Shown: piece after piece, positions 1-64,000 of the stretch | How positions within the stretch are numbered: position 1 is the stretch's first letter | Layout: the number at the start of each line of letters is the position of its first letter | Program-made: the position numbers and the translations under genes | NCBI GenBank assembly: GCA_030427145.1 | Contig: JAUHWT010000016.1 | Location: 62,001 to 126,000, forward strand | Source of the DNA: Alphaproteobacteria bacterium | GTDB taxonomy: Bacteria; Pseudomonadota; Alphaproteobacteria; Rhodobacterales; Rhodobacteraceae | DNA: 64,000 nucleotides | Direction: 5' to 3' | The notes under the pieces: generated by a model | What the model was told of the DNA's origin: nothing | Database searches by the model: none | Seen by the model: the letters and a program-made list of their open reading frames with translations, nothing else

Positions 1-850
1 CATTTTCCGTTAGCCCTGACCGCGCGTATTTGCTTCCTGTCGAACCACTATTAACGACGCGCTCGATCGAAGAGTTCGCCTCCGCAACGACCGGTGCCGA
101 CCACTGTGGCAGAGCGGGTCGCGCATGTAGGGCATAGAGCCCCAGCGCTCCGGACATCGCCAGATCGAAGATCATGGCCGACACCCCCTCCCGTATTTCG
201 GGCAGGTCCAGCAGTGCCAGTAACTCATCCAACGCTACGATTCCCGCAAGCAGCAGGATCACCACAACCAGCGCATCGAGCCAAACCAGTGATCGGCCCT
301 CAAGGTCCGAGAAAACCTCCCGAATGTCTCGCTGATAAGACACCAATCGCCGTGCGCACAGGACGCCATAAACAACCACCACAATCACCCAGAGCAGCCA
401 GAATACATTCTGGCCAAACGCTACCAGCCTGAGAAACTCCCCCGCGGCATCCGGACCAAAATCCACCCGCATCGCCGCGGGCAGCGACAGAAACGGAGCC
501 AGACATAATCCCGCAAGTGCAATCGGCAGAAGATGGATTAGGTCCTGGCGCTTCAGGCACGCATTTGGTTCGGTCAGCCCTCGAACGAACAGCCAGAGAC
601 TAATCATGTATCCCGGATACAGCACGAGTACATAGCCATAGAAAATCGGTTCCATTCCGAAGATCGGAACGAAATACAGCACATCAAATTGGTCCAGCGC
701 ATCAATCGCGAAAAACGCCACCATGGCCCAAAGATGCAGGTGTGGCCCAGGCTCCTGATGCAAACGCAGGCTAAGGCCCGCCAGCACCAGCAACGACATG
801 CCCAGCCCCATACCGGCGCCGATAATCTCAAACAAAATTCCCTGCGTCAT
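1..850 (-). CDS. Seven-TM sensor, AraC-type regulator (C-terminus cut by window edge)
   Basis: An open frame starts with ATG at 850 and runs off the left edge, giving 283 codons without a stop. The translation has seven hydrophobic stretches (about residues 5-28, 40-62, 67-92, 105-125, 141-170, 190-217 and 225-248). A hydrophilic linker follows and ends in SKYARSGLTEN. This linker resembles the one that leads into the AraC-type DNA-binding domain in membrane-sensor AraC regulators. I infer that the missing C-terminus is the HTH domain, so this would be a membrane-bound one-component regulator. A LytTR or other output domain is not excluded. It lies downstream of, and on the same strand as, the sugar-acid operon, 56 bases after its last stop codon. 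A short inverted repeat lies just upstream of the start. Confidence 0.62.
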   Translation of the reverse strand, partial: MTQGILFEIIGAGMGLGMSLLVLAGLSLRLHQEPGPHLHLWAMVAFFAIDALDQFDVLYFVPIFGMEPIFYGYVLVLYPGYMISLWLFVRGLTEPNACLKRQDLIHLLPIALAGLCLAPFLSLPAAMRVDFGPDAAGEFLRLVAFGQNVFWLLWVIVVVVYGVLCARRLVSYQRDIREVFSDLEGRSLVWLDALVVVILLLAGIVALDELLALLDLPEIREGVSAMIFDLAMSGALGLYALHARPALPQWSAPVVAEANSSIERVVNSGSTGSKYARSGLTEN

Positions 851-859
851 TGTGCGATA

Positions 860-881
860 ACTGACACAGGTTTCTGTCAGT
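860..881. repeat. Inverted repeat upstream of the AraC-type gene
   Basis: Seven-base arms ACTGACA and TGTCAGT flank an 8-base spacer, about 10 bases before the ATG at 850 and 25 bases after the SDR stop. It could be an operator or a weak stem-loop. No T-run follows on the minus strand, so a classical terminator is unlikely. Confidence 0.45.
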
Positions 882-906
882 GGGTAGAGTTGGTTGCGAA
901 AAAAAG

Positions 907-1650
907 CTACAGCCAGCCCCCGTCCACGAGCACCGTCTGGTTCGTGATCGCACGGGCGGCATCTGAACACAGAAAAACCGCTACCCCTGCCACGTCCTCC
1001 GGTTCGGTGAACCGGCGCAAACACTGCCGCGACATCACCTCATCCTGCAATTCCGGCGTCAGCCACTTCTCCACCTGCCGTTCCGTCCGCACGAATCCCG
1101 GCAGCAGGCAGTTGACCCGCACGCCATCGGGACCGGCCTCGCGGGCAAGCGCGTGGGTCAAACCTTCGATGCCAGCCTTCGCGGTCACATACCCGACCGC
1201 ATCGGCAAGTCCTTCCCTCCAGGCAATTGAACCGAAATTCAGGATCACGCCAGACCTGTTTCTCCGCATTGTTGGCAATACCGCCTGGGCACAGAAAAAC
1301 TGGTGATCGAGATTGACCGACAACGTGTCACGCCAGCTTTCCGGCGTGACCTCATTCGTTTTATGCCGCATGTCATTAGCCGCGCCATTCACCAGCACAT
1401 CAATATCACCCGCTTCGTCGGCCAGCGCCATAATTCGCTCCCGCAGCGCCTCGGTACGGGTCAGATCCACTTCGTGGAACGTAACTGCCGAGCCAAGACC
1501 GTCGGCCAGATCCCGGCCCGCCGCACCGTTGACGTCAAAAAAGGAAACCCGCGCACCCTGAGCGGCGAAAGCCGTCACCACGGTCCGGCCGATACCGGTG
1601 GCACCGCCGGTTATCAGAATATGCTTGGCCTTCAGGCCGGTCTCAAGCAT
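907..1650 (-). CDS. SDR-family NAD(P)-dependent dehydrogenase
   Basis: Short-chain dehydrogenase of 247 aa, probably acting on a sugar or sugar-acid intermediate. The cofactor motif TGGATGIG is at 14-21, NGAAN at 88-92, the catalytic Ser at 141 and YVTAK with Tyr154/Lys158. The C-terminus ends in the VDGGWL tail common in sugar dehydrogenases of this family. I chose ATG 1650 because it forms a TGATG overlap with the stop of the upstream ATPase gene; a GTG one codon earlier is also possible. It is the last gene of the kinase/enolase/ABC operon. It may catalyse the first oxidation of the imported sugar, as sugar dehydrogenases do in non-phosphorylative routes, but the substrate cannot be read from sequence. 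Confidence 0.88.
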   Translation of the reverse strand: MLETGLKAKHILITGGATGIGRTVVTAFAAQGARVSFFDVNGAAGRDLADGLGSAVTFHEVDLTRTEALRERIMALADEAGDIDVLVNGAANDMRHKTNEVTPESWRDTLSVNLDHQFFCAQAVLPTMRRNRSGVILNFGSIAWREGLADAVGYVTAKAGIEGLTHALAREAGPDGVRVNCLLPGFVRTERQVEKWLTPELQDEVMSRQCLRRFTEPEDVAGVAVFLCSDAARAITNQTVLVDGGWL

Positions 1651-2759
1651 CACAGACGCCGTTCAGTGGTGGGGTCAAAAAGGCTGACCTTGCTCATGTC
1701 GATCTCAAAATCCGCGTTGGTCCCCGGAACCGGCGCGCCATCCGGCTCACAGACGATGATTGCCTCGGAGCCCGCAACCCGGCACATCAAAATCGTCTCG
1801 GATCCTGTTGGTTCATCCATTTCCACCGAGACCGGAACCGTCACTGATGGAATGCCCTTCCGCGACGCACGCGCCTCATGGGCAGGGCTGAAATGCTCAG
1901 GCCGTACACCAAGTGTCACCTTCTGTCCTTCCGACAGATTTGTTTGGTCGTCGCCCACAAGCGGGAGCACCGCACCATCCCCGCCGTCCAAAACCACACC
2001 CAACCCGTCCGCGCCCTGCGCTATCCTGGCCGGGAAAAAATTCATGTTGGGCGACCCCATGAATCCGGCAACAAACGTATTGGCGGGGCGCTCATAAATC
2101 TCCTTGGGCGCCGCGTACTGTTGCAGAACACCCTGGTTCATCACCGCAATCCGTGTCGCGAGCGTCATCGCCTCGATCTGGTCATGGGTCACGTAAACCG
2201 TCGTGCGGCCAACATTCTGATGCAGCTTCTTGATCTCAGCCCGCATCTCCACCCGCAGTTTCGCATCGAGATTGGAGAGCGGTTCATCAAACAGGAACAG
2301 TTTGGGATCCCGCACCAGGGCCCGACCCATCGCCACACGCTGGCGCTGTCCACCCGACAGTTGGCCCGGCTTGCGGTCCAGAAGCGGTTCAATCTGCAGC
2401 AATGAAGCTACCCGTGCGACCGTCTCCATCTGCACTGTTTTGTCAATGTTGCGACACTCCATGCCGAAGGTCATATTCTGCCGCACCGTCATCGTCGGGT
2501 AGAGCGCGTAGGACTGAAACACCATCGCGATGTCCCGGTCCTTGGGTGCTTCATTGTTCACGACCCTGTCCCCGATCATCACTTCGCCGGAGGTCACGCT
2601 CTCCAGCCCAGAAATGATGGACAGAAGCGTGGATTTGCCGCAGCCGGACGGTCCGACAAGCGCCACAAATTCGCCCGAATCCGCTTCCAGATTGATGTCC
2701 TTCAGCACCTCTACGGAGCCATAGCTCTTGCGCAGATTTTTGATTAGCAAAGACGACAT
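1650..2759 (-). CDS. Sugar ABC transporter ATPase (UgpC/MalK type)
   Basis: ATP-hydrolysing subunit of a CUT1 carbohydrate importer, 369 aa. Walker A GPSGCGKST is at 36-44, followed by the Q-loop in MVFQSYALYP, signature LSGGQRQR, Walker B LFLFDEP, D-loop SNLDAKLR and H-loop YVTHD. The C-terminal third is a TOBE/OB-type regulatory domain with GVRPEHF, as in MalK and UgpC. ATG 2759 is preferred because GGGGGAG lies just upstream. It follows the two permeases closely and overlaps the next SDR gene by one base, so it is co-transcribed with the importer and the catabolic genes. Confidence 0.95.
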   Translation of the reverse strand: MSSLLIKNLRKSYGSVEVLKDINLEADSGEFVALVGPSGCGKSTLLSIISGLESVTSGEVMIGDRVVNNEAPKDRDIAMVFQSYALYPTMTVRQNMTFGMECRNIDKTVQMETVARVASLLQIEPLLDRKPGQLSGGQRQRVAMGRALVRDPKLFLFDEPLSNLDAKLRVEMRAEIKKLHQNVGRTTVYVTHDQIEAMTLATRIAVMNQGVLQQYAAPKEIYERPANTFVAGFMGSPNMNFFPARIAQGADGLGVVLDGGDGAVLPLVGDDQTNLSEGQKVTLGVRPEHFSPAHEARASRKGIPSVTVPVSVEMDEPTGSETILMCRVAGSEAIIVCEPDGAPVPGTNADFEIDMSKVSLFDPTTERRL

Positions 2760-2770
2760 TGCCACTCCCC

Positions 2771-3670
2771 CTATTTGACCGCGCCGGAGGTCAGGCCCCG
2801 CACGAAATATTTTCCGCCAAACACGTAAACGAGCAGCGGTGGCAGAGCCGCGAAGATCACGGACGCCGCCTCAACATTGTAATGCCGCTCGCCGGTGCCC
2901 GAGCCTGAAAACGCTACGATTGCTGATGTGATGGGCTGGTTGGCACCGGATGTGAAAACCGTGCCAAAAAGAAACTCGTTCCAGATCCCGGTGAACTGCC
3001 AGATCACGCATACGATCAGAATCGGCGGCGAGAGCGGCAGCATGATGCGCCGGAAAATGCGCCAGAACCCGGCACCATCGATCCGCGCCGCTTTGATCAG
3101 GTCATCCGGCACAGCCAGGAAATAGTTCCGGCAAAACAGCGTGGTAAAACTCGCGCCCTGCACCGTATGGACCAAGACCAGCCCCGCAATCGTGTTCGAC
3201 AGCCCAATCTTGCCCAGAACAAACGCCCAGGGCAGCAGTGTCATCTGCGCCGGCAAAAACACACCCAGTGTAATCAGTCCGAATACCCATGTGTCATATT
3301 TGATGCGCCATTTTGACAGGGCATAGCCGTTGACGACACCAAACGCCGTCGACAGGATCGTAGCCGGAATGGTCATCATCAACGTGTTGGAGAAGTACCG
3401 CGAGACCCCCTCGCAGCTGCCCCCGATGCAGAAGGTACTCCAGGCCTCACCCCAGTACTGCCAGCTCATCACCTCAGGCAGGGATATGAACCCCTCCCGC
3501 ACGATGTCCTCTAGCGGCCGGTAGGCGTTCATGAGAATGATCACCAGTGGCGACAGGTAAAGCAGAGCGAAAAACCCCAGCAGCCCGTAGACAATCGTCT
3601 TCGCCCGGGCCTGACGAGCACTGCTGCCGGTCGCAAGCGGATCAAACGCATGATGTGTTGTATCAACCAT
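2771..3670 (-). CDS. Sugar ABC transporter permease (MalG-like)
   Basis: Inner-membrane permease of 299 aa, second permease of the CUT1 importer. It has a hydrophilic N-terminus, a first TM at about 27-48 and roughly five further TMs. The EAA coupling loop is visible as AARIDGAGFWRIFRRIMLPL, the site that docks on the ATPase. The periplasmic loop after TM1 contains two cysteines (FCIGGSC). The start overlaps the end of the first permease by 8 bases, indicating translational coupling. Confidence 0.94.
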   Translation of the reverse strand: MVDTTHHAFDPLATGSSARQARAKTIVYGLLGFFALLYLSPLVIILMNAYRPLEDIVREGFISLPEVMSWQYWGEAWSTFCIGGSCEGVSRYFSNTLMMTIPATILSTAFGVVNGYALSKWRIKYDTWVFGLITLGVFLPAQMTLLPWAFVLGKIGLSNTIAGLVLVHTVQGASFTTLFCRNYFLAVPDDLIKAARIDGAGFWRIFRRIMLPLSPPILIVCVIWQFTGIWNEFLFGTVFTSGANQPITSAIVAFSGSGTGERHYNVEAASVIFAALPPLLVYVFGGKYFVRGLTSGAVK

Positions 3671-4577
3671 GGGAGGGGCCCTCCTTCCGCGCGCGCCAGG
3701 CAGTCAAGATCACGTACGGCACAATGACAATGGCAAGCGCCACAAGGATCATCACGGCCGCCGCCGCACCCTGAGCGATCTGACCGCGCTGGAACATCAG
3801 GTCGTAAACAACAATCGCCGGAACCGTGGTTGCGACACCCGGCCCCCCCTGGGTCAGCGCCACCACCAGGTCATAAGTCTTGATGGCAAACTGAAGGAGC
3901 ACCACCGTGACGGCGACAAAAATGGGCCATATCGTCGGCAAAACCACCTTGCGATAGATCCGCGGCATGGAGGCTCCATCGATCTGGGCCGCCTTGATCA
4001 GATCTCCATCCACAGACCGCAATCCCGCCAGGATAAGCGCCATCGCAAAACCTGACGCGTGCCAGATGCCGGTGAACACCACGACGTAGAGCGCCATGTC
4101 CCTGTCGGTGATCCAGTCGAACTTCGCGCTCAGCCAGCCCAGATCATTCAGAGCCCGCTCCACACCGGTCTGCGGATGAAAAATCCAGCGCCAGACGGTG
4201 CCGGTCACGATGAAGGAAATGGCCAGCGGATAAAGAAAAATTGTCCGCCACACCGATTCAAACCGCACTCTCTGGTCAATGAGAATGGCGAGCAGCGTCC
4301 CAACACAGAGCGAACCCAAAACATACAGAATCCCGAACAGAAATAGGTTCTGGTAGGAGACAATCCAGCGTTTGCTCTTCCACAGAGCCGCGTATTCACC
4401 GAACCCGCCATAGGCCATGTTCGGAAGCAGCGTGGACTGGGACACGGAGATCCAAAGTGTCCAAGCCGAGAACACCACCACGTAAATGAACGCTGCTGCA
4501 AGGGTCGGCAAAAGCACCAGCTGCGGCGTCCAGCGGGCCAGCCGCTCGCCTGGGGAAGGCTGTATCGGATCAGGCAT
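3663..4577 (-). CDS. Sugar ABC transporter permease (MalF-like)
   Basis: Inner-membrane permease of 304 aa, first permease of the CUT1 importer, with six predicted TMs. The EAA loop appears as AAQIDGASMPRIYRKVVLPT. It sits between the solute-binding-protein gene and the second permease in the usual CUT1 order, and overlaps the latter by 8 bases. The substrate is inferred only from the operon, which points to a sugar or sugar acid. Confidence 0.94.
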   Translation of the reverse strand: MPDPIQPSPGERLARWTPQLVLLPTLAAAFIYVVVFSAWTLWISVSQSTLLPNMAYGGFGEYAALWKSKRWIVSYQNLFLFGILYVLGSLCVGTLLAILIDQRVRFESVWRTIFLYPLAISFIVTGTVWRWIFHPQTGVERALNDLGWLSAKFDWITDRDMALYVVVFTGIWHASGFAMALILAGLRSVDGDLIKAAQIDGASMPRIYRKVVLPTIWPIFVAVTVVLLQFAIKTYDLVVALTQGGPGVATTVPAIVVYDLMFQRGQIAQGAAAAVMILVALAIVIVPYVILTAWRARKEGPSHG

Positions 4578-4661
4578 GTTTGACCGTTTTCTGATTGATT
4601 GTGTGAAGGATCCGTGCCGGCCAACGGGAGCAGGTCGACACGGTCATCAAACCGTCGGAGC

Positions 4662-5927
4662 CTAGCTTTGCAGCTCAACCGCGTCGGCAAGCTGGTTGGC
4701 GGCTTCTTCCGGTGTGATGGAATCGTCGGCGACAAACTCGGTGATCACTTCCATCATGGCGCCCCGGTACTTCTGCAGAACCGTCATGTTATGCGCCATC
4801 GACCGAACGAGTGTTCCCTCGTCGACCGAAGCCTTGAGGTCCTCAAGACCCTTCTGCTGGCACTGGGTGAACCCACCCGTGGACAGATCAACATCCGTAC
4901 GCGACGGGATCGAGCCCTTGGCGACGTTGAACGTTACCTGAAACTCCGGCGACATGATAGTGCTGGCCAATAGCTTCTGACCCTCTACGTAGTCAGGGTC
5001 GGTCTGATTGAAAAACACCACCGAATCCGCATTCAATATGAACCCGGTTCCACCCCAGTCTACCGGCGTCTGGTTGCAGAGATAGTCCTCGCCGTCCTCG
5101 AAACCGGCCAGATTAGCCGAGGCCACGGTCCAGTCACCCATCAGGAAAAACGCCGCCTCGCCGGACATGGTCATGGTCATCGACTGCTCCCAGGAGCGGC
5201 CGTTGATACCGTCATCCATGTAACCAACCATTTTGCGAAGCTGCGCGAAAGCATCGATCATACCCTGGCTGCGCATTGCTTCGACGTCGGCTTCCTGGAA
5301 TGCCTCGCGGTACAGGTCCACATCCATGCCATAGACAACACTGTCAAACGTGGTCGTATCCGACCAGTCCGCCGCACCATGCGCAATACAGGTGTAACCC
5401 GCAGCCATAATCGCATCACAGGCTGCATTGAACTCGTCCCAGGTTGTGGGAACCTCCATGCCGACCTCATCAAGGATCGCAGGCGAGCTATAGAGCCAGT
5501 TGACGCGATGAATATTCATGGGTGCCGCGACCCAACTCCCCGTGGGCTTCATCACCGACGTCAGTTCCGGTGCAACGACATCGTCCCAGCCTTCCGCGGC
5601 CGCAACCTCGTCCAGGTTGGCAGTGGTTCCGGTTGCGTTCCACTCAGCAATTTCCGGACCCTTCAGCTGCACGGCGGCAGGCGCATTTCCCGCCACCACA
5701 TCCGACCGCAGCTTGGCCAGCGTGTTGGATGTGTGACCCGAAATCGCGGTCTGCTCCCAGGTTCCGCCGGCGGCCTCAAACATTTCACCGAGCTTTGCAA
5801 TCGCAGCGGCTTCCGAACCCTGCGCCCACTGGTGCATCATATTGGTTTTCGGTTCGGCCTGCGCGCCCGTTCCGAAGGCCATAACCGCCAGGATCGAAGC
5901 CCCGGTCATCGTGCTGTTGAGTTTCAT
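4662..5927 (-). CDS. Sugar ABC transporter solute-binding protein (CUT1)
   Basis: Periplasmic binding protein of 421 aa (SBP_bac_1 type) that would deliver a carbohydrate to the permeases at 2771-4577. It has a short Sec signal, with cleavage likely after GTGAQA (about residue 24). The mature N-terminus (HQWAQGSEAAAIAKLGEMFE) resembles the glucose/mannose-type CUT1 binding proteins. A strong AGGAGGAAGAAG ribosome site precedes ATG 5927. An 84-base gap to the first permease contains only an imperfect stem. Confidence 0.94.
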   Translation of the reverse strand: MKLNSTMTGASILAVMAFGTGAQAEPKTNMMHQWAQGSEAAAIAKLGEMFEAAGGTWEQTAISGHTSNTLAKLRSDVVAGNAPAAVQLKGPEIAEWNATGTTANLDEVAAAEGWDDVVAPELTSVMKPTGSWVAAPMNIHRVNWLYSSPAILDEVGMEVPTTWDEFNAACDAIMAAGYTCIAHGAADWSDTTTFDSVVYGMDVDLYREAFQEADVEAMRSQGMIDAFAQLRKMVGYMDDGINGRSWEQSMTMTMSGEAAFFLMGDWTVASANLAGFEDGEDYLCNQTPVDWGGTGFILNADSVVFFNQTDPDYVEGQKLLASTIMSPEFQVTFNVAKGSIPSRTDVDLSTGGFTQCQQKGLEDLKASVDEGTLVRSMAHNMTVLQKYRGAMMEVITEFVADDSITPEEAANQLADAVELQS

Positions 5928-5987
5928 CTTCTTCCTCCTCCATCGGACAACCCGATTCGTTTTTTTTGGGTAGTTATCGGCGCGTTC

Positions 5988-6749
5988 TCAGATCGAGATC
6001 CCGCCATCGACATTCACCGTCTGCCCCGTCACAAAGGCTCCATCCGCCGATGCAAGCCATGCCGCCGTCGAGGCAATCTCTTCCGGTTTGGCAAAACGCC
6101 CGGCGGGCTGACGGTCCAGAAACCATTTTTCAGCCGCCTCAGGGCTGCCCAGTTCTTCCGCCAGATCCGCGATCCGCTGACGCAGCGACGGTGTGTCCAC
6201 CACGCCCGGGCACAGCGCGTTGAAGCGAATTCCGTCCTTCATATAGTCGGCTGCGCAGGCTTTCATCAGTCCGATCACGCCTCCCTTCGCCGCCCCATAG
6301 GCTGCACGAAACGGATACCCCTTGAGCGATGACGCAAGCGAGGCTACGAGGATCACCGATCCGCCATGCTCCCGCATCCGCGGTACGGCTGACCGCGCCA
6401 CGTGGAACGCACTGTCGAGACAAATCGCCTGGCTCCTGCGCCAGTCGGCATCCGTCGTTCCCTCCACCGTGCCGTGATGCACAAACCCGACGGCGTGAGC
6501 CATCACTTCGATACGTGCACGGCGCGACAGCCAATTTTCCACTGCCTCCGGGTCGGTCGCATCCACCGCCGTCGTAGACGCAGCCTCCAAACCATCTAGG
6601 AGCTTCGCATCTATGTCCGATACATGAACCTCCGCGCCTTCGGCCAGAAACCGCTCCGCGATGGCACGCCCAATGCCCTGTCCAGCCGCAGTGACACAGG
6701 CAACCTGACCGGAAAGCCGCTGTTGTGGCAGGAGAGTTGCACCGCTCAA
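5988..6749 (-). CDS. SDR dehydrogenase, 2-keto-3-deoxy-L-fuconate dehydrogenase-like
   Basis: SDR of 253 aa. The cofactor motif TAAGQGIG (20-27), Ser137, YGAAK (Tyr151/Lys155), the GFVHHGT segment and the RQPAGRFAKPEEIA segment are those I associate with 2-keto-3-deoxy-L-fuconate 4-dehydrogenases. In that family the enzyme oxidises C4 of a 2-keto-3-deoxy sugar acid to the 2,4-diketo acid, which an FAH-family hydrolase then cleaves; such a hydrolase is encoded two genes upstream. The usual NNAG motif reads HAVGF here. The start is TTG in a TTGA overlap with the upstream SDR stop, and there is no in-frame ATG nearby. Function by family resemblance and context; exact sugar unknown. Confidence 0.85.
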   Translation of the reverse strand: MSGATLLPQQRLSGQVACVTAAGQGIGRAIAERFLAEGAEVHVSDIDAKLLDGLEAASTTAVDATDPEAVENWLSRRARIEVMAHAVGFVHHGTVEGTTDADWRRSQAICLDSAFHVARSAVPRMREHGGSVILVASLASSLKGYPFRAAYGAAKGGVIGLMKACAADYMKDGIRFNALCPGVVDTPSLRQRIADLAEELGSPEAAEKWFLDRQPAGRFAKPEEIASTAAWLASADGAFVTGQTVNVDGGISI

Positions 6750-7495
6750 TAGGTCGCCCTCCCGCCCGACAGGTCAAAGACCGCTCCCGTGGTGAACGAG
6801 TTCTCGGCGGAGGCCATCCAGGCCACCATGTTGGTGATCTCTTCTACCGTCACGAAACGGCCGCGCGGGATTTTCGAGAGCATGAACGCGACAAATTCCT
6901 CAGAGACCTGATCGAAAATCCGGGTCTTCGCAGCCGCCGGCGTGATGCAGTTGACCGCAATGTCATTTCCGGCGAGTTCCTTGCCCAATGACTTGGTCAT
7001 CGCAATCACCGCCGCCTTCGACGCGGAATAGGCCGACGCGTTCGGATTACCCTCCTTGCCCGCAATGGACGCCACATTGACGATCCGTCCGTAATTACGA
7101 TCAACCATGCCCGGCGTCACCGTACGGCAGGTGTTGAAGGTGCCATCGACATTCACTTCCTGGACCTTGCGCCAGGCTTCGGCGGGATACTCGGCAAGTG
7201 TGGAGGTCGGCCCGGCAATGCCTGCGCTGTTGACCAGCACGTCGACCTTGCCAAACCTTGCCTCAGTCGCGGCCATTGCGGCCTCAACACTGGCCAGATC
7301 GGACACATCCGTCTGGATCAGGGCCAGTCGGTTCTCCCCAATCGCAGCGACCCGCGCTTCCGGGCTGCTGACGTCCATGTCCCAAACCGCGATGCTGGCA
7401 CCGGACGCCGCCAGCCGTTCGGCCACGGCCGCACCAATTCCGTTGCACCCGCCGGTGATCGCCGCCACCTGGCCCTTAAAATCGTAACTGTTCAT
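6746..7495 (-). CDS. SDR-family oxidoreductase
   Basis: Classical SDR of 249 aa with the cofactor motif TGGCNGIG, the NSAG motif, catalytic Ser in NVASIAGKEG and YSASK. It resembles 3-oxoacyl-ACP reductase/glucose-dehydrogenase-type SDRs, which are often generic sugar or polyol dehydrogenases. ATG 7495 follows a GTG, and the upstream hydrolase stop overlaps it as TGATG, so the two genes are coupled. One of three SDRs in the operon, presumably handling a different oxidation step. Confidence 0.88.
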   Translation of the reverse strand: MNSYDFKGQVAAITGGCNGIGAAVAERLAASGASIAVWDMDVSSPEARVAAIGENRLALIQTDVSDLASVEAAMAATEARFGKVDVLVNSAGIAGPTSTLAEYPAEAWRKVQEVNVDGTFNTCRTVTPGMVDRNYGRIVNVASIAGKEGNPNASAYSASKAAVIAMTKSLGKELAGNDIAVNCITPAAAKTRIFDQVSEEFVAFMLSKIPRGRFVTVEEITNMVAWMASAENSFTTGAVFDLSGGRATY

Positions 7496-8352
7496 CACGC
7501 GGCTCCCGTCGCCACGACTGTCTGGGACTGTTTCCCCAAACCTTCGATACCAAGGCGAACGGTGTCGCCCTCATTGAGCCAGACCTGTGGGTTCATACCG
7601 GCCCCAACGCCCGGCGGCGTGCCGGTGCAGATCAGATCGCCGGGCTCAAGCCGCGTGAATTCGGACATGTAGCTGACGATGGTCGCCACATCGAAAATCA
7701 TCGTGCCGGTGTTTCCTGTCTGCATGCGCTGCCCGTTCACGTCGAGCCACATGCCCAGGTTCTGAACATCGGCGATCTCATCCTTCGTCGCGAGAAACGG
7801 CCCGGTTGGACAAAAATTCGGGAAACTCTTGCCTTTCACCCACTGCCCCGACCGCTCCATCTGCCAGGCGCGTTCGGAGACGTCGTTGACGAGAACAAAC
7901 CCCGCGATGTGATCCATCGCTTCGGCCTTGGTGATGTTCAGGGCCGGCTTTCCGATGACAATGCCCAGTTCAACCTCCCAGTCGAGTTTGGTCATCCTGG
8001 GCGATTTCAGGATGTCATCGTTCGGACCGCAGTAAGTCACGGTCGACTTGTTGAACAGGATCGGCTCGTCGGGAACCGGCAGACCGGCCTCCGCGGCGTG
8101 ATCCGAATAGTTCAGACCAACACACCAGATGTTGAAGGGCTGCGCCACCGGTGGAGCAAGTCGCTTACCCTCGATATCGGCCTCTGGAATGGTCTTGAGA
8201 TCAATCGCCGCAAGCTGCGCCAGCAGTTCCAGTGACAGGGTGCGCGGCCCAAAATCGTCGACCACCGAGGACACGTCACGGGGCGTACCATCGCCGTCGA
8301 TAATGCAGGGAATTTTGCGCCCGTAACGGTCGCCATAGCGGGAGAGTTTCAC
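7495..8352 (-). CDS. Fumarylacetoacetate-hydrolase-family enzyme
   Basis: FAH-fold protein of 285 aa, most like the 2,4-diketo-3-deoxy-sugar-acid hydrolases. The motif VGLNYSDHAAE, metal ligands in DWEVELG, the KSFPNFCPTGP segment and the C-terminal GDLICTGTPPGVG are all present. Family members cleave a C-C bond in 2,4-diketo acids to give pyruvate plus a hydroxy acid. The frame can be extended upstream to 8454, but the GTG at 8352 begins the family-typical KLSRYGDR start and makes a GTGA overlap with the enolase-paralog stop. With the KDF-type SDR it forms the oxidation-then-cleavage pair of the non-phosphorylative fucose/rhamnose routes. Confidence 0.9.
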   Translation of the reverse strand: MKLSRYGDRYGRKIPCIIDGDGTPRDVSSVVDDFGPRTLSLELLAQLAAIDLKTIPEADIEGKRLAPPVAQPFNIWCVGLNYSDHAAEAGLPVPDEPILFNKSTVTYCGPNDDILKSPRMTKLDWEVELGIVIGKPALNITKAEAMDHIAGFVLVNDVSERAWQMERSGQWVKGKSFPNFCPTGPFLATKDEIADVQNLGMWLDVNGQRMQTGNTGTMIFDVATIVSYMSEFTRLEPGDLICTGTPPGVGAGMNPQVWLNEGDTVRLGIEGLGKQSQTVVATGAA

Positions 8353-9665
8353 GATGCGGTGTCCTTGTAGTTCCTGTGGCCCCACCACGTATTGGCGAGA
8401 GGCCGTCCGCCGACGAATGCGGCGCTGCCCAATGCGTCCTGAATCCGGAGGCATTCATTCCATTTGATCATTCGTTCCGAGCGGGTGAATGAACCGACCT
8501 TCAACTGTCCACCGCCGAGGCCGGTTGCGAGATGGCTGATCGACACATCTTCCGTCTCACCGGAGCGGGCCGAAACGATGGCACCCCACCCCTTTGACTG
8601 CGCCGCGCGGAATGTCTCGAACCCCTCAGAGACGGTTCCCGCCTGATTGACCTTAATGAGAACCGCGTTGCAGGCGCCGTCCCTCTGCGCTTCCCACACC
8701 AGGTCCGCGTTCGTCACCAGGTAGTCATCCCCGATGATCTGCACACGGCTGCCAAATCTGCGCGTGAACTCCACGGTGCCTCGCGTGTCGTCCTCGGCCA
8801 ACGGGTCCTCAATCGAAGCAATGGGGTAACTGTCGAGCCAACCGCCAAGCAGCTCGATCATCCCCGAGCTGTCCAACTCCCGGTCCTCCAGCGCCAGCCG
8901 ATATCGCCCGTCGCGCCCAAATTCCGAAGCCGCAATGTCGAGCGAAACCACAACCCGCTCGCCCGGTTTTTCCCCGGCCTTCTCGATAGCGGAGATCAGC
9001 GTTTCCAACGCTTCCTCATTACTGTCGAAAACCGGCCACCAGCCGCCCTCATCAGCGACACCGGCCAGTTTTCCGCGCGATTTCATTATGTCGCCTGCCG
9101 CGAAATAGACTTCACTGGTCACCTCCATGACCTCGTCAAAACTGCCGGCTCCCGGCACCATGATCATGAAGTCCTGGATATCGACACGCCGCCCCGCATG
9201 GGCACCACCACCGAAGATCTGTATCTCGGGCAAAGGCAGAGACGGGCTGAACCCGGTTGTCTCCGACACGTGCTGCCAGAGTGGCCTACCCGCATCCGCC
9301 GCCGCGGCATGAAGCACTGCAAGCGATGTCGCCACGGTGGCATTGCCACCCAGCGTATCCTTCAGCGGCGAGGGGTCCAGCGCCAGAATGGCCTGATCCA
9401 CGCCGCCCTGATTCGCCGCATCCATGCCGGTCAGCGCAGAAGCAATGGCACCGTTCACACTACCCAGAGCCGCCTGCACGCCCTGGCCACGCAGCGCATC
9501 TCCGCCGTCACGACGGTCGACCGCCTCACGCGTGCCCCGCGACGCTCCGGCCGGTGCAATCGCCCGACCCAGAGCACCATTTTCGAGGATCACATCCACT
9601 TCGACCGTCGGTCTGCCACGGGAATCCCATACCCGCCGGCCCTTTATTTCCCTAATCACTGTCAC
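8349..9665 (-). CDS. Divergent enolase paralog (altered active site)
   Basis: True enolase fold of 438 aa, not a mandelate-racemase-type dehydratase. Compared with yeast enolase, it keeps Ser39 (AGAS), His159 (GGAHAG), Gln167, Glu211 (DEGG), the metal ligands Asp246 (SLDIAASEF), Glu295 (SIEDP) and Asp320 (GDD), the base Lys345 (KVNQAGT), and Lys396 (LKVGS). It differs at Thr40 (Arg), Glu168 (Asp, IQDFMI) and His373 (Ala, SARSGETED instead of SHRSGETED). These changes lie around the leaving-group and phosphate pocket, which argues against housekeeping glycolysis. GTG start in a GTGA overlap with the kinase stop. In this operon it may dehydrate a (phospho)sugar acid; that is inference. Confidence 0.88.
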   Translation of the reverse strand: MTVIREIKGRRVWDSRGRPTVEVDVILENGALGRAIAPAGASRGTREAVDRRDGGDALRGQGVQAALGSVNGAIASALTGMDAANQGGVDQAILALDPSPLKDTLGGNATVATSLAVLHAAAADAGRPLWQHVSETTGFSPSLPLPEIQIFGGGAHAGRRVDIQDFMIMVPGAGSFDEVMEVTSEVYFAAGDIMKSRGKLAGVADEGGWWPVFDSNEEALETLISAIEKAGEKPGERVVVSLDIAASEFGRDGRYRLALEDRELDSSGMIELLGGWLDSYPIASIEDPLAEDDTRGTVEFTRRFGSRVQIIGDDYLVTNADLVWEAQRDGACNAVLIKVNQAGTVSEGFETFRAAQSKGWGAIVSARSGETEDVSISHLATGLGGGQLKVGSFTRSERMIKWNECLRIQDALGSAAFVGGRPLANTWWGHRNYKDTAS

Positions 9666-10675
9666 GCGTCCAAATCCTTCAATCGGGCTTTGAGTGTTTC
9701 GGTTAAGTCGCTGAGTGTTTGGACCGGCTCCACGATCATCGGCTGCGCCAGCGCGCGAACCTGCTGCCGTCGCGTCTCATCCAGATATTCGACCGGCGAT
9801 TTCCCATCGATCCGGGCCAACATGAGAGCAGGCAACAACCGACACACACGTGCCTCCAGATCCGCGGGTTCCTCCCACGACACATGCGGGCCATAGCCTT
9901 CCCAGAACCGCGCGATCTCTCCAAGGAACGCCGCTCGCATCCCTGGCAGATGGATCGCCTTCAGCACCAGATGATTCAGGCAGAACGACGGATCAAAACT
10001 GGCGTCCCCCATGGTCGCGCATTCGGCGTCGAGTATCACCGGACCACCGTTGCGCATCAGAATGTTCTTTGGGCTGACATCCCCGTGCACAAGAACCTGA
10101 TCCGACCGATAGAGCACGTCCGCCAAATCATGCAGCCGTGCCTCAAGTTCCGGATGCCGGCCCGCCGTAGAAATCAGATACGGCTCGATCCGCAGCGCCC
10201 GAAAATCATCGCGGTTACGAAACGCGGACCGGTCGAAGTCATCTCCGGAAGACACCGCATGTATACGCCCGACCACATCCCCTACTGCGCGCGCCTCCCC
10301 GTTGGGACGAGTGCCTTCCAGCATCGCGGTCTTCCAAAGATGGACGTCCGGGCCGTCCAGAAATTCCATGACAAAACCATGCGCGTGTTCGGACCGACCA
10401 AACAGCCGAACCGCCGATTGCGGCACCACCCGGGCCGCCACCTCCAGCCAGGCATATTCGGCGGCATTGCGGTGCACAGGTGCACGCCAATCCGCCGCGA
10501 CCTTTAGCTTCGGCAAAGCCAGCTTCACGCAGTAACGTGTGTCACCGACCCTCAGTGCCGCGATGTCGGACGCAACCCCACCTGTCAAAGGCGTAACGTC
10601 GCGCACCTCTTCCCGACGACCGAGGCCCAGTTCCTCGATCAGATCACAGCATTTTTCCGGCAGGGATTGAGACAT
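9662..10675 (-). CDS. APH/choline-kinase-fold small-molecule kinase
   Basis: Phosphotransferase of 337 aa in the aminoglycoside-phosphotransferase superfamily. Visible features are the nucleotide-loop LTGGVASD near residue 30, the lysine in YCVKLA, the Brenner-type catalytic motif LVHGDVSPKN and the metal-binding ILDAECATMGD motif. In catabolic operons this fold usually phosphorylates a small alcohol or sugar rather than giving drug resistance. It is the first gene of the operon that includes the enolase paralog, FAH hydrolase and sugar importer, and starts just after the operator at 10696. I infer a sugar or sugar-acid kinase; acceptor and position unknown. Confidence 0.88.
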   Translation of the reverse strand: MSQSLPEKCCDLIEELGLGRREEVRDVTPLTGGVASDIAALRVGDTRYCVKLALPKLKVAADWRAPVHRNAAEYAWLEVAARVVPQSAVRLFGRSEHAHGFVMEFLDGPDVHLWKTAMLEGTRPNGEARAVGDVVGRIHAVSSGDDFDRSAFRNRDDFRALRIEPYLISTAGRHPELEARLHDLADVLYRSDQVLVHGDVSPKNILMRNGGPVILDAECATMGDASFDPSFCLNHLVLKAIHLPGMRAAFLGEIARFWEGYGPHVSWEEPADLEARVCRLLPALMLARIDGKSPVEYLDETRRQQVRALAQPMIVEPVQTLSDLTETLKARLKDLDA

Positions 10676-10695
10676 TTCGACTTTACATGCTGCTT

Positions 10696-10711
10696 ATGTT
10701 CACGTGAACAT
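10696..10711. promoter_or_regulatory. LacI-type operator, perfect 16-bp palindrome
   Basis: ATGTTCACGTGAACAT is a perfect palindrome with the central CG typical of LacI/PurR-family operators. It lies between the kinase operon and the divergent LacI gene, immediately next to the minus-strand -10 element, so it should cover the transcription start. Binding would repress the catabolic operon until the inducer appears. Confidence 0.85.
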
Positions 10712-10739
10712 TTCATATTGGCATCTGTTTTTTTGTCAA
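10712..10739 (-). promoter_or_regulatory. Promoter of the kinase/enolase/sugar ABC operon
   Basis: On the minus strand TTGACA (10739-10734), a 16-base spacer and TATGAA (10717-10712) fit a sigma70-type promoter. The 16-bp palindrome follows directly downstream, so repressor and polymerase sites overlap functionally. Confidence 0.7.
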
Positions 10740-10783
10740 GCCTCGTTCTTCCGTGATAGGGGTTTCCGGACAGGAGCAGTAAG

Positions 10784-11758
10784 TTGAACCGTGTAACAAT
10801 CAAGTCCATTGCCAACGACCTTGGCATCTCGCACATGACCGTATCGCGGGCGCTTTCAAACAGCCCCAACGTCCAGAAGGAAACCCGCGAGGCCGTCCAG
10901 AAACGCGCCCGCGAACTGGGCTATGTCAGGAACGCAGCCGCGATGGTGATGCGCGGCGATGCCCCGAAAATCGTTGGACTTTTGCTTCCAAACATCGTCA
11001 ACGAATTCTACGCGCGTTTCGCCAACGACATGGCCACCGCCTGTGAGAGCCACTCGCTCCAGCTTATCATCCACCTGACCAATGATGACGTCGCCAACCA
11101 GCAGCAGGCCCTGGACCGTCTGCAGGAGGTTCAGGCCTCATCGGTTGTCATGGTACCTGCCCCAAACGGGACGGACGGGGACACTCCAAACACCGGGTCA
11201 ATGCGCACCATCGAACTGATCCGCCAGAGCAGAAACGCGCCCGACACGCCCGCCATTCTGGTCGATGACGGCCCCGCGATTCGGGCGGCAACGGCCCATC
11301 TCGCCCGGGCCGGACATACTCACATTGCCTATATCGGTGCCACGAGCGACCTCTCCAGCGGCCGCAGACGTCTCGAAGCATTTGTCCAGGGAACTATGGA
11401 AGCAGGCCTCACCGTCCCGCCAGAAATGATTCATACCGGCGCGCCCTCCTTCGCTATGGGCTGTGACAAGGCCAATATCATCTTGGAGGAGAGTCGCGCT
11501 ACAGCGATACTCTGCGGTGGTTTTGAAATCTCCAACGGTGCTCTGAGCGCCGTCATCGACGGCTCCAGAAACATGGAAAGGAAAATTGCCTTTGTGGGCT
11601 ACGGCGATCCTTCGTTCTATGCGTGGATCGAAAACGGCGTATCAACGGTCCATGTCCCCGTAACCGAACTCGCCCACCGTGCGGTCGATCTCATTACAAC
11701 ACAAAACGGCGAAGCATCGGCCTCAAACGCGTTCCCGGCAAAATTTATCGCCAGATAG
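10784..11758 (+). CDS. LacI-family transcriptional regulator
   Basis: Repressor of 324 aa with an N-terminal LacI HTH (VTIKSIANDLGISHMTVSRA, from residue 4), a hinge region near 47-60 and a periplasmic-binding-protein-like effector domain. It starts at TTG 10784, preceded by AGGAG at 10772-10776. It is divergent from the ten-gene sugar-acid operon, and the 16-bp palindrome lies between them, so it probably represses that operon and possibly itself. The effector is likely the imported sugar or a pathway intermediate. Confidence 0.93.
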   Translation: MNRVTIKSIANDLGISHMTVSRALSNSPNVQKETREAVQKRARELGYVRNAAAMVMRGDAPKIVGLLLPNIVNEFYARFANDMATACESHSLQLIIHLTNDDVANQQQALDRLQEVQASSVVMVPAPNGTDGDTPNTGSMRTIELIRQSRNAPDTPAILVDDGPAIRAATAHLARAGHTHIAYIGATSDLSSGRRRLEAFVQGTMEAGLTVPPEMIHTGAPSFAMGCDKANIILEESRATAILCGGFEISNGALSAVIDGSRNMERKIAFVGYGDPSFYAWIENGVSTVHVPVTELAHRAVDLITTQNGEASASNAFPAKFIAR

Positions 11759-11764
11759 TCTCCA

Positions 11765-11923
11765 ATGAAAATGCGTCGAAAATCCGACCTGCCCTCGAAG
11801 GTCTGCGCGGTCTGCAACAGACCATTCAACTGGCGCAGGAAATGGCAGCGCGATTGGGAGAACGTAATCTACTGTTCCGAAAGGTGCCGCCGTCTCGCCC
11901 GCACCAACCGACCGGAAAAATAA
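11765..11923 (+). CDS. DUF2256 small zinc-ribbon-like protein
   Basis: A 52-residue protein starting [20 protein letters not shown]. Four cysteines in two CxxC/CxxxC-like pairs (CAVC and CSERC) and the [14 protein letters not shown] segment match the DUF2256 family, whose function is not established. It begins six bases after the LacI stop and may be co-transcribed with it or with something unrelated. It converges on the glutathione peroxidase gene. A second ATG two codons in is also possible. Confidence 0.85.
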
Positions 11924-11950
11924 TACGCGGGACTGACTTTCCTTAGGCAC

Positions 11951-12514
11951 CTAGGCCGGTGCCGCGAGAGCTTCCTCAATCACCGCCCGTGCCTCGGCCG
12001 AATCCGGCTCAAGCCTGCTAGGCATCCAGGTTTTGATCCTCCCGTCACGACCAACCAGATACTTGTTGAAGTTCCACGTCACCCGCTTGCCCGTTTCGGC
12101 CGCAGCCCATTTATAGAACGGATCAGCGTCCGGCCCCCTTACGTGCAGCGGTGCTGTCATCGGGAAATCCACGCCGAAGGTCAGTTCACAGAAATCCTTG
12201 ATCTTGGCGGTATCCTCATACTCCTGGCGAAAATCACCCGAAGGAACCCCCACAACCACCAGACCTTCATCGCGGTAATCCTGCCAGATCGACACAAGGC
12301 CCTCGTATTGCGAGGTAAAACCGCAGAACGACGCCGTATTGACCACCAAAAGAACCTTACCACGCCATGTTTCAAAGGGCATCTCCGTGCCTTCAAGCGA
12401 TGTGAAACTGAACTGCCACGCGTCCGTTGGCCCTGCGGCCATCGCGCTTTTCATCTGCGGCATCAGACACGCCCCGGCTGACGCGGTAAAAAGGATGGCC
12501 TGTCTTCGATTCAT
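11951..12514 (-). CDS. Glutathione peroxidase-family protein, exported
   Basis: Thioredoxin-fold peroxidase of 187 aa that reduces hydroperoxides. The peroxidatic Cys is Cys64 in NTASFCGFTSQY, and the WNFNKYLVG motif supplies the Trp and Asn of the catalytic tetrad. The NQF segment reads GDF, a variant found in some bacterial members. The N-terminus NRRQAILFTASAGACL is signal-like with an arginine pair, so periplasmic export (possibly Tat) is likely. ATG 12514 overlaps the upstream UbiB-type gene stop as ATGA, so the two are coupled. Confidence 0.9.
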   Translation of the reverse strand: MNRRQAILFTASAGACLMPQMKSAMAAGPTDAWQFSFTSLEGTEMPFETWRGKVLLVVNTASFCGFTSQYEGLVSIWQDYRDEGLVVVGVPSGDFRQEYEDTAKIKDFCELTFGVDFPMTAPLHVRGPDADPFYKWAAAETGKRVTWNFNKYLVGRDGRIKTWMPSRLEPDSAEARAVIEEALAAPA

Positions 12515-13893
12515 GTCACCTCCTCCTGACTCGACGTCATCAAATCGCGCCTTGGCGCGGTTTCAGCATCTGCCCCGGCATAGCGTTGCGCAAGGTGAAT
12601 AACCGGCAGTTTCGCCCGCATCCGAACGCAGAACAGAGCCGTGCCACTGATCTTGCGCTGCACGAATAAAGTTGTGGCGGGCGGCACGTGCCAGCTTTCC
12701 CGATCAGCAACCAAAGGCGCCGCCGCCTCCCGCAACCGGTCTACAAAGGCCCGATCGGCGAAATCAAATAGACCATCGCTACGGCGCCCAATAGCGACCT
12801 GATCTAGAACAATACGGATCATTCGGTCGATGGCCGACCCGTGCCGCCGCATCTGCGCCTCCGACACGAACCCGTGCTCGACCAGGGCATCCTTCACTCC
12901 CTCGACATCCTCCGCGAGCCCGGTCTGCAATATCCTGCGATAGGCCTCGGCTGTTCCCTCCGGCACCGCCCGCGCGGCACCGAAATCGAGCAGCACGATC
13001 CGCCCCTCTTCCGCCCGCCATTTGAAATTCGCAAAATTTGGATCGGTCTGCATGTAGCCGAACTCAAACAGTTCCCGCACCACGAGTTCGAGCAGCGCAC
13101 CACACATCTCATTCCGGCGGTCCTGACTTTCTTCAGATAGAGTCTCAATTGACGCTCCGGTCAGAAACTCCATCGGCAGCACCTCCGGCCGCACCATGCC
13201 ATCAACCGGCTTGGGCACGATGAATCGCGGATCATCCTTCAGGTGCCGGCGATATCGATGCATCTGCTCCGCCTCGCGCAGGTAATCAGCCTCTTCATGC
13301 AACTGTCGTTTGGCCTCCTCCAGCAGCGGTCCGATATCGAGGCCGCGCGGCAAAAGTCCGGAATACCGCAGCAGGGACGCCACGTTGTCGACATCAGCGT
13401 CAATGCTGGCGGCTACGCCTGGGTACTGCACCTTCACGGCCAGAACCTCACCGGATTTCAGCGTCGCCCGATGAACCTGCCCAATCGAGGCCGCCGCGAT
13501 GGGCCGGACATCGAACCGTTCAAACTGCTGTCGCCACTCCCGCCCCCATGCTCCGACCAGCACTTGGTTGAGCTGCTTTGGCGGCATGACATGCGCCTGT
13601 TCACGCAAGCGGGCCAGGACGGCCGTCAGTTCCGCCGGCAATACATCTCCCGCATCGAGCGAGATCATCTGCCCCAGCTTCATCGCCGCGCCGCGCATCC
13701 GCGAAAGCTGATCGGTGATCCGTCGCGCATTGCTTGGCGTGAGAAGCAGATCCGACATCCCCGGCCGCTCACCCCGGGCAAACCGCCGCATTCCCTCACC
13801 GACCGCACCTGCGGCAACACCGCCAGCCATTTGGCCAAGTGCTCCGAGCCTTGAAAGCCGCGCCTGCGGCACTTTTCCGTATCGTCCGCTCAC
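12511..13893 (-). CDS. ABC1/UbiB (AarF)-family atypical kinase
   Basis: Protein-kinase-like ABC1 family member, about 460 aa from GTG 13893. The family KxGQ motif (AMKLGQMISLD), the alanine-rich nucleotide loop AAASIGQVH, the ion-pair lysine in LAVKVQYPG and the DFG-like LLDFGAAR are present. Bacterial members are linked to ubiquinone biosynthesis or lipid/quinone homeostasis, but the true substrate is unresolved. An upstream in-frame ATG at 13938 would add 15 residues; GTG 13893 has AAAGGGGG just upstream and begins the more family-like SGRYGKVPQARLSRL. Paired with the exported peroxidase by a 4-base overlap. Confidence 0.9.
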   Translation of the reverse strand: MSGRYGKVPQARLSRLGALGQMAGGVAAGAVGEGMRRFARGERPGMSDLLLTPSNARRITDQLSRMRGAAMKLGQMISLDAGDVLPAELTAVLARLREQAHVMPPKQLNQVLVGAWGREWRQQFERFDVRPIAAASIGQVHRATLKSGEVLAVKVQYPGVAASIDADVDNVASLLRYSGLLPRGLDIGPLLEEAKRQLHEEADYLREAEQMHRYRRHLKDDPRFIVPKPVDGMVRPEVLPMEFLTGASIETLSEESQDRRNEMCGALLELVVRELFEFGYMQTDPNFANFKWRAEEGRIVLLDFGAARAVPEGTAEAYRRILQTGLAEDVEGVKDALVEHGFVSEAQMRRHGSAIDRMIRIVLDQVAIGRRSDGLFDFADRAFVDRLREAAAPLVADRESWHVPPATTLFVQRKISGTALFCVRMRAKLPVIHLAQRYAGADAETAPRRDLMTSSQEEVT

Positions 13894-14005
13894 ATGTGCC
13901 CCCTTTCCGGGTCGCCCGCGTGGCGGGCTTCTGAACATGCTACGGATGCTTAACGGATCCGGATCACATTTTCGCGGGTTATCCCTCGATCATCCGCAAC
14001 GGCAC

Positions 14006-15046
14006 TCAGGCTGTCGCCCGCCTCACAACCTCAAATCCAAGGTCGTAGATCGTCTCACCACCCCCGCCCGGGCCCAGCCGGTCGAGCATCGCACCAGCCG
14101 CAATGCTTCCCATCTCGCTACGATCCACCCGGACCGTCGTCAGCGGCGGGTCCAGATGCGCGGCAAATTCCTGATCTCCAAAGCCGATCACGGCAATATC
14201 ACCCGGCACATCATAGCCACGCGCCCGGGCCTCCACCAAAATTCCCTGGGCAATCAGGTCCGAACTGCAAAACACGACCCCCGGCGACCCGCCAATGCGC
14301 CCTACCAGTTCCGACAGTCCCGCCCGCCCGGCAGCCAGGCTGGCCTGAGCCGGGAGTCTTACAGCCTCCACCCTGGTTCCGCCTTTGCGGGTGAATGTCT
14401 CCGCGAAGGCAGCCGCCCGACGCAGCGCCCGCTCATCATTGGCCGACACTGTTGCGGCTTGGCGATATCCAGCCTCGATGGCAAATTCCGCTACCTCACG
14501 CCCCGCGCCGTGATGTGAAAAACCGACGCAGATGTCTATTGGGCTGTCCGTCAGTTCCCATATCTCCACCACCGGTATGCCTGCGCCCAGCAGTATGCGC
14601 CGTGATTGTGCCGTGTGGTTGATCCCGGTCAGAAGCATCGCATCCGGCCGCCGCGACAGATGCCTGGAGATCGTCGTCTCCTCATCCTCCCGGTCGAACC
14701 CGTATTCCGTCAATAGCACCTGATAGTCGTGCTCCCGCACCCGGTCGGTGAACTCCTTGATGAAGGATGTATAGGTGATGTTGGTAATGGACGGCACCAG
14801 GGCAGAGATCAGCCGCGACCGGCTGGAGGCAAGGGCACCCGCCACCGCATTGGGCACAAATCCTGTCGCCTCAATCGCCTCACGGATCCGGCGCAGGGTC
14901 TCCGGTGAGACTTTCGATGGATCCGACAAAGCGCGCGACACCGTTACTTGGCTCACACCGGCCATGCGGCCCACTGCCGCCATGGTGACGCGCGAACCGC
15001 CGGCCCTGCCCTGATCCCTGGAACTTCCGTCTGCCATGTTCGACAC
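14006..15046 (-). CDS. LacI-family regulator of the pentonate module
   Basis: Regulator of 346 aa with the HTH from about residue 20 (VTMAAVGRMAGVSQVTVSRA) and a C-terminal sugar-binding-like domain, resembling gluconate-repressor-type LacI proteins. It is 28 bases after the transporter permease gene, so it is probably transcribed with the TctCBA-type transporter. The likely targets are the two ATGTAT-type inverted repeats at 18258 and 18358, between the transporter and the dehydratase operon. Confidence 0.92.
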   Translation of the reverse strand: MSNMADGSSRDQGRAGGSRVTMAAVGRMAGVSQVTVSRALSDPSKVSPETLRRIREAIEATGFVPNAVAGALASSRSRLISALVPSITNITYTSFIKEFTDRVREHDYQVLLTEYGFDREDEETTISRHLSRRPDAMLLTGINHTAQSRRILLGAGIPVVEIWELTDSPIDICVGFSHHGAGREVAEFAIEAGYRQAATVSANDERALRRAAAFAETFTRKGGTRVEAVRLPAQASLAAGRAGLSELVGRIGGSPGVVFCSSDLIAQGILVEARARGYDVPGDIAVIGFGDQEFAAHLDPPLTTVRVDRSEMGSIAAGAMLDRLGPGGGGETIYDLGFEVVRRATA

Positions 15047-15074
15047 CCTAAACTCCTGCTCTGGTCAGGCAAAG

Positions 15075-16571
15075 TCAGCCCGCCGCCCTGTCCCGGGCCG
15101 CCTGTCGCCGCGAGAGCAGAACCGACCCGGCGACTGATCCGATAATCAGAACCCACAACACCATGGCAATCCAGCTTTTCGTGAAGAAGATGCCCAGTGT
15201 GCCAAAGCTCTCCAGTGATTTCACAAAATACACCTCCGCCGACGGCCCCAGAATAAAACCGATGATAAACGGTGCCACCTCCAGCCGCAGCTTCACAAAA
15301 ACCCAACCCGCAATGCCGAAGATCAGCAGCGTCCAGACATCGAACATAATTCCGTAATTGATCGTGTAGGCCCCGATCACGCACATCATCAGAATCACCG
15401 GGAACAGGATGTGCTTCGGCACCGTCACCACCAGCGCGAAATACCGGATCGCCACATACATCATCATCAGCATCGCAATATTTGCGACCAGCATGGCAAA
15501 GATCATCGCGTTCCATGTGTCCGGATTGTTGCCAATGAACAACGGACCCACCTGGATACCCTGCAGCGTGAAAGCCCCGATAAGAAGCGCCGTGGTCGAG
15601 TCCCCCGGAATCCCCAGGGACAGGAGCGGCACCAAAGCCCCGCCAGTCAGGCCGTTATTACCGCTTTCCGACGCAATGATGCCCGAGGGCTCCCCCTTGC
15701 CGAAAGCCTCAGGTTTCTTTGAGAAGGTCTTCGCGTTCGAATAGGCCAGAATCGACGCCGCCGACCCGCCAACACCCGGGAGGATGCCAACAAAGGTGCC
15801 AATACCCGAGGACCGGATCAGGTTAAGGGTCTGCCCCCGGAAAATCGAAAAAGAGAATGTCGATTTCCCACCAACCTTCAGATCCTCTTTCGAATGCCCC
15901 TTCGGCACACCCCGTTCCGCCTGCTCGAGTATCGCGGCGAGGCCGAACAGGCCGATCAGAACCGGCAGCAGCGAAAACCCGCTGTCGAGCCAGTACTCCG
16001 TTCCCGGCGGGATCAGCCGATATCGCCCGTTGCCTCCATCGGAAATGTCATAGGTTCCGATCAGCGCAATAAATATCCCCAACACACCGGAGAAAATCCC
16101 AATCAGCATATCCCGCGACAGGGCCGCCATGACGGTCAGGGCAAACAGAATTATCAGGAATTTCTCCACATAGGAAAACTTGATAGCAAAATCCGCCAGC
16201 GCCGGCGCAAAAAGCCACAGGACGAGCAGGGAGATGAGCCCCCCAACGAAAGAGGCCACAATTCCAATGCGCAATGCCTTCTCACCCTCACCTCTCTGGG
16301 CAAGTGGAAAGCCGTCAAACGTGGTGGTGATCGAACTTGGGGTGCCCGGAATTCCCAACAGAATAGCCGGTACCAGACCACCTGAGATGCCCCCGACATA
16401 AAGCCCAAGCAGAAGCGCCAGACCGTTCTCAAGCCCCAGCGAATAGGTGATCGGCAGACAGACCGCGACGGCCATCGTTGCCGTCATGCCCGGAATGGCT
16501 CCAAACACGATGCCAATAAAGGTGCCGCCTACCACCAGCGACAGAAACAGCGGGGAAATCAGCTCAAACAT
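15075..16571 (-). CDS. Tripartite tricarboxylate-type transporter large permease (TctA)
   Basis: Inner-membrane protein of 498 aa with about 12 TMs, the usual TctA length. The conserved PGMTATMAVAVCLP near the N-terminus, GIPGTPSSI and the repeated SLGIPGDSTTALLIGAF motif in the second half identify the family. It forms the ion-coupled channel that receives substrate from the periplasmic TctC-type protein. Despite the name, members carry many carboxylates, and next to a pentonate pathway a sugar acid is likely. Confidence 0.95.
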   Translation of the reverse strand: MFELISPLFLSLVVGGTFIGIVFGAIPGMTATMAVAVCLPITYSLGLENGLALLLGLYVGGISGGLVPAILLGIPGTPSSITTTFDGFPLAQRGEGEKALRIGIVASFVGGLISLLVLWLFAPALADFAIKFSYVEKFLIILFALTVMAALSRDMLIGIFSGVLGIFIALIGTYDISDGGNGRYRLIPPGTEYWLDSGFSLLPVLIGLFGLAAILEQAERGVPKGHSKEDLKVGGKSTFSFSIFRGQTLNLIRSSGIGTFVGILPGVGGSAASILAYSNAKTFSKKPEAFGKGEPSGIIASESGNNGLTGGALVPLLSLGIPGDSTTALLIGAFTLQGIQVGPLFIGNNPDTWNAMIFAMLVANIAMLMMMYVAIRYFALVVTVPKHILFPVILMMCVIGAYTINYGIMFDVWTLLIFGIAGWVFVKLRLEVAPFIIGFILGPSAEVYFVKSLESFGTLGIFFTKSWIAMVLWVLIIGSVAGSVLLSRRQAARDRAAG

Positions 16572-16581
16572 CAGCCGCGCC

Positions 16582-17001
16582 TCAGGGAAGGGTCAGGAAA
16601 AAGGGATAGGTGAACAGCCACCACACGAACACCGGCCCCACCACGGCCACAACTGCCAGCGCGACCGCCTTTCGAACCGTACGCTCATGCATGTACAATA
16701 GCCCAATCGCCATCACGAACGGCATGGAGCAGAACAGGAACCCGCGGCCGGTGTTGGGCCAAATGTTCCCCACCGGCACCATCAGCGAGAAATAAAGCAG
16801 TGTAAGGCCCAGGGTTCCGAAAAACCGAACCTTATCCATCTCCGCCATTACGTCGCGCCAGTAGGTTCCCGCGCCGGCGATCCGCCGCCGGTCGCGGATC
16901 AGAATGGCCACAAGCAAATCAAAGAGCACCACCCCGACGATGCGTGGGAACACAAGGTGCGAGCGTTCGAAATCAATGGTTATCGATGTCAGACTGTCCA
17001 T
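16582..17001 (-). CDS. Tripartite tricarboxylate-type transporter small permease (TctB)
   Basis: Small membrane protein of 139 aa with four predicted TMs, matching the length and topology of TctB subunits. It lies between the binding-protein gene and the large permease in the standard TctC-B-A order, 10 bases before tctA. Sequence conservation in this family is low, so the call rests mainly on topology and position. Confidence 0.88.
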   Translation of the reverse strand: MDSLTSITIDFERSHLVFPRIVGVVLFDLLVAILIRDRRRIAGAGTYWRDVMAEMDKVRFFGTLGLTLLYFSLMVPVGNIWPNTGRGFLFCSMPFVMAIGLLYMHERTVRKAVALAVVAVVGPVFVWWLFTYPFFLTLP

Positions 17002-17061
17002 GGGATGCGCCCTCCATGAAGTGGCCGGGACCAGGTCTCAAAAGACCGGGTTCCGCTATTT

Positions 17062-17092
17062 GCGCGGACCCGTGTTACCGCCGGGTCCGCGC
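17062..17092 (-). terminator. GC-rich hairpin between binding-protein and TctB genes (second)
   Basis: Perfect 11-bp arms GCGCGGACCCG and CGGGTCCGCGC with a 9-base loop. It is the second of two tandem hairpins after the binding-protein stop. No T-run follows, so mRNA stabilisation or partial attenuation is more likely than full termination. Confidence 0.6.
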
Positions 17093-17105
17093 TGTCGCAA
17101 AAGAC

Positions 17106-17124
17106 CCCGGGGGTTACCCCCGGG
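17106..17124 (-). terminator. Attenuator-like hairpin after the TctC-type gene
   Basis: Perfect 8-bp arms CCCGGGGG and CCCCCGGG with a 3-base loop. On the minus strand a GTCTTTT stretch follows, as in a weak intrinsic terminator. It lies 11 bases after the binding-protein stop and would let that gene be expressed more than the permeases. Confidence 0.6.
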
Positions 17125-17135
17125 ACAATCCGGCG

Positions 17136-18179
17136 TCAGGAACCGCCGGAAATCTGCTGGATCACCTCGCCGTAGGTGTCACGCTTGTCCATCAGATGAG
17201 CCTGCGCGTCTTCGATAGACAGGTAGTTGGGGATGAAGAACGACGCTTTCTGACGCTCCTGAATTTCGCCAGCCGCGAAAATTTCCGACAGTGCAGTGTC
17301 GACCTGCTCAATAATGGCCGGGTCCATTTCCGGGTTGAACAGGAAGAAGAACTCCTTGTCGAAGGTGAAGTTCTGCTCGCCATCAAGCGTCACCTCAACG
17401 TTCGGAGCGGCATACTGCAACAAATCGTCGCGGGTTGTATCGCCCATACCGGCTTCCGGGGCCTGCTCCAGCGTTGCACTGCGCGCGGTGATCCAGACAA
17501 AGCGCATGCACTTCTCATCATCCTCTGGCAACTGCGTGAACTGTTCATTGGCCTGGATTGAGCCGTTGATTACGTCAGCCAGGTCATCCCACATCGCCTG
17601 GTTCTTGTCGGACTGCGAACCGGTATTGACTGCAACCAGATTCTCTTCCGACCCGGGCGAGCGCACGGAAGCGGCATTTTTCATGGCGGAAAAACCGATC
17701 TCCGACACGCCACCTGGCTGAATGGCGACACGAACCCGCTCACCATTTTCGGCCGCGCCCAGAATGTCTTCCATCGTCTGGTAGGGGCTGTCGCAGGAGA
17801 CGAGATAGGCATTGCCCGGATTTATCGCGACCGTCGGCCCGACGGTATAGTTGGCGAAGGGGTCGGAATAACCCTCGCGGCCATACAGGTTCCCCAGGTA
17901 GGATTGGTCGTGGAAGATCATTAGTGTGGTGCCACGGCTGTCCCGACCCAACGCCTTGAAAGCTTCTGACGCGCCAACCGCATCGACTTTGACGTTAATG
18001 CCCAGATGTTCGGCCAATGCATCCGCCACGATGGACGAGTTCTGATACGTGTCACCTCCCGTTGAGGTCGACCCGATGACAAGGCGCACGTTCCGCGGCA
18101 GTTCCTGCGCGAATGTGGCCGCACCCGCGACCGTAATGGCGGCGGCACTGACGGCCGTAAGAAGAGAATTGCGGATCAT
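17136..18179 (-). CDS. Tripartite-type transporter solute-binding protein (TctC-like)
   Basis: Periplasmic binding protein of 347 aa from ATG 18179, with signal peptide MIRNSLLTAVSAAAITVAGA and cleavage near ATFA. The mature part RNVRLVIGSTSTGGDTYQNS matches the ligand-loop region of TctC/Bug proteins, although the usual PGGxxD motif is altered to STGGDT. A longer frame to 18296 would add a non-signal extension, and GGGAGG precedes ATG 18179. It begins the minus-strand transporter operon, divergent from the dehydratase operon. Confidence 0.9.
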   Translation of the reverse strand: MIRNSLLTAVSAAAITVAGAATFAQELPRNVRLVIGSTSTGGDTYQNSSIVADALAEHLGINVKVDAVGASEAFKALGRDSRGTTLMIFHDQSYLGNLYGREGYSDPFANYTVGPTVAINPGNAYLVSCDSPYQTMEDILGAAENGERVRVAIQPGGVSEIGFSAMKNAASVRSPGSEENLVAVNTGSQSDKNQAMWDDLADVINGSIQANEQFTQLPEDDEKCMRFVWITARSATLEQAPEAGMGDTTRDDLLQYAAPNVEVTLDGEQNFTFDKEFFFLFNPEMDPAIIEQVDTALSEIFAAGEIQERQKASFFIPNYLSIEDAQAHLMDKRDTYGEVIQQISGGS

Positions 18180-18257
18180 GAAAAATGGTCCTCCCGAAGG
18201 CCTGAACGCGGCCCGCTGTTGGTTTTGGGGTTGGGATGAGCTTGCCCATCCAGCGCC

Positions 18258-18273
18258 ATGTATGCGCATACAT
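18258..18273. promoter_or_regulatory. Operator 1 of the pentonate regulon
   Basis: ATGTATGCGCATACAT is a perfect 16-bp palindrome 79 bases upstream of the TctC-type start. It shares ATGTAT/ATACAT arms with a second site 100 bases away. Repressor binding here would control the transporter operon, and a dimer pair could loop the region. Confidence 0.85.
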
Positions 18274-18344
18274 AGCCTCTCATCACGAATCGGCATGCCG
18301 TGTCAATAATTTTCGCCTTAACCCTTTTTTTGGGGCTAAATTCG

Positions 18345-18374
18345 TTGACGCCGGTAAATGTATACGCATACATA
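18345..18374 (+). promoter_or_regulatory. Promoter of the dehydratase operon
   Basis: TTGACG (18345-18350) and TACATA (18369-18374), with an 18-base spacer, form a plausible sigma70-type promoter. The second operator lies inside the spacer and -10 region, consistent with steric repression. The -10 match is modest. Confidence 0.45.
18358..18373. promoter_or_regulatory. Operator 2 of the pentonate regulon
   Basis: ATGTATACGCATACAT has the same 6-base arms as operator 1, with two mismatches in the centre. It lies 48 bases upstream of the dehydratase start and overlaps its likely promoter. Confidence 0.8.
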
Positions 18375-18420
18375 CAGAAAATTGGCCGTAGAATCGGCCG
18401 TATCAACATCGGAGGAAGCC

Positions 18421-20163
18421 ATGCCAAAAGACGGCCGCATCACGCCCGACCAGCTGCGCAGCGCACGCTGGTTCGCCCCCGACGATCTGCGCTCGTTCGG
18501 ACATCGCAGCCGAATGATGCAGCTGGGCTACGCGGAAGAGGAGTTTCGCGACAAACCCATCATCGGCGTCCTCAACACATGGTCGGAAATCAACTCATGC
18601 CACGGCCACTTCCCGGAACGCGCCCGCGAGGTGAAACGGGGCGTCCATCAGGCGGGCGGCTTCCCCATCGAAATGCCCGTTCTCAGCGTTGATGAGCAGT
18701 TCACCAAACCCACCTCCATGCTCTACCGCAACATGCTCGCCATGGAGACCGAGGAAGTCATCCGGTCCCACCCCTTTGACGGCGTGATTCTCATGGGGGG
18801 CTGTGACAAAACCACGCCCGCGCTCATCATGGGCGCGCTCAGTGCCGGGGTTCCCTTCATATTCATGCCCGCCGGACCCATGCTGCGCGGCAACTACGCG
18901 GGCCAGATCCTGGGCTCCGGCTCCGACGCCTGGAAATACTGGGACGAGCGCCGCGCGGGCAACATTTCCGCCGAACAGTGGCGCGGCGTCCAGGGCGGCA
19001 TCGCTCGCTCCCACGGTGTCTGCATGACCATGGGCACCGCCTCCACCATGACCGCCATAGCCGACAGCCTCGGGCTGACCCTGCCCGGCGCCTCCTCCAT
19101 CCCCGCCGTTGACGCCAACCACTCACGCATGGCCTCGGGCTGCGGTCGCCGCATCGTGGACATGGTCTGGGAAGGCGTGTCGATGCAGAACATCGTCACC
19201 CCGGCCGCCGTCAAAAACGCAGCCATCGTCGCCATGGCCACCGGCTGCTCCACTAACGCCGTCGTCCACCTCATCGCCATGGCCCGCCGCGCCGGTGTGG
19301 ACCTGTCCCTTGATGACCTCGACGCGCTCGGGCGCGACACACCCCTGCTGGCCAATGTCCGCCCCTCGGGCAAAGACTACCTCATGGAGGATTTTTTCTA
19401 CGCGGGCGGCCTGCTCGCGATGATGAAACAGATATCCGACCGTCTCGACACCGCCTGCTTGACCGTCAACGGCCACACCGTCGCGGATAACATCTCCGAA
19501 GCCCAGGTCTACAACGACGACGTCATCCGCCCGCTCTCCAACCCGGTCTATCACGAGGGTTCCCTGGCGGTTCTGCGCGGCAACCTCGCCCCCTCGGGCG
19601 CGGTGATCAAACCCGCCGCATGTGACTCGAAATACCACGTCCACGAAGGCCCGGCCCTCGTCTACGACAGCTATTCCGAAATGAAAAAGGCCGTCGACGA
19701 CGAAAACCTCGACGTCACGCCCGACCACGTACTGGTCCTGCGAAACGCCGGCCCCCAGGGCGGCCCGGGCTTTCCGGAATGGGGCATGCTCCCCATCCCC
19801 AAGGCCCTCATCAACCAGGGCCACCGGGACATGCTGCGGATCTCCGACGCACGCATGTCCGGCACGTCATATGGCGCCTGCGTGCTCCACGTCGCCCCCG
19901 AGAGCTTCGTTGGCGGCCCCCTCGCCCTGCTCCAGACTGGCGACATCGTCCGCATGGACCTGCCCAACCGCTCGCTCGACATGCTGGTGGATAAGGCCGA
20001 ACTTGAACGCCGCCGCGCCGTCTGGACCCCGCCCGAACCCCGCTTCCAGCGCGGCTGGGGCTGGATGTTCTCCAAGCATGTCGGCCAGGCCGACACCGGC
20101 TGCGACTTCGATTACCTCACGCGGGAACACGGCCCCGCCGCCGGCGAACCCGACATCTACTAG
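18421..20163 (+). CDS. IlvD/Edd-family sugar-acid dehydratase (L-arabinonate/D-xylonate type)
   Basis: Fe-S dehydratase of 580 aa that would convert a pentonate to 2-dehydro-3-deoxypentonate. The cluster ligands are Cys60 (NSCHGH), Cys128 (GGCDKTTPA) and Cys201 (SHGVCMTMGTASTM), and the catalytic-serine region is MSGTSYG near 479-485. Length and motifs fit the pentonate-dehydratase branch rather than dihydroxyacid dehydratase. ATG 18421 is preceded by GGAGGAAGCC; the in-frame ATG at 18358 lies inside the operator and is rejected as a start. First gene of the five-gene Weimberg-type operon, so L-arabinonate or D-xylonate are the likely substrates, with related sugar acids possible. Confidence 0.92.
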   Translation: MPKDGRITPDQLRSARWFAPDDLRSFGHRSRMMQLGYAEEEFRDKPIIGVLNTWSEINSCHGHFPERAREVKRGVHQAGGFPIEMPVLSVDEQFTKPTSMLYRNMLAMETEEVIRSHPFDGVILMGGCDKTTPALIMGALSAGVPFIFMPAGPMLRGNYAGQILGSGSDAWKYWDERRAGNISAEQWRGVQGGIARSHGVCMTMGTASTMTAIADSLGLTLPGASSIPAVDANHSRMASGCGRRIVDMVWEGVSMQNIVTPAAVKNAAIVAMATGCSTNAVVHLIAMARRAGVDLSLDDLDALGRDTPLLANVRPSGKDYLMEDFFYAGGLLAMMKQISDRLDTACLTVNGHTVADNISEAQVYNDDVIRPLSNPVYHEGSLAVLRGNLAPSGAVIKPAACDSKYHVHEGPALVYDSYSEMKKAVDDENLDVTPDHVLVLRNAGPQGGPGFPEWGMLPIPKALINQGHRDMLRISDARMSGTSYGACVLHVAPESFVGGPLALLQTGDIVRMDLPNRSLDMLVDKAELERRRAVWTPPEPRFQRGWGWMFSKHVGQADTGCDFDYLTREHGPAAGEPDIY

Positions 20164-20182
20164 ACTTTCAGGAGGGGGCCCA

Positions 20183-21094
20183 ATGGCCGACACATCGACA
20201 CCGGACCTCGACGCTGCCCTTGCGGGCATCTCCGGCATCCTCGTCACGCCCTACGACGACCAGGGCGACATCGACCCCAGGCGGCTCCGGCCCATACTCG
20301 ATCGCGCCCTGGCAGCCGGCGTTCACATGCCGGTCGTCAACGGAAATACCGGAGAATTCTACGCCCTGACCACCGACGAGGCCTGCACCATGGTCCGTGA
20401 GGTCGCCGACCTGATGGATGGCCGCGCACCCCTGCTCGCCGGTGTCGGTCGCGGACTGCGCGACGCCTGCCGCCTCGCCAAAGCCTCTGCCGAGGCCGGT
20501 GCGACCGCCCTCATGGTTCACCAGCCCCCAGATCCGTTCGTCAGCCCCCGCGGGACTGTCGACTACCTGAAAGCCGTGGCCGATGCGGGCAACGGTCTGC
20601 CCCTGATGCTCTACCTTCGCAACGACGCAATGGGCACGGCCAAAATCGCCGAACTCTGCGCGGTCGAAGGCGTGAAGGGCGTAAAATGGGCCACTCCCAA
20701 TCCGCTAAAACTCGCAGCAGCCATTGAGGCGAGCGATCCGGCCATTACATGGGTTGCAGGGCTGGCCGAAGTCTGGGCACCTCCGCTATACGCTGTGGGG
20801 GCGCGGGGCTTCACCTCCGGACTGATCAATGTCTGGCCGGAACGGTCTGTCGCGATCCACATCGCACTCGATGCGGGCAATTATGGTGAGGCCAACAGGC
20901 TGATTGCCGGAATGCGCGCTTTCGAGGACATCCGCGCCGAGGAACAGAACGGCACAAACGTCACTGGGGTGAAAGCCGCCCTTTTGGCACAGGGTCTCGA
21001 CTGCGGCCCGACACGACCACCTTCCGCGTGGCCGCTCACCGGCCCGCAACAACAACAACTGGATGAATTCATGGCCGCAAACGGCCTGATCTGA
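20183..21094 (+). CDS. DapA-family 2-dehydro-3-deoxypentonate dehydratase/aldolase
   Basis: TIM-barrel Schiff-base enzyme of 303 aa in the dihydrodipicolinate synthase family. NGNTGE is at 53-58, the catalytic Tyr is Tyr144 (LYLRN) and the Schiff-base Lys is Lys168 (KGVKWATPN). In pentonate operons such members dehydrate and decarboxylate or dehydrate the keto-deoxy acid to 2-oxoglutarate semialdehyde, the next substrate for the ALDH at 21843. ATG 20183 has GGAGGGGGCC upstream; longer frames run into the dehydratase. An aldolase reaction is the alternative. Confidence 0.88.
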   Translation: MADTSTPDLDAALAGISGILVTPYDDQGDIDPRRLRPILDRALAAGVHMPVVNGNTGEFYALTTDEACTMVREVADLMDGRAPLLAGVGRGLRDACRLAKASAEAGATALMVHQPPDPFVSPRGTVDYLKAVADAGNGLPLMLYLRNDAMGTAKIAELCAVEGVKGVKWATPNPLKLAAAIEASDPAITWVAGLAEVWAPPLYAVGARGFTSGLINVWPERSVAIHIALDAGNYGEANRLIAGMRAFEDIRAEEQNGTNVTGVKAALLAQGLDCGPTRPPSAWPLTGPQQQQLDEFMAANGLI

Positions 21095-21107
21095 GGGACG
21101 GAAAAAT

Positions 21108-21833
21108 ATGACAGACCACCCGCTGAAGCCGGAAACCAAAGCAAAACTCGAAGGCATCTCGGTGGCCACCATCGCCACGGCCCTCTACAAGCGGGGCCTG
21201 CGCAACCAGGCCATCCAGGATGTACGGCCGCTGTCCCAAAAGGGACGCAACATGGTCGGACCGGCCTTCACACTGCGTTACATGCCGGCCCGCGAGGACC
21301 GCAACACACTGGCCGAGTTCCGTAACCCGGAACATCCCCAGCGTGTCGCCATTGAGACCTGTCCTGAAGGCCACGTGCTGGTCATGGACAGCCGCAAATC
21401 CGCCTATGCGGCCAGCGCGGGCGACATCCTCATCACCCGTCTCATGATGCGTGGCGCTGCGGGCATTGTGACGGATGGCGGTTTTCGGGACGCGATGAAC
21501 ATCGCGAAGCTGGACCTGCCTGCCTATCACCACCGCCCGTCCTCCCCGACCAACCTCACCACCAACGAGGCCATCGCCATCAACGAGCCCATTGGCTGCG
21601 GCGACGCTCCGGTCTTCCCGGGTGACATCGTGGTGGGCGACGACGACAGCGTGATCATCATTCCCGCCCATCTCGCGGATGAGATCGCGGACGAGGCGGT
21701 TGAGATGACCGCCTACGAGGATTTTGCCATTGAACAGGTCCGTAATGGTGCCTCGATCATCGGGCTCTATCCCGCTACAAGGGAAGACAGCCTGGATAAA
21801 TTTGCCGAATGGCGTAAAGCCAACAACCGCTAG
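21108..21833 (+). CDS. RraA-family protein
   Basis: Protein of 241 aa with the RraA/HMG-aldolase fold. Conserved motifs are VGPAFTLRY, the GDILITRLMMRGAAGIVTDG stretch and GGFRD with the substrate-binding Arg-Asp pair. True RraA (about 160 aa) inhibits RNase E, whereas longer members are metal-dependent aldolases or oxaloacetate decarboxylases. Homologs recur in sugar-acid operons, where their step is unclear. Here it sits between the DapA-like enzyme and the semialdehyde dehydrogenase with gaps of 13 and 9 bases, so it is co-expressed. Possibly an aldolase, tautomerase or decarboxylase for an intermediate. Confidence 0.85.
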   Translation: MTDHPLKPETKAKLEGISVATIATALYKRGLRNQAIQDVRPLSQKGRNMVGPAFTLRYMPAREDRNTLAEFRNPEHPQRVAIETCPEGHVLVMDSRKSAYAASAGDILITRLMMRGAAGIVTDGGFRDAMNIAKLDLPAYHHRPSSPTNLTTNEAIAINEPIGCGDAPVFPGDIVVGDDDSVIIIPAHLADEIADEAVEMTAYEDFAIEQVRNGASIIGLYPATREDSLDKFAEWRKANNR

Positions 21834-21842
21834 GAGTTCGAA

Positions 21843-23369
21843 ATGCTCGACGACCTGAGCTTCAAACCTCATGGAAAACACCTGATCGCCGGAGAATGGA
21901 TTGCCGGTGAGACCACCTTCCAGAACGAACCCGCCTCCGGGCCGGCAAACGAGTTTTCCGTCGGCACGCCTGACCTCGTGAACCGCGCCTGCGAAGCCGC
22001 CGAAGAGGCCTTCTGGTCCTACGGCTATTCCAGCCGGGCTGACCGTGCCAAATTCCTGCGCGCGATCGCGGACGAGATTGAGGCCCGCGCCGACCTCATC
22101 ACTGAAATCGGCTCCCGCGAAAGCGGCCTGCCCGAGGCACGCCTCCAGGGCGAACGCGGACGCACCGTTGGTCAGCTGCGCCTCTTCGCGGATCACATCG
22201 AGCAGGGGGACTACCTCGACCGCCGCCACGACGGCGCCCTGCCCGACCGCGAACCTCTGCCCCGTCCGGACCTGCGTATGATGCAGCGTCCCATCGGGCC
22301 GGTTGCCGTGTTCGGTGCCTCGAACTTCCCGCTTGCTTTCTCCACTGCAGGTGGCGACACCGCCGCGGCACTCGCCGCGGGCTGCCCGGTTGTGGTCAAG
22401 GGCCACTCCGCCCATCCCGGAACCGGTGAGATCATCTCCGAGGCGATCCACGCAGCCATCAAATCCTGCGACATTCACCCTGGCGTTTTCTCGAACATCC
22501 AGGGCGGCAAGCGCGATGTCGGTCAGGCCGTGGTTCAGCATCCGCTGATCAAGGCCGTTGGTTTCACCGGCTCCCTCGGCGGCGGCCGCGCCCTGTTCGA
22601 CCTGTGCGCACAGCGTCCCGAGCCGATCCCGTTCTTCGGTGAGCTTGGCTCCGTCAACCCGATGTTCCTGTTGCCTGAGGCCATGTCGGCCCGCGGGGCT
22701 GCAATCGGCACCGGCTGGTCGGGCTCGCTTACCATGGGGGCAGGCCAGTTCTGCACCAACCCGGGCATCGCCGTAGTCATCGATGGACCGGACGCCGACG
22801 CGTTCGTTGCAGCAGCAAAAGAGGGTCTGGCCGGAACCGGTGAGCAGACCATGCTGACCGATGGTATCGCCAAAGCCTACCGCGACGGCCGCGACCGCGT
22901 TGCTGGCAGCACCGGCGTTCGCGAGGTTCTGACATCCACCTGCGACATGCGCACCGCCACCCCCTACCTCTACGAGACCAACGGCGCGACCTGGCTCGCG
23001 AATGAGGATCTGGGCGAGGAAGTCTTCGGCCCGCTCGGCCTCGTGGTGCGGGTGAAGGACGCCGAGGAAATGGCAACCGTGGCACGCTCTCTCGTCGGTC
23101 AGCTCACCTGCACCCTGCAGATGGACGCTGGCGACGCCGAAATGGCGCGACGCCTGCTTCCAATTCTTGAGCGCAAGGCCGGCCGCGTGCTCGCCAACGG
23201 CTTCCCCACCGGTGTGGAAGTTGCCGACTCGATGGTTCACGGCGGCCCCTATCCGGCCTCCACGAACTTCGGCGCGACATCCGTGGGAACCCTGTCCATC
23301 CGCCGGTTCCTCCGGCCCGTTTGCTATCAGAACATCCCCGGCGACGTACTGCCTCCGGACCTCGCCTGA
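21843..23369 (+). CDS. 2-oxoglutarate-semialdehyde (2,5-dioxovalerate) dehydrogenase
   Basis: Aldehyde dehydrogenase of 508 aa that would oxidise 2-oxoglutarate semialdehyde to 2-oxoglutarate, the last Weimberg step. Visible catalytic residues are Asn161 (GASNFP), Lys186 (VVKGHSAHPGT), Glu267 (FFGELGSVNP) and Cys304 (GAGQFCTNPG). The KGHSAHPGT and NGFPTGVEV segments are typical of this ALDH subgroup. The stop overlaps the start of the aldo/keto reductase by one base. Function strongly supported by operon context. Confidence 0.93.
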   Translation: MLDDLSFKPHGKHLIAGEWIAGETTFQNEPASGPANEFSVGTPDLVNRACEAAEEAFWSYGYSSRADRAKFLRAIADEIEARADLITEIGSRESGLPEARLQGERGRTVGQLRLFADHIEQGDYLDRRHDGALPDREPLPRPDLRMMQRPIGPVAVFGASNFPLAFSTAGGDTAAALAAGCPVVVKGHSAHPGTGEIISEAIHAAIKSCDIHPGVFSNIQGGKRDVGQAVVQHPLIKAVGFTGSLGGGRALFDLCAQRPEPIPFFGELGSVNPMFLLPEAMSARGAAIGTGWSGSLTMGAGQFCTNPGIAVVIDGPDADAFVAAAKEGLAGTGEQTMLTDGIAKAYRDGRDRVAGSTGVREVLTSTCDMRTATPYLYETNGATWLANEDLGEEVFGPLGLVVRVKDAEEMATVARSLVGQLTCTLQMDAGDAEMARRLLPILERKAGRVLANGFPTGVEVADSMVHGGPYPASTNFGATSVGTLSIRRFLRPVCYQNIPGDVLPPDLA

Positions 23370-24367
23370 TGCACTCCCGCAAACTCGGCCCCGACGGACC
23401 CCTTGTGTCGTCCGTCGGGATCGGCGGCATGTCTTTCGGCCCCTTCTATGGTGAGACCACAGAGGCCGAAAGCCACGCCATCCTCGATGCCGCCCGCGAG
23501 GCCGGCATCGACCACATCGACACCTCCAACGTCTACGGAGCGGGCCGGTCGGAGGAAGTCATTGGCCGTTACCTAGCCCGCCTCGACGGTCCCTCTCCTT
23601 TTCGCATTGCAACCAAGGGCGGCATCACCACCGACCCTGACACCGGCGCGCGCAGGTTCGACAACTCCGCCGCCCATCTTGAGGCGGAACTGGACAAAAG
23701 CCTGAAGCGGCTTGGAGTTGACCATGTGGAACTGTACTATGTCCACCGGCGCGATCCGGACATTCCAATCGAGGAAGTCACCGGCACACTCGCAAACCTG
23801 ATTGCGAAGGGAAAAATCGCCCGCTTCGGCTACTCCGAGATCGCACCCACCTCCCTGCGCCGCGCGGCGGAGATCCACCCGGTTGCCGCCGTACAGTCGG
23901 AATACTCGCTTCAGACCCGCGCCCCGGACCTCGGCCTCATCCAGGCCTGCGAGGATCTGGGCACCGCCCTTGTGGCCTTCTCCCCGGTCGGACGCGGCCT
24001 GCTGACGGACACACCACCGACACCGCAGCGGGTGGAGGCTTCGGGCTTCCTGAAAACCAATCCACGTTTCACGTCTGAGAATCTGCCCCGCAATATCGCC
24101 GCCAGCCAGCCCCTGCGCGACCTGGCCCGCGATCTCGGTCATTCAACGGCGGCACTTGCCATCGCCTGGCTCCTCTCGCGCAGCGGAACAGTGATCCCGA
24201 TCCCAGGCACGCGCAGCACCGACCATTTCCGCGAACTCGTGGCGGGCGCGAACCTCAGTCTCGACACGGACACACTTGCGGAAATCGACCGTCACCTGCC
24301 CCCCGGCTGGTGTCACGGCGCCCGCTACTCGGCAGCCCAGTCCGTCGGGCCGGAAGACTACTGCTGA
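23369..24367 (+). CDS. Aldo/keto reductase
   Basis: NADPH-dependent TIM-barrel oxidoreductase of 332 aa. The catalytic tetrad is Asp51, Tyr56 (DTSNVYG), Lys83 (ATKGG) and His126 (YVHRRD); the C-terminal IPIPGTRSTDHFREL is the cofactor-binding region. ATG 23369 overlaps the ALDH stop (TGATG). As the last gene of the pentonate operon it may act as a sugar or aldose dehydrogenase/reductase feeding the pathway. The direction and substrate are not determinable from sequence. Confidence 0.92.
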   Translation: MHSRKLGPDGPLVSSVGIGGMSFGPFYGETTEAESHAILDAAREAGIDHIDTSNVYGAGRSEEVIGRYLARLDGPSPFRIATKGGITTDPDTGARRFDNSAAHLEAELDKSLKRLGVDHVELYYVHRRDPDIPIEEVTGTLANLIAKGKIARFGYSEIAPTSLRRAAEIHPVAAVQSEYSLQTRAPDLGLIQACEDLGTALVAFSPVGRGLLTDTPPTPQRVEASGFLKTNPRFTSENLPRNIAASQPLRDLARDLGHSTAALAIAWLLSRSGTVIPIPGTRSTDHFRELVAGANLSLDTDTLAEIDRHLPPGWCHGARYSAAQSVGPEDYC

Positions 24368-24389
24368 GACCTGCCTGCCCCGCCTGCCA

Positions 24390-25454
24390 TTACCGGCTTG
24401 GCGGAGCCCCGGCCCGCTCATCATCCCCGAGACGCCTGTAACGCAGCGACGACATCAGCGCGAGCCCAATCAGCCCTGCACCTAGCAGTCCGGTGACCAG
24501 TTCCGGTACATGCCAGATCGAATTTGCAAACATGATGAAGGACAGCGCCAGGATCGAATAAAATGCGCCGTGTTCGAGGTATCGGAATTCAGCCAGCGTC
24601 TCTTTCTGCACCAGCATGATGGTCATCGACCTGACGTAAAATGCCCCAATTCCCAAGCCAATCGCAATCAGAAACAGGTTCTGCGTCAGCGCAAACGCAC
24701 CGATCACACCGTCAAACGAAAAACTCGCATCCAAAACCTCAAGGTACAGAAACGCGCCCAACCCGCCCTGCGCCGCGGCCTTCTGTGCCTCATTTGCGCT
24801 GTCGAGGATTTGCCCCAGCAGTTCAACTAGCAAAAACACCAACAGACCGCATACTGACGCGAAGAGAAACTCCTGCCCCTTATCCGCGGGAAGGTTGACC
24901 ACAAACAAAAGCGCGAGCCCCAAAACCAGAACGATCTCCAGGCCCCGGATCGTCGCCCAAGACCGCAGACGCCGCTCAATGGTGTGGACCCAGTCGACCT
25001 CCTTGTCCTCATCAATGAAGTAGCTCAGCGCCACCATCATCAGAAACGTCCCGCCAAAGGCCGAAATGGAAATATGCGCGTCATGCATGATCCGCGCGTA
25101 TTCATCCGGCTCCGCCGCCGCGAGCACTATTGCCTCCCATGGCCCGATGCGCGCGGCAATCACCACCACCGCCAGCGGAAACACGATCCGCATCCCGAAC
25201 ACCGCAATCAGAATACCCCAGGTCAGGAACCGCTGCTGCCATTCCGGCGTCATGTTCTTGAGTTTGTTGGCATTCACGATGGCGTTGTCGAAGGAAAGCG
25301 ATATCTCCAGCACCGCCAGGACCGACCCGATCAGCAGGAATGAAAGCGCCCCGGCCCAATTGCCATCGGTCCAGTATCCGAGGAAAAACGCCATGACGAG
25401 ACCCAGCGCGGTAAAACCAATGGGCCACCGGAAATAGGACAGCACGCCGGTCAT
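24390..25454 (-). CDS. DUF475 integral membrane protein (TerC-like)
   Basis: Membrane protein of 354 aa with about 9 TMs, of the DUF475 family in the TerC/YjbE-type clan. Characteristic are the acidic intramembrane motif EISLSFDNAIVNANKL and the second EVLDASFSFDGVIGAFA, which pair acidic residues across the two halves as in metal-ion transporters. Related proteins handle manganese or tellurite resistance, but DUF475 function is not settled. It overlaps the upstream dehydrogenase gene by 4 bases, an unexpected partner for a transporter operon. Confidence 0.9.
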   Translation of the reverse strand: MTGVLSYFRWPIGFTALGLVMAFFLGYWTDGNWAGALSFLLIGSVLAVLEISLSFDNAIVNANKLKNMTPEWQQRFLTWGILIAVFGMRIVFPLAVVVIAARIGPWEAIVLAAAEPDEYARIMHDAHISISAFGGTFLMMVALSYFIDEDKEVDWVHTIERRLRSWATIRGLEIVLVLGLALLFVVNLPADKGQEFLFASVCGLLVFLLVELLGQILDSANEAQKAAAQGGLGAFLYLEVLDASFSFDGVIGAFALTQNLFLIAIGLGIGAFYVRSMTIMLVQKETLAEFRYLEHGAFYSILALSFIMFANSIWHVPELVTGLLGAGLIGLALMSSLRYRRLGDDERAGAPPSR

Positions 25455-26422
25455 ACGGTCTCAGCCCGCGTTCGCGCCACCTCAAAGACCGGCGTAAGAA
25501 GCGGCTGCCCCGCAAAATGTGCCTTCAGGTTGTCGACCACCAGTTGCGCCATCGCATCCCGCGTTTCCGCAGTACCGGATGCGTGATGTGGGTAGAGCGA
25601 CACATTTGGCAGAGCCGTCAATTCGGGGTCCGGATTTGGCTCGTTGAGAAACACGTCGAGCCCGGCATTGCCGAGCCGCCCGTCCCTCAGCGCCGCAATC
25701 ATCTCCGGCTCATCCACCACGGTCCCTCGGGCAACATTGATCAGCGTCCCCTCCGGCCCCAACGCCTCAATCACCTCACGACCGACCAGAGCCTCCGTTT
25801 CCGGTCCACCGGGAATGACCACCACCAGAATATCCGACCAGGCGGCCAACTCGGTTGGCGTCGGAAAATAGGTCCACGGGCATTCCTTGGGCCGCCGGTT
25901 GCAGTATCCGATCTCAAGCCCCAGCGGTAAAAACCGCGCCGCGATCGCATCACCGATCTGACCAAGACCCAGAATACCCGCCCTTTTGCCGCGAATATTC
26001 GACAGCAGGGGATACGGCCCGTCCCGCCCCCAGGCGCCGGAGGTAACGTGGGCATGCCCCGCCACTAAATGCCGCCGCGTCGCCAGCGTCAGCATCAACG
26101 CCGTATCCGCCACATCGTCGTAAAGCGCCGCCGACGTATTGGTAAACGCGATCCCCGCCTCCTTCAGCGCATCCACGTCAATCGTATCAAACCCGGCCGA
26201 GGAACAGGCTACAATTTCGAGGTTCGGCAAATGCTCAAGGTCATCACGGGTCAACGCCGCATGCCCGTTCGTCACCGCCCCCACACATTTCGGCCCATGC
26301 TCCGCCAGAGAGGCCTCCCTGTCCGCCGCCTCATCCAGGCGATGCAGCGTGTAGGCCTCCTCCAGCTGGGCCATGGCTTTGGGGCGCGCGGGATAAAAGA
26401 CGAGAATGTCGCGTTTGCTCAT
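25451..26422 (-). CDS. D-isomer-specific 2-hydroxyacid dehydrogenase
   Basis: NAD(P)-dependent oxidoreductase of 323 aa that interconverts 2-keto acids and D-2-hydroxy acids. The Rossmann motif GILGLGQIGD, catalytic Arg in NVARGTVVDE, Glu in NEPNPDPEL and His in PHHASGTAETRDAM are present. It follows the ABC importer genes by 3 bases, so it probably processes the imported compound or its keto-acid product. Glyoxylate/hydroxypyruvate reductase activity is a common family role. Confidence 0.92.
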   Translation of the reverse strand: MSKRDILVFYPARPKAMAQLEEAYTLHRLDEAADREASLAEHGPKCVGAVTNGHAALTRDDLEHLPNLEIVACSSAGFDTIDVDALKEAGIAFTNTSAALYDDVADTALMLTLATRRHLVAGHAHVTSGAWGRDGPYPLLSNIRGKRAGILGLGQIGDAIAARFLPLGLEIGYCNRRPKECPWTYFPTPTELAAWSDILVVVIPGGPETEALVGREVIEALGPEGTLINVARGTVVDEPEMIAALRDGRLGNAGLDVFLNEPNPDPELTALPNVSLYPHHASGTAETRDAMAQLVVDNLKAHFAGQPLLTPVFEVARTRAETV

Positions 26423-26425
26423 GGC

Positions 26426-28054
26426 TCAGGCTCCTTGAAGTTCCAGCCGCGCGGCCCGGCGGCCGGCCTGGATATCGGGGTCCGGATGCAGACCCGCAGC
26501 AATCAGGTTTCGCGTGTAATCCTCACGCGGGGCGTCAAAAATCTGGGCCACCGGACCCTGTTCAACGATTTTTCCGTTCTTCATTACAATCACCCGATGC
26601 GCGAAGTCCCGCACCACCGGCAAATCATGGGCAATAAACAGGTAACTGAGGCCAAATTCCTTTTGAAGATCGGCCAGCAGTCCCATCACCTGCGCCTGGA
26701 TCGATACGTCCAGCGCTGACACAGCCTCATCGCAGATGATCAGCCGCGGCTCCAGAGCCAGCGCGCGGGCTATGGCGATACGCTGCCGCTGCCCGCCGGA
26801 AAACTGGTGCGGATACCGGCTCATATGCGCCGCCTCGAGCCCCACATGCGCGAGCAATTCACGGACCCGGTCGCGCCACTGCGATTTGGGAAGGATCTGC
26901 GGATGAATGACGAAGGCCTCCGCGACAATGTCATGGACCGACATGCGCGGGTTGAGCGACTGGGTCGGGTCCTGAAACACCATCTGAATGTCCCGGCGTA
27001 GATCAAACAGCTCCGGCTGACCCATCGTCACCAGGTCCCGGCCCTCCCAAAGCGCTTCGCCGGCGGTCGCCTCCTCCAGGCGCAGCAGTGTCTTGGCAAG
27101 CGTCGATTTTCCCGACCCGCTCTCGCCCACCACAGCCACCGTCTCGCCCGGCAGCACCGTCAGACTGACCTTATCGAGTGCCACGAAATTGCCGTAGTGC
27201 TTACTGAGCCTGTTTACTTCCAGCACCGGTTTGATGCCCGTATCCAGCGGCTCGGCCATCTCGCCGGCTCCTGGAACCGCCCCAATCAGCTTTTTGGTAT
27301 AGGGGTGCGACGGCGCGTGATACACGTCCCGCGCGGTACCGGCCTCAACGATCTCACCGGAATTCATCACCACAACCCTGTCCGCCGTTTCCGCCACCAC
27401 ACCAAGGTCATGGGTGATCAGCAGCATCCCCATACCGGTTTCCTGCTGCAGTTCCTCAAGCAGTTCCAGGACCTGCGCCTGAACCGTCACATCCAGTGCC
27501 GTGGTTGGCTCATCCGCGATCAGAATGTCGGGCTTAAGCGCCAGCGCCATGGCGATCATAAGCCTTTGACGCTGCCCACCGGAGAACTGGTGCGGATAGG
27601 CGTCGATTTTGGTCTCGAACTCCGGAATGCCCACGCGCTCCAAAAGGTCGAGCACCCGTGCCCGCGCCTCCGCCTTTCGCGTGCCGTGCGTCGTCATCAC
27701 CTCGGCAATCTGAAATCCGACCGTGTAAACCGGATTGAGATGACTCAGCGGATCCTGAAAGATCATCGCGATACGCCGCCCGTTCAGGTCACGTCGCTCC
27801 TCCTGCGACATTTTCAGAACGTCCCGCCCCTCGAACAGGATCTCGCCGGAGACAATCTCACCCGGCGGACAGTCGATCAGGTTCATGATCGCCGATGCGG
27901 AAACCGATTTTCCCGAACCGGATTCACCCAAAATCGCCAGCGTCTCTCCACGCCCAAGGTGCCAGTTCACATTGCGAACCGCATGAACGGTGCCGCCGGC
28001 CGTGTGAAAATCGACGGAAAGGTTCCTGACCTCCAGCAGATGATCGCCCGTCAT
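26426..28054 (-). CDS. Dipeptide/oligopeptide-type ABC transporter double ATPase (DppD-DppF fusion)
   Basis: Single polypeptide of 542 aa carrying two ABC domains. Each has Walker A (GESGSGKS), signature (FSGGQRQR), Walker B and H-loop, and each ends with the oligopeptide-type C-terminal region (SHPYTKKL in the first). It powers uptake by the permeases at 28051 and 29001. ATG 28054 overlaps the permease stop as ATGA; a longer frame to 28186 is spurious. Fused ATPases of this type occur with opine, peptide or glutathione importers. Confidence 0.94.
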
Positions 28055-28989
28055 TTCTTCTTCCTCGCAATCTCCAGCCGCCAGCGCTGCACCGGATCGA
28101 GCGCGGTCCGCATCCAGTTCGACAACAGGTTCAGACTGAGCGTGGTCATGATAATGGCGAGGCCTGGGAAAAACGACTGCCACCAAGCCGTGGTCAGATA
28201 CGGCCGCCCCTGGCTCACCATCAGGCCCCAGGTGATCTCAGGCGGCTGAATACCGATCCCAAGGAACGAAAGAGAACTCTCCGCCAGCATGACAAACGCA
28301 AAATCCAACGTCGCAATCGTCACCAGCGTCGGCATGACAATCGGCAGGATGTGGCGAAAAACGATCCGCCTGCCTGATGCCCCCATCACCTGAGCGGCCT
28401 GCACAAACATCCGCTCCCGCACCTCCAGAACCTCGGCACGCGAGGTGCGGAGGTAAACGGGAATGCGTGTGATCGCCAAAACGATCACGAGGTTCCCCAC
28501 CGAGGGGCTGAGCATGTAGAGCACGATCACCGCAAGCAGCAATGACGGAAAGGACATGATTACATCCGCAAACCGCATGATCACCTGACTTGTCCGGGGT
28601 CCCGAATATCCAGCCACCAGACCGAGTGTCGTCCCAATAATCAGCGAGCAAACAACCGCACCCGCCGCGACCATCAGCGTGTTTTGCGCGGCCACAATGA
28701 TCCTTGCCAGCAAAGGTCGCCCGAGGGTGTCACCGCCCAGCCAGAACAGCCAGTCACGCGAAAAATCAAACGGTGGCGCATTGCGCCCGCGCAGATTCTG
28801 CCGCGTTGCCTGATCCTCCAGCATCAGAGGCCCCAAAACCGCACAAAGCACCATGAGCACGAGGAAAATCGCGGCCGCAAAGGCCAGCTTGTCACGCCAC
28901 AGCATGCGAAAAATCTGCCGCGCCGCGCTGCTCTGCGGCACCTCCGTAATCGGCGTCGTGCCGCCTGCGCTGTCGATTCCCGTTGTCAT
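28051..28989 (-). CDS. Dipeptide-type ABC transporter permease (DppC-like)
   Basis: Inner-membrane permease of 312 aa with six predicted TMs, of the DppC/OppC type. The coupling loop QAAQVMGASGRRIVFRHILP and the ESSLSFLGIGIQPPEITWG segment are diagnostic. It pairs with the DppB-like permease 11 bases upstream and overlaps the ATPase gene by 4 bases. Confidence 0.95.
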   Translation of the reverse strand: MTTGIDSAGGTTPITEVPQSSAARQIFRMLWRDKLAFAAAIFLVLMVLCAVLGPLMLEDQATRQNLRGRNAPPFDFSRDWLFWLGGDTLGRPLLARIIVAAQNTLMVAAGAVVCSLIIGTTLGLVAGYSGPRTSQVIMRFADVIMSFPSLLLAVIVLYMLSPSVGNLVIVLAITRIPVYLRTSRAEVLEVRERMFVQAAQVMGASGRRIVFRHILPIVMPTLVTIATLDFAFVMLAESSLSFLGIGIQPPEITWGLMVSQGRPYLTTAWWQSFFPGLAIIMTTLSLNLLSNWMRTALDPVQRWRLEIARKKK

Positions 28990-29000
28990 CTCACAGCCTC

Positions 29001-29915
29001 TCAGTACCGGATCCGCGGATCAAGCACCGCATAGATGATGTCGATAATGATGTTCATGATAAAGATCGCCACGGCCGTCACAAAAATCGCGGCCAGAACC
29101 ACGGTAAAATCCCGCTGCAAAATCGAGTCGATCATCAGCTTGCCCACACCTGGAAACCCGAAAACCGTCTCAACCACCACTGCCCCATTGAGCAGAGCCG
29201 CCGCCTGATCCCCGATAACAGTGATGACCGGAAGCATGGCGTTGCGCAGACCATGCACAAAAATAATCGCGCGGTTGCGCACCCCCTTGGCCCGTGCCGT
29301 TTTGACGTAAGCCGAACTGAGAACCGTAATCATTGACCCCCGGACAACCTGAAGGATCAGACCAAACGGCCGAATGAACAGAACCGCCACCGGCAACACC
29401 CAGTGCCAGACGGTTCCCGTACCCGATGTAGGCACCCACCCCAGGTTCACCGAGAACAAAACGATCGCCACAATCGCGATCCAAAAATCCGGCGCACTCG
29501 CCCCAATCAGTGAGAAAAACGTGGCAATCCGGTCAAACACGCCCCCCACATGAAACGCAGCCAGTGAGCCGACGATAATCGCCATAACCGTCACAAGGCT
29601 CATGGTGATCACGGCCAGTTGCAACGTCCACACGAAAGCCCGCAGCACAGCATCGAGCGCGGGCTCCGACCGGCGGATTGAGTCTCCAAAATCAAGCCGG
29701 GCAAGATCCGACAGGTAACTGCCGAACTGCACGATCAGCGGATCATTTAGTCCGTGAAGCTCCCGAAACTGCTCACGGCTTTCCAAGGAGGCGTCGACGG
29801 GCAGATAAAGCGTGGTCGGATCACCCGTCAGCCGGGAGAGAAAAAAAACAAGTACGATAAGGCCAGCCAAGGATATGGCGCTGGCAACGGCGCGCTTTTG
29901 GAGAAAGGATTTCAT
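29001..29915 (-). CDS. Dipeptide-type ABC transporter permease (DppB-like)
   Basis: Inner-membrane permease of 304 aa with six predicted TMs. The coupling loop TARAKGVRNRAIIFVHGLRN and the VVVETVFGFPGVGKLMIDSI segment identify the DppB/OppB group. It follows the binding-protein gene after a 65-base gap that contains a strong hairpin. Confidence 0.95.
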   Translation of the reverse strand: MKSFLQKRAVASAISLAGLIVLVFFLSRLTGDPTTLYLPVDASLESREQFRELHGLNDPLIVQFGSYLSDLARLDFGDSIRRSEPALDAVLRAFVWTLQLAVITMSLVTVMAIIVGSLAAFHVGGVFDRIATFFSLIGASAPDFWIAIVAIVLFSVNLGWVPTSGTGTVWHWVLPVAVLFIRPFGLILQVVRGSMITVLSSAYVKTARAKGVRNRAIIFVHGLRNAMLPVITVIGDQAAALLNGAVVVETVFGFPGVGKLMIDSILQRDFTVVLAAIFVTAVAIFIMNIIIDIIYAVLDPRIRY

Positions 29916-29939
29916 GGACTTGCCCCCAGGCTGGTGTTC

Positions 29940-29964
29940 CGGGGCGGCGGTATCCGCCGCCCCG
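29940..29964 (-). terminator. GC-rich hairpin between binding-protein and permease genes
   Basis: Perfect 11-bp arms CGGGGCGGCGG and CCGCCGCCCCG with a TAT loop, 16 bases after the binding-protein stop. No T-run, so it probably protects the upstream mRNA 3' end or partly reduces readthrough. Confidence 0.65.
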
Positions 29965-29980
29965 AGATTCCGGCATCAGA

Positions 29981-31486
29981 TCACTTGAAAGAGATCTGGG
30001 CCAGCTGCAGTTCGCTGTTGGTCTTGATCGACGGCGTGAAATCCAGTCGCGGATTTACGCGGGAAAATCCAACCATGTGGAAGAGCATCACGTCAGCCAC
30101 CACGTCCTCGTGAAGGTGGGTGAACAGCTCACGCCAGAGCGCCTCGCGCTCGTCTCCGGTGGCAGCGGTGGCCTGGGCCATCAATGTGTCGGTTTTCTCG
30201 TCCTTGATACCCGACTGAAGACCCTCGGAGTTGTACTTGAAGTACATCGAGAAGACCGGATCACCTTTCGCGTTATCATGCTGCGACGCCACGATGATCG
30301 GACCGCGGTCGTCGGCGAAGGGCTTCGAGTAGTATTCGTCCCAGGTGGCAACCTCGTTCATCTCGAGTTCCATGTTGAAACCGACGTCCTGGAACATCTG
30401 AAGCAGCGCCTCCATGGTTTCCAGCACGTTGCCCCAGTTGTTGACGCGGCCAACCAGTTTGATCTCGGTATCCACCGGCACACCATCGGCAGCGGCCTCC
30501 TCAAGCAGCGCTTTGGCCTGGTCAGGATCGTAGGCAAACGGCTCAAGCTCGTCATTGTAACCAAGGGTCGACGGGGGCGTCATACCGGTCGCCAGGAGGG
30601 TACCATCCGCCAATACCGTGCCGATGAAGGCTTCCCGGTCAACCGCATGGTTCAGTGCCTTGCGCACCCGAACGTCATCAAGCGGCGCGATCTCATGGTC
30701 AAGCCGCAGGTATACCGTTTCCGAGTTGGGATACGAGAAATCCATCTCCGGATTGGTGGCATCCTGCAGCGCGATGTTTGGCGCAATATCCGCCTCGCCG
30801 GTCTGAACCATGGCCGTACGCACCGCGCTGTCGCTGCGGAACACGTACGTCGCGTCAGTTACCTCCGGGGTATCGCCCCAGTAGCCGTCAAAGGCGCTCA
30901 GCTTAATATGCTGACCCACGGCGTATTCATCGAACGTGTAGGGCCCGGTACCGATCGGCGTGTCGACAAAGCTGTCCATTGGCGTCTCGGACGGCACCAC
31001 GGTCAGTGTCGACATAAGCAGAGGCAGGATCGGCTGAGCCGGATCCGCGGTAATGTCGATGGTCAGGTCATCCACGACCTCAGTCGTGAGCGTCATACCA
31101 CCAAAAAACTTGGCGCCGTTCTCACAAACAATCTGGTCACCCACGGTGCGCGCGATGGAATGCGCTACATCTCCAGCGGTAAAGGCCGAACCGTCGTGGA
31201 ACGTCACGCCCTCGCGCAGGCTGAACCGCCACTTGCCATCGCCCATGTCTTCCCAACTGGTGGCGAGCCTCGGCTGCAGCCCCTCCTCAGGAAAGTTCTC
31301 GGTCAGGGTTTCCGCCACGTTCTGCTGCACCACCCGTCCGATATTCGAACGTGACGACATGCACGGGTCGACGAGATCCAGTTCCTCGCTCAGAACCACG
31401 GTAACGCCCGTGTCCTGTGCGACGGCCTGTCCCGCGATGGTACTGGCAAGCAGAATGGCAGCGGCGCGGCCATAGATGTGGGTCAT
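29981..31486 (-). CDS. Dipeptide-type ABC transporter solute-binding protein (family 5)
   Basis: Periplasmic binding protein of 501 aa with signal MTHIYGRAAAILLASTIAGQ and cleavage after AVA. Family-5 hallmarks are FSLREGVTFHDGSAFTAGDV and the typical two-lobe length. ATG 31486 is preceded by GGGAGGAAAACTT; the frame open to 31675 is not used. It supplies the importer at 26426-29915 and is divergent from the LysR gene. The ligand could be a peptide, opine or similar amphoteric compound. Confidence 0.94.
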   Translation of the reverse strand: MTHIYGRAAAILLASTIAGQAVAQDTGVTVVLSEELDLVDPCMSSRSNIGRVVQQNVAETLTENFPEEGLQPRLATSWEDMGDGKWRFSLREGVTFHDGSAFTAGDVAHSIARTVGDQIVCENGAKFFGGMTLTTEVVDDLTIDITADPAQPILPLLMSTLTVVPSETPMDSFVDTPIGTGPYTFDEYAVGQHIKLSAFDGYWGDTPEVTDATYVFRSDSAVRTAMVQTGEADIAPNIALQDATNPEMDFSYPNSETVYLRLDHEIAPLDDVRVRKALNHAVDREAFIGTVLADGTLLATGMTPPSTLGYNDELEPFAYDPDQAKALLEEAAADGVPVDTEIKLVGRVNNWGNVLETMEALLQMFQDVGFNMELEMNEVATWDEYYSKPFADDRGPIIVASQHDNAKGDPVFSMYFKYNSEGLQSGIKDEKTDTLMAQATAATGDEREALWRELFTHLHEDVVADVMLFHMVGFSRVNPRLDFTPSIKTNSELQLAQISFK

Positions 31487-31622
31487 AAGTTTTCCTCCCT
31501 TGGTCTTCTTCCGATACGGCCACTTCATGGGGACCGCGGTTCTCATGCAGGCAGGATTCGCCCACATGTTTTTTAAGCAGAATAGCCGCTGAGCGACGCA
31601 CTGCCAGTCTAATCCTGAATTG

Positions 31623-31635
31623 AATTGATCCAATT
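31623..31635. promoter_or_regulatory. Possible LysR box
   Basis: AATTG-ATC-CAATT is a dyad with 5-base arms in the divergent region between the binding-protein and LysR genes. Its position and AT-rich arms fit a LysR-type binding site, but the match is short. Confidence 0.4.
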
Positions 31636-31646
31636 TTTGTATCACA

Positions 31647-31664
31647 CCTGTCAGGCATGACAGG
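31647..31664 (+). promoter_or_regulatory. Stem-loop over the LysR ribosome-binding region
   Basis: Perfect 7-bp arms CCTGTCA and TGACAGG with a GGCA loop; the 3' arm runs into the AGGAG ribosome site (31662-31666) of the gene starting at 31674. In RNA this could occlude translation, or in DNA act as an operator for autoregulation. Confidence 0.5.
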
Positions 31665-31673
31665 AGACCCGCC

Positions 31674-32585
31674 ATGGCCCAGGGTGCCTTCGAACTCTTT
31701 CAACTTAGGTGCTTTGTCGCCGTAGCGCAGGAGCGAAACTTTCGCCGCGCCGCAGTACGCATGAACATGACCCAGCCACCGCTCTCGCGGCAGATCAAGC
31801 TGCTGGAACATGGCGTCGGCGTGACCCTGTTCGACCGGAACCAGGGCGGCGTCAGGCTGACCCCAGCGGGCGAATCTTTCCTGGTCACCGCCTCCGACAT
31901 CCTGCAACGGGCGGAGGCCGCCGTCCTCGCCGCCAGACAGGCCGAACGCGGCGAAATCGGCGCGCTCGCCATCGGATTTGTTCCCTCCGCGGCGCTCGAC
32001 TTTATCCCGCGTATCGTCGTCGCCCTGAAGCAGAACCTGCCAGGCGTCACCTTCACCGTGACCGAAATGATGAGTTACGAGATCATCGAGGCGCTTCAGT
32101 CCGGCCAACTCGACCTCGGTCTGACCCGCGCCAGAACGAACCAGGGCGGGATCGAAAGCCTCCGGGTGGTCAACGAGCCCTTCGTCCTTGCCCTGCCCCG
32201 TGACCACCCGCTGGCGACAGCCGAAACCGTTGCCCTGTCCGACCTGGACGGAATGCCAATGATTGGTTACTCCGATGAACGCGGCGGTTTTCTGCGCAGC
32301 ATCCACAAGACCGCCTTCGCGTCCGCCGGGATCTCCCCGACCATCGTTCAGGAAGTCAGCCAGACCCACACAGTGGTGGCCCTGGTCAACAGCGGCCTTG
32401 GCACCGGTCTCGTTCCGCGTTCCGCCGAAGCCATCGCCATGGCAAACACGGTGTTCCGCACAATTGACCTGCCCGAGCGCTGCCGGTCCACACTGTATCT
32501 CAATTCCAGTCCCAACAGTGCCCGCCCGCTCCACGAACAGGCGAGCGAGACCATTATCGCTACGCTGGAAGCCGTCCCGCCCTAA
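31674..32585 (+). CDS. LysR-family transcriptional regulator
   Basis: LysR regulator of 303 aa. The N-terminal winged HTH is clear (FVAVAQERNFRRAAVRMNMT and QPPLSRQIKLLEHGVGVTLF), followed by the co-inducer-binding domain. It is divergent from the ABC importer operon starting at 31486 and converges with the DMT exporter gene at its end. It probably activates the importer and its dehydrogenase in response to the imported compound. Confidence 0.93.
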   Translation: MAQGAFELFQLRCFVAVAQERNFRRAAVRMNMTQPPLSRQIKLLEHGVGVTLFDRNQGGVRLTPAGESFLVTASDILQRAEAAVLAARQAERGEIGALAIGFVPSAALDFIPRIVVALKQNLPGVTFTVTEMMSYEIIEALQSGQLDLGLTRARTNQGGIESLRVVNEPFVLALPRDHPLATAETVALSDLDGMPMIGYSDERGGFLRSIHKTAFASAGISPTIVQEVSQTHTVVALVNSGLGTGLVPRSAEAIAMANTVFRTIDLPERCRSTLYLNSSPNSARPLHEQASETIIATLEAVPP

Positions 32586-33454
32586 ACCTCGGACATCTTT
32601 TTCCGCCGCGCACTTCGCGCCGTCAGCAGCGTTGCCGCAAAGATCACAGCGCCCCCGATCCACGTCGTCAGAGGCACAGCTTGCGCGAACAGGAGATACC
32701 CCAGGACCGCCGCGAAGGGCAGGCGCATGAAGTCTATCGGCGCGATCAGCGACGCATCGGCCATCGCAAAAGCCCGCGTCACCGCTCCCATCGCGAGCGC
32801 ACCCAACGCACCCTGAAGCGCCAAAAATCCCCACTCCGCCGCCGTCGGCATCTGCCAGACCAAAGCCGCGGGCACGGCCGCAATCGGGACGGTCAGGATC
32901 AGGTTCCAAGCCACCAGTGTCTCCGTGCTGTCGCGCGCGGACATGGGCTTCAAAATCAGCTGGATAACCGCGGTCAGCAACGCACCCAACAGCGCGAAAA
33001 GCAGCCCGGCCGTCACCTCTCCGCCCTGACCTGGCCTGAGTACGATCAAAACCCCGATGAACCCGCCAACCACCCCGGCGACCCGCAATGCCTTCGGCGA
33101 TTCCGACAGGAACACCCACGACCCCACGGTCACGAAAATCGGCGCGGCAAACGCAATTGCCATCACATCCGCCAGAGGTGCCGACGCAAAAGCGAAGAAA
33201 TACGCGATCAGGGAGGCGAGCTTCAACGCAGCCCGCACCGCATGCCGCCCGCGGTACACCGATTGCAGCATGGCGGGACGGCTGAGAATGTAGGGCAGAA
33301 ACACCAAGAGGCCGAACAGCGCGCGCGTGAATCCGATCACGAACGGATGCACGCCGGGCGAGACGTGGCGCACAATGGCGGCATCCACCGCACCCAACGC
33401 GGCCGCAAGCAGCATCAGCGCAAGGCCGATAAAGGGGGTTCTGTCGCTCGTCAT
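32582..33454 (-). CDS. DMT-superfamily transporter (EamA domains)
   Basis: Inner-membrane transporter of 290 aa with about 10 TMs arranged as two EamA repeats. The conserved segments FTRALFGLLVFLP in the first repeat and FMRLPFAAVLGYLLF in the second are typical. Such proteins usually export amino acids or other metabolites. It converges with the LysR gene (4-base overlap), is divergent from the sialidase cassette, and its substrate is unknown. Confidence 0.92.
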   Translation of the reverse strand: MTSDRTPFIGLALMLLAAALGAVDAAIVRHVSPGVHPFVIGFTRALFGLLVFLPYILSRPAMLQSVYRGRHAVRAALKLASLIAYFFAFASAPLADVMAIAFAAPIFVTVGSWVFLSESPKALRVAGVVGGFIGVLIVLRPGQGGEVTAGLLFALLGALLTAVIQLILKPMSARDSTETLVAWNLILTVPIAAVPAALVWQMPTAAEWGFLALQGALGALAMGAVTRAFAMADASLIAPIDFMRLPFAAVLGYLLFAQAVPLTTWIGGAVIFAATLLTARSARRKKMSEV

Positions 33455-33737
33455 GCGTCATCCGGACCACGCCACTCTCGAAACATCAAGGTGGAAAATC
33501 TCGGCCCCAGGCGATCACCGAAGCCACACACAGTATCGGATCAGCCCCGACGATATTTGTCAATCTCCATGACATCTATGGAAATCAAACAAGGGAAAAA
33601 ATAAAATTTTTGAATTTGGTCAATGCTTTAATTTCCACACCGTCTTTACCACAACCCGCAAACCTCACCCCACAACTTGACAACCTCCACCTCCACAGCA
33701 ACTGTCCCGCCACGAAACCGACAAACAGGACCCCGTC
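33455..33737. other. Divergent intergenic region, AT-rich
   Basis: This 283-base gap separates the DMT transporter from the sialidase cassette and is much more AT-rich than the surroundings around 33585-33635. It contains TTGTCAA (33557), TTGGTCAA (33616) and TTGACAA (33677), spaced about 60 bases apart. These may be regulator or promoter elements, but I cannot assign a promoter with confidence. No gene was seen. Confidence 0.4.
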
Positions 33738-34898
33738 ATGTCCCCCGCTACACCGGACGAAATCGCCGCCGCGATGGATGGCATCCCCAGATCCGTCGCA
33801 CCCGGACGGACCGAAGCACTGCTGCCATCCCCCATGGTCCAGAACCACGCGGCCTTTCTCGCCCAGGCGGGCGACGGGCTGCACTGCCTGTGGTTCGGAG
33901 GCTCACTTGAGGGCCGCTCCGACATCTCCATTTGGCGCTCCCGGCTCACGCCCGAGGGTTGGGGACCGGCGCAGCGCCTCTCCAACGATCCCGACCGCTC
34001 CGAACAGAACCCCATCCAGTTCGATGCTCCCGACGGGCGACGCCTGATGCTGCACACCGCCCAACCCGGCGGCAACCAGGATGCCTGCATCCTGCGCATC
34101 CGGGAGGAAGGCCGGGACCCCGGCACCATCGACCTGCCGTCCGGCACCTTCATTCGCGGACCGATGCACATACGCGGCGACGGCGCCTGGCTACTGCCCA
34201 TGTTCCGCTGCATCCCCCGCGAGGGCCAGCGCTGGACCGGCAGTCACGACACCGCCGCCCTCGCAATAAGCGAGGACAGCGGTGAAACCTGGCGCATGGT
34301 CGAGATCCCCGGCTCCAAGGGCTGCGTTCACATGACCCTCGTCCCCCTCGGCGGCCGGCGCTGGACGGCATTTTTCCGGCGCAGACAAGCCGACAATGTC
34401 CATCGCACGACATCAGAGGACGACGGAGAAACCTGGACTGAGCCCGCGCCCACTGACCTGCCAAACAACAATTCCTCGATCTCCGCCCTTCGCCTGGCCG
34501 ATGGGCGCATCGCCATTGCCTGCAACCCCACCAATGCCGCTGCACATCCGGAGGCCCGCCGCGCCTCCCTGTATGATGAACTGGGCGGATCCGACGACCG
34601 CCCCAATGCCTCGGGCGGTTGCGACCCGGTCTGGGGCGTACCGCGCGCACCCATGTCCATCGCGCTAAGCCATGATGACGGCCGCACCTTCCCCCATCGG
34701 ATCACCGTGGAGGACGGCCCGGGCGACTGCCTTTCGAATAATTCCCTCGACGGCCGAAACCACGAGATGTCATACCCGTCCCTGAGCCAACGCCCGGATG
34801 GAACACTCGACCTTGCCTACACACTGCACCGCCGCGCGATCAAACACGTGGCCCTGGCACCCGACTGGCTGGAGACGTCCAATGACGCACGTAATTGA
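33738..34898 (+). CDS. Cytoplasmic sialidase-fold (BNR/Asp-box) protein
   Basis: Protein of 386 aa with Asp-box repeats ISEDSGETW, TSEDDGETW and LSHDDGRTF, and the FRCIP and HEMSYPS segments of sialidase-like six-bladed propellers. No signal peptide or TM is seen, so it should act in the cytoplasm, unlike secreted neuraminidases. First gene of a four-gene cassette; its stop overlaps the DapA-family start by 17 bases. It could be a glycosidase or lyase acting on an imported small glycoside. The true activity is unknown. Confidence 0.87.
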   Translation: MSPATPDEIAAAMDGIPRSVAPGRTEALLPSPMVQNHAAFLAQAGDGLHCLWFGGSLEGRSDISIWRSRLTPEGWGPAQRLSNDPDRSEQNPIQFDAPDGRRLMLHTAQPGGNQDACILRIREEGRDPGTIDLPSGTFIRGPMHIRGDGAWLLPMFRCIPREGQRWTGSHDTAALAISEDSGETWRMVEIPGSKGCVHMTLVPLGGRRWTAFFRRRQADNVHRTTSEDDGETWTEPAPTDLPNNNSSISALRLADGRIAIACNPTNAAAHPEARRASLYDELGGSDDRPNASGGCDPVWGVPRAPMSIALSHDDGRTFPHRITVEDGPGDCLSNNSLDGRNHEMSYPSLSQRPDGTLDLAYTLHRRAIKHVALAPDWLETSNDARN

Positions 34899-35787
34899 GG
34901 GCGTACACTGCGCCGCCGCGACACCGGTAACATCGGACGGCGCGCCCAACCTCGCGCTCTTCACTGAGCACTGCCGCAAACTGCTGGAGGAGGGCTGCCA
35001 CGGCATCGCCCTGCTCGGTACCACGGGTGAGGCCAACAGCTTCGGTCTGGATCAGCGCAAATCCCTGCTTGAAGCCGCCATTGAGGGCGGCATCCCCGCC
35101 AATACCCTCCTTCCCGGCACTTCCGCCTGCAGCGTAGCCGACACCGTGGAGCTGACCCGCCACGCCACCCGCGCGGGCGCCAAAGGCGTCGTCCTTCTCC
35201 CGCCCTTCTACTACAAGGGCGTCAGCGACGAGGGGCTTTTCCGCTTCTATGCACGTGTGATTGAGGGCGTGGCCGAACCCGGCCTGCGCGTTGTTCTCTA
35301 CCACATCCCGCAGGTCAGCCAGATCCCCATTGGCGCGGAGCTGATCGAGCGCCTAATGGCCGAATTTCCCGGCATCGTTGTCGGCATCAAGGACAGCGCC
35401 GGCGATCTCGACAACATGTGCGCGCTGACCGAACGTTTCCCGAATCTCGGCGTTCTGGCCGGAGCGGACCCTCTGCTGCTGCCGCTGCTCCGGGCCGGAG
35501 GCGCAGGCTGTATCACCGCGACATCCAACCTGCGCTCCGATGCCCTGCGCGTGATCTGGGACCACTGGTCGGACCCAGAGAAAAACGGAGCGGTCAACGC
35601 CGCCCAGGATCGCATTAACGCCTGGCGGGAACTGTCCAACCGCTACGTCCAACTTCCCACCATCAAGACCATGCTCGCACAAACCCGCGCCGACACCGGC
35701 TGGCTGAACGTGATGCCGCCGCTGGTGGAACTCACCGATGCTGAACGCGCGGATGTCGAAACAACGATGCGGGAACTGGCACCGTGA
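34882..35787 (+). CDS. DapA-family lyase/aldolase
   Basis: TIM-barrel enzyme of 301 aa. The family motif GTTGE is in LLGTTGEANSFG, the catalytic Tyr in VVLYHIPQ and the Schiff-base Lys in VVGIKDSAGD. These are all the catalytic residues of the dihydrodipicolinate synthase/N-acetylneuraminate lyase superfamily. ATG 34882 lies inside the end of the sialidase gene. With a sialidase-fold partner, sialic-acid-like aldol cleavage is tempting, but no NanE/NanK-type genes are nearby, so another 2-keto-3-deoxy acid is equally likely. Confidence 0.88.
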   Translation: MTHVIEGVHCAAATPVTSDGAPNLALFTEHCRKLLEEGCHGIALLGTTGEANSFGLDQRKSLLEAAIEGGIPANTLLPGTSACSVADTVELTRHATRAGAKGVVLLPPFYYKGVSDEGLFRFYARVIEGVAEPGLRVVLYHIPQVSQIPIGAELIERLMAEFPGIVVGIKDSAGDLDNMCALTERFPNLGVLAGADPLLLPLLRAGGAGCITATSNLRSDALRVIWDHWSDPEKNGAVNAAQDRINAWRELSNRYVQLPTIKTMLAQTRADTGWLNVMPPLVELTDAERADVETTMRELAP

Positions 35788-36914
35788 GCAAAATCGACCT
35801 CTCCCGTCCGATCACCCTGCACTTTCCCAGGCGCATTGAAGTGGGTTCCGGCACCGCCGCCACGGTCGGTGCCTGGGCCAAAGACCTCTCCCGTGTTCTG
35901 GTCATCACCTCAAACTCCACCGCCGCAATGGTCGACCGGCTGGAACTCGCCGGCACGGTCGAAATCCTCTCCGGCATTCCCGCCGAACCAAAGGACACCG
36001 ACCTCGCCAAGGCTGTTGAGGCCGCCCGGCGCATTCGTCCCGCGCTGATCGTGGGCCTTGGCGGTGGCTCGGTAATGGACGTGGCCAAACTGACCTGCGG
36101 CCTTTGGGACAGCGACCAGACCCTGGAGGATGCCGCCGGACCCAACCGCGTCGGCAAAAAATGCAACGCCCTGGCCCAGGTCGCCACCACCGCAGGCACC
36201 GGCTCCGAGGGCGGCATCCGCGGCCTTGTGACCTCATCGGACACCGGCATGAAAATTGCCGTGGAAAGCCCGCACCTGCTGGCGGATCTCGCGGTACTCG
36301 ACCCCGACCTCACCATGTCCGCGCCCGGCCGGCTCACCGCCGCCACCGGCGTGGATGCCCTGGCCCACTGTGTCGAGGCCTTCACCAGCAAACGCGCCCA
36401 TCCCCTGGTTGACGACTACGCCCGTATGGGCATCTCACTCACCGGCCAATATCTTGCCCGCGCCACCGCTGATGGAACGGACGCGGACGCCCGCGCTGGA
36501 ATGCTGCTCGCCTCCTTTTATGGCGGCCTCTGCCTCGGCCCGGTCAACACCGCCGCCGGCCATGCTTTGGGCTATCCCCCCGGAACCCGCCTCGGGCTCG
36601 GCCACGGTCTCGCGGTCGCGCTGCTCTTTCCCCATGTGCTTGGATTCAACGCCCCTGCATGCCCCGAAAAAACCGCAGCGATCCTTGCCGCACTCGGCCT
36701 GCCGCCCACGACGGACGAGGCCGAAATCGCGCGAGCCGTGACCCAATGGTGCGAAGACCTTGGCCTGACCATGTCCCTCGCCGCCCACGGGGCCGACCCT
36801 GACGCCATGCCCGCCTGGGCGGAAGAGGCCCATGGCATACGCCGTCTGATGGATTTCAACCCGCGCGACATGAGCACCGGGGACGCCCTCCGGCTCTACC
36901 GCGCCGCACTGTAA
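35784..36914 (+). CDS. Iron-containing (group III) alcohol dehydrogenase
   Basis: NAD(P)-dependent dehydrogenase of 376 aa of the Fe-ADH/maleylacetate-reductase type. The cofactor motif GLGGGSVMDVAK, the TTAGTGSEG motif and metal-site histidines in ALAHCVEAF, NTAAGHALGY and LGHGLAVALLFPHV are visible. GTG 35784 overlaps the DapA-family stop (GTGA). It probably reduces or oxidises an aldehyde or keto acid from the lyase step. Confidence 0.92.
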   Translation: MSKIDLSRPITLHFPRRIEVGSGTAATVGAWAKDLSRVLVITSNSTAAMVDRLELAGTVEILSGIPAEPKDTDLAKAVEAARRIRPALIVGLGGGSVMDVAKLTCGLWDSDQTLEDAAGPNRVGKKCNALAQVATTAGTGSEGGIRGLVTSSDTGMKIAVESPHLLADLAVLDPDLTMSAPGRLTAATGVDALAHCVEAFTSKRAHPLVDDYARMGISLTGQYLARATADGTDADARAGMLLASFYGGLCLGPVNTAAGHALGYPPGTRLGLGHGLAVALLFPHVLGFNAPACPEKTAAILAALGLPPTTDEAEIARAVTQWCEDLGLTMSLAAHGADPDAMPAWAEEAHGIRRLMDFNPRDMSTGDALRLYRAAL

Positions 36915-36925
36915 GGACAGTTTCC

Positions 36926-37894
36926 ATGCGGATCATCATTCACGGCGTTGGCGCCATTGGCGGCGTACTGGCCACCGCGCTTGCCGCTTCCGGAACCGAG
37001 GTCATCGGCATCGCCCGTGGCCCCCGGCTTGAGGCAATCCGCAATACCGGCCTGACCCTGCGCACACCCGACGGCATGACCCAGGCCCGGTTCAACGGCG
37101 TGTCCCATCCCCGCGACATTGACTTCCGTGACGACGACATGATCCTGCTCACGGTCAAAAGCCAGGACACCACCGCGGCACTCGAGGACCTGCGCGCCGC
37201 AGGCGTTACCGACCAGCCCATATTCTGCGCCCAGAACGGTGTCGCGAACGAGACCATGGCACTGCGCCTCTTTCCCAACGTTCACGGCATCAACGTCATG
37301 CTGCCCGCCGAATACCGCGAACCCGGCGAAACCATTGCCTTCGGGACACCCAAAACCGGTGTCTTCGACATCGGGCGTTTCCCCGGCGGATGCGACGCCG
37401 CCGACCACGCCATTGCAGAGGCGCTCGACCGCGCAAACATCGCGGGCTTTCCCACTGATGATGTAATGCCCAGCAAATACGGTAAGCTTCTTCTCAATCT
37501 CGGCAACATTGTCGAGGCCGCTCTGGGACGTGGCACCGATACCGCTGAAATCACAAAGGCCCTGAGGGCGGAAGGCCGCGCCGTCCTCGACGCCGCAGGC
37601 ATCCGCTACACCGAGGTCGACAGCAAGGACCCCCGTCGCGGCACCCTGCTCAATATCGTGGAAATCGACGGCGTCACCCGTATCGGCAGTTCCTCGAGCC
37701 AGAGCCTCGCAAGGGGCGCGGGCCGCATAGAGACAGACTTTCTGAACGGAGAGATCGCCCTGCTCGCCCGCCTGCACGGCGTACCCGCCCCCGCAAACAC
37801 CTACGCCGCCCGCCTTGCATCCGAACTCGCCCGCGACAACGCGCGCCCGGGCTCCGTCACTCCTGAAGATTTTGCAAAAGGCATCGGACTATAA
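36926..37894 (+). CDS. Ketopantoate-reductase-family (ApbA/PanE) oxidoreductase
   Basis: NADPH-dependent reductase of 322 aa with the Rossmann motif GVGAIGG at the N-terminus, the VKSQDT segment, conserved AQNGV and the catalytic-type Lys in MPSKYGKLLLN. Family members reduce 2-keto acids, and in a catabolic cassette it is unlikely to be the pantothenate enzyme. It lies 11 bases after the alcohol dehydrogenase and ends the cassette, converging on the deaminase gene. Confidence 0.9.
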   Translation: MRIIIHGVGAIGGVLATALAASGTEVIGIARGPRLEAIRNTGLTLRTPDGMTQARFNGVSHPRDIDFRDDDMILLTVKSQDTTAALEDLRAAGVTDQPIFCAQNGVANETMALRLFPNVHGINVMLPAEYREPGETIAFGTPKTGVFDIGRFPGGCDAADHAIAEALDRANIAGFPTDDVMPSKYGKLLLNLGNIVEAALGRGTDTAEITKALRAEGRAVLDAAGIRYTEVDSKDPRRGTLLNIVEIDGVTRIGSSSSQSLARGAGRIETDFLNGEIALLARLHGVPAPANTYAARLASELARDNARPGSVTPEDFAKGIGL

Positions 37895-37915
37895 AGCAAC
37901 AGAACGGTTTCGTGG

Positions 37916-38413
37916 TCAGACCCGCGACCGTGCAAGCGCGGCCCAGTCCTGCAGGATCTTTGTCGCCTCCACATGCAAATGCTGCTCCGACGGCATAATG
38001 CGCTCCGTAACCTGCCGCCCGCACTCATGGGTAAGCCGGTCAACATCCACCGGGAAACGTGCGGCCTCAGGCAGATCCGCGATCGCTTCACCGGCCTGCC
38101 CCATGTCGGCCGCGTAATAGAGCGCGGCAATCCCCGCGATGTTCATCGCCGCCACGCACAGCGCACAGGGCTCGCAGCTGGAATAGAGCTCACAACCGCG
38201 CAGATCGACCGTTTCGAGATTGCGGCAGGCATCGCGGATCGCTTCGGTCTCGCCATGCGAGGTCGGGTCATGGTTTACGACTGACCGGTTGATACCTTCC
38301 CCCACGATCCGGCCGTCCTTGACGATGACCGCACCAAACGGCTCGGTGCCGGGGATCTCAAGCGCCTGTGCCGATATTTCGATGGCACGGCGCATAAAGG
38401 CTTCATTGTACAT
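37916..38413 (-). CDS. Nucleoside/guanine-deaminase-like CDA-fold enzyme
   Basis: Zinc deaminase of 165 aa. The catalytic HGE (His53, Glu55) and the zinc PCALC motif (Cys83, Cys86) identify the cytidine-deaminase fold, and the SSCEPCALC variant resembles guanine/nucleoside deaminases. ATG 38413 lies 11 bases inside the end of the upstream ATPase gene; the much longer frame to 38689 is spurious. As the last gene of the second Dpp-type operon it would release ammonia from an amino-substituted ring or amidine. Confidence 0.9.
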   Translation of the reverse strand: MYNEAFMRRAIEISAQALEIPGTEPFGAVIVKDGRIVGEGINRSVVNHDPTSHGETEAIRDACRNLETVDLRGCELYSSCEPCALCVAAMNIAGIAALYYAADMGQAGEAIADLPEAARFPVDVDRLTHECGRQVTERIMPSEQHLHVEATKILQDWAALARSRV

Positions 38414-39377
38414 CGGACGAACCTTCCTCTGCGGCGAAACATGCAACGCGGCGGTTGTGTACACTGGCGCGGCGCTGCGGCCTTTCAGACCTGCACCGGT
38501 CAAAGGCCAGGGGACAGCGTGGATGAAAACTGCAGCCAGGCGGCGGCGACACAGGCGACGGCACCTCACCGACCATCGGGCTGCGGTCGCGGCACGGCGC
38601 CTCCAGATCCGGGATCGTATCAAGCAGCAGCCGCGTGTAGGGGTGCAGTGGATTGTCGAACAAATCAGCAGTCGGCTGAATTTCAACAATGCGGCCGAGA
38701 TACATCACCGCGATTACATCAGCCATATGGCGCACCACACTGAGGTCATGGCTGATAAAGAGGTACGTAAGATCCATCTCTTTTTGCAGCCGTTTCATAA
38801 GGTTAAGCACCTGCGCCTGAACCGACACATCAAGTGCCGAGGTTGGCTCATCGCAAACCAGAAACTCCGGCTCGCCGGCCAACGCCCGCGCAATGGAAAT
38901 ACGTTGCCGCTGTCCACCGGAAAACTCATGCGGGAACTTCAGCCCGTCCGCCGGTGCCAGACCAACGGTGCGCAACAGTTCATCCACCCGTGCTGAAACC
39001 TCCGCAGCCGGGGTCTCAGGCCGCAGGGTCCGCAACGGTTCCGCGATGATCCGGGCCACGCGCCAGCGCGGGTTCAGGCTGGCAAACGGGTCCTGAAAGA
39101 TCATCTGCAGCCGGTCACGATCGCCGTAAAAGCTGATCTTGCCCCCCGACGGCGCATGAAGCCCTGTCACGAGCTTGGCTATAGTGCTTTTGCCGCAACC
39201 GCTTTCCCCGACCAGGGCCAGGGTCTGACCGCGCTTGATAACGAAATCCACACCGTCCACGGCGCGAAGCGTTCGGCGGGGCTTGCGCTCAATCAGCCGG
39301 TTCAGCCACGGTGCGGAAACATCGAACCGGCGCTCCAGAGCATCGACCTCCAAAATGGCATTCTGACGAAGGGTCAT
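38403..39377 (-). CDS. Dipeptide-type ABC transporter ATPase (DppF-like)
   Basis: ATPase of 324 aa with Walker A GESGCGKST, signature FSGGQRQR, Walker B LVCDEPTSALD and H-loop ISHDLS. The C-terminal oligopeptide-type extension includes the SPPPGCSFHPRCP segment with conserved cysteines. Its start overlaps the DppD-like gene stop by 4 bases. Part of the second Dpp-type importer with the hydrolase genes. Confidence 0.94.
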   Translation of the reverse strand: MTLRQNAILEVDALERRFDVSAPWLNRLIERKPRRTLRAVDGVDFVIKRGQTLALVGESGCGKSTIAKLVTGLHAPSGGKISFYGDRDRLQMIFQDPFASLNPRWRVARIIAEPLRTLRPETPAAEVSARVDELLRTVGLAPADGLKFPHEFSGGQRQRISIARALAGEPEFLVCDEPTSALDVSVQAQVLNLMKRLQKEMDLTYLFISHDLSVVRHMADVIAVMYLGRIVEIQPTADLFDNPLHPYTRLLLDTIPDLEAPCRDRSPMVGEVPSPVSPPPGCSFHPRCPLAFDRCRSERPQRRASVHNRRVACFAAEEGSSDVQ

Positions 39378-40369
39378 GCGGGTTCTCCCTGAGTAACGGT
39401 GGTGCCGGTCTGCGCCAACCAGCAGGCGGCCCCGGTGGTCGCCGTATCCGGGATCCGTGGCACTTCCTGACGACAGCGCGCCCCGGCATGGGAACAGCGC
39501 GGATTAAAGGCACAGCCTTTGGGTATCGCATTGAGGCGCGGCATGCTGCCCGGGATCATCTGCAACTCCTCCACCTCGCGGCGCAGTGACGGGATCGAGC
39601 CCATCAGCCCCGTGGTGTACGGATGGCGCGGCCTGCGCACGAGATCATCAACACTGCCAATCTCCGCCAACCGCCCGGCATACATCACAGCCACCCGGTC
39701 TGCCGTTTCAGCGATCACACCCATATCATGGGTTACCAGCATTACAGCGGTCCCGCGTTCGCGGCACAGACGTTTCAGAAGTGCGGTGATCTGCGCCTGA
39801 ATCGACACATCGAGCGCAGTGGTCGGCTCATCCGCGACAATGAGTTCGGGTTCGGCACATAACGCCAGCGCAATTACGATCCGCTGCCGCATCCCGCCGG
39901 AAAACTGGTGCGGGTAACTGTCGATACGTTCCTCCACCGCCGGTATTCCGACCTCACGCATCAGATCCTTGGCACGCTCCCTCGCCCCTGTTCGGTCAAG
40001 GTCCGTATGCAGCCGTATGGTTTCCACAAGCTGGTCACCAACCCGAAACAGCGGGTTCAGCGAGGTCAGCGGGTCCTGGAAAATCGCCCCGATACGACGA
40101 CCGCGAACCGCCTGCATCCCCCGGTCATCGAGATTGTCGATCCGATCCCCCGACAGATGAATGGTGCCAACGGCAATCCGCCCTGGCGGCTCCAGCAGTC
40201 CCAGAATCGACATCCCGGTCATGGATTTCCCGGCACCGGATTCGCCAACCATTCCAAGGATCTCTCCGCGGCGGATCTGCAGCGAAATATCGTCCACGGC
40301 GGTCAGAACGCCCTTACGGGTGGGAAATTCGACGCGCAGATTTTGCACGTCCAGAACGACATCGCTCAT
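39374..40369 (-). CDS. Dipeptide-type ABC transporter ATPase (DppD-like)
   Basis: ATPase of 331 aa with Walker A GESGAGKS, signature FSGGMRQR, Walker [13 protein letters not shown] and H-loop VTHDMG. The C-terminal IPKGCAFNPRCSHAG carries the cysteines typical of oligopeptide ATPases. ATG 40369 overlaps the amidohydrolase stop as ATGA, so import and hydrolysis genes are translated as one unit. Confidence 0.94.
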   Translation of the reverse strand: MSDVVLDVQNLRVEFPTRKGVLTAVDDISLQIRRGEILGMVGESGAGKSMTGMSILGLLEPPGRIAVGTIHLSGDRIDNLDDRGMQAVRGRRIGAIFQDPLTSLNPLFRVGDQLVETIRLHTDLDRTGARERAKDLMREVGIPAVEERIDSYPHQFSGGMRQRIVIALALCAEPELIVADEPTTALDVSIQAQITALLKRLCRERGTAVMLVTHDMGVIAETADRVAVMYAGRLAEIGSVDDLVRRPRHPYTTGLMGSIPSLRREVEELQMIPGSMPRLNAIPKGCAFNPRCSHAGARCRQEVPRIPDTATTGAACWLAQTGTTVTQGEPA

Positions 40370-41802
40370 GGCGTGGCCCTCTCATAACTGGGGGTGAATA
40401 TCTCCCGGACCGGCGGATGTCCCGCCGTACGGTCAGGGTATTTTGCGATCAGTCCATCGAACTGCGCCTGCGCGCGGACCGCATCCGCCTCCGCGTCAAC
40501 GCCAGGGATCAGGCCATCCGCCATCACCTGCCGCCCGTCGATCCAGACGTCGCGCACGTCGCGGCCGGATGTGCCCGTCATCAGGGTCTGCACCGGGTCG
40601 GGTGTCTGCAGGGTCCGGCTGACGTCAATCACCGCAATATCGGCCTTCGCCCCGGGCGCGAGCCGCCCAAGGTCAGCCCGGTTCAGCGCCTCAGCCCCGC
40701 CAAGCGTGGCCGCGTCAAACATGTCTTCCGACCGAATCGCATCCATCCCGTCGCAGAGCCGCGCGGTCATCATACCGATCTGCATGTTCAGGATCATGTC
40801 CGCCGGATGGGTATCGGTACCCAGCCCAATGTTGATGCCACGGGCGCGGACTTTCGGAAAACTCTTCAACATCCCGCCATGTCTGGCGGCCACAAGCGGG
40901 CAGTGGACCAGTGTAGCTCCGGCACCCGCGATCAGATCAAACTCCGCGTCCGTCGCCTGCGTACCGTGCGGCAGCAGCCAGTTGTCGCGCAAAGCACCAA
41001 TCCGGTCCAGCCATTCAATCGGCGCGCAGCCATGCTGTTCACGCACCAGGCGCACCTCCACCGGCGACTGACTACAATGCTGCCGCACCGGCGCACCCAT
41101 TTCGCCGGCCAGATCCGCCGTGCGTTGCAGCAGCGTTCCGGTACAGGTCTCGATACGGTCCGGCGCGAACATCGCGCGGATACGCCCGCCGGCAGTCCCG
41201 TCGACGGCCCGCGCAAATTTTGCGGCCTCGTCCAAACCCGCCAGCCCCCGCGCCTCGTCAAACACCGCACGGATGTTGCCCGCATCATCGGTGACCTGCC
41301 CGCCCGTACGATAGGCGGGACCCAGATACACCCGCAGCCCTAGATCATCGGCTGCCAAAGCAGCAGCCTCAAACTCCGCCACCGTCTCGCCCCATTCGCG
41401 ATAGAACAGCGACGCAATGGGCAGCGCGGTGGTGATCCCGTTGCGGATCAGCTGGGCAAAGGCATGGCGCTTCTGAAAGGCCAGTTCCGCCGCGTCGTAC
41501 ATCTCGTAGGGACCACGGGCAATGTAACTCTCCGGCCAGACCCGACCCTTCTTCCAGGCCGGACCGTTGTCATAGCCAAGAATCGTGGTGTCGAGATCCG
41601 ACAGCGCATCGAGGTCAATAAACCCCGGTGAGATCACCGCCGCGCAGTAGTCAATCCGTCGCGCCACCTCCCCTTCAAACGCGGCTCCAACAAACAGCAC
41701 CTCGCTACCTTCGATCACCACAACACCATTCTCATGCACCACGTGGCGTCCCTGGCGATGACCGACCACCCATTGCGCCGTAAGCAGCGTTCGCCCGGTC
41801 AT
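40366..41802 (-). CDS. Amidohydrolase-superfamily protein lacking the HxH metal motif
   Basis: Protein of 478 aa of the Trz/Atz-like amidohydrolase type. Later metal-site elements are present: VRQHCSQSP (strand 5 His), LLPHGTQA (strand 6 His) and GLGTDTHP (strand 8 Asp). The N-terminal motif normally PGFxDxHxH reads PGFIDLDALSD, so the two first-strand histidines are Asp65 and Leu67; I confirmed this from the codons. A mononuclear or altered site is expected. ATG 41802 forms a TGATG overlap with the next amidohydrolase stop. Probably a hydrolase or deaminase of the same imported compound, exact reaction unknown. Confidence 0.85.
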   Translation of the reverse strand: MTGRTLLTAQWVVGHRQGRHVVHENGVVVIEGSEVLFVGAAFEGEVARRIDYCAAVISPGFIDLDALSDLDTTILGYDNGPAWKKGRVWPESYIARGPYEMYDAAELAFQKRHAFAQLIRNGITTALPIASLFYREWGETVAEFEAAALAADDLGLRVYLGPAYRTGGQVTDDAGNIRAVFDEARGLAGLDEAAKFARAVDGTAGGRIRAMFAPDRIETCTGTLLQRTADLAGEMGAPVRQHCSQSPVEVRLVREQHGCAPIEWLDRIGALRDNWLLPHGTQATDAEFDLIAGAGATLVHCPLVAARHGGMLKSFPKVRARGINIGLGTDTHPADMILNMQIGMMTARLCDGMDAIRSEDMFDAATLGGAEALNRADLGRLAPGAKADIAVIDVSRTLQTPDPVQTLMTGTSGRDVRDVWIDGRQVMADGLIPGVDAEADAVRAQAQFDGLIAKYPDRTAGHPPVREIFTPSYERATP

Positions 41803-42983
41803 CACGGTGCCTCAATGACGCAGGCGCCATCCCGCGCCGTCACCTGACCGCCTTTCAGAACCAGGTTACGCGGCGCATGGGTAACCACCGCCTCGGCAAG
41901 GGTTTCGCCCTCAACCAGCACGCAGTCGGCGCGACACCCCGGCTCCAGCCCATAGCCATCCACCTCCATGATCGCGGCACCGCCCGCGGTGCAGATCTCC
42001 AGCGCCAGTTCCACCTCATCGTCGCGCCGCAGGTTGTTCCGCATCCCGATATGCATGGCCTTTTCCAGCATGTCCGAATTGCCATAAGGCCCCCAGGTAT
42101 CGCGGATGCCGTCACATCCCGCCCCGGTCAGAATGCCGTGCGCCTTCAACTCCCTGACCAGTGGAACCGGAGCCGACGCTGGCGCGGTCGTGAGAATATG
42201 AATGCGGTTCTCCGCCAGCTTCTCCTGCATACCGGTCACATAGGCACGGTCCACCGCGCCAAGGCAGAACGCATGGCTGATCGAAACCAAGCCCTGCATG
42301 CCATGCGCCACAGTACGGTCGATAATCTCTTCCATCGAGAACCAGCCAAGCGCATCGCGCTCATGCAGATGAATGTCCACCGGCTTGCCATGCTTCTCCG
42401 CCAGAGCAAAAACCGTATCCAGATGGCCCTTCGGGTCATGCTCCATTCCACAGGGATCAATGCCACCGACAAGATCAGCACCCAGAGCCAGCGCCTCATC
42501 CATCAGTTCGGCGGTGCCTGGTCGTGTCATCATGCCCGACTGCGGAAAGGCCACGATCTGGATATCGACCATGCCCGCGAGTTTCTCACGCGTGGCCATC
42601 ACCCCCTCAATCCCCGCCAGCCCGTGATGGGTGTCGACATCGACGTGACTGCGGATGTGGGTACAGCCATGTGACATGGCGAGGATGGCATGGCGCTCAC
42701 TCTGCACCCTTGGATCGAGGCCCAGTGAAACCTTCACCTCGCGCTCGTTGTTGATCTTGTCGATCAGCCGCGGCCCCACCTCATTGCGATACCAGGTCAG
42801 GCCGAGCAGGGATTTGTCGAGGTGCGTGTGCGCCTCCACAAGCCCCGGGATCACGATCCGGCCGCCCCCGTCAATCACCTCCGCGCCGGGGCCGGCGCTG
42901 GTGACAAAGACGCCATCGGTGATGTGCAGATCGGTTGCCGAACCGCCCATGGGGCGAACGTTTTTGAGTGTTTTGGACGTCAT
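41802..42983 (-). CDS. Cytosine-deaminase-like amidohydrolase
   Basis: Metal-dependent hydrolase of 393 aa of the cytosine/isocytosine deaminase-type branch. EAHTHLDKS (His52, His54), VDIHLHERD, LVSISHAFCLG and GCDGIRDTWGPYGNSDM supply the metal and catalytic residues, all intact. It could deaminate a pyrimidine, triazine or creatinine-like ring. It directly follows the permease gene and precedes a second, altered amidohydrolase. Confidence 0.92.
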   Translation of the reverse strand: MTSKTLKNVRPMGGSATDLHITDGVFVTSAGPGAEVIDGGGRIVIPGLVEAHTHLDKSLLGLTWYRNEVGPRLIDKINNEREVKVSLGLDPRVQSERHAILAMSHGCTHIRSHVDVDTHHGLAGIEGVMATREKLAGMVDIQIVAFPQSGMMTRPGTAELMDEALALGADLVGGIDPCGMEHDPKGHLDTVFALAEKHGKPVDIHLHERDALGWFSMEEIIDRTVAHGMQGLVSISHAFCLGAVDRAYVTGMQEKLAENRIHILTTAPASAPVPLVRELKAHGILTGAGCDGIRDTWGPYGNSDMLEKAMHIGMRNNLRRDDEVELALEICTAGGAAIMEVDGYGLEPGCRADCVLVEGETLAEAVVTHAPRNLVLKGGQVTARDGACVIEAP

Positions 42984-42989
42984 GTGGAG

Positions 42990-43946
42990 TTACCGAAGTT
43001 TGGGGTTGAGCGCATCGCGCAGCCAGTCGCCGATCATGTTGACTGAGAGCACAATCAGGCAGAGCTGGATCGACGGGAAAACAACGATCCACCAAAGGCC
43101 GGAAAACAGGTACTGGTTGCCAATTCGGATAAGCGTGCCAAGCGAGGGTTGATCCGGCGGCATCCCGACACCGAGAAAGGACAGCGTCGCTTCCGACAGA
43201 ATGGCGAGACCGAAATTCAGCGTCGCCGCTACCAGGATCGGAGTCAGGCAGTTGGGCAGAATATGGTGCAGCATCACCCGCCAGGACTTCACCCGGATCA
43301 GCCTCGCCGCCTGAACATACTCCTTTTTGGTCTCAACCATGGCCGACGCCCGCACCGTGCGCGCGTACTGCACCCAGGACGGCACGGCGATGGCGAAAAT
43401 CAGGATCGGCGCAGCAAGAACATCCTTGAGACCCATGGGCAGCGATGCAGTGGCAATAGCGGTAATCAGGATCGCGATCAGGATGAAGGGCATCGACAAC
43501 AGTACATCGCCCACCCGCATGATCACATTGTCGATCCAGCCTCCGAAATACCCGGCGACAAGGCCCAGCGAGAGACCCACCGCCAACGCCAGCAACACAG
43601 ACGCAAAACCAATGATCAGCGAAATACGCGACCCGTAGAGCACCGCCGACAGAATGTCGCGCCCCTGCGTGTCCGTACCCAGCAGATAGGGCCACTGACC
43701 GCCCTCCTCCCAGACAGGCGGAATCTCTGAATTCCAAAGTTCCAGCGCAGCCAGGTCATAAGGGTTCTGGGGCGTAATCAGCGGCGCAAGCGCCGCGGTA
43801 AAGGCCACCAGCAACAGCAGCACCGCGGAGAAGATCGCCGACGGATGCGAGCGGAACGAATACCACAGGTCACTGTCGCGCATCCGGTCGAGCCAGGTCG
43901 GGCGCACGGCACCGGACTGCGGGGGCAGGGAAACGGTCTTTTCCAT
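42990..43946 (-). CDS. Dipeptide-type ABC transporter permease (DppC-like)
   Basis: Permease of about 318 aa with six TMs. The coupling loop AARLIRVKSWRVMLHHILPN and EATLSFLGVGMPPDQPSLG identify the DppC group. I prefer ATG 43946, which has GGAG seven bases upstream; ATG 43967 or a longer frame to 44045 would overlap the DppB gene. Part of the second importer. Confidence 0.93.
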   Translation of the reverse strand: MEKTVSLPPQSGAVRPTWLDRMRDSDLWYSFRSHPSAIFSAVLLLLVAFTAALAPLITPQNPYDLAALELWNSEIPPVWEEGGQWPYLLGTDTQGRDILSAVLYGSRISLIIGFASVLLALAVGLSLGLVAGYFGGWIDNVIMRVGDVLLSMPFILIAILITAIATASLPMGLKDVLAAPILIFAIAVPSWVQYARTVRASAMVETKKEYVQAARLIRVKSWRVMLHHILPNCLTPILVAATLNFGLAILSEATLSFLGVGMPPDQPSLGTLIRIGNQYLFSGLWWIVVFPSIQLCLIVLSVNMIGDWLRDALNPKLR

Positions 43947-43959
43947 GGGGGTCTCCGGT

Positions 43960-44943
43960 TCAGCCATTGCCACGGGCGCTGTCGTCGCGCAGGCGCGGAT
44001 CGACCCAGGCGTAGGTGATATCAACGAGGGTATTGAGGGCGACAAAGATAAACGAAACGATCAGCAGATACGCAGCCATTACCGGCAGATCGACAAAGGT
44101 CACCGCCTGGATGAACAGCATCCCCATCCCCGGCCACTGAAACACCGTCTCGGTCACCAGGGCAAAGGCGATCAGATTGCCGATCTGCATGCCCGTCAGG
44201 GTGATCACCGGCATCAGACAGTTGCGCAGCGCATGACGCCACTGCACACGTCTGGTGGGCACGCCACGGGCGCGGGCGAATTTGATGTAATCGGCGCGCA
44301 GGGTCTCAAGCATCTCAGCCCGGACCAGCCGCATCACCAGCGTCACCTGAAAGGTAGAGAGCGAGACCGCCGGCAACACGAGCGCAGCCCGACCCGACGG
44401 GGTCAGTAACCCGGTGGACCACCAGCCAATATCCACCGTCTCGCCGCGACCGAAGGCCGGGAGCCATCCAAGCGACACGGAAAACGCGAGAATCAGGAGA
44501 ATGCCGACCACAAAACTCGGCAGCGAAACCCCGATAATCGAGCCCAGCTGCAACATGTCGGCCAACCGGCTGTCCCGGTAAACCGCGGTAATCACCCCGG
44601 CCGGAATACCCACCACCAATGAGATCACCGTCGCGACCAGAACAAGTTCAAACGTGGCAGGAAAACGCTCCTTGATCAGCACCATGACATCCTGCTGATT
44701 GCGGTAGGAGACCCCGAAATCACCCTGCACGGCATTCGTGACAAACCGCGTATACTGGGTGACAAAACCGTCATTCAGCCCCAGTCGCTCTCGCAACTCG
44801 ATACGGTCCTGAAGACTGGCCTGCTCGTTCACCATCATTTCCACCGGATCGCCAAAGAACCGGAAGATCACGAAAGCCAGCAGCGCCACCGCCAGCATAA
44901 CGAAGACCGCATTGGCGGTACGTTTGAGAAGAAAGGCGATCAT
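43960..44943 (-). CDS. Dipeptide-type ABC transporter permease (DppB-like)
   Basis: Permease of 327 aa with six TMs, beginning MIAFLLKRTANAVFVMLAVA. The coupling loop FARARGVPTRRVQWRHALRN and LVTETVFQWPGMGMLFIQAV mark the DppB group. It follows the binding-protein gene after a 131-base gap containing a hairpin. Confidence 0.95.
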   Translation of the reverse strand: MIAFLLKRTANAVFVMLAVALLAFVIFRFFGDPVEMMVNEQASLQDRIELRERLGLNDGFVTQYTRFVTNAVQGDFGVSYRNQQDVMVLIKERFPATFELVLVATVISLVVGIPAGVITAVYRDSRLADMLQLGSIIGVSLPSFVVGILLILAFSVSLGWLPAFGRGETVDIGWWSTGLLTPSGRAALVLPAVSLSTFQVTLVMRLVRAEMLETLRADYIKFARARGVPTRRVQWRHALRNCLMPVITLTGMQIGNLIAFALVTETVFQWPGMGMLFIQAVTFVDLPVMAAYLLIVSFIFVALNTLVDITYAWVDPRLRDDSARGNG

Positions 44944-45017
44944 TCCGGTCTCCAGTGTCAGGTCGGACCATGGGCGCGCACCGCCACATCATCCTGCCGA
45001 ATTACGTCTCTTGAGAT

Positions 45018-45039
45018 CCGGGGCGATGGCACGCCCCGG
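45018..45039 (-). terminator. GC-rich hairpin between binding-protein and permease genes
   Basis: Perfect 8-bp arms CCGGGGCG and CGCCCCGG with an ATGGCA loop, about 35 bases after the binding-protein stop. No T-run; probable mRNA-stability or partial-attenuation element. Confidence 0.6.
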
Positions 45040-45074
45040 CTGTCCGGACCGCCCCTCGGCGATCCGAAGTGCTA

Positions 45075-46652
45075 TCAGGAACCACCGCCCATTTTGGCGA
45101 ACCAGAGCCGCGGCTTGGCATCGGGGAACAATGGCATTTCAGTCACTTCCTCTGTGACGGCCCAGGCCATCGGCTGCTGGTGCAGCGGGATCATGATCGT
45201 CTCGTCCTTGACCATCTGCAGAGCCTCGGTCTGCAGCGCCAGACGCGCCTCAAGATCCAGCTCCTGCCCCGCCGCATCGATTAGCGCATCAAGCTCCGGA
45301 TAGGACCAGCCGCCCCAGTTGAAGACGCCTGCGTTGCCGGTCTTGGAGTGGAAAATCTGAAGTAGCGGCGAATAGCTGTCGAGCAGCGGCAGGGTTGCCC
45401 AGCCCAGAGTGTAGACGTCCGTCTTGCCGTTGGTCCGCTTCGGCGACTGTACCGCACGCGGTGCCACGTCGAGCTTCGGCGACAGACCAATGCGCGACCA
45501 CATTGAGGCAATCGCCTGACAGAACTGTTCCTCGTTCACCAGACCGTCACTGAGGCAGTTGAACTCAAATTCCATCCCTTCGGGCACACCGGCCTCGGCC
45601 AGCAGAGCCTTTGAGGCCTCCGCGTCATATCCGGGGACCGTGTCCAGAGCCTCGACATAGCCAGGGATCGGCGGGGCAATTGTGGCACCGGCGGTCCGGG
45701 ATTTGCCGCGCATCACCTTCTGCTGGATCAGGTCAAGGTCAATCGCCTTGTAAAGCGCCTCACGGGCCGCCTTTTCCTTGAACGGATTGGGCTCGCCATT
45801 GGTCAGGGTGTCCCGGAACGGGAAGCCGATCATCACAGTACGCAGATCGACGCCTTCAAGCACCTTAACATTCGGCGCGGCGGTGAGGCGTGGAAGATCC
45901 TGAACCGGAGCATCATTGGTAAAGCTGATCTCGCCTGACAGCAGAGCCGCCACACGCGTCGCCGCCGAATTCACAGGCGTCAGCTCGATTTTGTCCAGGT
46001 TGTGCTGCGGCTCATCCCACCAGTCGGGATTGACGACAAACACCGTTTTGGCATCGGGCTGGCGGCTTTCGACAATAAACGGACCCGTGCCATTGGCGTT
46101 ATAGGTGGCATAACCCTCGGTGCCGGCGCCTGCATCGGTCGGCATCAGGGCATCATTCTCGGTCATCCATTCCTTATCGAAGATGTGGATGTTGGTCAGG
46201 TCATTGAGCAGCAGCGGGTAAGTGCCGTTCAGCGTAATGTCGACGGTATACTCATCCACCACACTGGAACTGACATAGGCCGGCAGATTGCCTTTCAGCG
46301 GCGAGGTCTCGTCACTCACCCGGGTCAGGGAGGCGACCACATCCTCGGCGGTGAAGGGGTTTCCGTTGTGGAAAGTCACACCTTCGCGCAGCTTGAAACG
46401 CCAGGTGATCTGATCGTCGAGGATCTCCCAGCTTTCCGCCAGCGCCGGCTCGATTTTGAGATCGCGGCTGTAACGGACCAGACCTTCATAAACATGGTTG
46501 AGCACATTGATGGTGAAGCTGTCGCCGAAGGAATACGGGTCCAGCGAACCAATGTCCCGGTTGGCGCCCCATTTGAGCACATTCTCCGCCTGAACGGTGC
46601 CCGCCAAAGCGGCAATTGCCGCTGAAGCAAGCATTACGTTTTTAATTTTCAT
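45075..46652 (-). CDS. Dipeptide-type ABC transporter solute-binding protein (family 5)
   Basis: Periplasmic binding protein of 525 aa with signal MKIKNVMLASAAIAALAG and cleavage after VQA. Family-5 hallmarks include WRFKLREGVTFHNGNPFTAE and the DPYSFGDSFT N-terminal region. ATG 46652 has AAGGGGACC upstream; the frame open to 46712 is not used. It heads the minus-strand importer/hydrolase operon and is divergent from the GntR regulator. The hydrolases downstream suggest a nitrogenous ligand rather than a peptide. Confidence 0.94.
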   Translation of the reverse strand: MKIKNVMLASAAIAALAGTVQAENVLKWGANRDIGSLDPYSFGDSFTINVLNHVYEGLVRYSRDLKIEPALAESWEILDDQITWRFKLREGVTFHNGNPFTAEDVVASLTRVSDETSPLKGNLPAYVSSSVVDEYTVDITLNGTYPLLLNDLTNIHIFDKEWMTENDALMPTDAGAGTEGYATYNANGTGPFIVESRQPDAKTVFVVNPDWWDEPQHNLDKIELTPVNSAATRVAALLSGEISFTNDAPVQDLPRLTAAPNVKVLEGVDLRTVMIGFPFRDTLTNGEPNPFKEKAAREALYKAIDLDLIQQKVMRGKSRTAGATIAPPIPGYVEALDTVPGYDAEASKALLAEAGVPEGMEFEFNCLSDGLVNEEQFCQAIASMWSRIGLSPKLDVAPRAVQSPKRTNGKTDVYTLGWATLPLLDSYSPLLQIFHSKTGNAGVFNWGGWSYPELDALIDAAGQELDLEARLALQTEALQMVKDETIMIPLHQQPMAWAVTEEVTEMPLFPDAKPRLWFAKMGGGS

Positions 46653-46696
46653 GATCTGGTCCCCTTCCAACTGGATTGCTTTGTGAGATCGGGCAA

Positions 46697-46759
46697 ATTG
46701 GATACGATGCATTATGCCTTACATATCGGATACGCTATTGCAAGCATATTGTATCCAAT
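46697..46759. promoter_or_regulatory. Cluster of GGATAC-type operators
   Basis: ATTGGATAC (46697-46705), ATCGGATAC (46725-46733) and the inverted copy GTATCCAAT (46751-46759) lie between the binding-protein and GntR genes. The outer two are exact reverse complements. They are the best candidates for the GntR binding sites, controlling both directions. Confidence 0.7.
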
Positions 46760-46787
46760 TGACGTTTTAAACTGTATGCGATATTGC
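46759..46787 (+). promoter_or_regulatory. Possible gntR promoter
   Basis: TTGACG (46759-46764), a 17-base spacer and TATTGC (46782-46787) lie upstream of the GntR start. The GTATCCAAT operator abuts the -35, consistent with autoregulation. The -10 match is weak. Confidence 0.4.
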
Positions 46788-46800
46788 TTCTGCAAATTTC

Positions 46801-47505
46801 ATGGGCAGACACATTATGAGTGAAGATAAAACCACACTGACCGACGCGGTTCATGACCTGTTGAAAAAGGCGATCATCGAGCAGGGGCTCAAGCCTGGCA
46901 TGCGCCTGCCCGAGGACACCGTGGGCGAACAGTTCGGTGTGTCGCGAACCATCGTGCGCCACGCCTTTGTCCGGCTTGAGCATGAGGGCCTGATCGCCAC
47001 ACGTCGCAACCGGGGTGCATTTGTCGCCGAACCCACACGCGACGAGGCCCAACACGTATTTGAGGTCCGTCGCTGTTTGGAAAACGATGTAATTCGCCTG
47101 CTTTGTCCGCGCATGCCCTCCGGCGGCTACGAAACGCTCGAGGCCCATGTTCGCCAGGAAGAGACTGTCAGGGGCAAGAATGGACCGGTTTCGATTCGGC
47201 TCGCCGGTGAATTCCACATGCTCCTGGCCAGGCTGACCGGCAACCCGGTTCTGACCCGCTACGTGTCCGAGGTCGTTCTGCGCTGCTCACTCATCATGTC
47301 ACTCTACGCCCGCACCCATTCCTCCGAATGCGCCGTGGATGAACACTCCCAGATCATCGAGGCAATCCGCGCGGGAGATGCCACGCGGGCAATAGAAATC
47401 ATGGAACATCATCTGGGCGCCGTTGCTGAACGCGCCGAGCTTTCCGGCCAGACAGATAGTATCCAATCCATTCTTTCACATTACGGCAAGGAGCTGGCCC
47501 AATGA
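46801..47505 (+). CDS. GntR-family regulator (FCD-type)
   Basis: Regulator of 234 aa with an N-terminal winged HTH (LPEDTVGEQFGVSRTIVRHA) and an all-helical FCD ligand-binding domain (EFHMLLARLTGN; DEHSQIIEAIRAGD). ATG 46801 or the ATG 15 bases later could be the start. It is divergent from the importer/hydrolase operon and overlaps the flavin reductase gene by 4 bases. Its ligand is probably the imported heterocycle or a product. Confidence 0.92.
   Translation: MGRHIMSEDKTTLTDAVHDLLKKAIIEQGLKPGMRLPEDTVGEQFGVSRTIVRHAFVRLEHEGLIATRRNRGAFVAEPTRDEAQHVFEVRRCLENDVIRLLCPRMPSGGYETLEAHVRQEETVRGKNGPVSIRLAGEFHMLLARLTGNPVLTRYVSEVVLRCSLIMSLYARTHSSECAVDEHSQIIEAIRAGDATRAIEIMEHHLGAVAERAELSGQTDSIQSILSHYGKELAQ
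47459..47467. promoter_or_regulatory. Extra GTATCCAAT site inside the end of gntR
   Basis: The 9-base sequence GTATCCAAT is identical to the operator half-site at 46751 and lies 35 bases upstream of the flavin reductase start. It may allow direct control of that gene or be a chance match. Confidence 0.4.
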
Positions 47506-48176
47506 CCAGTCAGGCGGGCTATCATGCCTTCGATTTTTCCGATCTTTCGGCACGCGAAGCCTACAAGGTCATGATCGGCACCATTGTGCCCCGCCCGATT
47601 GCATGGGTGACCACGATCTCCGAGGACGGCGTGGTCAATGCCGCGCCCTATTCCTTCTTCAACTGCCTCTCGGCCGATCCGCCCATCCTTGCGCTCGGTG
47701 TCGAAAACAAACCCGACCGCAGCTTCAAGGACACAGCCTACAACATCCGGATGACCAACTGCTTCACGGTCAACATCGTCGACCGCGCCAATGTCGAGGC
47801 CATGTCGGTAACGGCCGTGGATTTCGCACCGGACGTGGACGAACTGCAAATGGCAGGGCTCACCGCCGTGCCCGGCGAGCGGGTTGCATCCCCACGTATC
47901 GCCGAGGCGCCGGTGGCTTTTGAATGCGAACGCTATCTCGGCATTGCAGTCAGTTCCGCCCGCGAAATCATCCTGGGCCGAATCGTCCGCGCCCATATCC
48001 GCGAGGACATCATCGACCCGAATACCTTCTATTCCGACCACGAAAAACTCGATGCGCTGGGACGCATGGGCGGCAACGGCTACGCTGGAACATTCGACTA
48101 CTTTGACCTGCGCACGCCCTCAATCGACGACGTCCTCAACCCCGGCGGCAAACAGGCCCAGGTCGGCAACAGCTGA
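47502..48176 (+). CDS. Flavin-reductase-like FMN-binding protein
   Basis: Protein of 224 aa of the flavin-reductase/FMN-binding split-barrel family. The IVPRPIAWVTTISEDGVVNA and APYSFFNCLSADPPILA segments are typical. It would bind FMN and may supply reduced flavin or act as an oxidoreductase. ATG 47502 overlaps gntR by 4 bases. No flavin monooxygenase is present in the window, so if it is a reductase its partner is elsewhere. Confidence 0.88.
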   Translation: MTSQAGYHAFDFSDLSAREAYKVMIGTIVPRPIAWVTTISEDGVVNAAPYSFFNCLSADPPILALGVENKPDRSFKDTAYNIRMTNCFTVNIVDRANVEAMSVTAVDFAPDVDELQMAGLTAVPGERVASPRIAEAPVAFECERYLGIAVSSAREIILGRIVRAHIREDIIDPNTFYSDHEKLDALGRMGGNGYAGTFDYFDLRTPSIDDVLNPGGKQAQVGNS

Positions 48177-48226
48177 TCCCGCCAAACCAGCGGCCCAAAA
48201 ATCCGGCCGACCAAAAACGTCACAGT

Positions 48227-48259
48227 GGCGGACCCAAGCCTGGGCCCGCCCCTTTTTTT
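48227..48259 (+). terminator. Intrinsic terminator after the flavin reductase gene
   Basis: A 10-bp stem GGCGGACCCA / TGGGCCCGCC (one mismatch) with an AGCC loop is followed by CC and seven T. It ends the gntR-flavin reductase unit. Confidence 0.85.
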
Positions 48260-48322
48260 CTGGTTACCAAGCCTTCGGGTGACGTATCCTGCCCCGGCGC
48301 AGACAACCGAAGGACCATTCCA

Positions 48323-49066
48323 GTGAAACGAACCGCCGCAATTTCGGTCGCGATCGCACTTGCCGGCGCCGCCCCGGCCACCGCCGAGGAATGGCAGTAT
48401 TCCGGCGCCCTCTACGGCTGGCTACCCAGCATGACGGGCACGATAACAACACCGCTCGGCGAGGTCGAAATGGAACCAGGCGGCGGTAGTGTTTTTGAAT
48501 ACCTCGAGGGCGTATTCATGGGACTGGTCGCCGCCCATAACGGAAAATGGGGTGTCACGGCGGACTTCCTCTACACCGAACTCGGCAAGGAGGCGGAACC
48601 TCCGCTTGGAGTGGTGTTCGACGATGCCAATGTCGATCTAAAACTGGCCATGCTGAACCTTAAGGGGCTCTACCGTGTGGTCGACACGCCGCGCGGCTTC
48701 GTCAACCTCACCGGTGGTGTCCGCTGGTATGACATCAGCCTCGGCACCGAACTGAAAAGCGATCTGGTCGCAAACAGGAATTCAGACCTGAGCAGTTCCT
48801 GGGCTGACCTTACACTTGGCGTCAACGGCTACGCGCCGCTATCCGAGTCGTGGTTTGTGGCCGGAACCGCGGATGTTGGCGGCTTCGGCATCGGGTCATC
48901 GTCTGACCTAAGCTGGCAGGCCGTCGGCGCGGTCGGATACCGCTTCAACGAAACCTGGTCCGCGGAGCTCGGGTACCGCCACCTGTCCATTGAAAAGGAC
49001 ATTCGTGGATCGGACTGGGCCATCGACCTGAGCGGCCCGGTTGTCGGTGTGTCAGCACGGTTCTGA
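48323..49066 (+). CDS. Predicted outer-membrane beta-barrel protein
   Basis: Secreted protein of 247 aa with signal peptide MKRTAAISVAIALAGAAPAT and cleavage near ATA. The mature part has alternating hydrophobic/aromatic strands and ends in a terminal Phe (GVSARF), as expected for an outer-membrane barrel. It starts at GTG 48323 with AAGGA upstream. I do not recognise a precise family. It stands alone after a strong terminator, so its role is unknown. Confidence 0.8.
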   Translation: MKRTAAISVAIALAGAAPATAEEWQYSGALYGWLPSMTGTITTPLGEVEMEPGGGSVFEYLEGVFMGLVAAHNGKWGVTADFLYTELGKEAEPPLGVVFDDANVDLKLAMLNLKGLYRVVDTPRGFVNLTGGVRWYDISLGTELKSDLVANRNSDLSSSWADLTLGVNGYAPLSESWFVAGTADVGGFGIGSSSDLSWQAVGAVGYRFNETWSAELGYRHLSIEKDIRGSDWAIDLSGPVVGVSARF

Positions 49067-49084
49067 CCATCCGTCACACGGGCG

Positions 49085-49792
49085 CTATTCCGCCCCACGG
49101 TCCAACCCGTCAACCATCCGCGCCTTGGAGCCGGTCAAATGCTCGTGCATCAACGCCTCCGCCCGCGGCGCATCACGCTCGCGGATCGCATCCACGATCG
49201 CCTGATGCTCCGCATACACCCGCTCAAGCGCGCCGGCCTCCGCCTTCAGCGACCGGCCATGTGCCTGCATTCCCACCGCAATATGCTCCTTGAGCGCGGC
49301 AAACGCCGTAGCAAAATATGAATTGCGGCTGGCATTGGCGATGGCCAGATGAAACGAAAAATCCGCATCATCCCGGTGGCTTTGCCGGTCCGTGGCCCGG
49401 CGCATATCCGCCAGCGCCCCCTCAATATCGGCCAGCGCCGCATCCCCATGCCGCTCCGCCGCCGCCGCTGCGGCCTTTGGCTCAATCGTCAGTCGAAACT
49501 CGTAACACTGCGACAGGTCATCGCGGCTTTCGAGCGGATCGAACCCGATCGGTTCCCGCACTCCCACATGCCGCACAAAACTCCCGGCACCCCGCCGGGA
49601 ATGGATCAGCCCCATGTCCCGCAACCCCTGCAGGGCCTCGCGCACAATTGGCCGGGACACGCCAAACTCGGCCGCCAGATCATGCTCCGTCGGCAACTGC
49701 TCGCTCTCGGAATAGGCTCCGGACTTGATCGCCCGGGCCAGCCTGTCCTTCACGGTTTCCGACAGCGGACGGCGTTTACTGCGAACCGGCAT
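49085..49792 (-). CDS. GntR-family regulator (FCD-type)
   Basis: Regulator of 235 aa with HTH (EHDLAAEFGVSRPIVREALQ) and an FCD domain (DFSFHLAIANASRN; EHQAIVDAIRERDAPRAEAL). ATG 49792 is chosen because the region upstream to 49876 does not look like family sequence. It is divergent from the SDR at 49978 and probably controls it. Targets further away cannot be inferred. Confidence 0.92.
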   Translation of the reverse strand: MPVRSKRRPLSETVKDRLARAIKSGAYSESEQLPTEHDLAAEFGVSRPIVREALQGLRDMGLIHSRRGAGSFVRHVGVREPIGFDPLESRDDLSQCYEFRLTIEPKAAAAAAERHGDAALADIEGALADMRRATDRQSHRDDADFSFHLAIANASRNSYFATAFAALKEHIAVGMQAHGRSLKAEAGALERVYAEHQAIVDAIRERDAPRAEALMHEHLTGSKARMVDGLDRGAE

Positions 49793-49977
49793 AATCTGTG
49801 CCTCCCTACCTGGCCGGGAAAAATACACGGCCCATACAACCGGCGTACCAAACCCGCCGGACGCCGTCACCTGCATCCTTGCCGCGCACCGGCAAAAGCC
49901 ATCCGGTCGCTCTCGCGCTTTTCGCTTCAGGCCGCTGCCCGGCTCCCGTAGTCTGCGCGCGGGAAGGAGAATTCACA

Positions 49978-50718
49978 ATGACAGCAAAAACCATAATCAT
50001 CACCGGCGCGGGCAGCGGGATAGGCCGGGCAACCGCCCGTCGGTTTCTCGACGAGGGCTGGACCGTGGGCCTGATCGGCCGCCGCGAGGAACCGCTCCTC
50101 GAAACTGCCGGATCCGCCCCAGGCGCCCTGACCCTGCCCTGCGACGTGACCTCTCCCGACCAGGTCGCCCAAGCCTTCCGCACTTTCACCGAACAGGCCG
50201 GCCGGCTCGACGTGCTCTTCAACAACGCCGGCACCAACGTACCGGCCGCCACTATCGACGAAATCACCCCGGAACAGTGGCGACAGGTCATGGAGGTCAA
50301 CATCTCCGGAACCTTCCTCGCCGCCCGCGCGGCTTTTGCAACCATGCGCGCCCAGGACCCCCAGGGCGGCCGCATCATCAACAACGGCTCCGTATCGGCC
50401 CGCACCCCGCGTCCAGGTTCAGCCCCCTACACGCTGTCCAAGCACGCGGTCACCGGCCTGACCAAAACACTGGCCCTCGATGGACGCCCCTTCGGCATCG
50501 GCTGCGGCCAGATCGACATTGGAAACGCGCTGACGGACCTGTCCAAACGCATGAAAACCGGTGTGATTCAGGCCGACGGTTCCAAACGGCCCGAAGCAAT
50601 GATGGACGTCTCCGCCGTCGCCGACACGGTGCTTCACATGGCCTCACTGCCGCCCGAGGCCAACATCCCCTTCGTGACCGTCATGGCCACCAACATGCCA
50701 CTATTCGGCCGCGGCTGA
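49978..50718 (+). CDS. SDR-family oxidoreductase
   Basis: SDR of 246 aa with TGAGSGIG, NNAGTN, Ser in NGSVSA and YTLSK. ATG 49978 has GGGAAGGAGAATTCACA before it. It is divergent from the GntR gene and converges on the PQQ-type dehydrogenase across a GC palindrome. Substrate unknown; probably a sugar, alcohol or keto acid oxidation. Confidence 0.9.
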   Translation: MTAKTIIITGAGSGIGRATARRFLDEGWTVGLIGRREEPLLETAGSAPGALTLPCDVTSPDQVAQAFRTFTEQAGRLDVLFNNAGTNVPAATIDEITPEQWRQVMEVNISGTFLAARAAFATMRAQDPQGGRIINNGSVSARTPRPGSAPYTLSKHAVTGLTKTLALDGRPFGIGCGQIDIGNALTDLSKRMKTGVIQADGSKRPEAMMDVSAVADTVLHMASLPPEANIPFVTVMATNMPLFGRG

Positions 50719-50729
50719 CGTTCCGGTAA

Positions 50730-50749
50730 GGCGGGGCCCTGGCCCCGCC
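50730..50749. terminator. Bidirectional hairpin between convergent genes
   Basis: GGCGGGGCC and GGCCCCGCC, 9-bp arms around CT, lie 12 bases after the SDR stop and 16 bases after the dehydrogenase stop on the other strand. No T-run, so termination may rely on Rho. Confidence 0.55.
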
Positions 50750-50764
50750 GCTCCGCCTTCGACC

Positions 50765-51964
50765 TCACTCCTCCGGCAGCAACCGCACCAGAGCCCCGTC
50801 ACCGGAGATGGTCAGGATCACGATGGACCCGTCCTCCTGGTCCACATCGACATCCCTGACGCGCCCCTCATCCTGCAGATAACGCGCCTCACCGGTCACA
50901 CGCCCGTCCTCCAGCGTCAGACGCACCAGAGCCTGACCGGCCAGACCACCAATCAGCGCATCCCCCTGCCAGTCGGGAAACATGTCACCGTCATAGAACA
51001 CCATGCCCGACGGCGCGATCACCGGGTCCCAGTAATAGACCGGCTGCTCGACATCGTCGCGTGCGGTGATGCCCTCACCAACCGGCACCCCGGAATATTC
51101 CTCGCCGTAGGTGACCTCGGGCCAGCCGTAATTCAAACCCGGCTGCGGCTGGTTCAGCTCATCACCGCCACGCGGCCCATGTTCCACCGTCCAGAGCGTC
51201 CCGTCAGGGGCCAGCGCCGCCGACTGAAGATTGCGGTGCCCGTAGGACCAGATTTCCGGCAACCCGCCCTCTATCTCCGGATTACCGGCGGACGCGCCAC
51301 CCATTGGATTGATCCGGACCACCTTGCCCAGATGCGTGCCGACATCCTGCGCAAGCTTGCGCGGCTCCGCGTCCGACCGCTCACCCGTGGTCACGAACAG
51401 CGCGCCCTCCTGGTCAAACACCAAACGCGACCCGTAATGCTTGGTGGACCGCCAGGCCGGCTGCTGCTGAAAGATCACCTCGACCTCCCTCATCCGGTCC
51501 GCCTCTTCCGACAGAATTCCGGTCGCCACCGCAGTGGCGTTTGAGCCATTGCCCCGTGGTTCAGAGAAACTCCACCAGACGCGCCGCGTCTCCGCAAAAT
51601 CATCAGCCACCGTCACATCCAGCAGCCCGCCCTGACCGCGCGAATCCACCTCCGGAAGGCCCGCAATCGGCTCCGACAAAGTGCCATCCGGGCTGACAAT
51701 GCGCATCCGCCCCTTCCGCTCGGTCAGAAGCCAGCTTCCATCCGGCAACTGGTCAATACCCCAGGGGTTTTCCAGCCCGTCCACGATCACCTCACGCCGC
51801 AGGGTCGTGCCCGCGTCGATCACCCGCGCGCGCGTTTGCTCCGGAAAAGCCGGTGTCTGCCCTTCGGCATTCGGTGGCGCGTCATTGAAATTCTGACCAT
51901 TGACCGATCCGCACGAGGCGATCAGCACGGCAAGCGCTGCGGCGGCATGGGGGCGAAGGCTCAT
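50765..51964 (-). CDS. PQQ-dependent sugar (aldose) dehydrogenase, lipoprotein
   Basis: Six-bladed propeller of 399 aa, of the soluble glucose/aldose sugar dehydrogenase family (YliI-like). Family segments include GLENPWGIDQLPDGSWLLTE, RGQGGLLDV, SYGHRNLQSAALAPDG and EHGPRGGDELN. The N-terminus ends in the lipobox IASC, so it is probably an outer-membrane or periplasmic lipoprotein. It would oxidise aldoses in the periplasm with PQQ, but no PQQ biosynthesis gene is in the window. It stands alone. Confidence 0.9.
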   Translation of the reverse strand: MSLRPHAAAALAVLIASCGSVNGQNFNDAPPNAEGQTPAFPEQTRARVIDAGTTLRREVIVDGLENPWGIDQLPDGSWLLTERKGRMRIVSPDGTLSEPIAGLPEVDSRGQGGLLDVTVADDFAETRRVWWSFSEPRGNGSNATAVATGILSEEADRMREVEVIFQQQPAWRSTKHYGSRLVFDQEGALFVTTGERSDAEPRKLAQDVGTHLGKVVRINPMGGASAGNPEIEGGLPEIWSYGHRNLQSAALAPDGTLWTVEHGPRGGDELNQPQPGLNYGWPEVTYGEEYSGVPVGEGITARDDVEQPVYYWDPVIAPSGMVFYDGDMFPDWQGDALIGGLAGQALVRLTLEDGRVTGEARYLQDEGRVRDVDVDQEDGSIVILTISGDGALVRLLPEE

Positions 51965-52087
51965 GAGTTTTCTCCCGTAGTGTCGTGCATGTGTCCCAAT
52001 GCTAGACCAATACGGATTGGCGTACAGGCCACATGCAATGCTGTGACCGCAACTTTCAGTGAGCCCTCCCGGTTCCGAACAGCAGTC

Positions 52088-52849
52088 CTAACCCGCCGCC
52101 GCCTCCACGTAACTGCTCGCCTCCAGCAACTCCCGCGTATACTGCTGCGTCGACCGTCCCCCGGCCAGCGCCTCCCGGTCTATCGCCTCGACCACCTGGC
52201 CCTGTTTCATCACGACAATGTCGTCGCACATGAAATCGATCACCGCCAGGTCGTGACTGACCATCAAGAATGTCAGTCCACGTTGGGCCCGCAAGCGGTT
52301 GAGAAGGTTGAGAACCTCAGCCTGAACCGACGCATCCAGCGCCGAGGTCGGCTCATCGAGCAACAGTATCTCCGGCTCGAGCATCAGCGCCCGTGCAATC
52401 GCCACCCTCTGCCGCTGCCCGCCTGACAGCTGATGCGGATAGCGGAACCGGAAACGCGGATCGAGCCCCACATCCTCCAGCGCCCGGATCACCTTCGCGT
52501 CACGGCCCTTAACCCCATGAATCCGCAGCGGCTCCGACAGGGTTGCATCCACCGTCCGTTTCGGGTGTAGAGAGCCGTACGGGTCCTGAAAAACCATCTG
52601 CACCCGCCGGGTAAATGCAATATCCCGCGGTTCCGGCACCGGCACGCCGTCGATCAGAATGCGCCCCGACGCCACCGGCGCCAGCCCGCACATGGCCCGC
52701 AGAACCGTCGATTTGCCCGACCCGGATTCACCCACCAGTCCGCAGGACCCCTTGGCCGCAACATCAATCGACACGTCCTGGACAGCCCGCACGGTCTGGG
52801 ACCCCTCTCCGAAGGTCACGAACAAATTTTCAATACTGATCAGTGACAT
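52088..52849 (-). CDS. Dipeptide-type ABC transporter ATPase (DppF-like)
   Basis: ATPase of 253 aa with Walker [10 protein letters not shown], signature LSGGQRQR, Walker B LLDEPTSALD and H-loop VSHDLA. Shorter than the usual 320 residues because the C-terminal oligopeptide extension with cysteines is missing. It begins 3 bases after the DppD-like gene and completes the third importer. Confidence 0.93.
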   Translation of the reverse strand: MSLISIENLFVTFGEGSQTVRAVQDVSIDVAAKGSCGLVGESGSGKSTVLRAMCGLAPVASGRILIDGVPVPEPRDIAFTRRVQMVFQDPYGSLHPKRTVDATLSEPLRIHGVKGRDAKVIRALEDVGLDPRFRFRYPHQLSGGQRQRVAIARALMLEPEILLLDEPTSALDASVQAEVLNLLNRLRAQRGLTFLMVSHDLAVIDFMCDDIVVMKQGQVVEAIDREALAGGRSTQQYTRELLEASSYVEAAAG

Positions 52850-52852
52850 ACC

Positions 52853-53683
52853 CTACTCCGCCCAGGCCGCGTCGCGGTTCAGAACCGGCAGCGGCTGCCG
52901 GTCCCCACCAAACTTTGGCAGACAGTTGAGCAACCCCTGTGTGTACGGATGCTCCGCGCCGTGGAGGTTTTTCGCGTCCAGCTCCTCCACAACGCGCCCC
53001 TGATACATCACCAGCACCCGGTCGCAAAACCGCGACACCAGCGGCAGGTCGTGGGACACAAAAATCAATCCCATGCCCCGCTCCCGCACCAGCCGGTCGA
53101 GTATGGCCAGGACCTCGCTCTGCACCGTCACATCCAGCGCCGAGGTCGGCTCATCCGCAATCAAAAGGTCCGGATCCGGAATGAGCATCATAGCAATCAT
53201 CACCCTCTGCCCCATGCCCCCCGAAAGCTCATGCGGATAGGCATGGAACACGCGCTCCGGATCGGTGATCTGCACCGCCTCCAGCATGTCGAGCGCCTGC
53301 TGTTTCGCCTTCGCGCCCTTCGCACCGTCATGCATGCGCAGCCCCTCGGTCAGCTGCGCCCCGACCTTCATCACCGGGTTGAGCGAGTATTTCGGGTCCT
53401 GCATTACCATGGAAATCCGGTTGCCCCGGATCTGCCGCATCCGCTTTTCACTAACACTCAAAAGGTCGATGCCATCGAACTCCATGCGCTTCGCCTCAAT
53501 CCGCCCTGGCGGGCGGATCAGCCGCAAGATCGACCGCCCGGTCATGGTCTTGCCGGAACCGGATTCCCCAACAATCCCAAGCCGTTCCCGATCGAGGTGA
53601 AACGAAACCCCGCGCACCGCCTCCACCGGCCCGGTCTCAGTGTCGAACGTAACGCGCAGATCCTCAACGTTCAGCAGGCTCAT
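52853..53683 (-). CDS. Dipeptide-type ABC transporter ATPase (DppD-like)
   Basis: ATPase of 276 aa with Walker A GESGSGKT, signature LSGGMGQR (a Gly where Arg is usual), Walker B LIADEPTSALD and H-loop VSHDLP. ATG 53683 overlaps the permease stop as ATGA; a longer frame to 53836 is not used. The C-terminal zinc-type cysteine extension is short, as in its partner. Confidence 0.93.
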   Translation of the reverse strand: MSLLNVEDLRVTFDTETGPVEAVRGVSFHLDRERLGIVGESGSGKTMTGRSILRLIRPPGRIEAKRMEFDGIDLLSVSEKRMRQIRGNRISMVMQDPKYSLNPVMKVGAQLTEGLRMHDGAKGAKAKQQALDMLEAVQITDPERVFHAYPHELSGGMGQRVMIAMMLIPDPDLLIADEPTSALDVTVQSEVLAILDRLVRERGMGLIFVSHDLPLVSRFCDRVLVMYQGRVVEELDAKNLHGAEHPYTQGLLNCLPKFGGDRQPLPVLNRDAAWAE

Positions 53684-54588
53684 TTCCCCGAACTCCTCGG
53701 ATCCAGCACATCGCGCAACCCGTCCCCGAGCAGATTGAACCCCAGAGAGACAATAAAGATCGCCAGACCCGGCATGGTCGCAACCCACCACTGTTCGAAC
53801 AGGAACTTCCGACCCGAAGAAATCATCAGCCCCCATTCCGGCAAGGGCGGCTGCGCGCCAAGACCGAGGAACCCCAGCCCCGCCGCCGTCAGGATAATCC
53901 CCGCCATATCAAGCGTCACACGCACAATCACCGATGGCAGACACATGGGTGCCACATGGGAGAACAAAATCCGTCCCGACGACGCCCCCTGCAACCGCAC
54001 CGCCGCGATATAATCCGTCGATCGGATGCTCAGCGTCTCCGCCCGCGCCACCCTTGCGTAGGGTGGCCAGGCCGTCAGTGCGATGGCCAGAACCGCATTC
54101 TCAACGCCCGGCCCCAGTGCCGCAACGAATGCAAGTGCCAGGATAAGCCGCGGAAACGCAAGAAAGATATCGGTAATCCGCATCAGGACCGTATCGGTCC
54201 AGCCGCCAAAATACCCCGACACCGTCCCGATAATCAGCCCGATCACCGGCGCCGTCAGCGTCACCAGCAGCACGATATAAAGCGTCACCCGGGACCCATA
54301 GACCAGGCGGCTCCAGATATCCCGTCCGAACTCATCCGTGCCGAGGATATGGCCAGGGGAAAGGGGCCGCTGCAAACGGTCCTGCAACACCTGCGCCACC
54401 GGATCATGCGTGGCAAACAGCGGCGCAAAAATCGCAATCACCACCAGCGCCAGCACCACGATCAGCCCGGTCAGGGCCAGCCGGTTTCGAAACAGCCGCA
54501 CGCACCCGAGGTAAATCTGCCCCGCACGCGCCTGACCCCGCGATTTCGGGCTCGGATCAAGCAGCCACTCCCGCGACAAAACACTCAT
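53680..54588 (-). CDS. Dipeptide-type ABC transporter permease (DppC-like)
   Basis: Permease of 302 aa with six TMs. The coupling loop AAVRLQGASSGRILFSHVAP and LTAAGLGFLGLGAQPPLPEW mark the DppC group. It overlaps the DppB-like gene by 4 bases upstream and the ATPase gene by 4 bases downstream. Confidence 0.95.
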   Translation of the reverse strand: MSVLSREWLLDPSPKSRGQARAGQIYLGCVRLFRNRLALTGLIVVLALVVIAIFAPLFATHDPVAQVLQDRLQRPLSPGHILGTDEFGRDIWSRLVYGSRVTLYIVLLVTLTAPVIGLIIGTVSGYFGGWTDTVLMRITDIFLAFPRLILALAFVAALGPGVENAVLAIALTAWPPYARVARAETLSIRSTDYIAAVRLQGASSGRILFSHVAPMCLPSVIVRVTLDMAGIILTAAGLGFLGLGAQPPLPEWGLMISSGRKFLFEQWWVATMPGLAIFIVSLGFNLLGDGLRDVLDPRSSGK

Positions 54589-55658
54589 GCCCTGGCCCTC
54601 GGATCAAACCGTTTATAGAGGAAATCGGAAAACAGATTCAGCAGGATAAACACCGTTCCCACCACAATCGTCCCGCCCATCACCGCCGCAATGTCACTCG
54701 AAAACAGCGCATTGGTGATATAAAGGCCAAGCCCCGGCCAGGCGAAGACCGTCTCCGTCAGAACCGACCCCTCCAACAGATAGGCGTAACTCAGCGCAAT
54801 CACCGTAATCAGCGGCACCGCAATGTTGCGCAGCGCATGCACCCACACGACCCGCCACTCCGGCACGCCCTTGACCCGCGCGGTCGTGATATACTCCTGA
54901 CCGAGTTGTTCGAGCATGAACGACCGCGTCATCCGGCTGATATAAGCCATTGAGTAGTAACCCAAAACCGACGCCGGCAAAATGATGTGGCTGAGCGCAT
55001 TGCCAAAAATGTCCCACTGCCTGGCGAGCGCCGTATCAATCAGGATCATGCCCGTCACCACCGGCACATCCAGTTCCGCCATAAATTCATAGGTCGTATC
55101 AAGCCGCCCCGGCCCGCCGACCCAGTCAAGCTGCCCGTAGAAAATTAACAGCCCCATCAGACCCAGCCAGAACACTGGCATCGAATACCCCATCAGACCC
55201 ACCAGCCGCACGAGCTGATCGGCCAGCGATCCCGGTTTCGTCGCCGCCAGCACCCCCGCCGGAATACCGAAAAGAACACCCAGGATCGTGGCAATCGTCG
55301 ACAACTCCAGCGTCGCGGGAAACACCCGTTTCACATCCTCCAGCACCGGCCGCGAGGTCAGAAGCGACGTGCCGAAATCCCCCGACAGGGCATCCCGCAC
55401 GTAAATCCCGAACTGCACGATCAGCGGATCATTCAGCCCCAGCCGCTCGCGCGCCGCCGCCATCTGCTCTTCCGTCGCCCGCTCCCCGAGGATCGACAGG
55501 ACGGGATCAATCGGAATGATCCGCCCGATGATAAACGTCACGGCCAATAGCCCGAGGAACGTGGCGGCCAGCGTCGCCACCAGGCGCAAAAACCCGGACA
55601 GACCGGATCTGGCCCGCGCCGCGGCACCCCCGCTGTCGGATGAGGAAACTGATGTCAT
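54585..55658 (-). CDS. Dipeptide-type ABC transporter permease (DppB-like)
   Basis: Permease of 357 aa, slightly long because of a hydrophilic N-terminus of about 25 residues before TM1. The coupling loop TARVKGVPEWRVVWVHALRN and VLTETVFAWPGLGLYITNAL mark the DppB group. It follows the binding-protein gene after a 60-base gap with a hairpin. Confidence 0.95.
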   Translation of the reverse strand: MTSVSSSDSGGAAARARSGLSGFLRLVATLAATFLGLLAVTFIIGRIIPIDPVLSILGERATEEQMAAARERLGLNDPLIVQFGIYVRDALSGDFGTSLLTSRPVLEDVKRVFPATLELSTIATILGVLFGIPAGVLAATKPGSLADQLVRLVGLMGYSMPVFWLGLMGLLIFYGQLDWVGGPGRLDTTYEFMAELDVPVVTGMILIDTALARQWDIFGNALSHIILPASVLGYYSMAYISRMTRSFMLEQLGQEYITTARVKGVPEWRVVWVHALRNIAVPLITVIALSYAYLLEGSVLTETVFAWPGLGLYITNALFSSDIAAVMGGTIVVGTVFILLNLFSDFLYKRFDPRARA

Positions 55659-55679
55659 GGGGAATCCGTCAAACCACGT

Positions 55680-55703
55680 CGGCCCGGAAATTCATCCGGG
55701 CCG
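55680..55703 (-). terminator. GC-rich hairpin between binding-protein and permease genes
   Basis: Perfect 9-bp arms CGGCCCGGA and TCCGGGCCG with an AATTCA loop, 15 bases after the binding-protein stop. No T-run; probably stabilises the upstream mRNA or partly attenuates. Confidence 0.65.
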
Positions 55704-55718
55704 AACCGTGTCTCATTA

Positions 55719-57311
55719 TCACTTGGTTGTCGCCCAGTAGAAGGCCGAATGAATGGACCCGCCCTGGCTGAAACCCTCAACGCTGTTCTGCATCGCAACC
55801 TGCTGAATCTGCTGGAACATCGGCATGAAGGGCGAGACCTCCTGGTGCGTGCGCTGAATGTCCTCATAGAGAACCGCGCGCTTTTCAGAATCCTTCTCCA
55901 GCACCGCCGCGTTGGTCAGGTCGTTGACCTCCTTGGCCTCCCAGGCGTTCCGCCAGGCGAGAATACCGGTATTGGCGTCCTCATCCGCATTGCCGGGGTT
56001 GCGCGCAAAGGTGTCCGCATTGGTGTGTGGGTCCGGATAGTCCGGCCCCCATGCGCCCAGATAGACGTCATGGTTCCGCGCCCGGTACTCGCCCAGGATC
56101 TCGCTGCCCGTACCAACGCGAAGCTCCGCCGTGATCCCGGCCTGTGCCAGTGTCGACTGGAAAGACTGTGCCATATCAAGACGTTCCTGATCGTTCCTGA
56201 CATAGATCTGGAACGTGAACGGCTCAACTCCGGCCTCGTCCAAGATCGCCTTGGCCTTCTCCACGTCCAGCGAATACGGCGTATCCTCAATCGCGCCCAG
56301 GAAACCCGCAGGCAGGAAGGACTGGTGCGTCCGGTACTGGCCCTTGAGGAAGGTCGAGGACATGCCCTCATAGTCGATCAGATACTTGAACGCCTCAATC
56401 ACCGCCGGGTTGTTCAGCGGCTCCTTTTTCTGGTTGAGCGAAACATACATGATCCGCCCCTTCACCTCGTCAACGACCTTGAGGTCCCCGTTGTCCGCAA
56501 TTCCCTCAATGTCCACCGGCGTCAGCTTGCGGGCAATGTCGATGTCCCCCTTTTCCAGCAGCAGCCGCTGTGTTGCGGGCTCTGCCACGTGGCGCAGGAA
56601 CACACGTTTGAGCGCCGGCGTGCCACGCCAGTACTCGTCCTTGGCTTCCAGAACATAGCTCTCGGACGGCTTGTAGCTCCGCAGGTTATAGGCGCCCGTC
56701 CCGGCCGAATTGGACTTCAGCCACTCGTGGCCCATGTCGCCGTCGACCTCATTGGCCATCGCGGTTTCCTTGTCCACGATGGCGGCCACGCCAGCGGTCA
56801 GACAGTTGTAGAAGAACGACGGCGCATAGGGCTTGTCCGTGACAATCGTCAGCTCGTAATCACCCGTGGCCTTGATCTTCTCCGCCACGTTGTCGGCGGT
56901 AAAACCGAACTGATCCAGAATGAAGGACGGCGTCTTGTCGAGGATCACGGCCCGCTGCAGCGAAAACGCCGCATCTTCCGCCGTCATCTCATTGCCGGAT
57001 TCAAACTTCACGCCCTGACGGATCTGGAACGTATAGGTCACACCGTCATCGGCAAGTTCCCAGCTCTCCGCCAGTCCCGGCACCAGCGGCCCCAGATCGG
57101 CCGGGTCCAGTTCAACCAGCGTGTCGTAGATGTTGTTGAGCATGTCGTTGCCCGAAAACTCAAACGACTCCGCCGGGTCCAGCGAAACGATGTCATCAAT
57201 CTTGTCCGCAATAACCAGGGTATCGGCTGGCGTTTCGGCGAACACATGTCCCGGGGTTGAGAATGCGAGTGCTATTGCGGCCGAGGCCGCCAGTAATCCA
57301 GCGTGTTTCAA
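55719..57311 (-). CDS. Dipeptide-type ABC transporter solute-binding protein (family 5)
   Basis: Periplasmic binding protein of 530 aa with signal MKHAGLLAASAAIALAFS and cleavage near HVFA. Family-5 hallmarks are DGVTYTFQIRQGVKFESGNE and the GPDYPDPHTN segment, common in peptide/glutathione binders. It heads the third Dpp-type operon and is divergent from the membrane dipeptidase gene, so dipeptides or modified peptides are plausible ligands. Confidence 0.94.
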   Translation of the reverse strand: MKHAGLLAASAAIALAFSTPGHVFAETPADTLVIADKIDDIVSLDPAESFEFSGNDMLNNIYDTLVELDPADLGPLVPGLAESWELADDGVTYTFQIRQGVKFESGNEMTAEDAAFSLQRAVILDKTPSFILDQFGFTADNVAEKIKATGDYELTIVTDKPYAPSFFYNCLTAGVAAIVDKETAMANEVDGDMGHEWLKSNSAGTGAYNLRSYKPSESYVLEAKDEYWRGTPALKRVFLRHVAEPATQRLLLEKGDIDIARKLTPVDIEGIADNGDLKVVDEVKGRIMYVSLNQKKEPLNNPAVIEAFKYLIDYEGMSSTFLKGQYRTHQSFLPAGFLGAIEDTPYSLDVEKAKAILDEAGVEPFTFQIYVRNDQERLDMAQSFQSTLAQAGITAELRVGTGSEILGEYRARNHDVYLGAWGPDYPDPHTNADTFARNPGNADEDANTGILAWRNAWEAKEVNDLTNAAVLEKDSEKRAVLYEDIQRTHQEVSPFMPMFQQIQQVAMQNSVEGFSQGGSIHSAFYWATTK

Positions 57312-57606
57312 GACTGAAGCTCCTTGTCGAATTCGGCAGGCATTGGTGCGGTCCGGTTTTCATTGTGGGCGAATAGGAACGTGGAACGGCCTCCGCTGTC
57401 AAGGCAACGCCAGCCCGGCTTCCAACCGATTGCCAAAGTTTCGTCCCCCGGCAGACGCGCGCCACTTCATTCGTACGCAAACGGTATCGAAAACACGGGC
57501 CCACGCATTTCACCACTGGAACTCGCAGCCGCATTCCGCCACCCTGTCCACAATTTACAAATGCCACATGTCGCACCACCTGAAAACCGACCCGCAGGAT
57601 ACTGAA
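57312..57606. other. Divergent intergenic region
   Basis: This 295-base region separates the third binding-protein gene from the dipeptidase gene and must hold promoters for both. I saw no clear palindrome, -35/-10 pair or open frame that looks real. Confidence 0.4.
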
Positions 57607-58653
57607 ATGCAAAAGATATTTGACGGCCACAACGATCTACTCCTCCGTCTCTGGCGGAACGATGACATGGAGGCCGGCCGGTTCCTCAACGGCTGCACCG
57701 GGGGTCACATCGACCTGCCCCGCACCCGCAAAGGTGGCCTCGCCGGTGGTTTTTTCGCCATCTACGTTCCAAACGAGGAAATATCAGGCGGGTTTGACGA
57801 CGCCGGCATCGGCCGCCTCGACATCCCCTATCTGCCCCCGGTCGACGGCCTCACCGCGCGGCGCACCGCCCAGGAAATGGCCGGCATTCTGCTCCGCCTC
57901 GAACGCAACCATCCCGAGGCCCTGCAGATCTGCCGCAGGGCCGCCGATATCCAAACCGCCAGCGACGGCGGCGCCATCGCGGCCATCATGCATATCGAGG
58001 GCGCCGAATGCATCGGCCCCGACCTTTTGGAACTCGAACTGTTTTATGCGGCCGGTCTGCGCTCCATCGGCCCGGTCTGGTCACGCCCCAACGCCTTCGG
58101 CTACGGCGTGCCGTTCCGCCACCCGGGCGACCCAAACAACGGCCCCGGCCTCACCGGCCTCGGCCGCGACCTTGTCGAGGCCTGCAACCGGATGAACATC
58201 CTCGTGGACCTCTCCCACCTCAACGAGGCGGGCTTCTGGGACGTGGCCCGGATCTCCGACAAACCGCTTGTTGCCACCCACTCCAACGTCCACGCCCTCT
58301 CCCCCTCCGCGCGCAACCTGACCGACAGACAGCTTGCCGCCATCGCTGAAACAGGTGGCCTTGTCGGCCTCAACTACGCCGTGAACTTCCTGCGCGAGGA
58401 CGGCCTACGCGATCCGGACATGCCACTTGAGCTTATGCTGCGCCATCTCGACCACCTCATCGGCATCCTGGGCGAGGGCGGTGTGGCGCTCGGCTCCGAT
58501 TTTGACGGCGCAACCATCCCCGCCGCCATCACCGACTGCGCCGGTCTGCCAAACCTCGTGCAGGCCATGCGCGATCACGGCTGGGGTGAGGAGCTTATCG
58601 ACCGCGTGTGCTGGCGCAACTGGACGGACGTGCTCGAACGCACAATCGGCTGA
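57607..58653 (+). CDS. Membrane dipeptidase (peptidase M19) family protein
   Basis: Zinc dipeptidase-type TIM-barrel enzyme of 348 aa. Metal ligands are visible: His8 and Asp10 (DGHNDL), Glu in MHIEGAE, His in VDLSHLNEAGFWDV and ATHSNVHAL, and the GSDFDG Asp. Family members hydrolyse dipeptides, often with a D-residue or unusual bond. ATG 57607 begins the family-like sequence; a longer frame from 57130 antisense to the importer is spurious. No signal peptide, so it is cytoplasmic and probably cleaves peptides imported by the divergent Dpp-type system. Confidence 0.92.
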   Translation: MQKIFDGHNDLLLRLWRNDDMEAGRFLNGCTGGHIDLPRTRKGGLAGGFFAIYVPNEEISGGFDDAGIGRLDIPYLPPVDGLTARRTAQEMAGILLRLERNHPEALQICRRAADIQTASDGGAIAAIMHIEGAECIGPDLLELELFYAAGLRSIGPVWSRPNAFGYGVPFRHPGDPNNGPGLTGLGRDLVEACNRMNILVDLSHLNEAGFWDVARISDKPLVATHSNVHALSPSARNLTDRQLAAIAETGGLVGLNYAVNFLREDGLRDPDMPLELMLRHLDHLIGILGEGGVALGSDFDGATIPAAITDCAGLPNLVQAMRDHGWGEELIDRVCWRNWTDVLERTIG

Positions 58654-58656
58654 GGA

Positions 58657-60024
58657 CTACCCGTCGCGGTACCTGACCGTTTTGGACAAATCGCGCCAGA
58701 ACCGTAAGTTCAGCAAAATCCCCGCACAGGTCAGCCCCGCGATCAGCCCCATCCAAACCCCTGGCGCTCCAAGCTCAAACAATGTGGAAAGCACCAGCGC
58801 CACGGGGATCCCCACGGCCCAGTAGGACAGGGCCGCCATCACCATCGGCACCCGCACGTCCTGAATACCGCGCAAAAGCCCAATCGCCGCCGCCTGCGCC
58901 CCGTCCGCCAACTGAAAGACAGCTCCAAACAGCAGCAGCAGCGACGCAATCGCAATAATCTCCTCACGCGCCGGATCATCCGGCGACAGGAACAACCCCG
59001 TCATAGGCTCCGGAATCCAGACAAACAAAATCGCGGTAATCACCGAATACCCCAGCGACAGAACCATGATCGCCAGTCCGCCATCGCGCAAAGCCACAAC
59101 ATCCCTGCGGCCGTAATGGCTTCCCGCCCGGATCGTCGCCACACCACTCAGACCCAGATGCACCATGAATGTGACGGATGTGACCTGAATGGCAATCCCG
59201 TGCGCAGCCAGGTTCAGTGTCCCGGTCCAGCCCACAATCACCGACGACGCGGCAAAAAGCCCCACCTCGGCCAGCATGGTCAACCCGATCAGAACGGCCA
59301 TGTTCTGCACCCGAAAAAACACCTCCCAGTCTGGCTTCCACAGACGCAAAAACAGCGAATGCTCCGGCAAAACCCGCCGAATATACACCAGCAGCACGAC
59401 AAAAGTGAGCGCATGGGTCGTCACAGACGCAATCGCCGCCCCCGCGATCCCCAGTTCCGGAAACCCCCAGTTCCCGAAGATCAGCGCGTAGTTGACAATC
59501 GCATTGAGAACCGCCACCGCGACCGTCGCCACGAACAAAACAGTTGTCCGCTCCAGCCCGGACAGAAACCCGCGCAGAACCGTGACCAAAATCGCGGGCA
59601 ATATCCCCGGCCCCGCAATCCGCAGATAGGTCTGCGCCAGATCCGCCACCACGGGCTCCTGCCCCATCCCGAGCAGCAGCGGCGCCGACCAGACAAATAT
59701 CGGAAGGACCAGCACACCGAAAATCACGGCCAGCCACATGCCCATCCGCGTCACGCGCCGCACCTGCGTCGTCTCGCCGGACGCATTGGCCTGGGCCACC
59801 ATCGGCATCACCGCGTTGCCGATCCCGGCCCCGAAAATGAAGATCACGAAGAAAAGCGAACTGCCAATAACCGACGCGGCCAGGGTGGTCACATCATACC
59901 ATCCCAGCATCAATGTATCGGTCACGCCGATGGCCATCTGCGCCAGGTGACTGCCGATTAACGGAATGCCGATCCTGAGAATGGCCTTAACGTGACCACC
60001 AAATGAAAGGCGTCCGTCCATCAC
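58657..60024 (-). CDS. MATE-family efflux transporter
   Basis: Inner-membrane exporter of 455 aa with about 12 TMs. Conserved segments include GIPLIGSHLAQMAIGVTDTL, NAVMPMVAQANASGE and FQLADGAQAAAIGLLRG. NorM-type members extrude cationic drugs in exchange for Na+ or H+. It converges on the dipeptidase gene with 3 bases between stops and follows the exonuclease gene by 47 bases. Substrate unknown. Confidence 0.94.
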   Translation of the reverse strand: MMDGRLSFGGHVKAILRIGIPLIGSHLAQMAIGVTDTLMLGWYDVTTLAASVIGSSLFFVIFIFGAGIGNAVMPMVAQANASGETTQVRRVTRMGMWLAVIFGVLVLPIFVWSAPLLLGMGQEPVVADLAQTYLRIAGPGILPAILVTVLRGFLSGLERTTVLFVATVAVAVLNAIVNYALIFGNWGFPELGIAGAAIASVTTHALTFVVLLVYIRRVLPEHSLFLRLWKPDWEVFFRVQNMAVLIGLTMLAEVGLFAASSVIVGWTGTLNLAAHGIAIQVTSVTFMVHLGLSGVATIRAGSHYGRRDVVALRDGGLAIMVLSLGYSVITAILFVWIPEPMTGLFLSPDDPAREEIIAIASLLLLFGAVFQLADGAQAAAIGLLRGIQDVRVPMVMAALSYWAVGIPVALVLSTLFELGAPGVWMGLIAGLTCAGILLNLRFWRDLSKTVRYRDG

Positions 60025-60071
60025 CGAGCATTAGGCCTCCGCACGTCCCGGGGCAAGAGCCCGGGGGGTCG

Positions 60072-61520
60072 TCAGTTGCTGTCCTTCAAAAGCCTCCGGT
60101 GACGCCGCATGGCCTCGACCGCCTCGCCAAACGTCGTAATTCCACGGGACCGCAGCACCGGCAGAAGCTTCAGGAACACCTCCGTCGTCGCCATCGCGTC
60201 CCCAAGCGCCGTGTGCCGTTTGTCCTCCGGGATCACCACGTCCAACCGCTGCGCCAGGTCATCGAGCGTATGGCTTGCAGTCTCTCCAAACACCACCGCC
60301 GACAGCAGGACCGTATCGAGGACGGGAATGTCAAAGGCATAGCCCCGCTCCTTCCCGGCCCGGCGCAAAAACGCCAGATCGAACGGCGCGTTATGCGCCA
60401 CCAGAACCGCATCCCCCACATAGCGCCGGAAATCGGCAACCGCCTCCACCGGACCCGGCGCGTCCTTCACCATCTCGTCGCTGATGCCATGGACCCCGGT
60501 CGACACCGCCGGAATGTTGCGGCCCGGGTTCACAAGCGTATCGAACACCTCCGTATGCACCGGCTTGCCACGCACCACCCGCATGCCCGCGACCTGCACC
60601 AGTTCATCGCCCTGGAAGGGGAACAGACCCGTGGTTTCCGTGTCGAACACCACGAAGCTCAAATCCTCCAGCCGCGCCGCCGCCACGTCACAGTCCGGCA
60701 CCTCATCGAGCAGCGAGAAATCATAGGTCACCCCCCGCCTTTCCCGCGCCGCCAGCGAGCCAACCGGTTTCTCCGGCCGGAAGGTCAGCATGTAGCCCGG
60801 CCGCGGCCCCGTTCCGTCCGGATCGCGGTAAAGCTCACAAACCAGCGCCCCGTCGGACGAGCGCAGCGCGCATTTGAACCGCACCGGCACCTCGGCGCCC
60901 TCCGGATCGGACAGGCGCGCAACCGCATCCTCCACCGGTCCCATGTCGAGATGCTCACTCAGCATCCGGCCCAGGTTCGCACCCCCCGGCACCGGCAGAC
61001 ACCGCGCCGCCACGTCATTGTAAAACACGATCCGGTGCCGCGAAGAACACATGACCACGCCCTGGTCCAGTTCGCCCAGCATCGCCTCAAGCCGCTGTTT
61101 CTCCGCCGAAATCCGCGTCGTGTTCCGCTCAACCAGTTCCGCGAGATCCGACCGCGCGCTGTGCAGCTCGCCCGCCACCGCCTGCGCCGCCGGCGCCAGA
61201 TCACCCAGATACCGCGCGTCCTCACCGTCGAACCTTGCGGCAACCCCGGAATGGGCCTGCACCCGCAGGCGGTTGGCCAGCCCCTGGGTCGGCTTCGCCA
61301 CGTTGAGGTCAAACAGCCACCACACCAGCGTAACGAGCCCAAAGGTCAGAAACCCGCCATAAACCCCGGCAAAGAAAAAGCCGTTCTCGGTGTTTCCGTC
61401 ACCGGCCCGAAGATAGCCGACGTAAAGACCCGACAGCAAAATTATGAGACATCCAACCCCGAGTCCCATGAATATCAGAAGAACCCGGAGCCGAAGGCTC
61501 CATCCCATGAACATCTCCAT
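60072..61520 (-). CDS. Membrane-anchored PAS and 3'-5' exonuclease protein
   Basis: Protein of 482 aa. Two N-terminal TMs (about 10-36 and 48-70), a HAMP/coiled-coil-like stretch (80-150), a PAS-like domain (about 150-250) and a C-terminal DEDDh exonuclease of the DNA-polymerase-III epsilon type. Catalytic residues are Asp293/Glu295 (FDTETTGL), Asp in AHNAPFDLAF and His/Asp in HTALGDAM. ATG 61520 follows AGGGGGA. A sensor-anchored exonuclease is unusual, and such proteins occur beside cNMP/CBS/DUF294 genes in Rhodobacterales (recalled context). Its role could be nucleotide or DNA turnover in response to a signal. Confidence 0.9.
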   Translation of the reverse strand: MEMFMGWSLRLRVLLIFMGLGVGCLIILLSGLYVGYLRAGDGNTENGFFFAGVYGGFLTFGLVTLVWWLFDLNVAKPTQGLANRLRVQAHSGVAARFDGEDARYLGDLAPAAQAVAGELHSARSDLAELVERNTTRISAEKQRLEAMLGELDQGVVMCSSRHRIVFYNDVAARCLPVPGGANLGRMLSEHLDMGPVEDAVARLSDPEGAEVPVRFKCALRSSDGALVCELYRDPDGTGPRPGYMLTFRPEKPVGSLAARERRGVTYDFSLLDEVPDCDVAAARLEDLSFVVFDTETTGLFPFQGDELVQVAGMRVVRGKPVHTEVFDTLVNPGRNIPAVSTGVHGISDEMVKDAPGPVEAVADFRRYVGDAVLVAHNAPFDLAFLRRAGKERGYAFDIPVLDTVLLSAVVFGETASHTLDDLAQRLDVVIPEDKRHTALGDAMATTEVFLKLLPVLRSRGITTFGEAVEAMRRHRRLLKDSN

Positions 61521-61586
61521 GTCCAATCCCCCTAAAATGACGCCCGGTTTTTCCGGGTCGGTATTCGTGACCGGTCTAAAACCCGG

Positions 61587-62108
61587 TCAGCGTGCGCCGC
61601 ACGCCGCGTCCATCACGGGATCAGCCGGGTCCAGATCGAACCACTCGGCCCCCACAATGTCGCCTGTCTCGGAAAATTCCGCTCCATCCGATATGTCCGC
61701 CCGCCGCATCAGCTCGCAGTCCACGGCAATCGGCAAAGCCGAGGGCGGCTGCCAGCGCGTGAACAGCACCAGCTCCGTCAGAACCTTGCCCGGCACGTTC
61801 GGATTGGTCCTGTGCATGTCCTGGTTCACGGCCGCAAACCGCGACACGAACGGCACGGCATAGGTCCAGGGCCGGAACGGCTGACGGCTCTCATGGGCCG
61901 ACACCACCACCAGACTGTCCGGCATGGTATCAACCGTGCGCCCGTACCACGAGTATTCCGACCACAGCACATAGGCGAACAGCGCCAGACCCGCGCAGAC
62001 CGGCGTGAACCACCGCGGCAGGGCACCGCCCGAAAGCCGCCCAACCAGCATCGCCACACCACCCGCGGCCAGCGCGGTAAATATGGCGGCAAAAAATTCC
62101 AGCAGCAT
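61587..62108 (-). CDS. Small predicted membrane protein, unknown function
   Basis: Protein of 173 aa with two N-terminal TMs (about 5-25 and 34-50) and a hydrophilic C-terminal part of about 120 residues facing one side. No motif I recognise. It sits between the DUF294 protein and the exonuclease with small gaps, so it is probably part of the same operon. Confidence 0.75.
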   Translation of the reverse strand: MLLEFFAAIFTALAAGGVAMLVGRLSGGALPRWFTPVCAGLALFAYVLWSEYSWYGRTVDTMPDSLVVVSAHESRQPFRPWTYAVPFVSRFAAVNQDMHRTNPNVPGKVLTELVLFTRWQPPSALPIAVDCELMRRADISDGAEFSETGDIVGAEWFDLDPADPVMDAACGAR

Positions 62109-62129
62109 CAGGCGCCCCCCAAAGTCTTT

Positions 62130-63944
62130 TTATCCGGCCGTTGCCCGGCCATGAGCAAGTGCCGACTGCATGGTCCGTACAACCAGAAACGCGTCGCGCA
62201 AATGATTTCGCTCAAATGCCGACAGAAGATTTGGCGAGACAAAATTGTCCGGCGCCTCCCCCTCCCGGATCTGGCGCGCCTGGTGCAGAAGCCGCGTCTC
62301 CGCGATCAGGTCATACGCATCCACGAGATCACCCGCCCCGGACGCGCTGATCACACCGGCCTTCTCCGCCGCCTTGAGCCGCATCATGGTATTCGCCGGC
62401 GTCAGCCTGCCCTGCAACGCATAAACCCGCCCCAGATCCACAATCGGCACCACGCCATTGTGCTTCATGTCAAGCCGGTTCTTGTGCTCCCCCGACCGTA
62501 TCGTCGCAAACCCGCGCAGGAGACCCAGCGGGGGCGCATGCTTGAGCGAGTTACTCACCATATGGGCCACAAAAATACTGTTGCGCGAAGCCATCTCCAG
62601 CGTCTCCCGCTGGAGGTTCTCAAACAGGCTCACGGTCCCGGCAATCGGCCGCAGGTCAAACATCACCGAAGCCAGCATCTGCGCCATCGGATCAGGCTTC
62701 TGCACCCAGCCCGCGAAATACTCGCGCCACACCCGGACCGGCTGCCGCCAGCGCGGATTGGACGCCATCATGTCACCGGGACAGTAGACATAGCCACATT
62801 CGTTCAAACCATCGCAGACGAAATCCGCCAGCTTCTCAAAATAGCCCATGTCCTCCGGCGTCACGGCATCGTCTAGCATCAGACAGTTGTCCTGATCCGA
62901 TACACCAGTCTGCTCCCGCCGACCCTGCGACCCGCAGGCCAGCCACAGATACGGTACCGGCGGCGGCCCAAGCTCCTCCTCGGCCATCCGCACCAGCCGC
63001 TTCGTCACACCGTCTGCAATATCCGTAATCAGCCGCGTCACCACCGTATGCGGCTTGCCCGACGCCACCGACTGCGCCAGAAGCTGCGGTATGCGCGCCG
63101 TGACCTGCGCCAGGTCCGACACCCGTTTTGCATCCGCCATGTCGTTGAGAAACGCGGCCGAGGTCACCGCCTGGAACCGTGTCACATCCGTCTGCGACAC
63201 GATACCCACAAACCGCCCGTTATCCACGATCGGCACATGCGCCACCCGGTTGTCGAGCATCACCTGCAACACATCCGTGCCCAGCGACGAGGACGGCAGC
63301 CCCAGCGGACCCGAACTGCAAACCTCGCCCACCTTGGTATCCGGCGACAGCCCCCGCGCCAGCGCGTTCATCGTCAAAATCCGCGCCGTCACCAGCCCGG
63401 TCAGCGTCCCGTCCGCGACCACGCCAAGGCTGGAAACCCGCGCGTCGCGCATCATCGCGGCCGCGTCCTGGATGGTGACGTTCGGCCCTACCTTCAGCGG
63501 GTTGCGCGTCATGATGTCCGACACACGCACGGTCGCCAGATCATTGCCGGCCGGGATCGCCGCCGGCCGCGACGCGGCATAAAACTTGCCAAAATCCCGG
63601 TGCTCACGCACCAGCAGCAGAAACACCTCCGCCGGAATGAGCAGAAGCTCCACATCCACCACGGCGCGCGTGTAACCCGTGGTCTGAACGTTTCTCAGAA
63701 GATTGCGGCTGCCAAATCCGTGGCGCCCCTGCACCAGCGAGACCTGCACCCTGTTCGGATCAAGGATCTCCACCTCGCCCGAGATAATCAGGTAATAGTA
63801 TTCGAGTGTCTGCCCGGGTCCGTAAACCACCTCACCCGCGGCATGTTTCAACGGTTTGGCCTGCGAGGCCACCATCTGAAGCACATTCACCGGCAGCGTG
63901 TCGAACGGAGAGATCTCCGCGAGTTGATCGGTCAGCTTGTCCAT
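62130..63944 (-). CDS. cNMP-binding, CBS-pair, DUF294 nucleotidyltransferase-like protein
   Basis: Regulatory protein of 604 aa. An N-terminal cyclic-nucleotide-binding domain (about 15-125) is followed by two CBS domains (about 145-265), a DUF294 putative nucleotidyltransferase domain with LACGSQGRREQTGVSDQDN (GS...DxD near 345-365), and a DUF294 C-terminal helical domain. The family resembles signal-dependent nucleotidyltransferases of the GlnD/KNTase fold. Such genes often neighbour solute:sodium symporters of the acetate type and the exonuclease seen here, so a symporter may lie beyond the right edge (inference). Confidence 0.93.
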   Translation of the reverse strand: MDKLTDQLAEISPFDTLPVNVLQMVASQAKPLKHAAGEVVYGPGQTLEYYYLIISGEVEILDPNRVQVSLVQGRHGFGSRNLLRNVQTTGYTRAVVDVELLLIPAEVFLLLVREHRDFGKFYAASRPAAIPAGNDLATVRVSDIMTRNPLKVGPNVTIQDAAAMMRDARVSSLGVVADGTLTGLVTARILTMNALARGLSPDTKVGEVCSSGPLGLPSSSLGTDVLQVMLDNRVAHVPIVDNGRFVGIVSQTDVTRFQAVTSAAFLNDMADAKRVSDLAQVTARIPQLLAQSVASGKPHTVVTRLITDIADGVTKRLVRMAEEELGPPPVPYLWLACGSQGRREQTGVSDQDNCLMLDDAVTPEDMGYFEKLADFVCDGLNECGYVYCPGDMMASNPRWRQPVRVWREYFAGWVQKPDPMAQMLASVMFDLRPIAGTVSLFENLQRETLEMASRNSIFVAHMVSNSLKHAPPLGLLRGFATIRSGEHKNRLDMKHNGVVPIVDLGRVYALQGRLTPANTMMRLKAAEKAGVISASGAGDLVDAYDLIAETRLLHQARQIREGEAPDNFVSPNLLSAFERNHLRDAFLVVRTMQSALAHGRATAG

Positions 63945-64000
63945 ATCCCAATCCTGCGACAGTCCCGGCGATTTGAAAACCCACCCCGGGCGGGCCGGGG
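63945..64000. other. Upstream region at the window edge
   Basis: The last 56 bases precede the DUF294 gene and end in a GC-rich stretch. No gene or clear promoter is visible. Confidence 0.4.

What the first reader, a model, noticed from the sequence alone, without database searches (positions are those of the whole stretch)
907..11758. Candidate new sugar or sugar-acid pathway: kinase, enolase, SDRs, diketo-acid hydrolase and CUT1 importer
One ten-gene operon combines an APH-fold kinase, an enolase paralog, a KDF-dehydrogenase-like SDR, an FAH-family 2,4-diketo-acid hydrolase, two more SDRs and a CUT1 importer under a LacI repressor. The last steps look like the fuconate/rhamnonate route, but the entry steps are replaced. 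A speculative route: the kinase phosphorylates the 2-OH of a sugar acid, and the enolase paralog dehydrates it to a PEP-like enol phosphate.
Basis: inference. Interest (0 to 1): 0.72.

Follow-up and report, generated by a model that had tools for sequence, protein, structure and literature searches.

The report
Kinase–enolase pair in sugar-acid operon
A ten-gene sugar-import and sugar-breakdown operon of a bacterium carries a kinase and a modified enolase that travel together through many bacteria and some archaea and may replace the usual sugar-acid dehydratase, a step that still has to be tested in the laboratory.

Summary
The ten-gene operon and its divergent LacI gene are real. The APH-fold kinase (KIN) and enolase paralog (ENO) form a widespread module: 95 of 100 distinct KIN loci examined also hold ENO, 79 within 100 bp, from Proteobacteria to Rhodococcus, Persicobacter and haloarchaea. 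ENO keeps the catalytic lysine/glutamate, metal and phosphate residues but differs at two leaving-group-side positions (Glu to Asp in 74 of 74; His to Ala or Gly in 74 of 74). Downstream enzymes resemble L-KDR and L-KDF 4-dehydrogenases and L-DKDR hydrolase; SDR2 keeps three substrate arginines and lacks the methyl-sensing tryptophan (19 of 19). A palindrome, inferred LacI operator, lies in all 32 distinct KIN–lacI gaps compared. In 28 genomes or records it recurs before importer, 1-dehydrogenase and carboxylate-transporter genes; no opened site stands before a separate dehydratase. CUT1+FAH loci without KIN carry a classical dehydratase in 8 of 8, those with KIN in 7 of 18 (p=0.007, post hoc; a looser rule shows no difference, p=0.76). 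Against: some loci hold both; Ensifer and one relative lack only KIN–ENO; 67 of 100 pairs have no FAH nearby. Best reading: phosphorylation-assisted dehydration of an aldonate (0.45); main rival: a released 2,3-dihydroxy acid made into PEP (0.25).

The parts
907..1653 (-). SDR3, sugar 1-dehydrogenase-like SDR (aldose to lactone, inferred)
   Evidence: Best NCBIfam NF053674 D-xylose 1-dehydrogenase 302.8 bits (cut-off 400); solved relatives 4LVU and sulfoquinovose 1-dehydrogenase 9GWU
1650..2765 (-). CUT1 ATPase (UgpC/MalK type)
   Evidence: NF008653 448.6 bits, over cut-off 432
2771..3670 (-). CUT1 permease 2
   Evidence: PF00528
3663..4577 (-). CUT1 permease 1
   Evidence: PF00528
4662..5927 (-). 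Sugar-binding protein of the importer; nearest solved relatives are binding proteins of ABC sugar transporters (glucose as ligand is recalled)
   Evidence: 8HQQ 308.6 bits, 5DVF 288.8 bits
5988..6749 (-). SDR2, L-2-keto-3-deoxyfuconate 4-dehydrogenase-like; substrate arginines kept, methyl-sensing Trp replaced by Ile
6746..7498 (-). SDR1, L-2-keto-3-deoxyrhamnonate 4-dehydrogenase-like
   Evidence: 9JVE 280.1, 9KQ1 271.4 and 6D9Y 266.6 bits; 6D9Y called putative L-KDRDH in PMC11199699
7495..8454 (-). FAH-family 2,4-diketo-3-deoxy acid hydrolase (true start probably near 8352)
   Evidence: 8GSR L-DKDR hydrolase 272.2 bits; NF053535 360 bits, below cut-off
8349..9665 (-). ENO, enolase paralog with D165 and A366 in place of canonical Glu and His
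9662..10675 (-). KIN, APH-fold kinase, nearest fold 5-methylthioribose kinase
10697..10710 (.). Palindrome TGTTCACGTGAACA, inferred LacI operator
10784..11758 (+). LacI-family repressor gene, divergent
   Evidence: 17 models, none over its cut-off; divergent from KIN in relatives

Best explanation
An oxidative sugar pathway in which the aldonate dehydratase is replaced by two enzymes. The CUT1 importer brings in a sugar (inferred, hexose-like). SDR3 oxidises it at C1 to the lactone/aldonate (inferred). KIN phosphorylates an aldonate hydroxyl, presumably 2-OH (inferred). ENO removes the C2 proton and the C3 hydroxyl, giving a PEP-like enol phosphate (inferred; catalytic and phosphate-binding residues kept, leaving-group side opened for a C3-substituted acid). 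The phosphate is lost to water or back to ADP, giving the 2-keto-3-deoxy acid (inferred, no enzyme identified). SDR1 and SDR2 oxidise C4 of opposite epimers (by homology; SDR2's substrate residues checked). FAH cleaves the 2,4-diketo acid to pyruvate and a 2-hydroxy acid (by homology). LacI controls the set through the palindrome at 10697-10710 (inferred from conservation).
For: KIN-ENO linkage in 95 of 100 distinct loci. ENO signature in all 74 distinct paralogs examined, against 5 of 5 canonical enolases. SDR2 keeps R148/R192/R214 of L-KDFDH in 19 of 19 distinct proteins, so the intermediate is a 2-keto-3-deoxy sugar acid. Operator in 33 of 33 KIN-lacI gaps (32 distinct), 27 exact and 6 with one mismatch. 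In the genomes of L021 and L023 a second exact site stands before the unlinked CUT1 genes (with SDR3 in the former). Of the sites with at most one mismatch in 28 genomes or records that were chosen because they carry KIN and lacI, none that I opened or placed by coordinates stands before a separate dehydratase; one (G554:C3:174316) was not opened. CUT1+FAH loci: dehydratase in 8 of 8 without KIN, 7 of 18 with KIN (p=0.007). The own genome already has a canonical enolase and a MOFRL-type (PF13660) glycerate kinase homolog, so ordinary D-glycerate use would not need the pair. KIN-ENO-SDR1 sets without FAH exist (L044, L051, L052, L055, L060).
Against: The dehydratase contrast was chosen after seeing the loci, rests on related genomes and on a sample of FAH loci, and vanishes with a looser criterion (14 of 31 with KIN, 9 of 17 without, p=0.76). 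Both kinds coexist: IlvD in or at the end of the cluster in L028, L056, L063, L115, L142; MR in L040/L043; UxuA in L160 and near L057 and L071. Ensifer L161/L162 are about 88% identical to L160 but lack exactly KIN-ENO, and L135 has an internal deletion from KIN residue 59 to ENO residue 337; both keep a dehydratase, so there the pair is dispensable. L092 has MR-FAH-SDR-KIN without ENO. In L041 the inferred regulon is only KIN, ENO and a TTT transporter. In Rhizobium loci a PEP carboxylase gene stands one gene away from KIN, which suits PEP as product. No phosphatase was recognised in the operon.
Confidence: 0.45

Rival explanations
1. KIN-ENO acts after FAH. The pathway degrades a hexose, FAH releases pyruvate plus a 2,3-dihydroxy acid (glycerate, possibly the L form that housekeeping enolase would not handle), KIN makes the 2-phosphate and ENO makes PEP. 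The sugar-acid dehydratase is inside the cluster in some species and elsewhere in others.
For: Dehydratases lie near FAH in 14 of 31 KIN loci under the loose rule; KIN-ENO is dispensable where a dehydratase stays; the pair often has no FAH near it, once with only a TTT transporter in the inferred regulon; a PEP carboxylase gene is one gene away from KIN in Rhizobium; 2-keto-acid reductases (CtBP or PanE type) lie near it elsewhere; the SBP resembles binding proteins of sugar transporters; L092 has MR, FAH, SDR and KIN with no ENO.
Against: 17 of 31 KIN-FAH-SDR loci show none of the three dehydratase types within 10 kb, and no opened operator site leads to one elsewhere. Own genome already has a glycerate kinase homolog and a canonical enolase. 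ENO's two invariant changes look like room at C3, which glycerate does not need (inference). CtBP and PanE enzymes give the D form (recalled), not L. In L092's genome no enolase at all was found at E <= 1e-40, so its missing ENO may be incomplete data.
Confidence: 0.25
2. ENO eliminates a C3 group other than hydroxyl. If the sugar carries a 6-sulfonate, FAH would release 3-sulfolactate; KIN would make phosphosulfolactate and ENO would expel sulfite to give PEP, the reverse of the ComA reaction (recalled).
For: Both changed ENO residues hold the leaving hydroxyl (role recalled), as if acid help were not needed; arginines in the mobile loop at window 159/160 in 62 and 65 of 74; TTT and TRAP transporters in the inferred regulon of some relatives; SDR3 resembles sulfoquinovose 1-dehydrogenase among others.
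Against: No sulfite exporter, sulfite dehydrogenase or sulfolactate lyase appears in the family tables for neighbours that I scanned (one search scanned 124 of 199 listed neighbour proteins and showed only the 25 commonest of 128 families; one neighbour there is TauD-like). SDR3's best NCBIfam model is D-xylose 1-dehydrogenase. The catalytic Glu kept in ENO suits a hydroxyl leaving group.
Confidence: 0.07
3. KIN and ENO process an unrelated acid and are only co-regulated with the sugar genes, for example a 2-keto-3-hydroxy acid first reduced by CtBP or PanE enzymes in other species.
For: Varied neighbours in distant loci: URO-D, RACo and pterin-binding genes (L094), cupin and dioxygenase or VOC genes (L103, L108), cupin and FAH genes (L104), a cluster that looks biosynthetic (L107).
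Against: In the window's clade the pair shares operator, operon and regulator with the sugar genes.
Confidence: 0.15

Closest known systems
Non-phosphorylative L-fucose / L-rhamnose (2,4-diketo-acid) pathway
   Same: FAH-family hydrolase, 4-dehydrogenases of the L-KDR and L-KDF types, sugar 1-dehydrogenase, sugar importer
   Different: No aldonate dehydratase in the window operon; kinase and enolase paralog instead; methyl-sensing Trp252 of L-KDFDH is Ile. Ordinary plasmid operons of the kind carry MR enzymes including one annotated L-fuconate dehydratase
Enolase (phosphopyruvate hydratase)
   Same: Fold, metal ligands, catalytic Lys/Glu, phosphate-binding Arg/Ser
   Different: Canonical Glu168 and His373 (yeast numbers, recalled) are Asp and Ala/Gly; loop arginines; Trp at window 210 where canonical enolases have Ala; paired with KIN; the genome has another, canonical enolase
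5-methylthioribose kinase and other APH-fold kinases
   Same: Fold, nearest by Foldseek (2PYW, E 1.8e-16, TM 0.85/0.69)
   Different: 14-17% identity in these hits; MTRK model 44.7 bits against cut-off 275; own set of invariant residues
Kinase-assisted dehydrations (25-hydroxysteroid kinase; LxmK of class V lanthipeptides)
   Same: A kinase found among the fold matches activates an alcohol before elimination (PMC8449060 passages; folds; LxmK role recalled)
   Different: There the phosphate is the leaving group; here it would stay and the neighbouring hydroxyl leave

Membership tests
Enolase (phosphopyruvate hydratase) | Family model over curated cut-off | tested here: met
   TIGR01060 443.6 bits, cut-off 300
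Enolase (phosphopyruvate hydratase) | Metal ligands, catalytic Lys/Glu and phosphate Arg/Ser (roles recalled) | tested here: met
   Window D243, E286, D314, K338, E206, R367, S368 kept
Enolase (phosphopyruvate hydratase) | Glu168 and His373 (yeast numbering, recalled) at the leaving-group side | tested here: not met
   Asp in 74 of 74; Ala 72 and Gly 2 of 74; canonical set Glu and His 5 of 5
Enolase (phosphopyruvate hydratase) | 2-phosphoglycerate to PEP activity | not testable with these tools
   needs enzyme assay
Non-phosphorylative 2,4-diketo-acid sugar pathway | Diketo-acid hydrolase of the DKDR type | tested here: inconclusive
   Best solved relative 8GSR but NF053535 360 bits, below cut-off 500
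Non-phosphorylative 2,4-diketo-acid sugar pathway | 2-keto-3-deoxy acid 4-dehydrogenase with the three substrate arginines | tested here: met
   R148, R192, R214 kept in 19 of 19 distinct proteins
Non-phosphorylative 2,4-diketo-acid sugar pathway | 6-deoxy sugar recognition by Trp252 | tested here: not met
   Ile in 19 of 19
Non-phosphorylative 2,4-diketo-acid sugar pathway | Aldonate dehydratase (MR, IlvD or UxuA type) in the operon | tested here: not met
   None among the ten genes; near FAH in 14 of 31 KIN loci under the loose rule
5-methylthioribose kinase | Equivalog model over cut-off | tested here: not met
   44.7 bits, cut-off 275
Glycerate kinases (MOFRL PF13660; GarK PF02595, accession recalled) | Family domain in KIN | tested here: not met
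   APH is the only Pfam family for KIN at E 0.001; the genome has a separate PF13660 gene
Phosphosulfolactate chemistry (ComA-like, reversed) | Sulfonate substrate and sulfite handling | tested here: inconclusive
   No such neighbour in the families shown (capped list); relation of ENO to ComA not tested

The most novel reading that the evidence does not exclude
KIN-ENO is a general phosphorylation-assisted dehydratase for 2,3-dihydroxy acids, found in bacteria and haloarchaea, in which a dedicated enolase subfamily makes PEP-like enol phosphates of sugar acids; the phosphate may be handed back to ADP so that the net step costs no ATP.
Probability: 0.35. Interest if true: 0.82.

Novelty: new variant of a known kind. 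Interest (0 to 1): 0.62.

Why it matters
Enolase is taught as a single-reaction glycolytic enzyme. A conserved enolase subfamily with a rebuilt leaving-group site and its own kinase partner would add a new dehydration strategy to sugar-acid metabolism. In the plasmid records I read, the pair is mostly annotated as phosphopyruvate hydratase plus (aminoglycoside) phosphotransferase, and a scan of one genome per species gave at least 553 stretches that encode a KIN relative (the ENO partner was checked in about 100 loci), so a misannotation may be widespread. Even if the rival is right, the pair would define a new route from a small acid to PEP.

Tried and rejected
Plain glycolytic enolase duplicate: set aside because two leaving-group residues differ in 74 of 74 and the genome has a canonical enolase. 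Plain D-glycerate 2-kinase: the genome has a PF13660 gene and KIN does not match that family. L-fucose or L-rhamnose as substrate: disfavoured by loss of Trp252 in SDR2. Sulfolactate desulfonation: kept as a weak rival. Extra exact operator in the own genome: stands before a NUDIX and a PHO4 phosphate-transporter gene, and a one-mismatch site before a pst-like phosphate importer; no link to the pathway could be made. A one-mismatch site shared by two Roseibium genomes (G566, G560) has on one side eight proteins that are 100% identical between the two and no pathway gene. Literature: nine full-text searches listed no paper that by title or abstract start describes this gene pair; only held open-licence papers were searched and I saw listings, capped at 6-20 rows. 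From PMC11199699 and PMC8449060 I read passages only. A structure model of ENO was not made.

Results against my reading: dehydratase co-occurrence under the looser rule shows no difference; KIN-ENO is absent from otherwise near-identical Ensifer operons; L020 and L092 have KIN without ENO in the locus; L020's genome has only one enolase match at E <= 1e-40, 43% identical to ENO, and L092's none. Three further loci without ENO (L065, L086, L093) have KIN at a contig end. The loci are the nearest relatives (best 80 of 553), so linkage in remoter kin is not measured.

Counts mended after a recheck: one search counted 101 KIN loci, but L147 is the same record as L062, so 100 (eleven duplicates dropped in all); 78 ENO rows are 74 distinct; 20 SDR2 rows are 19 distinct; the loose dehydratase table had left out L160, L164 and L165 through a slip (13 of 30 against 7 of 15 became 14 of 31 against 9 of 17). 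The CUT1 table stayed at 7 of 18 against 8 of 8; its KIN-less loci come from 18 of the roughly 100 FAH places listed, five of the twelve high-identity places and plasmid hits that I chose to fetch. It counts L021 (MR gene convergent with lacI) and L143 (IlvD upstream of the operator) as having a dehydratase; not counting these two gives p=0.002, and a rough hand collapse of related operons gives p=0.04. The gene caller was home-made and missed or mis-started some genes. Row labels in the script are off by one or more; I cite window residue numbers.
Full report
What is there. Ten minus-strand genes run from 10675 down to 907, with lacI divergent at 10784-11758. In order of transcription they are KIN, ENO, FAH, SDR1, SDR2, SBP, two permeases, ATPase, SDR3.

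The kinase-enolase pair. In 61 related genomes KIN relatives of 42-66% identity were found in eight besides the own. Ten of 32 matching plasmid records were read first, including Rhodococcus and the archaeon Haladaptatus; Persicobacter and Halomarina followed. After dropping duplicates, 100 loci with KIN were counted: 95 also hold an ENO relative, 79 of them within 100 bp (mending). Three of the five exceptions have KIN at a contig end; L020 and L092 do not. This sample is biased to the closest relatives. In the window's family KIN occurs in 18 of 296 genomes, a patchy distribution that suggests horizontal movement or loss (inference).

What kind of enzymes. A model of KIN (47 sequences, mean pLDDT 95.8) is nearest in fold to 5-methylthioribose kinase, then PsiK and LxmK. 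It has invariant Arg and Lys residues besides the kinase motifs, which suit an acidic substrate (inference). ENO passes the enolase model and is one of two enolases in its genome. In 74 distinct KIN-linked paralogs the canonical Glu of the QEF motif is Asp in all, and the His of the SHRSGE motif is Ala in 72 and Gly in 2; five canonical enolases keep both. From memory, in yeast enolase these are Glu168 and His373, which with Glu211 hold the leaving hydroxyl or a water there; two searches gave no open paper that I could use to confirm it. The equivalents of Lys345, the metal ligands and the phosphate-binding residues are kept, and of Glu211 in 73 of 74 (L107 has Lys). I read this as unchanged chemistry with a rebuilt C3 side.

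The rest of the pathway. SDR2 is nearest DHRS6 and L-KDFDH. PMC11199699 (passages) reports that Arg148, Arg192 and Arg214 recognise the substrate and Trp252 its C6 methyl. In 19 of 19 distinct SDR2 proteins of these loci, the window's included, the three arginines are kept and the Trp is Ile. SDR1 is nearest 9JVE, 9KQ1 and 6D9Y, the last described in that paper as a putative L-KDR 4-dehydrogenase, an enzyme of opposite C4 preference. FAH is nearest the L-DKDR hydrolase. The SBP is nearest binding proteins of ABC sugar transporters (8HQQ, 5DVF), glucose-binding by my recollection. Together this points to a sugar that is not 6-deoxy, possibly a hexose, handled in both C4 configurations (inference).

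Regulon. The gap between KIN and lacI carries TGTTCACGTGAACA in 33 of 33 loci compared (27 exact, 6 with one mismatch; L079 and L143 are one genome, so 32 distinct), at 10697-10710 in the window. 28 genomes or records that carry KIN and lacI were searched with up to one mismatch; each has the site, as expected, while the reversed control pattern appears in 5. Extra sites stand before CUT1 genes (unlinked in the genomes of L021 and L023, with SDR3 in the former; within the operon in several others by coordinates), before TTT transporters (G561, and by coordinates the records of L101 and L102) and before a TRAP transporter (the contig of L028). No site that I opened or placed stands before a stand-alone dehydratase; one one-mismatch site (G554:C3:174316) was not opened. 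Sites at a transposase gene, a mutase gene, two phosphate-transporter loci and the Roseibium stretch look unrelated. Sites with two or more mismatches would have been missed.

Does the pair replace the dehydratase? Among fetched FAH loci with a CUT1 permease within 10 kb, 8 of 8 without KIN carry a classical dehydratase (MR, IlvD or UxuA), against 7 of 18 with KIN, the window included (p=0.007). This fits replacement. It was chosen after seeing the data, ignores relatedness, and a looser rule (any SDR1/SDR2 relative near FAH) gives 9 of 17 against 14 of 31, p=0.76, no difference. Two natural losses cut both ways: Ensifer L161 and L162 match Sinorhizobium L160 at about 88% on both sides but lack exactly KIN-ENO, keeping UxuA; L135 keeps KIN residues 1-59 and ENO residues 337-432 at the old place and has an MR dehydratase. 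They show that the pair can be lost where a dehydratase remains, as replacement predicts, but also as a later, dispensable step predicts.

Other contexts. 67 of the 100 loci have no FAH within 11 kb (some contigs are short). Neighbours of the pair elsewhere include CtBP-type 2-hydroxyacid dehydrogenases (15 loci, some also with FAH), PanE-type reductases (7 loci), PEP carboxylase one gene from KIN in Rhizobium, URO-D/RACo/pterin-binding genes in L094 and a cluster that looks biosynthetic in an Enterobacter plasmid. In the KIN tree five pairs without FAH (L027, L030, L034, L035, L038) group with two FAH operons (L026, L028) at 97/92 support (the bootstrap had not settled). These contexts keep the rival (a small acid to PEP) alive.

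Verdict. The operon is a variant of the diketo-acid sugar pathway that carries a conserved kinase-enolase module for which I found no description. Replacement of the aldonate dehydratase is the best single reading at 0.45; conversion of a released 2,3-dihydroxy acid to PEP is the main rival at 0.25. Substrate, phosphorylation site and the fate of the enol phosphate are inferred and need enzyme assays.

Noticed in passing
L196 8845-8858 and L197 8175-8188 (own genome): The only other copies of the operator with at most one mismatch in the own genome stand before a NUDIX-PHO4 phosphate-transporter gene pair (exact) and a pst-like phosphate importer (one mismatch); possibly chance, but both are phosphate uptake.
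   Followed up: partly
L135 10246-10719: Remnant of the module: matches to KIN residues 1-59 and ENO residues 337-432, in an operon that keeps MR dehydratase, lactonase, FAH and SDR2.
   Followed up: partly
L160 versus L161/L162, about 7.6-10.2 kb of L160: Clean presence/absence of KIN-ENO between closely related rhizobial operons, a natural experiment.
   Followed up: yes
L094 5092-11008: KIN-ENO directly downstream of URO-D, RACo and pterin-binding (corrinoid methyltransferase-type) genes; a second KIN relative lies at about 1.7 kb.
   Followed up: no
L107 8208-19946 (Enterobacter plasmid): Distant KIN and ENO relatives in what looks like a natural-product cluster; this ENO lacks the Glu equivalent to Glu211.
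   Followed up: no
L103, L087, L090, L110: Rhizobium loci with PEP carboxylase, CtBP-type dehydrogenase and KIN in a row, and ENO beside a cupin gene nearby.
   Followed up: partly
window 14006-15046: A second LacI-like regulator gene (LacI-type helix-turn-helix by eye, no search run), minus strand, probably of another operon.
   Followed up: no
L040 13915-14934, L043 13915-14934, L135 7636-8655, L160 6524-7597: A conserved protein of about 340-360 residues with no Pfam match (members of L040, L135 and L160 scanned), near FAH and SDR2 in dehydratase-containing operons.
   Followed up: partly
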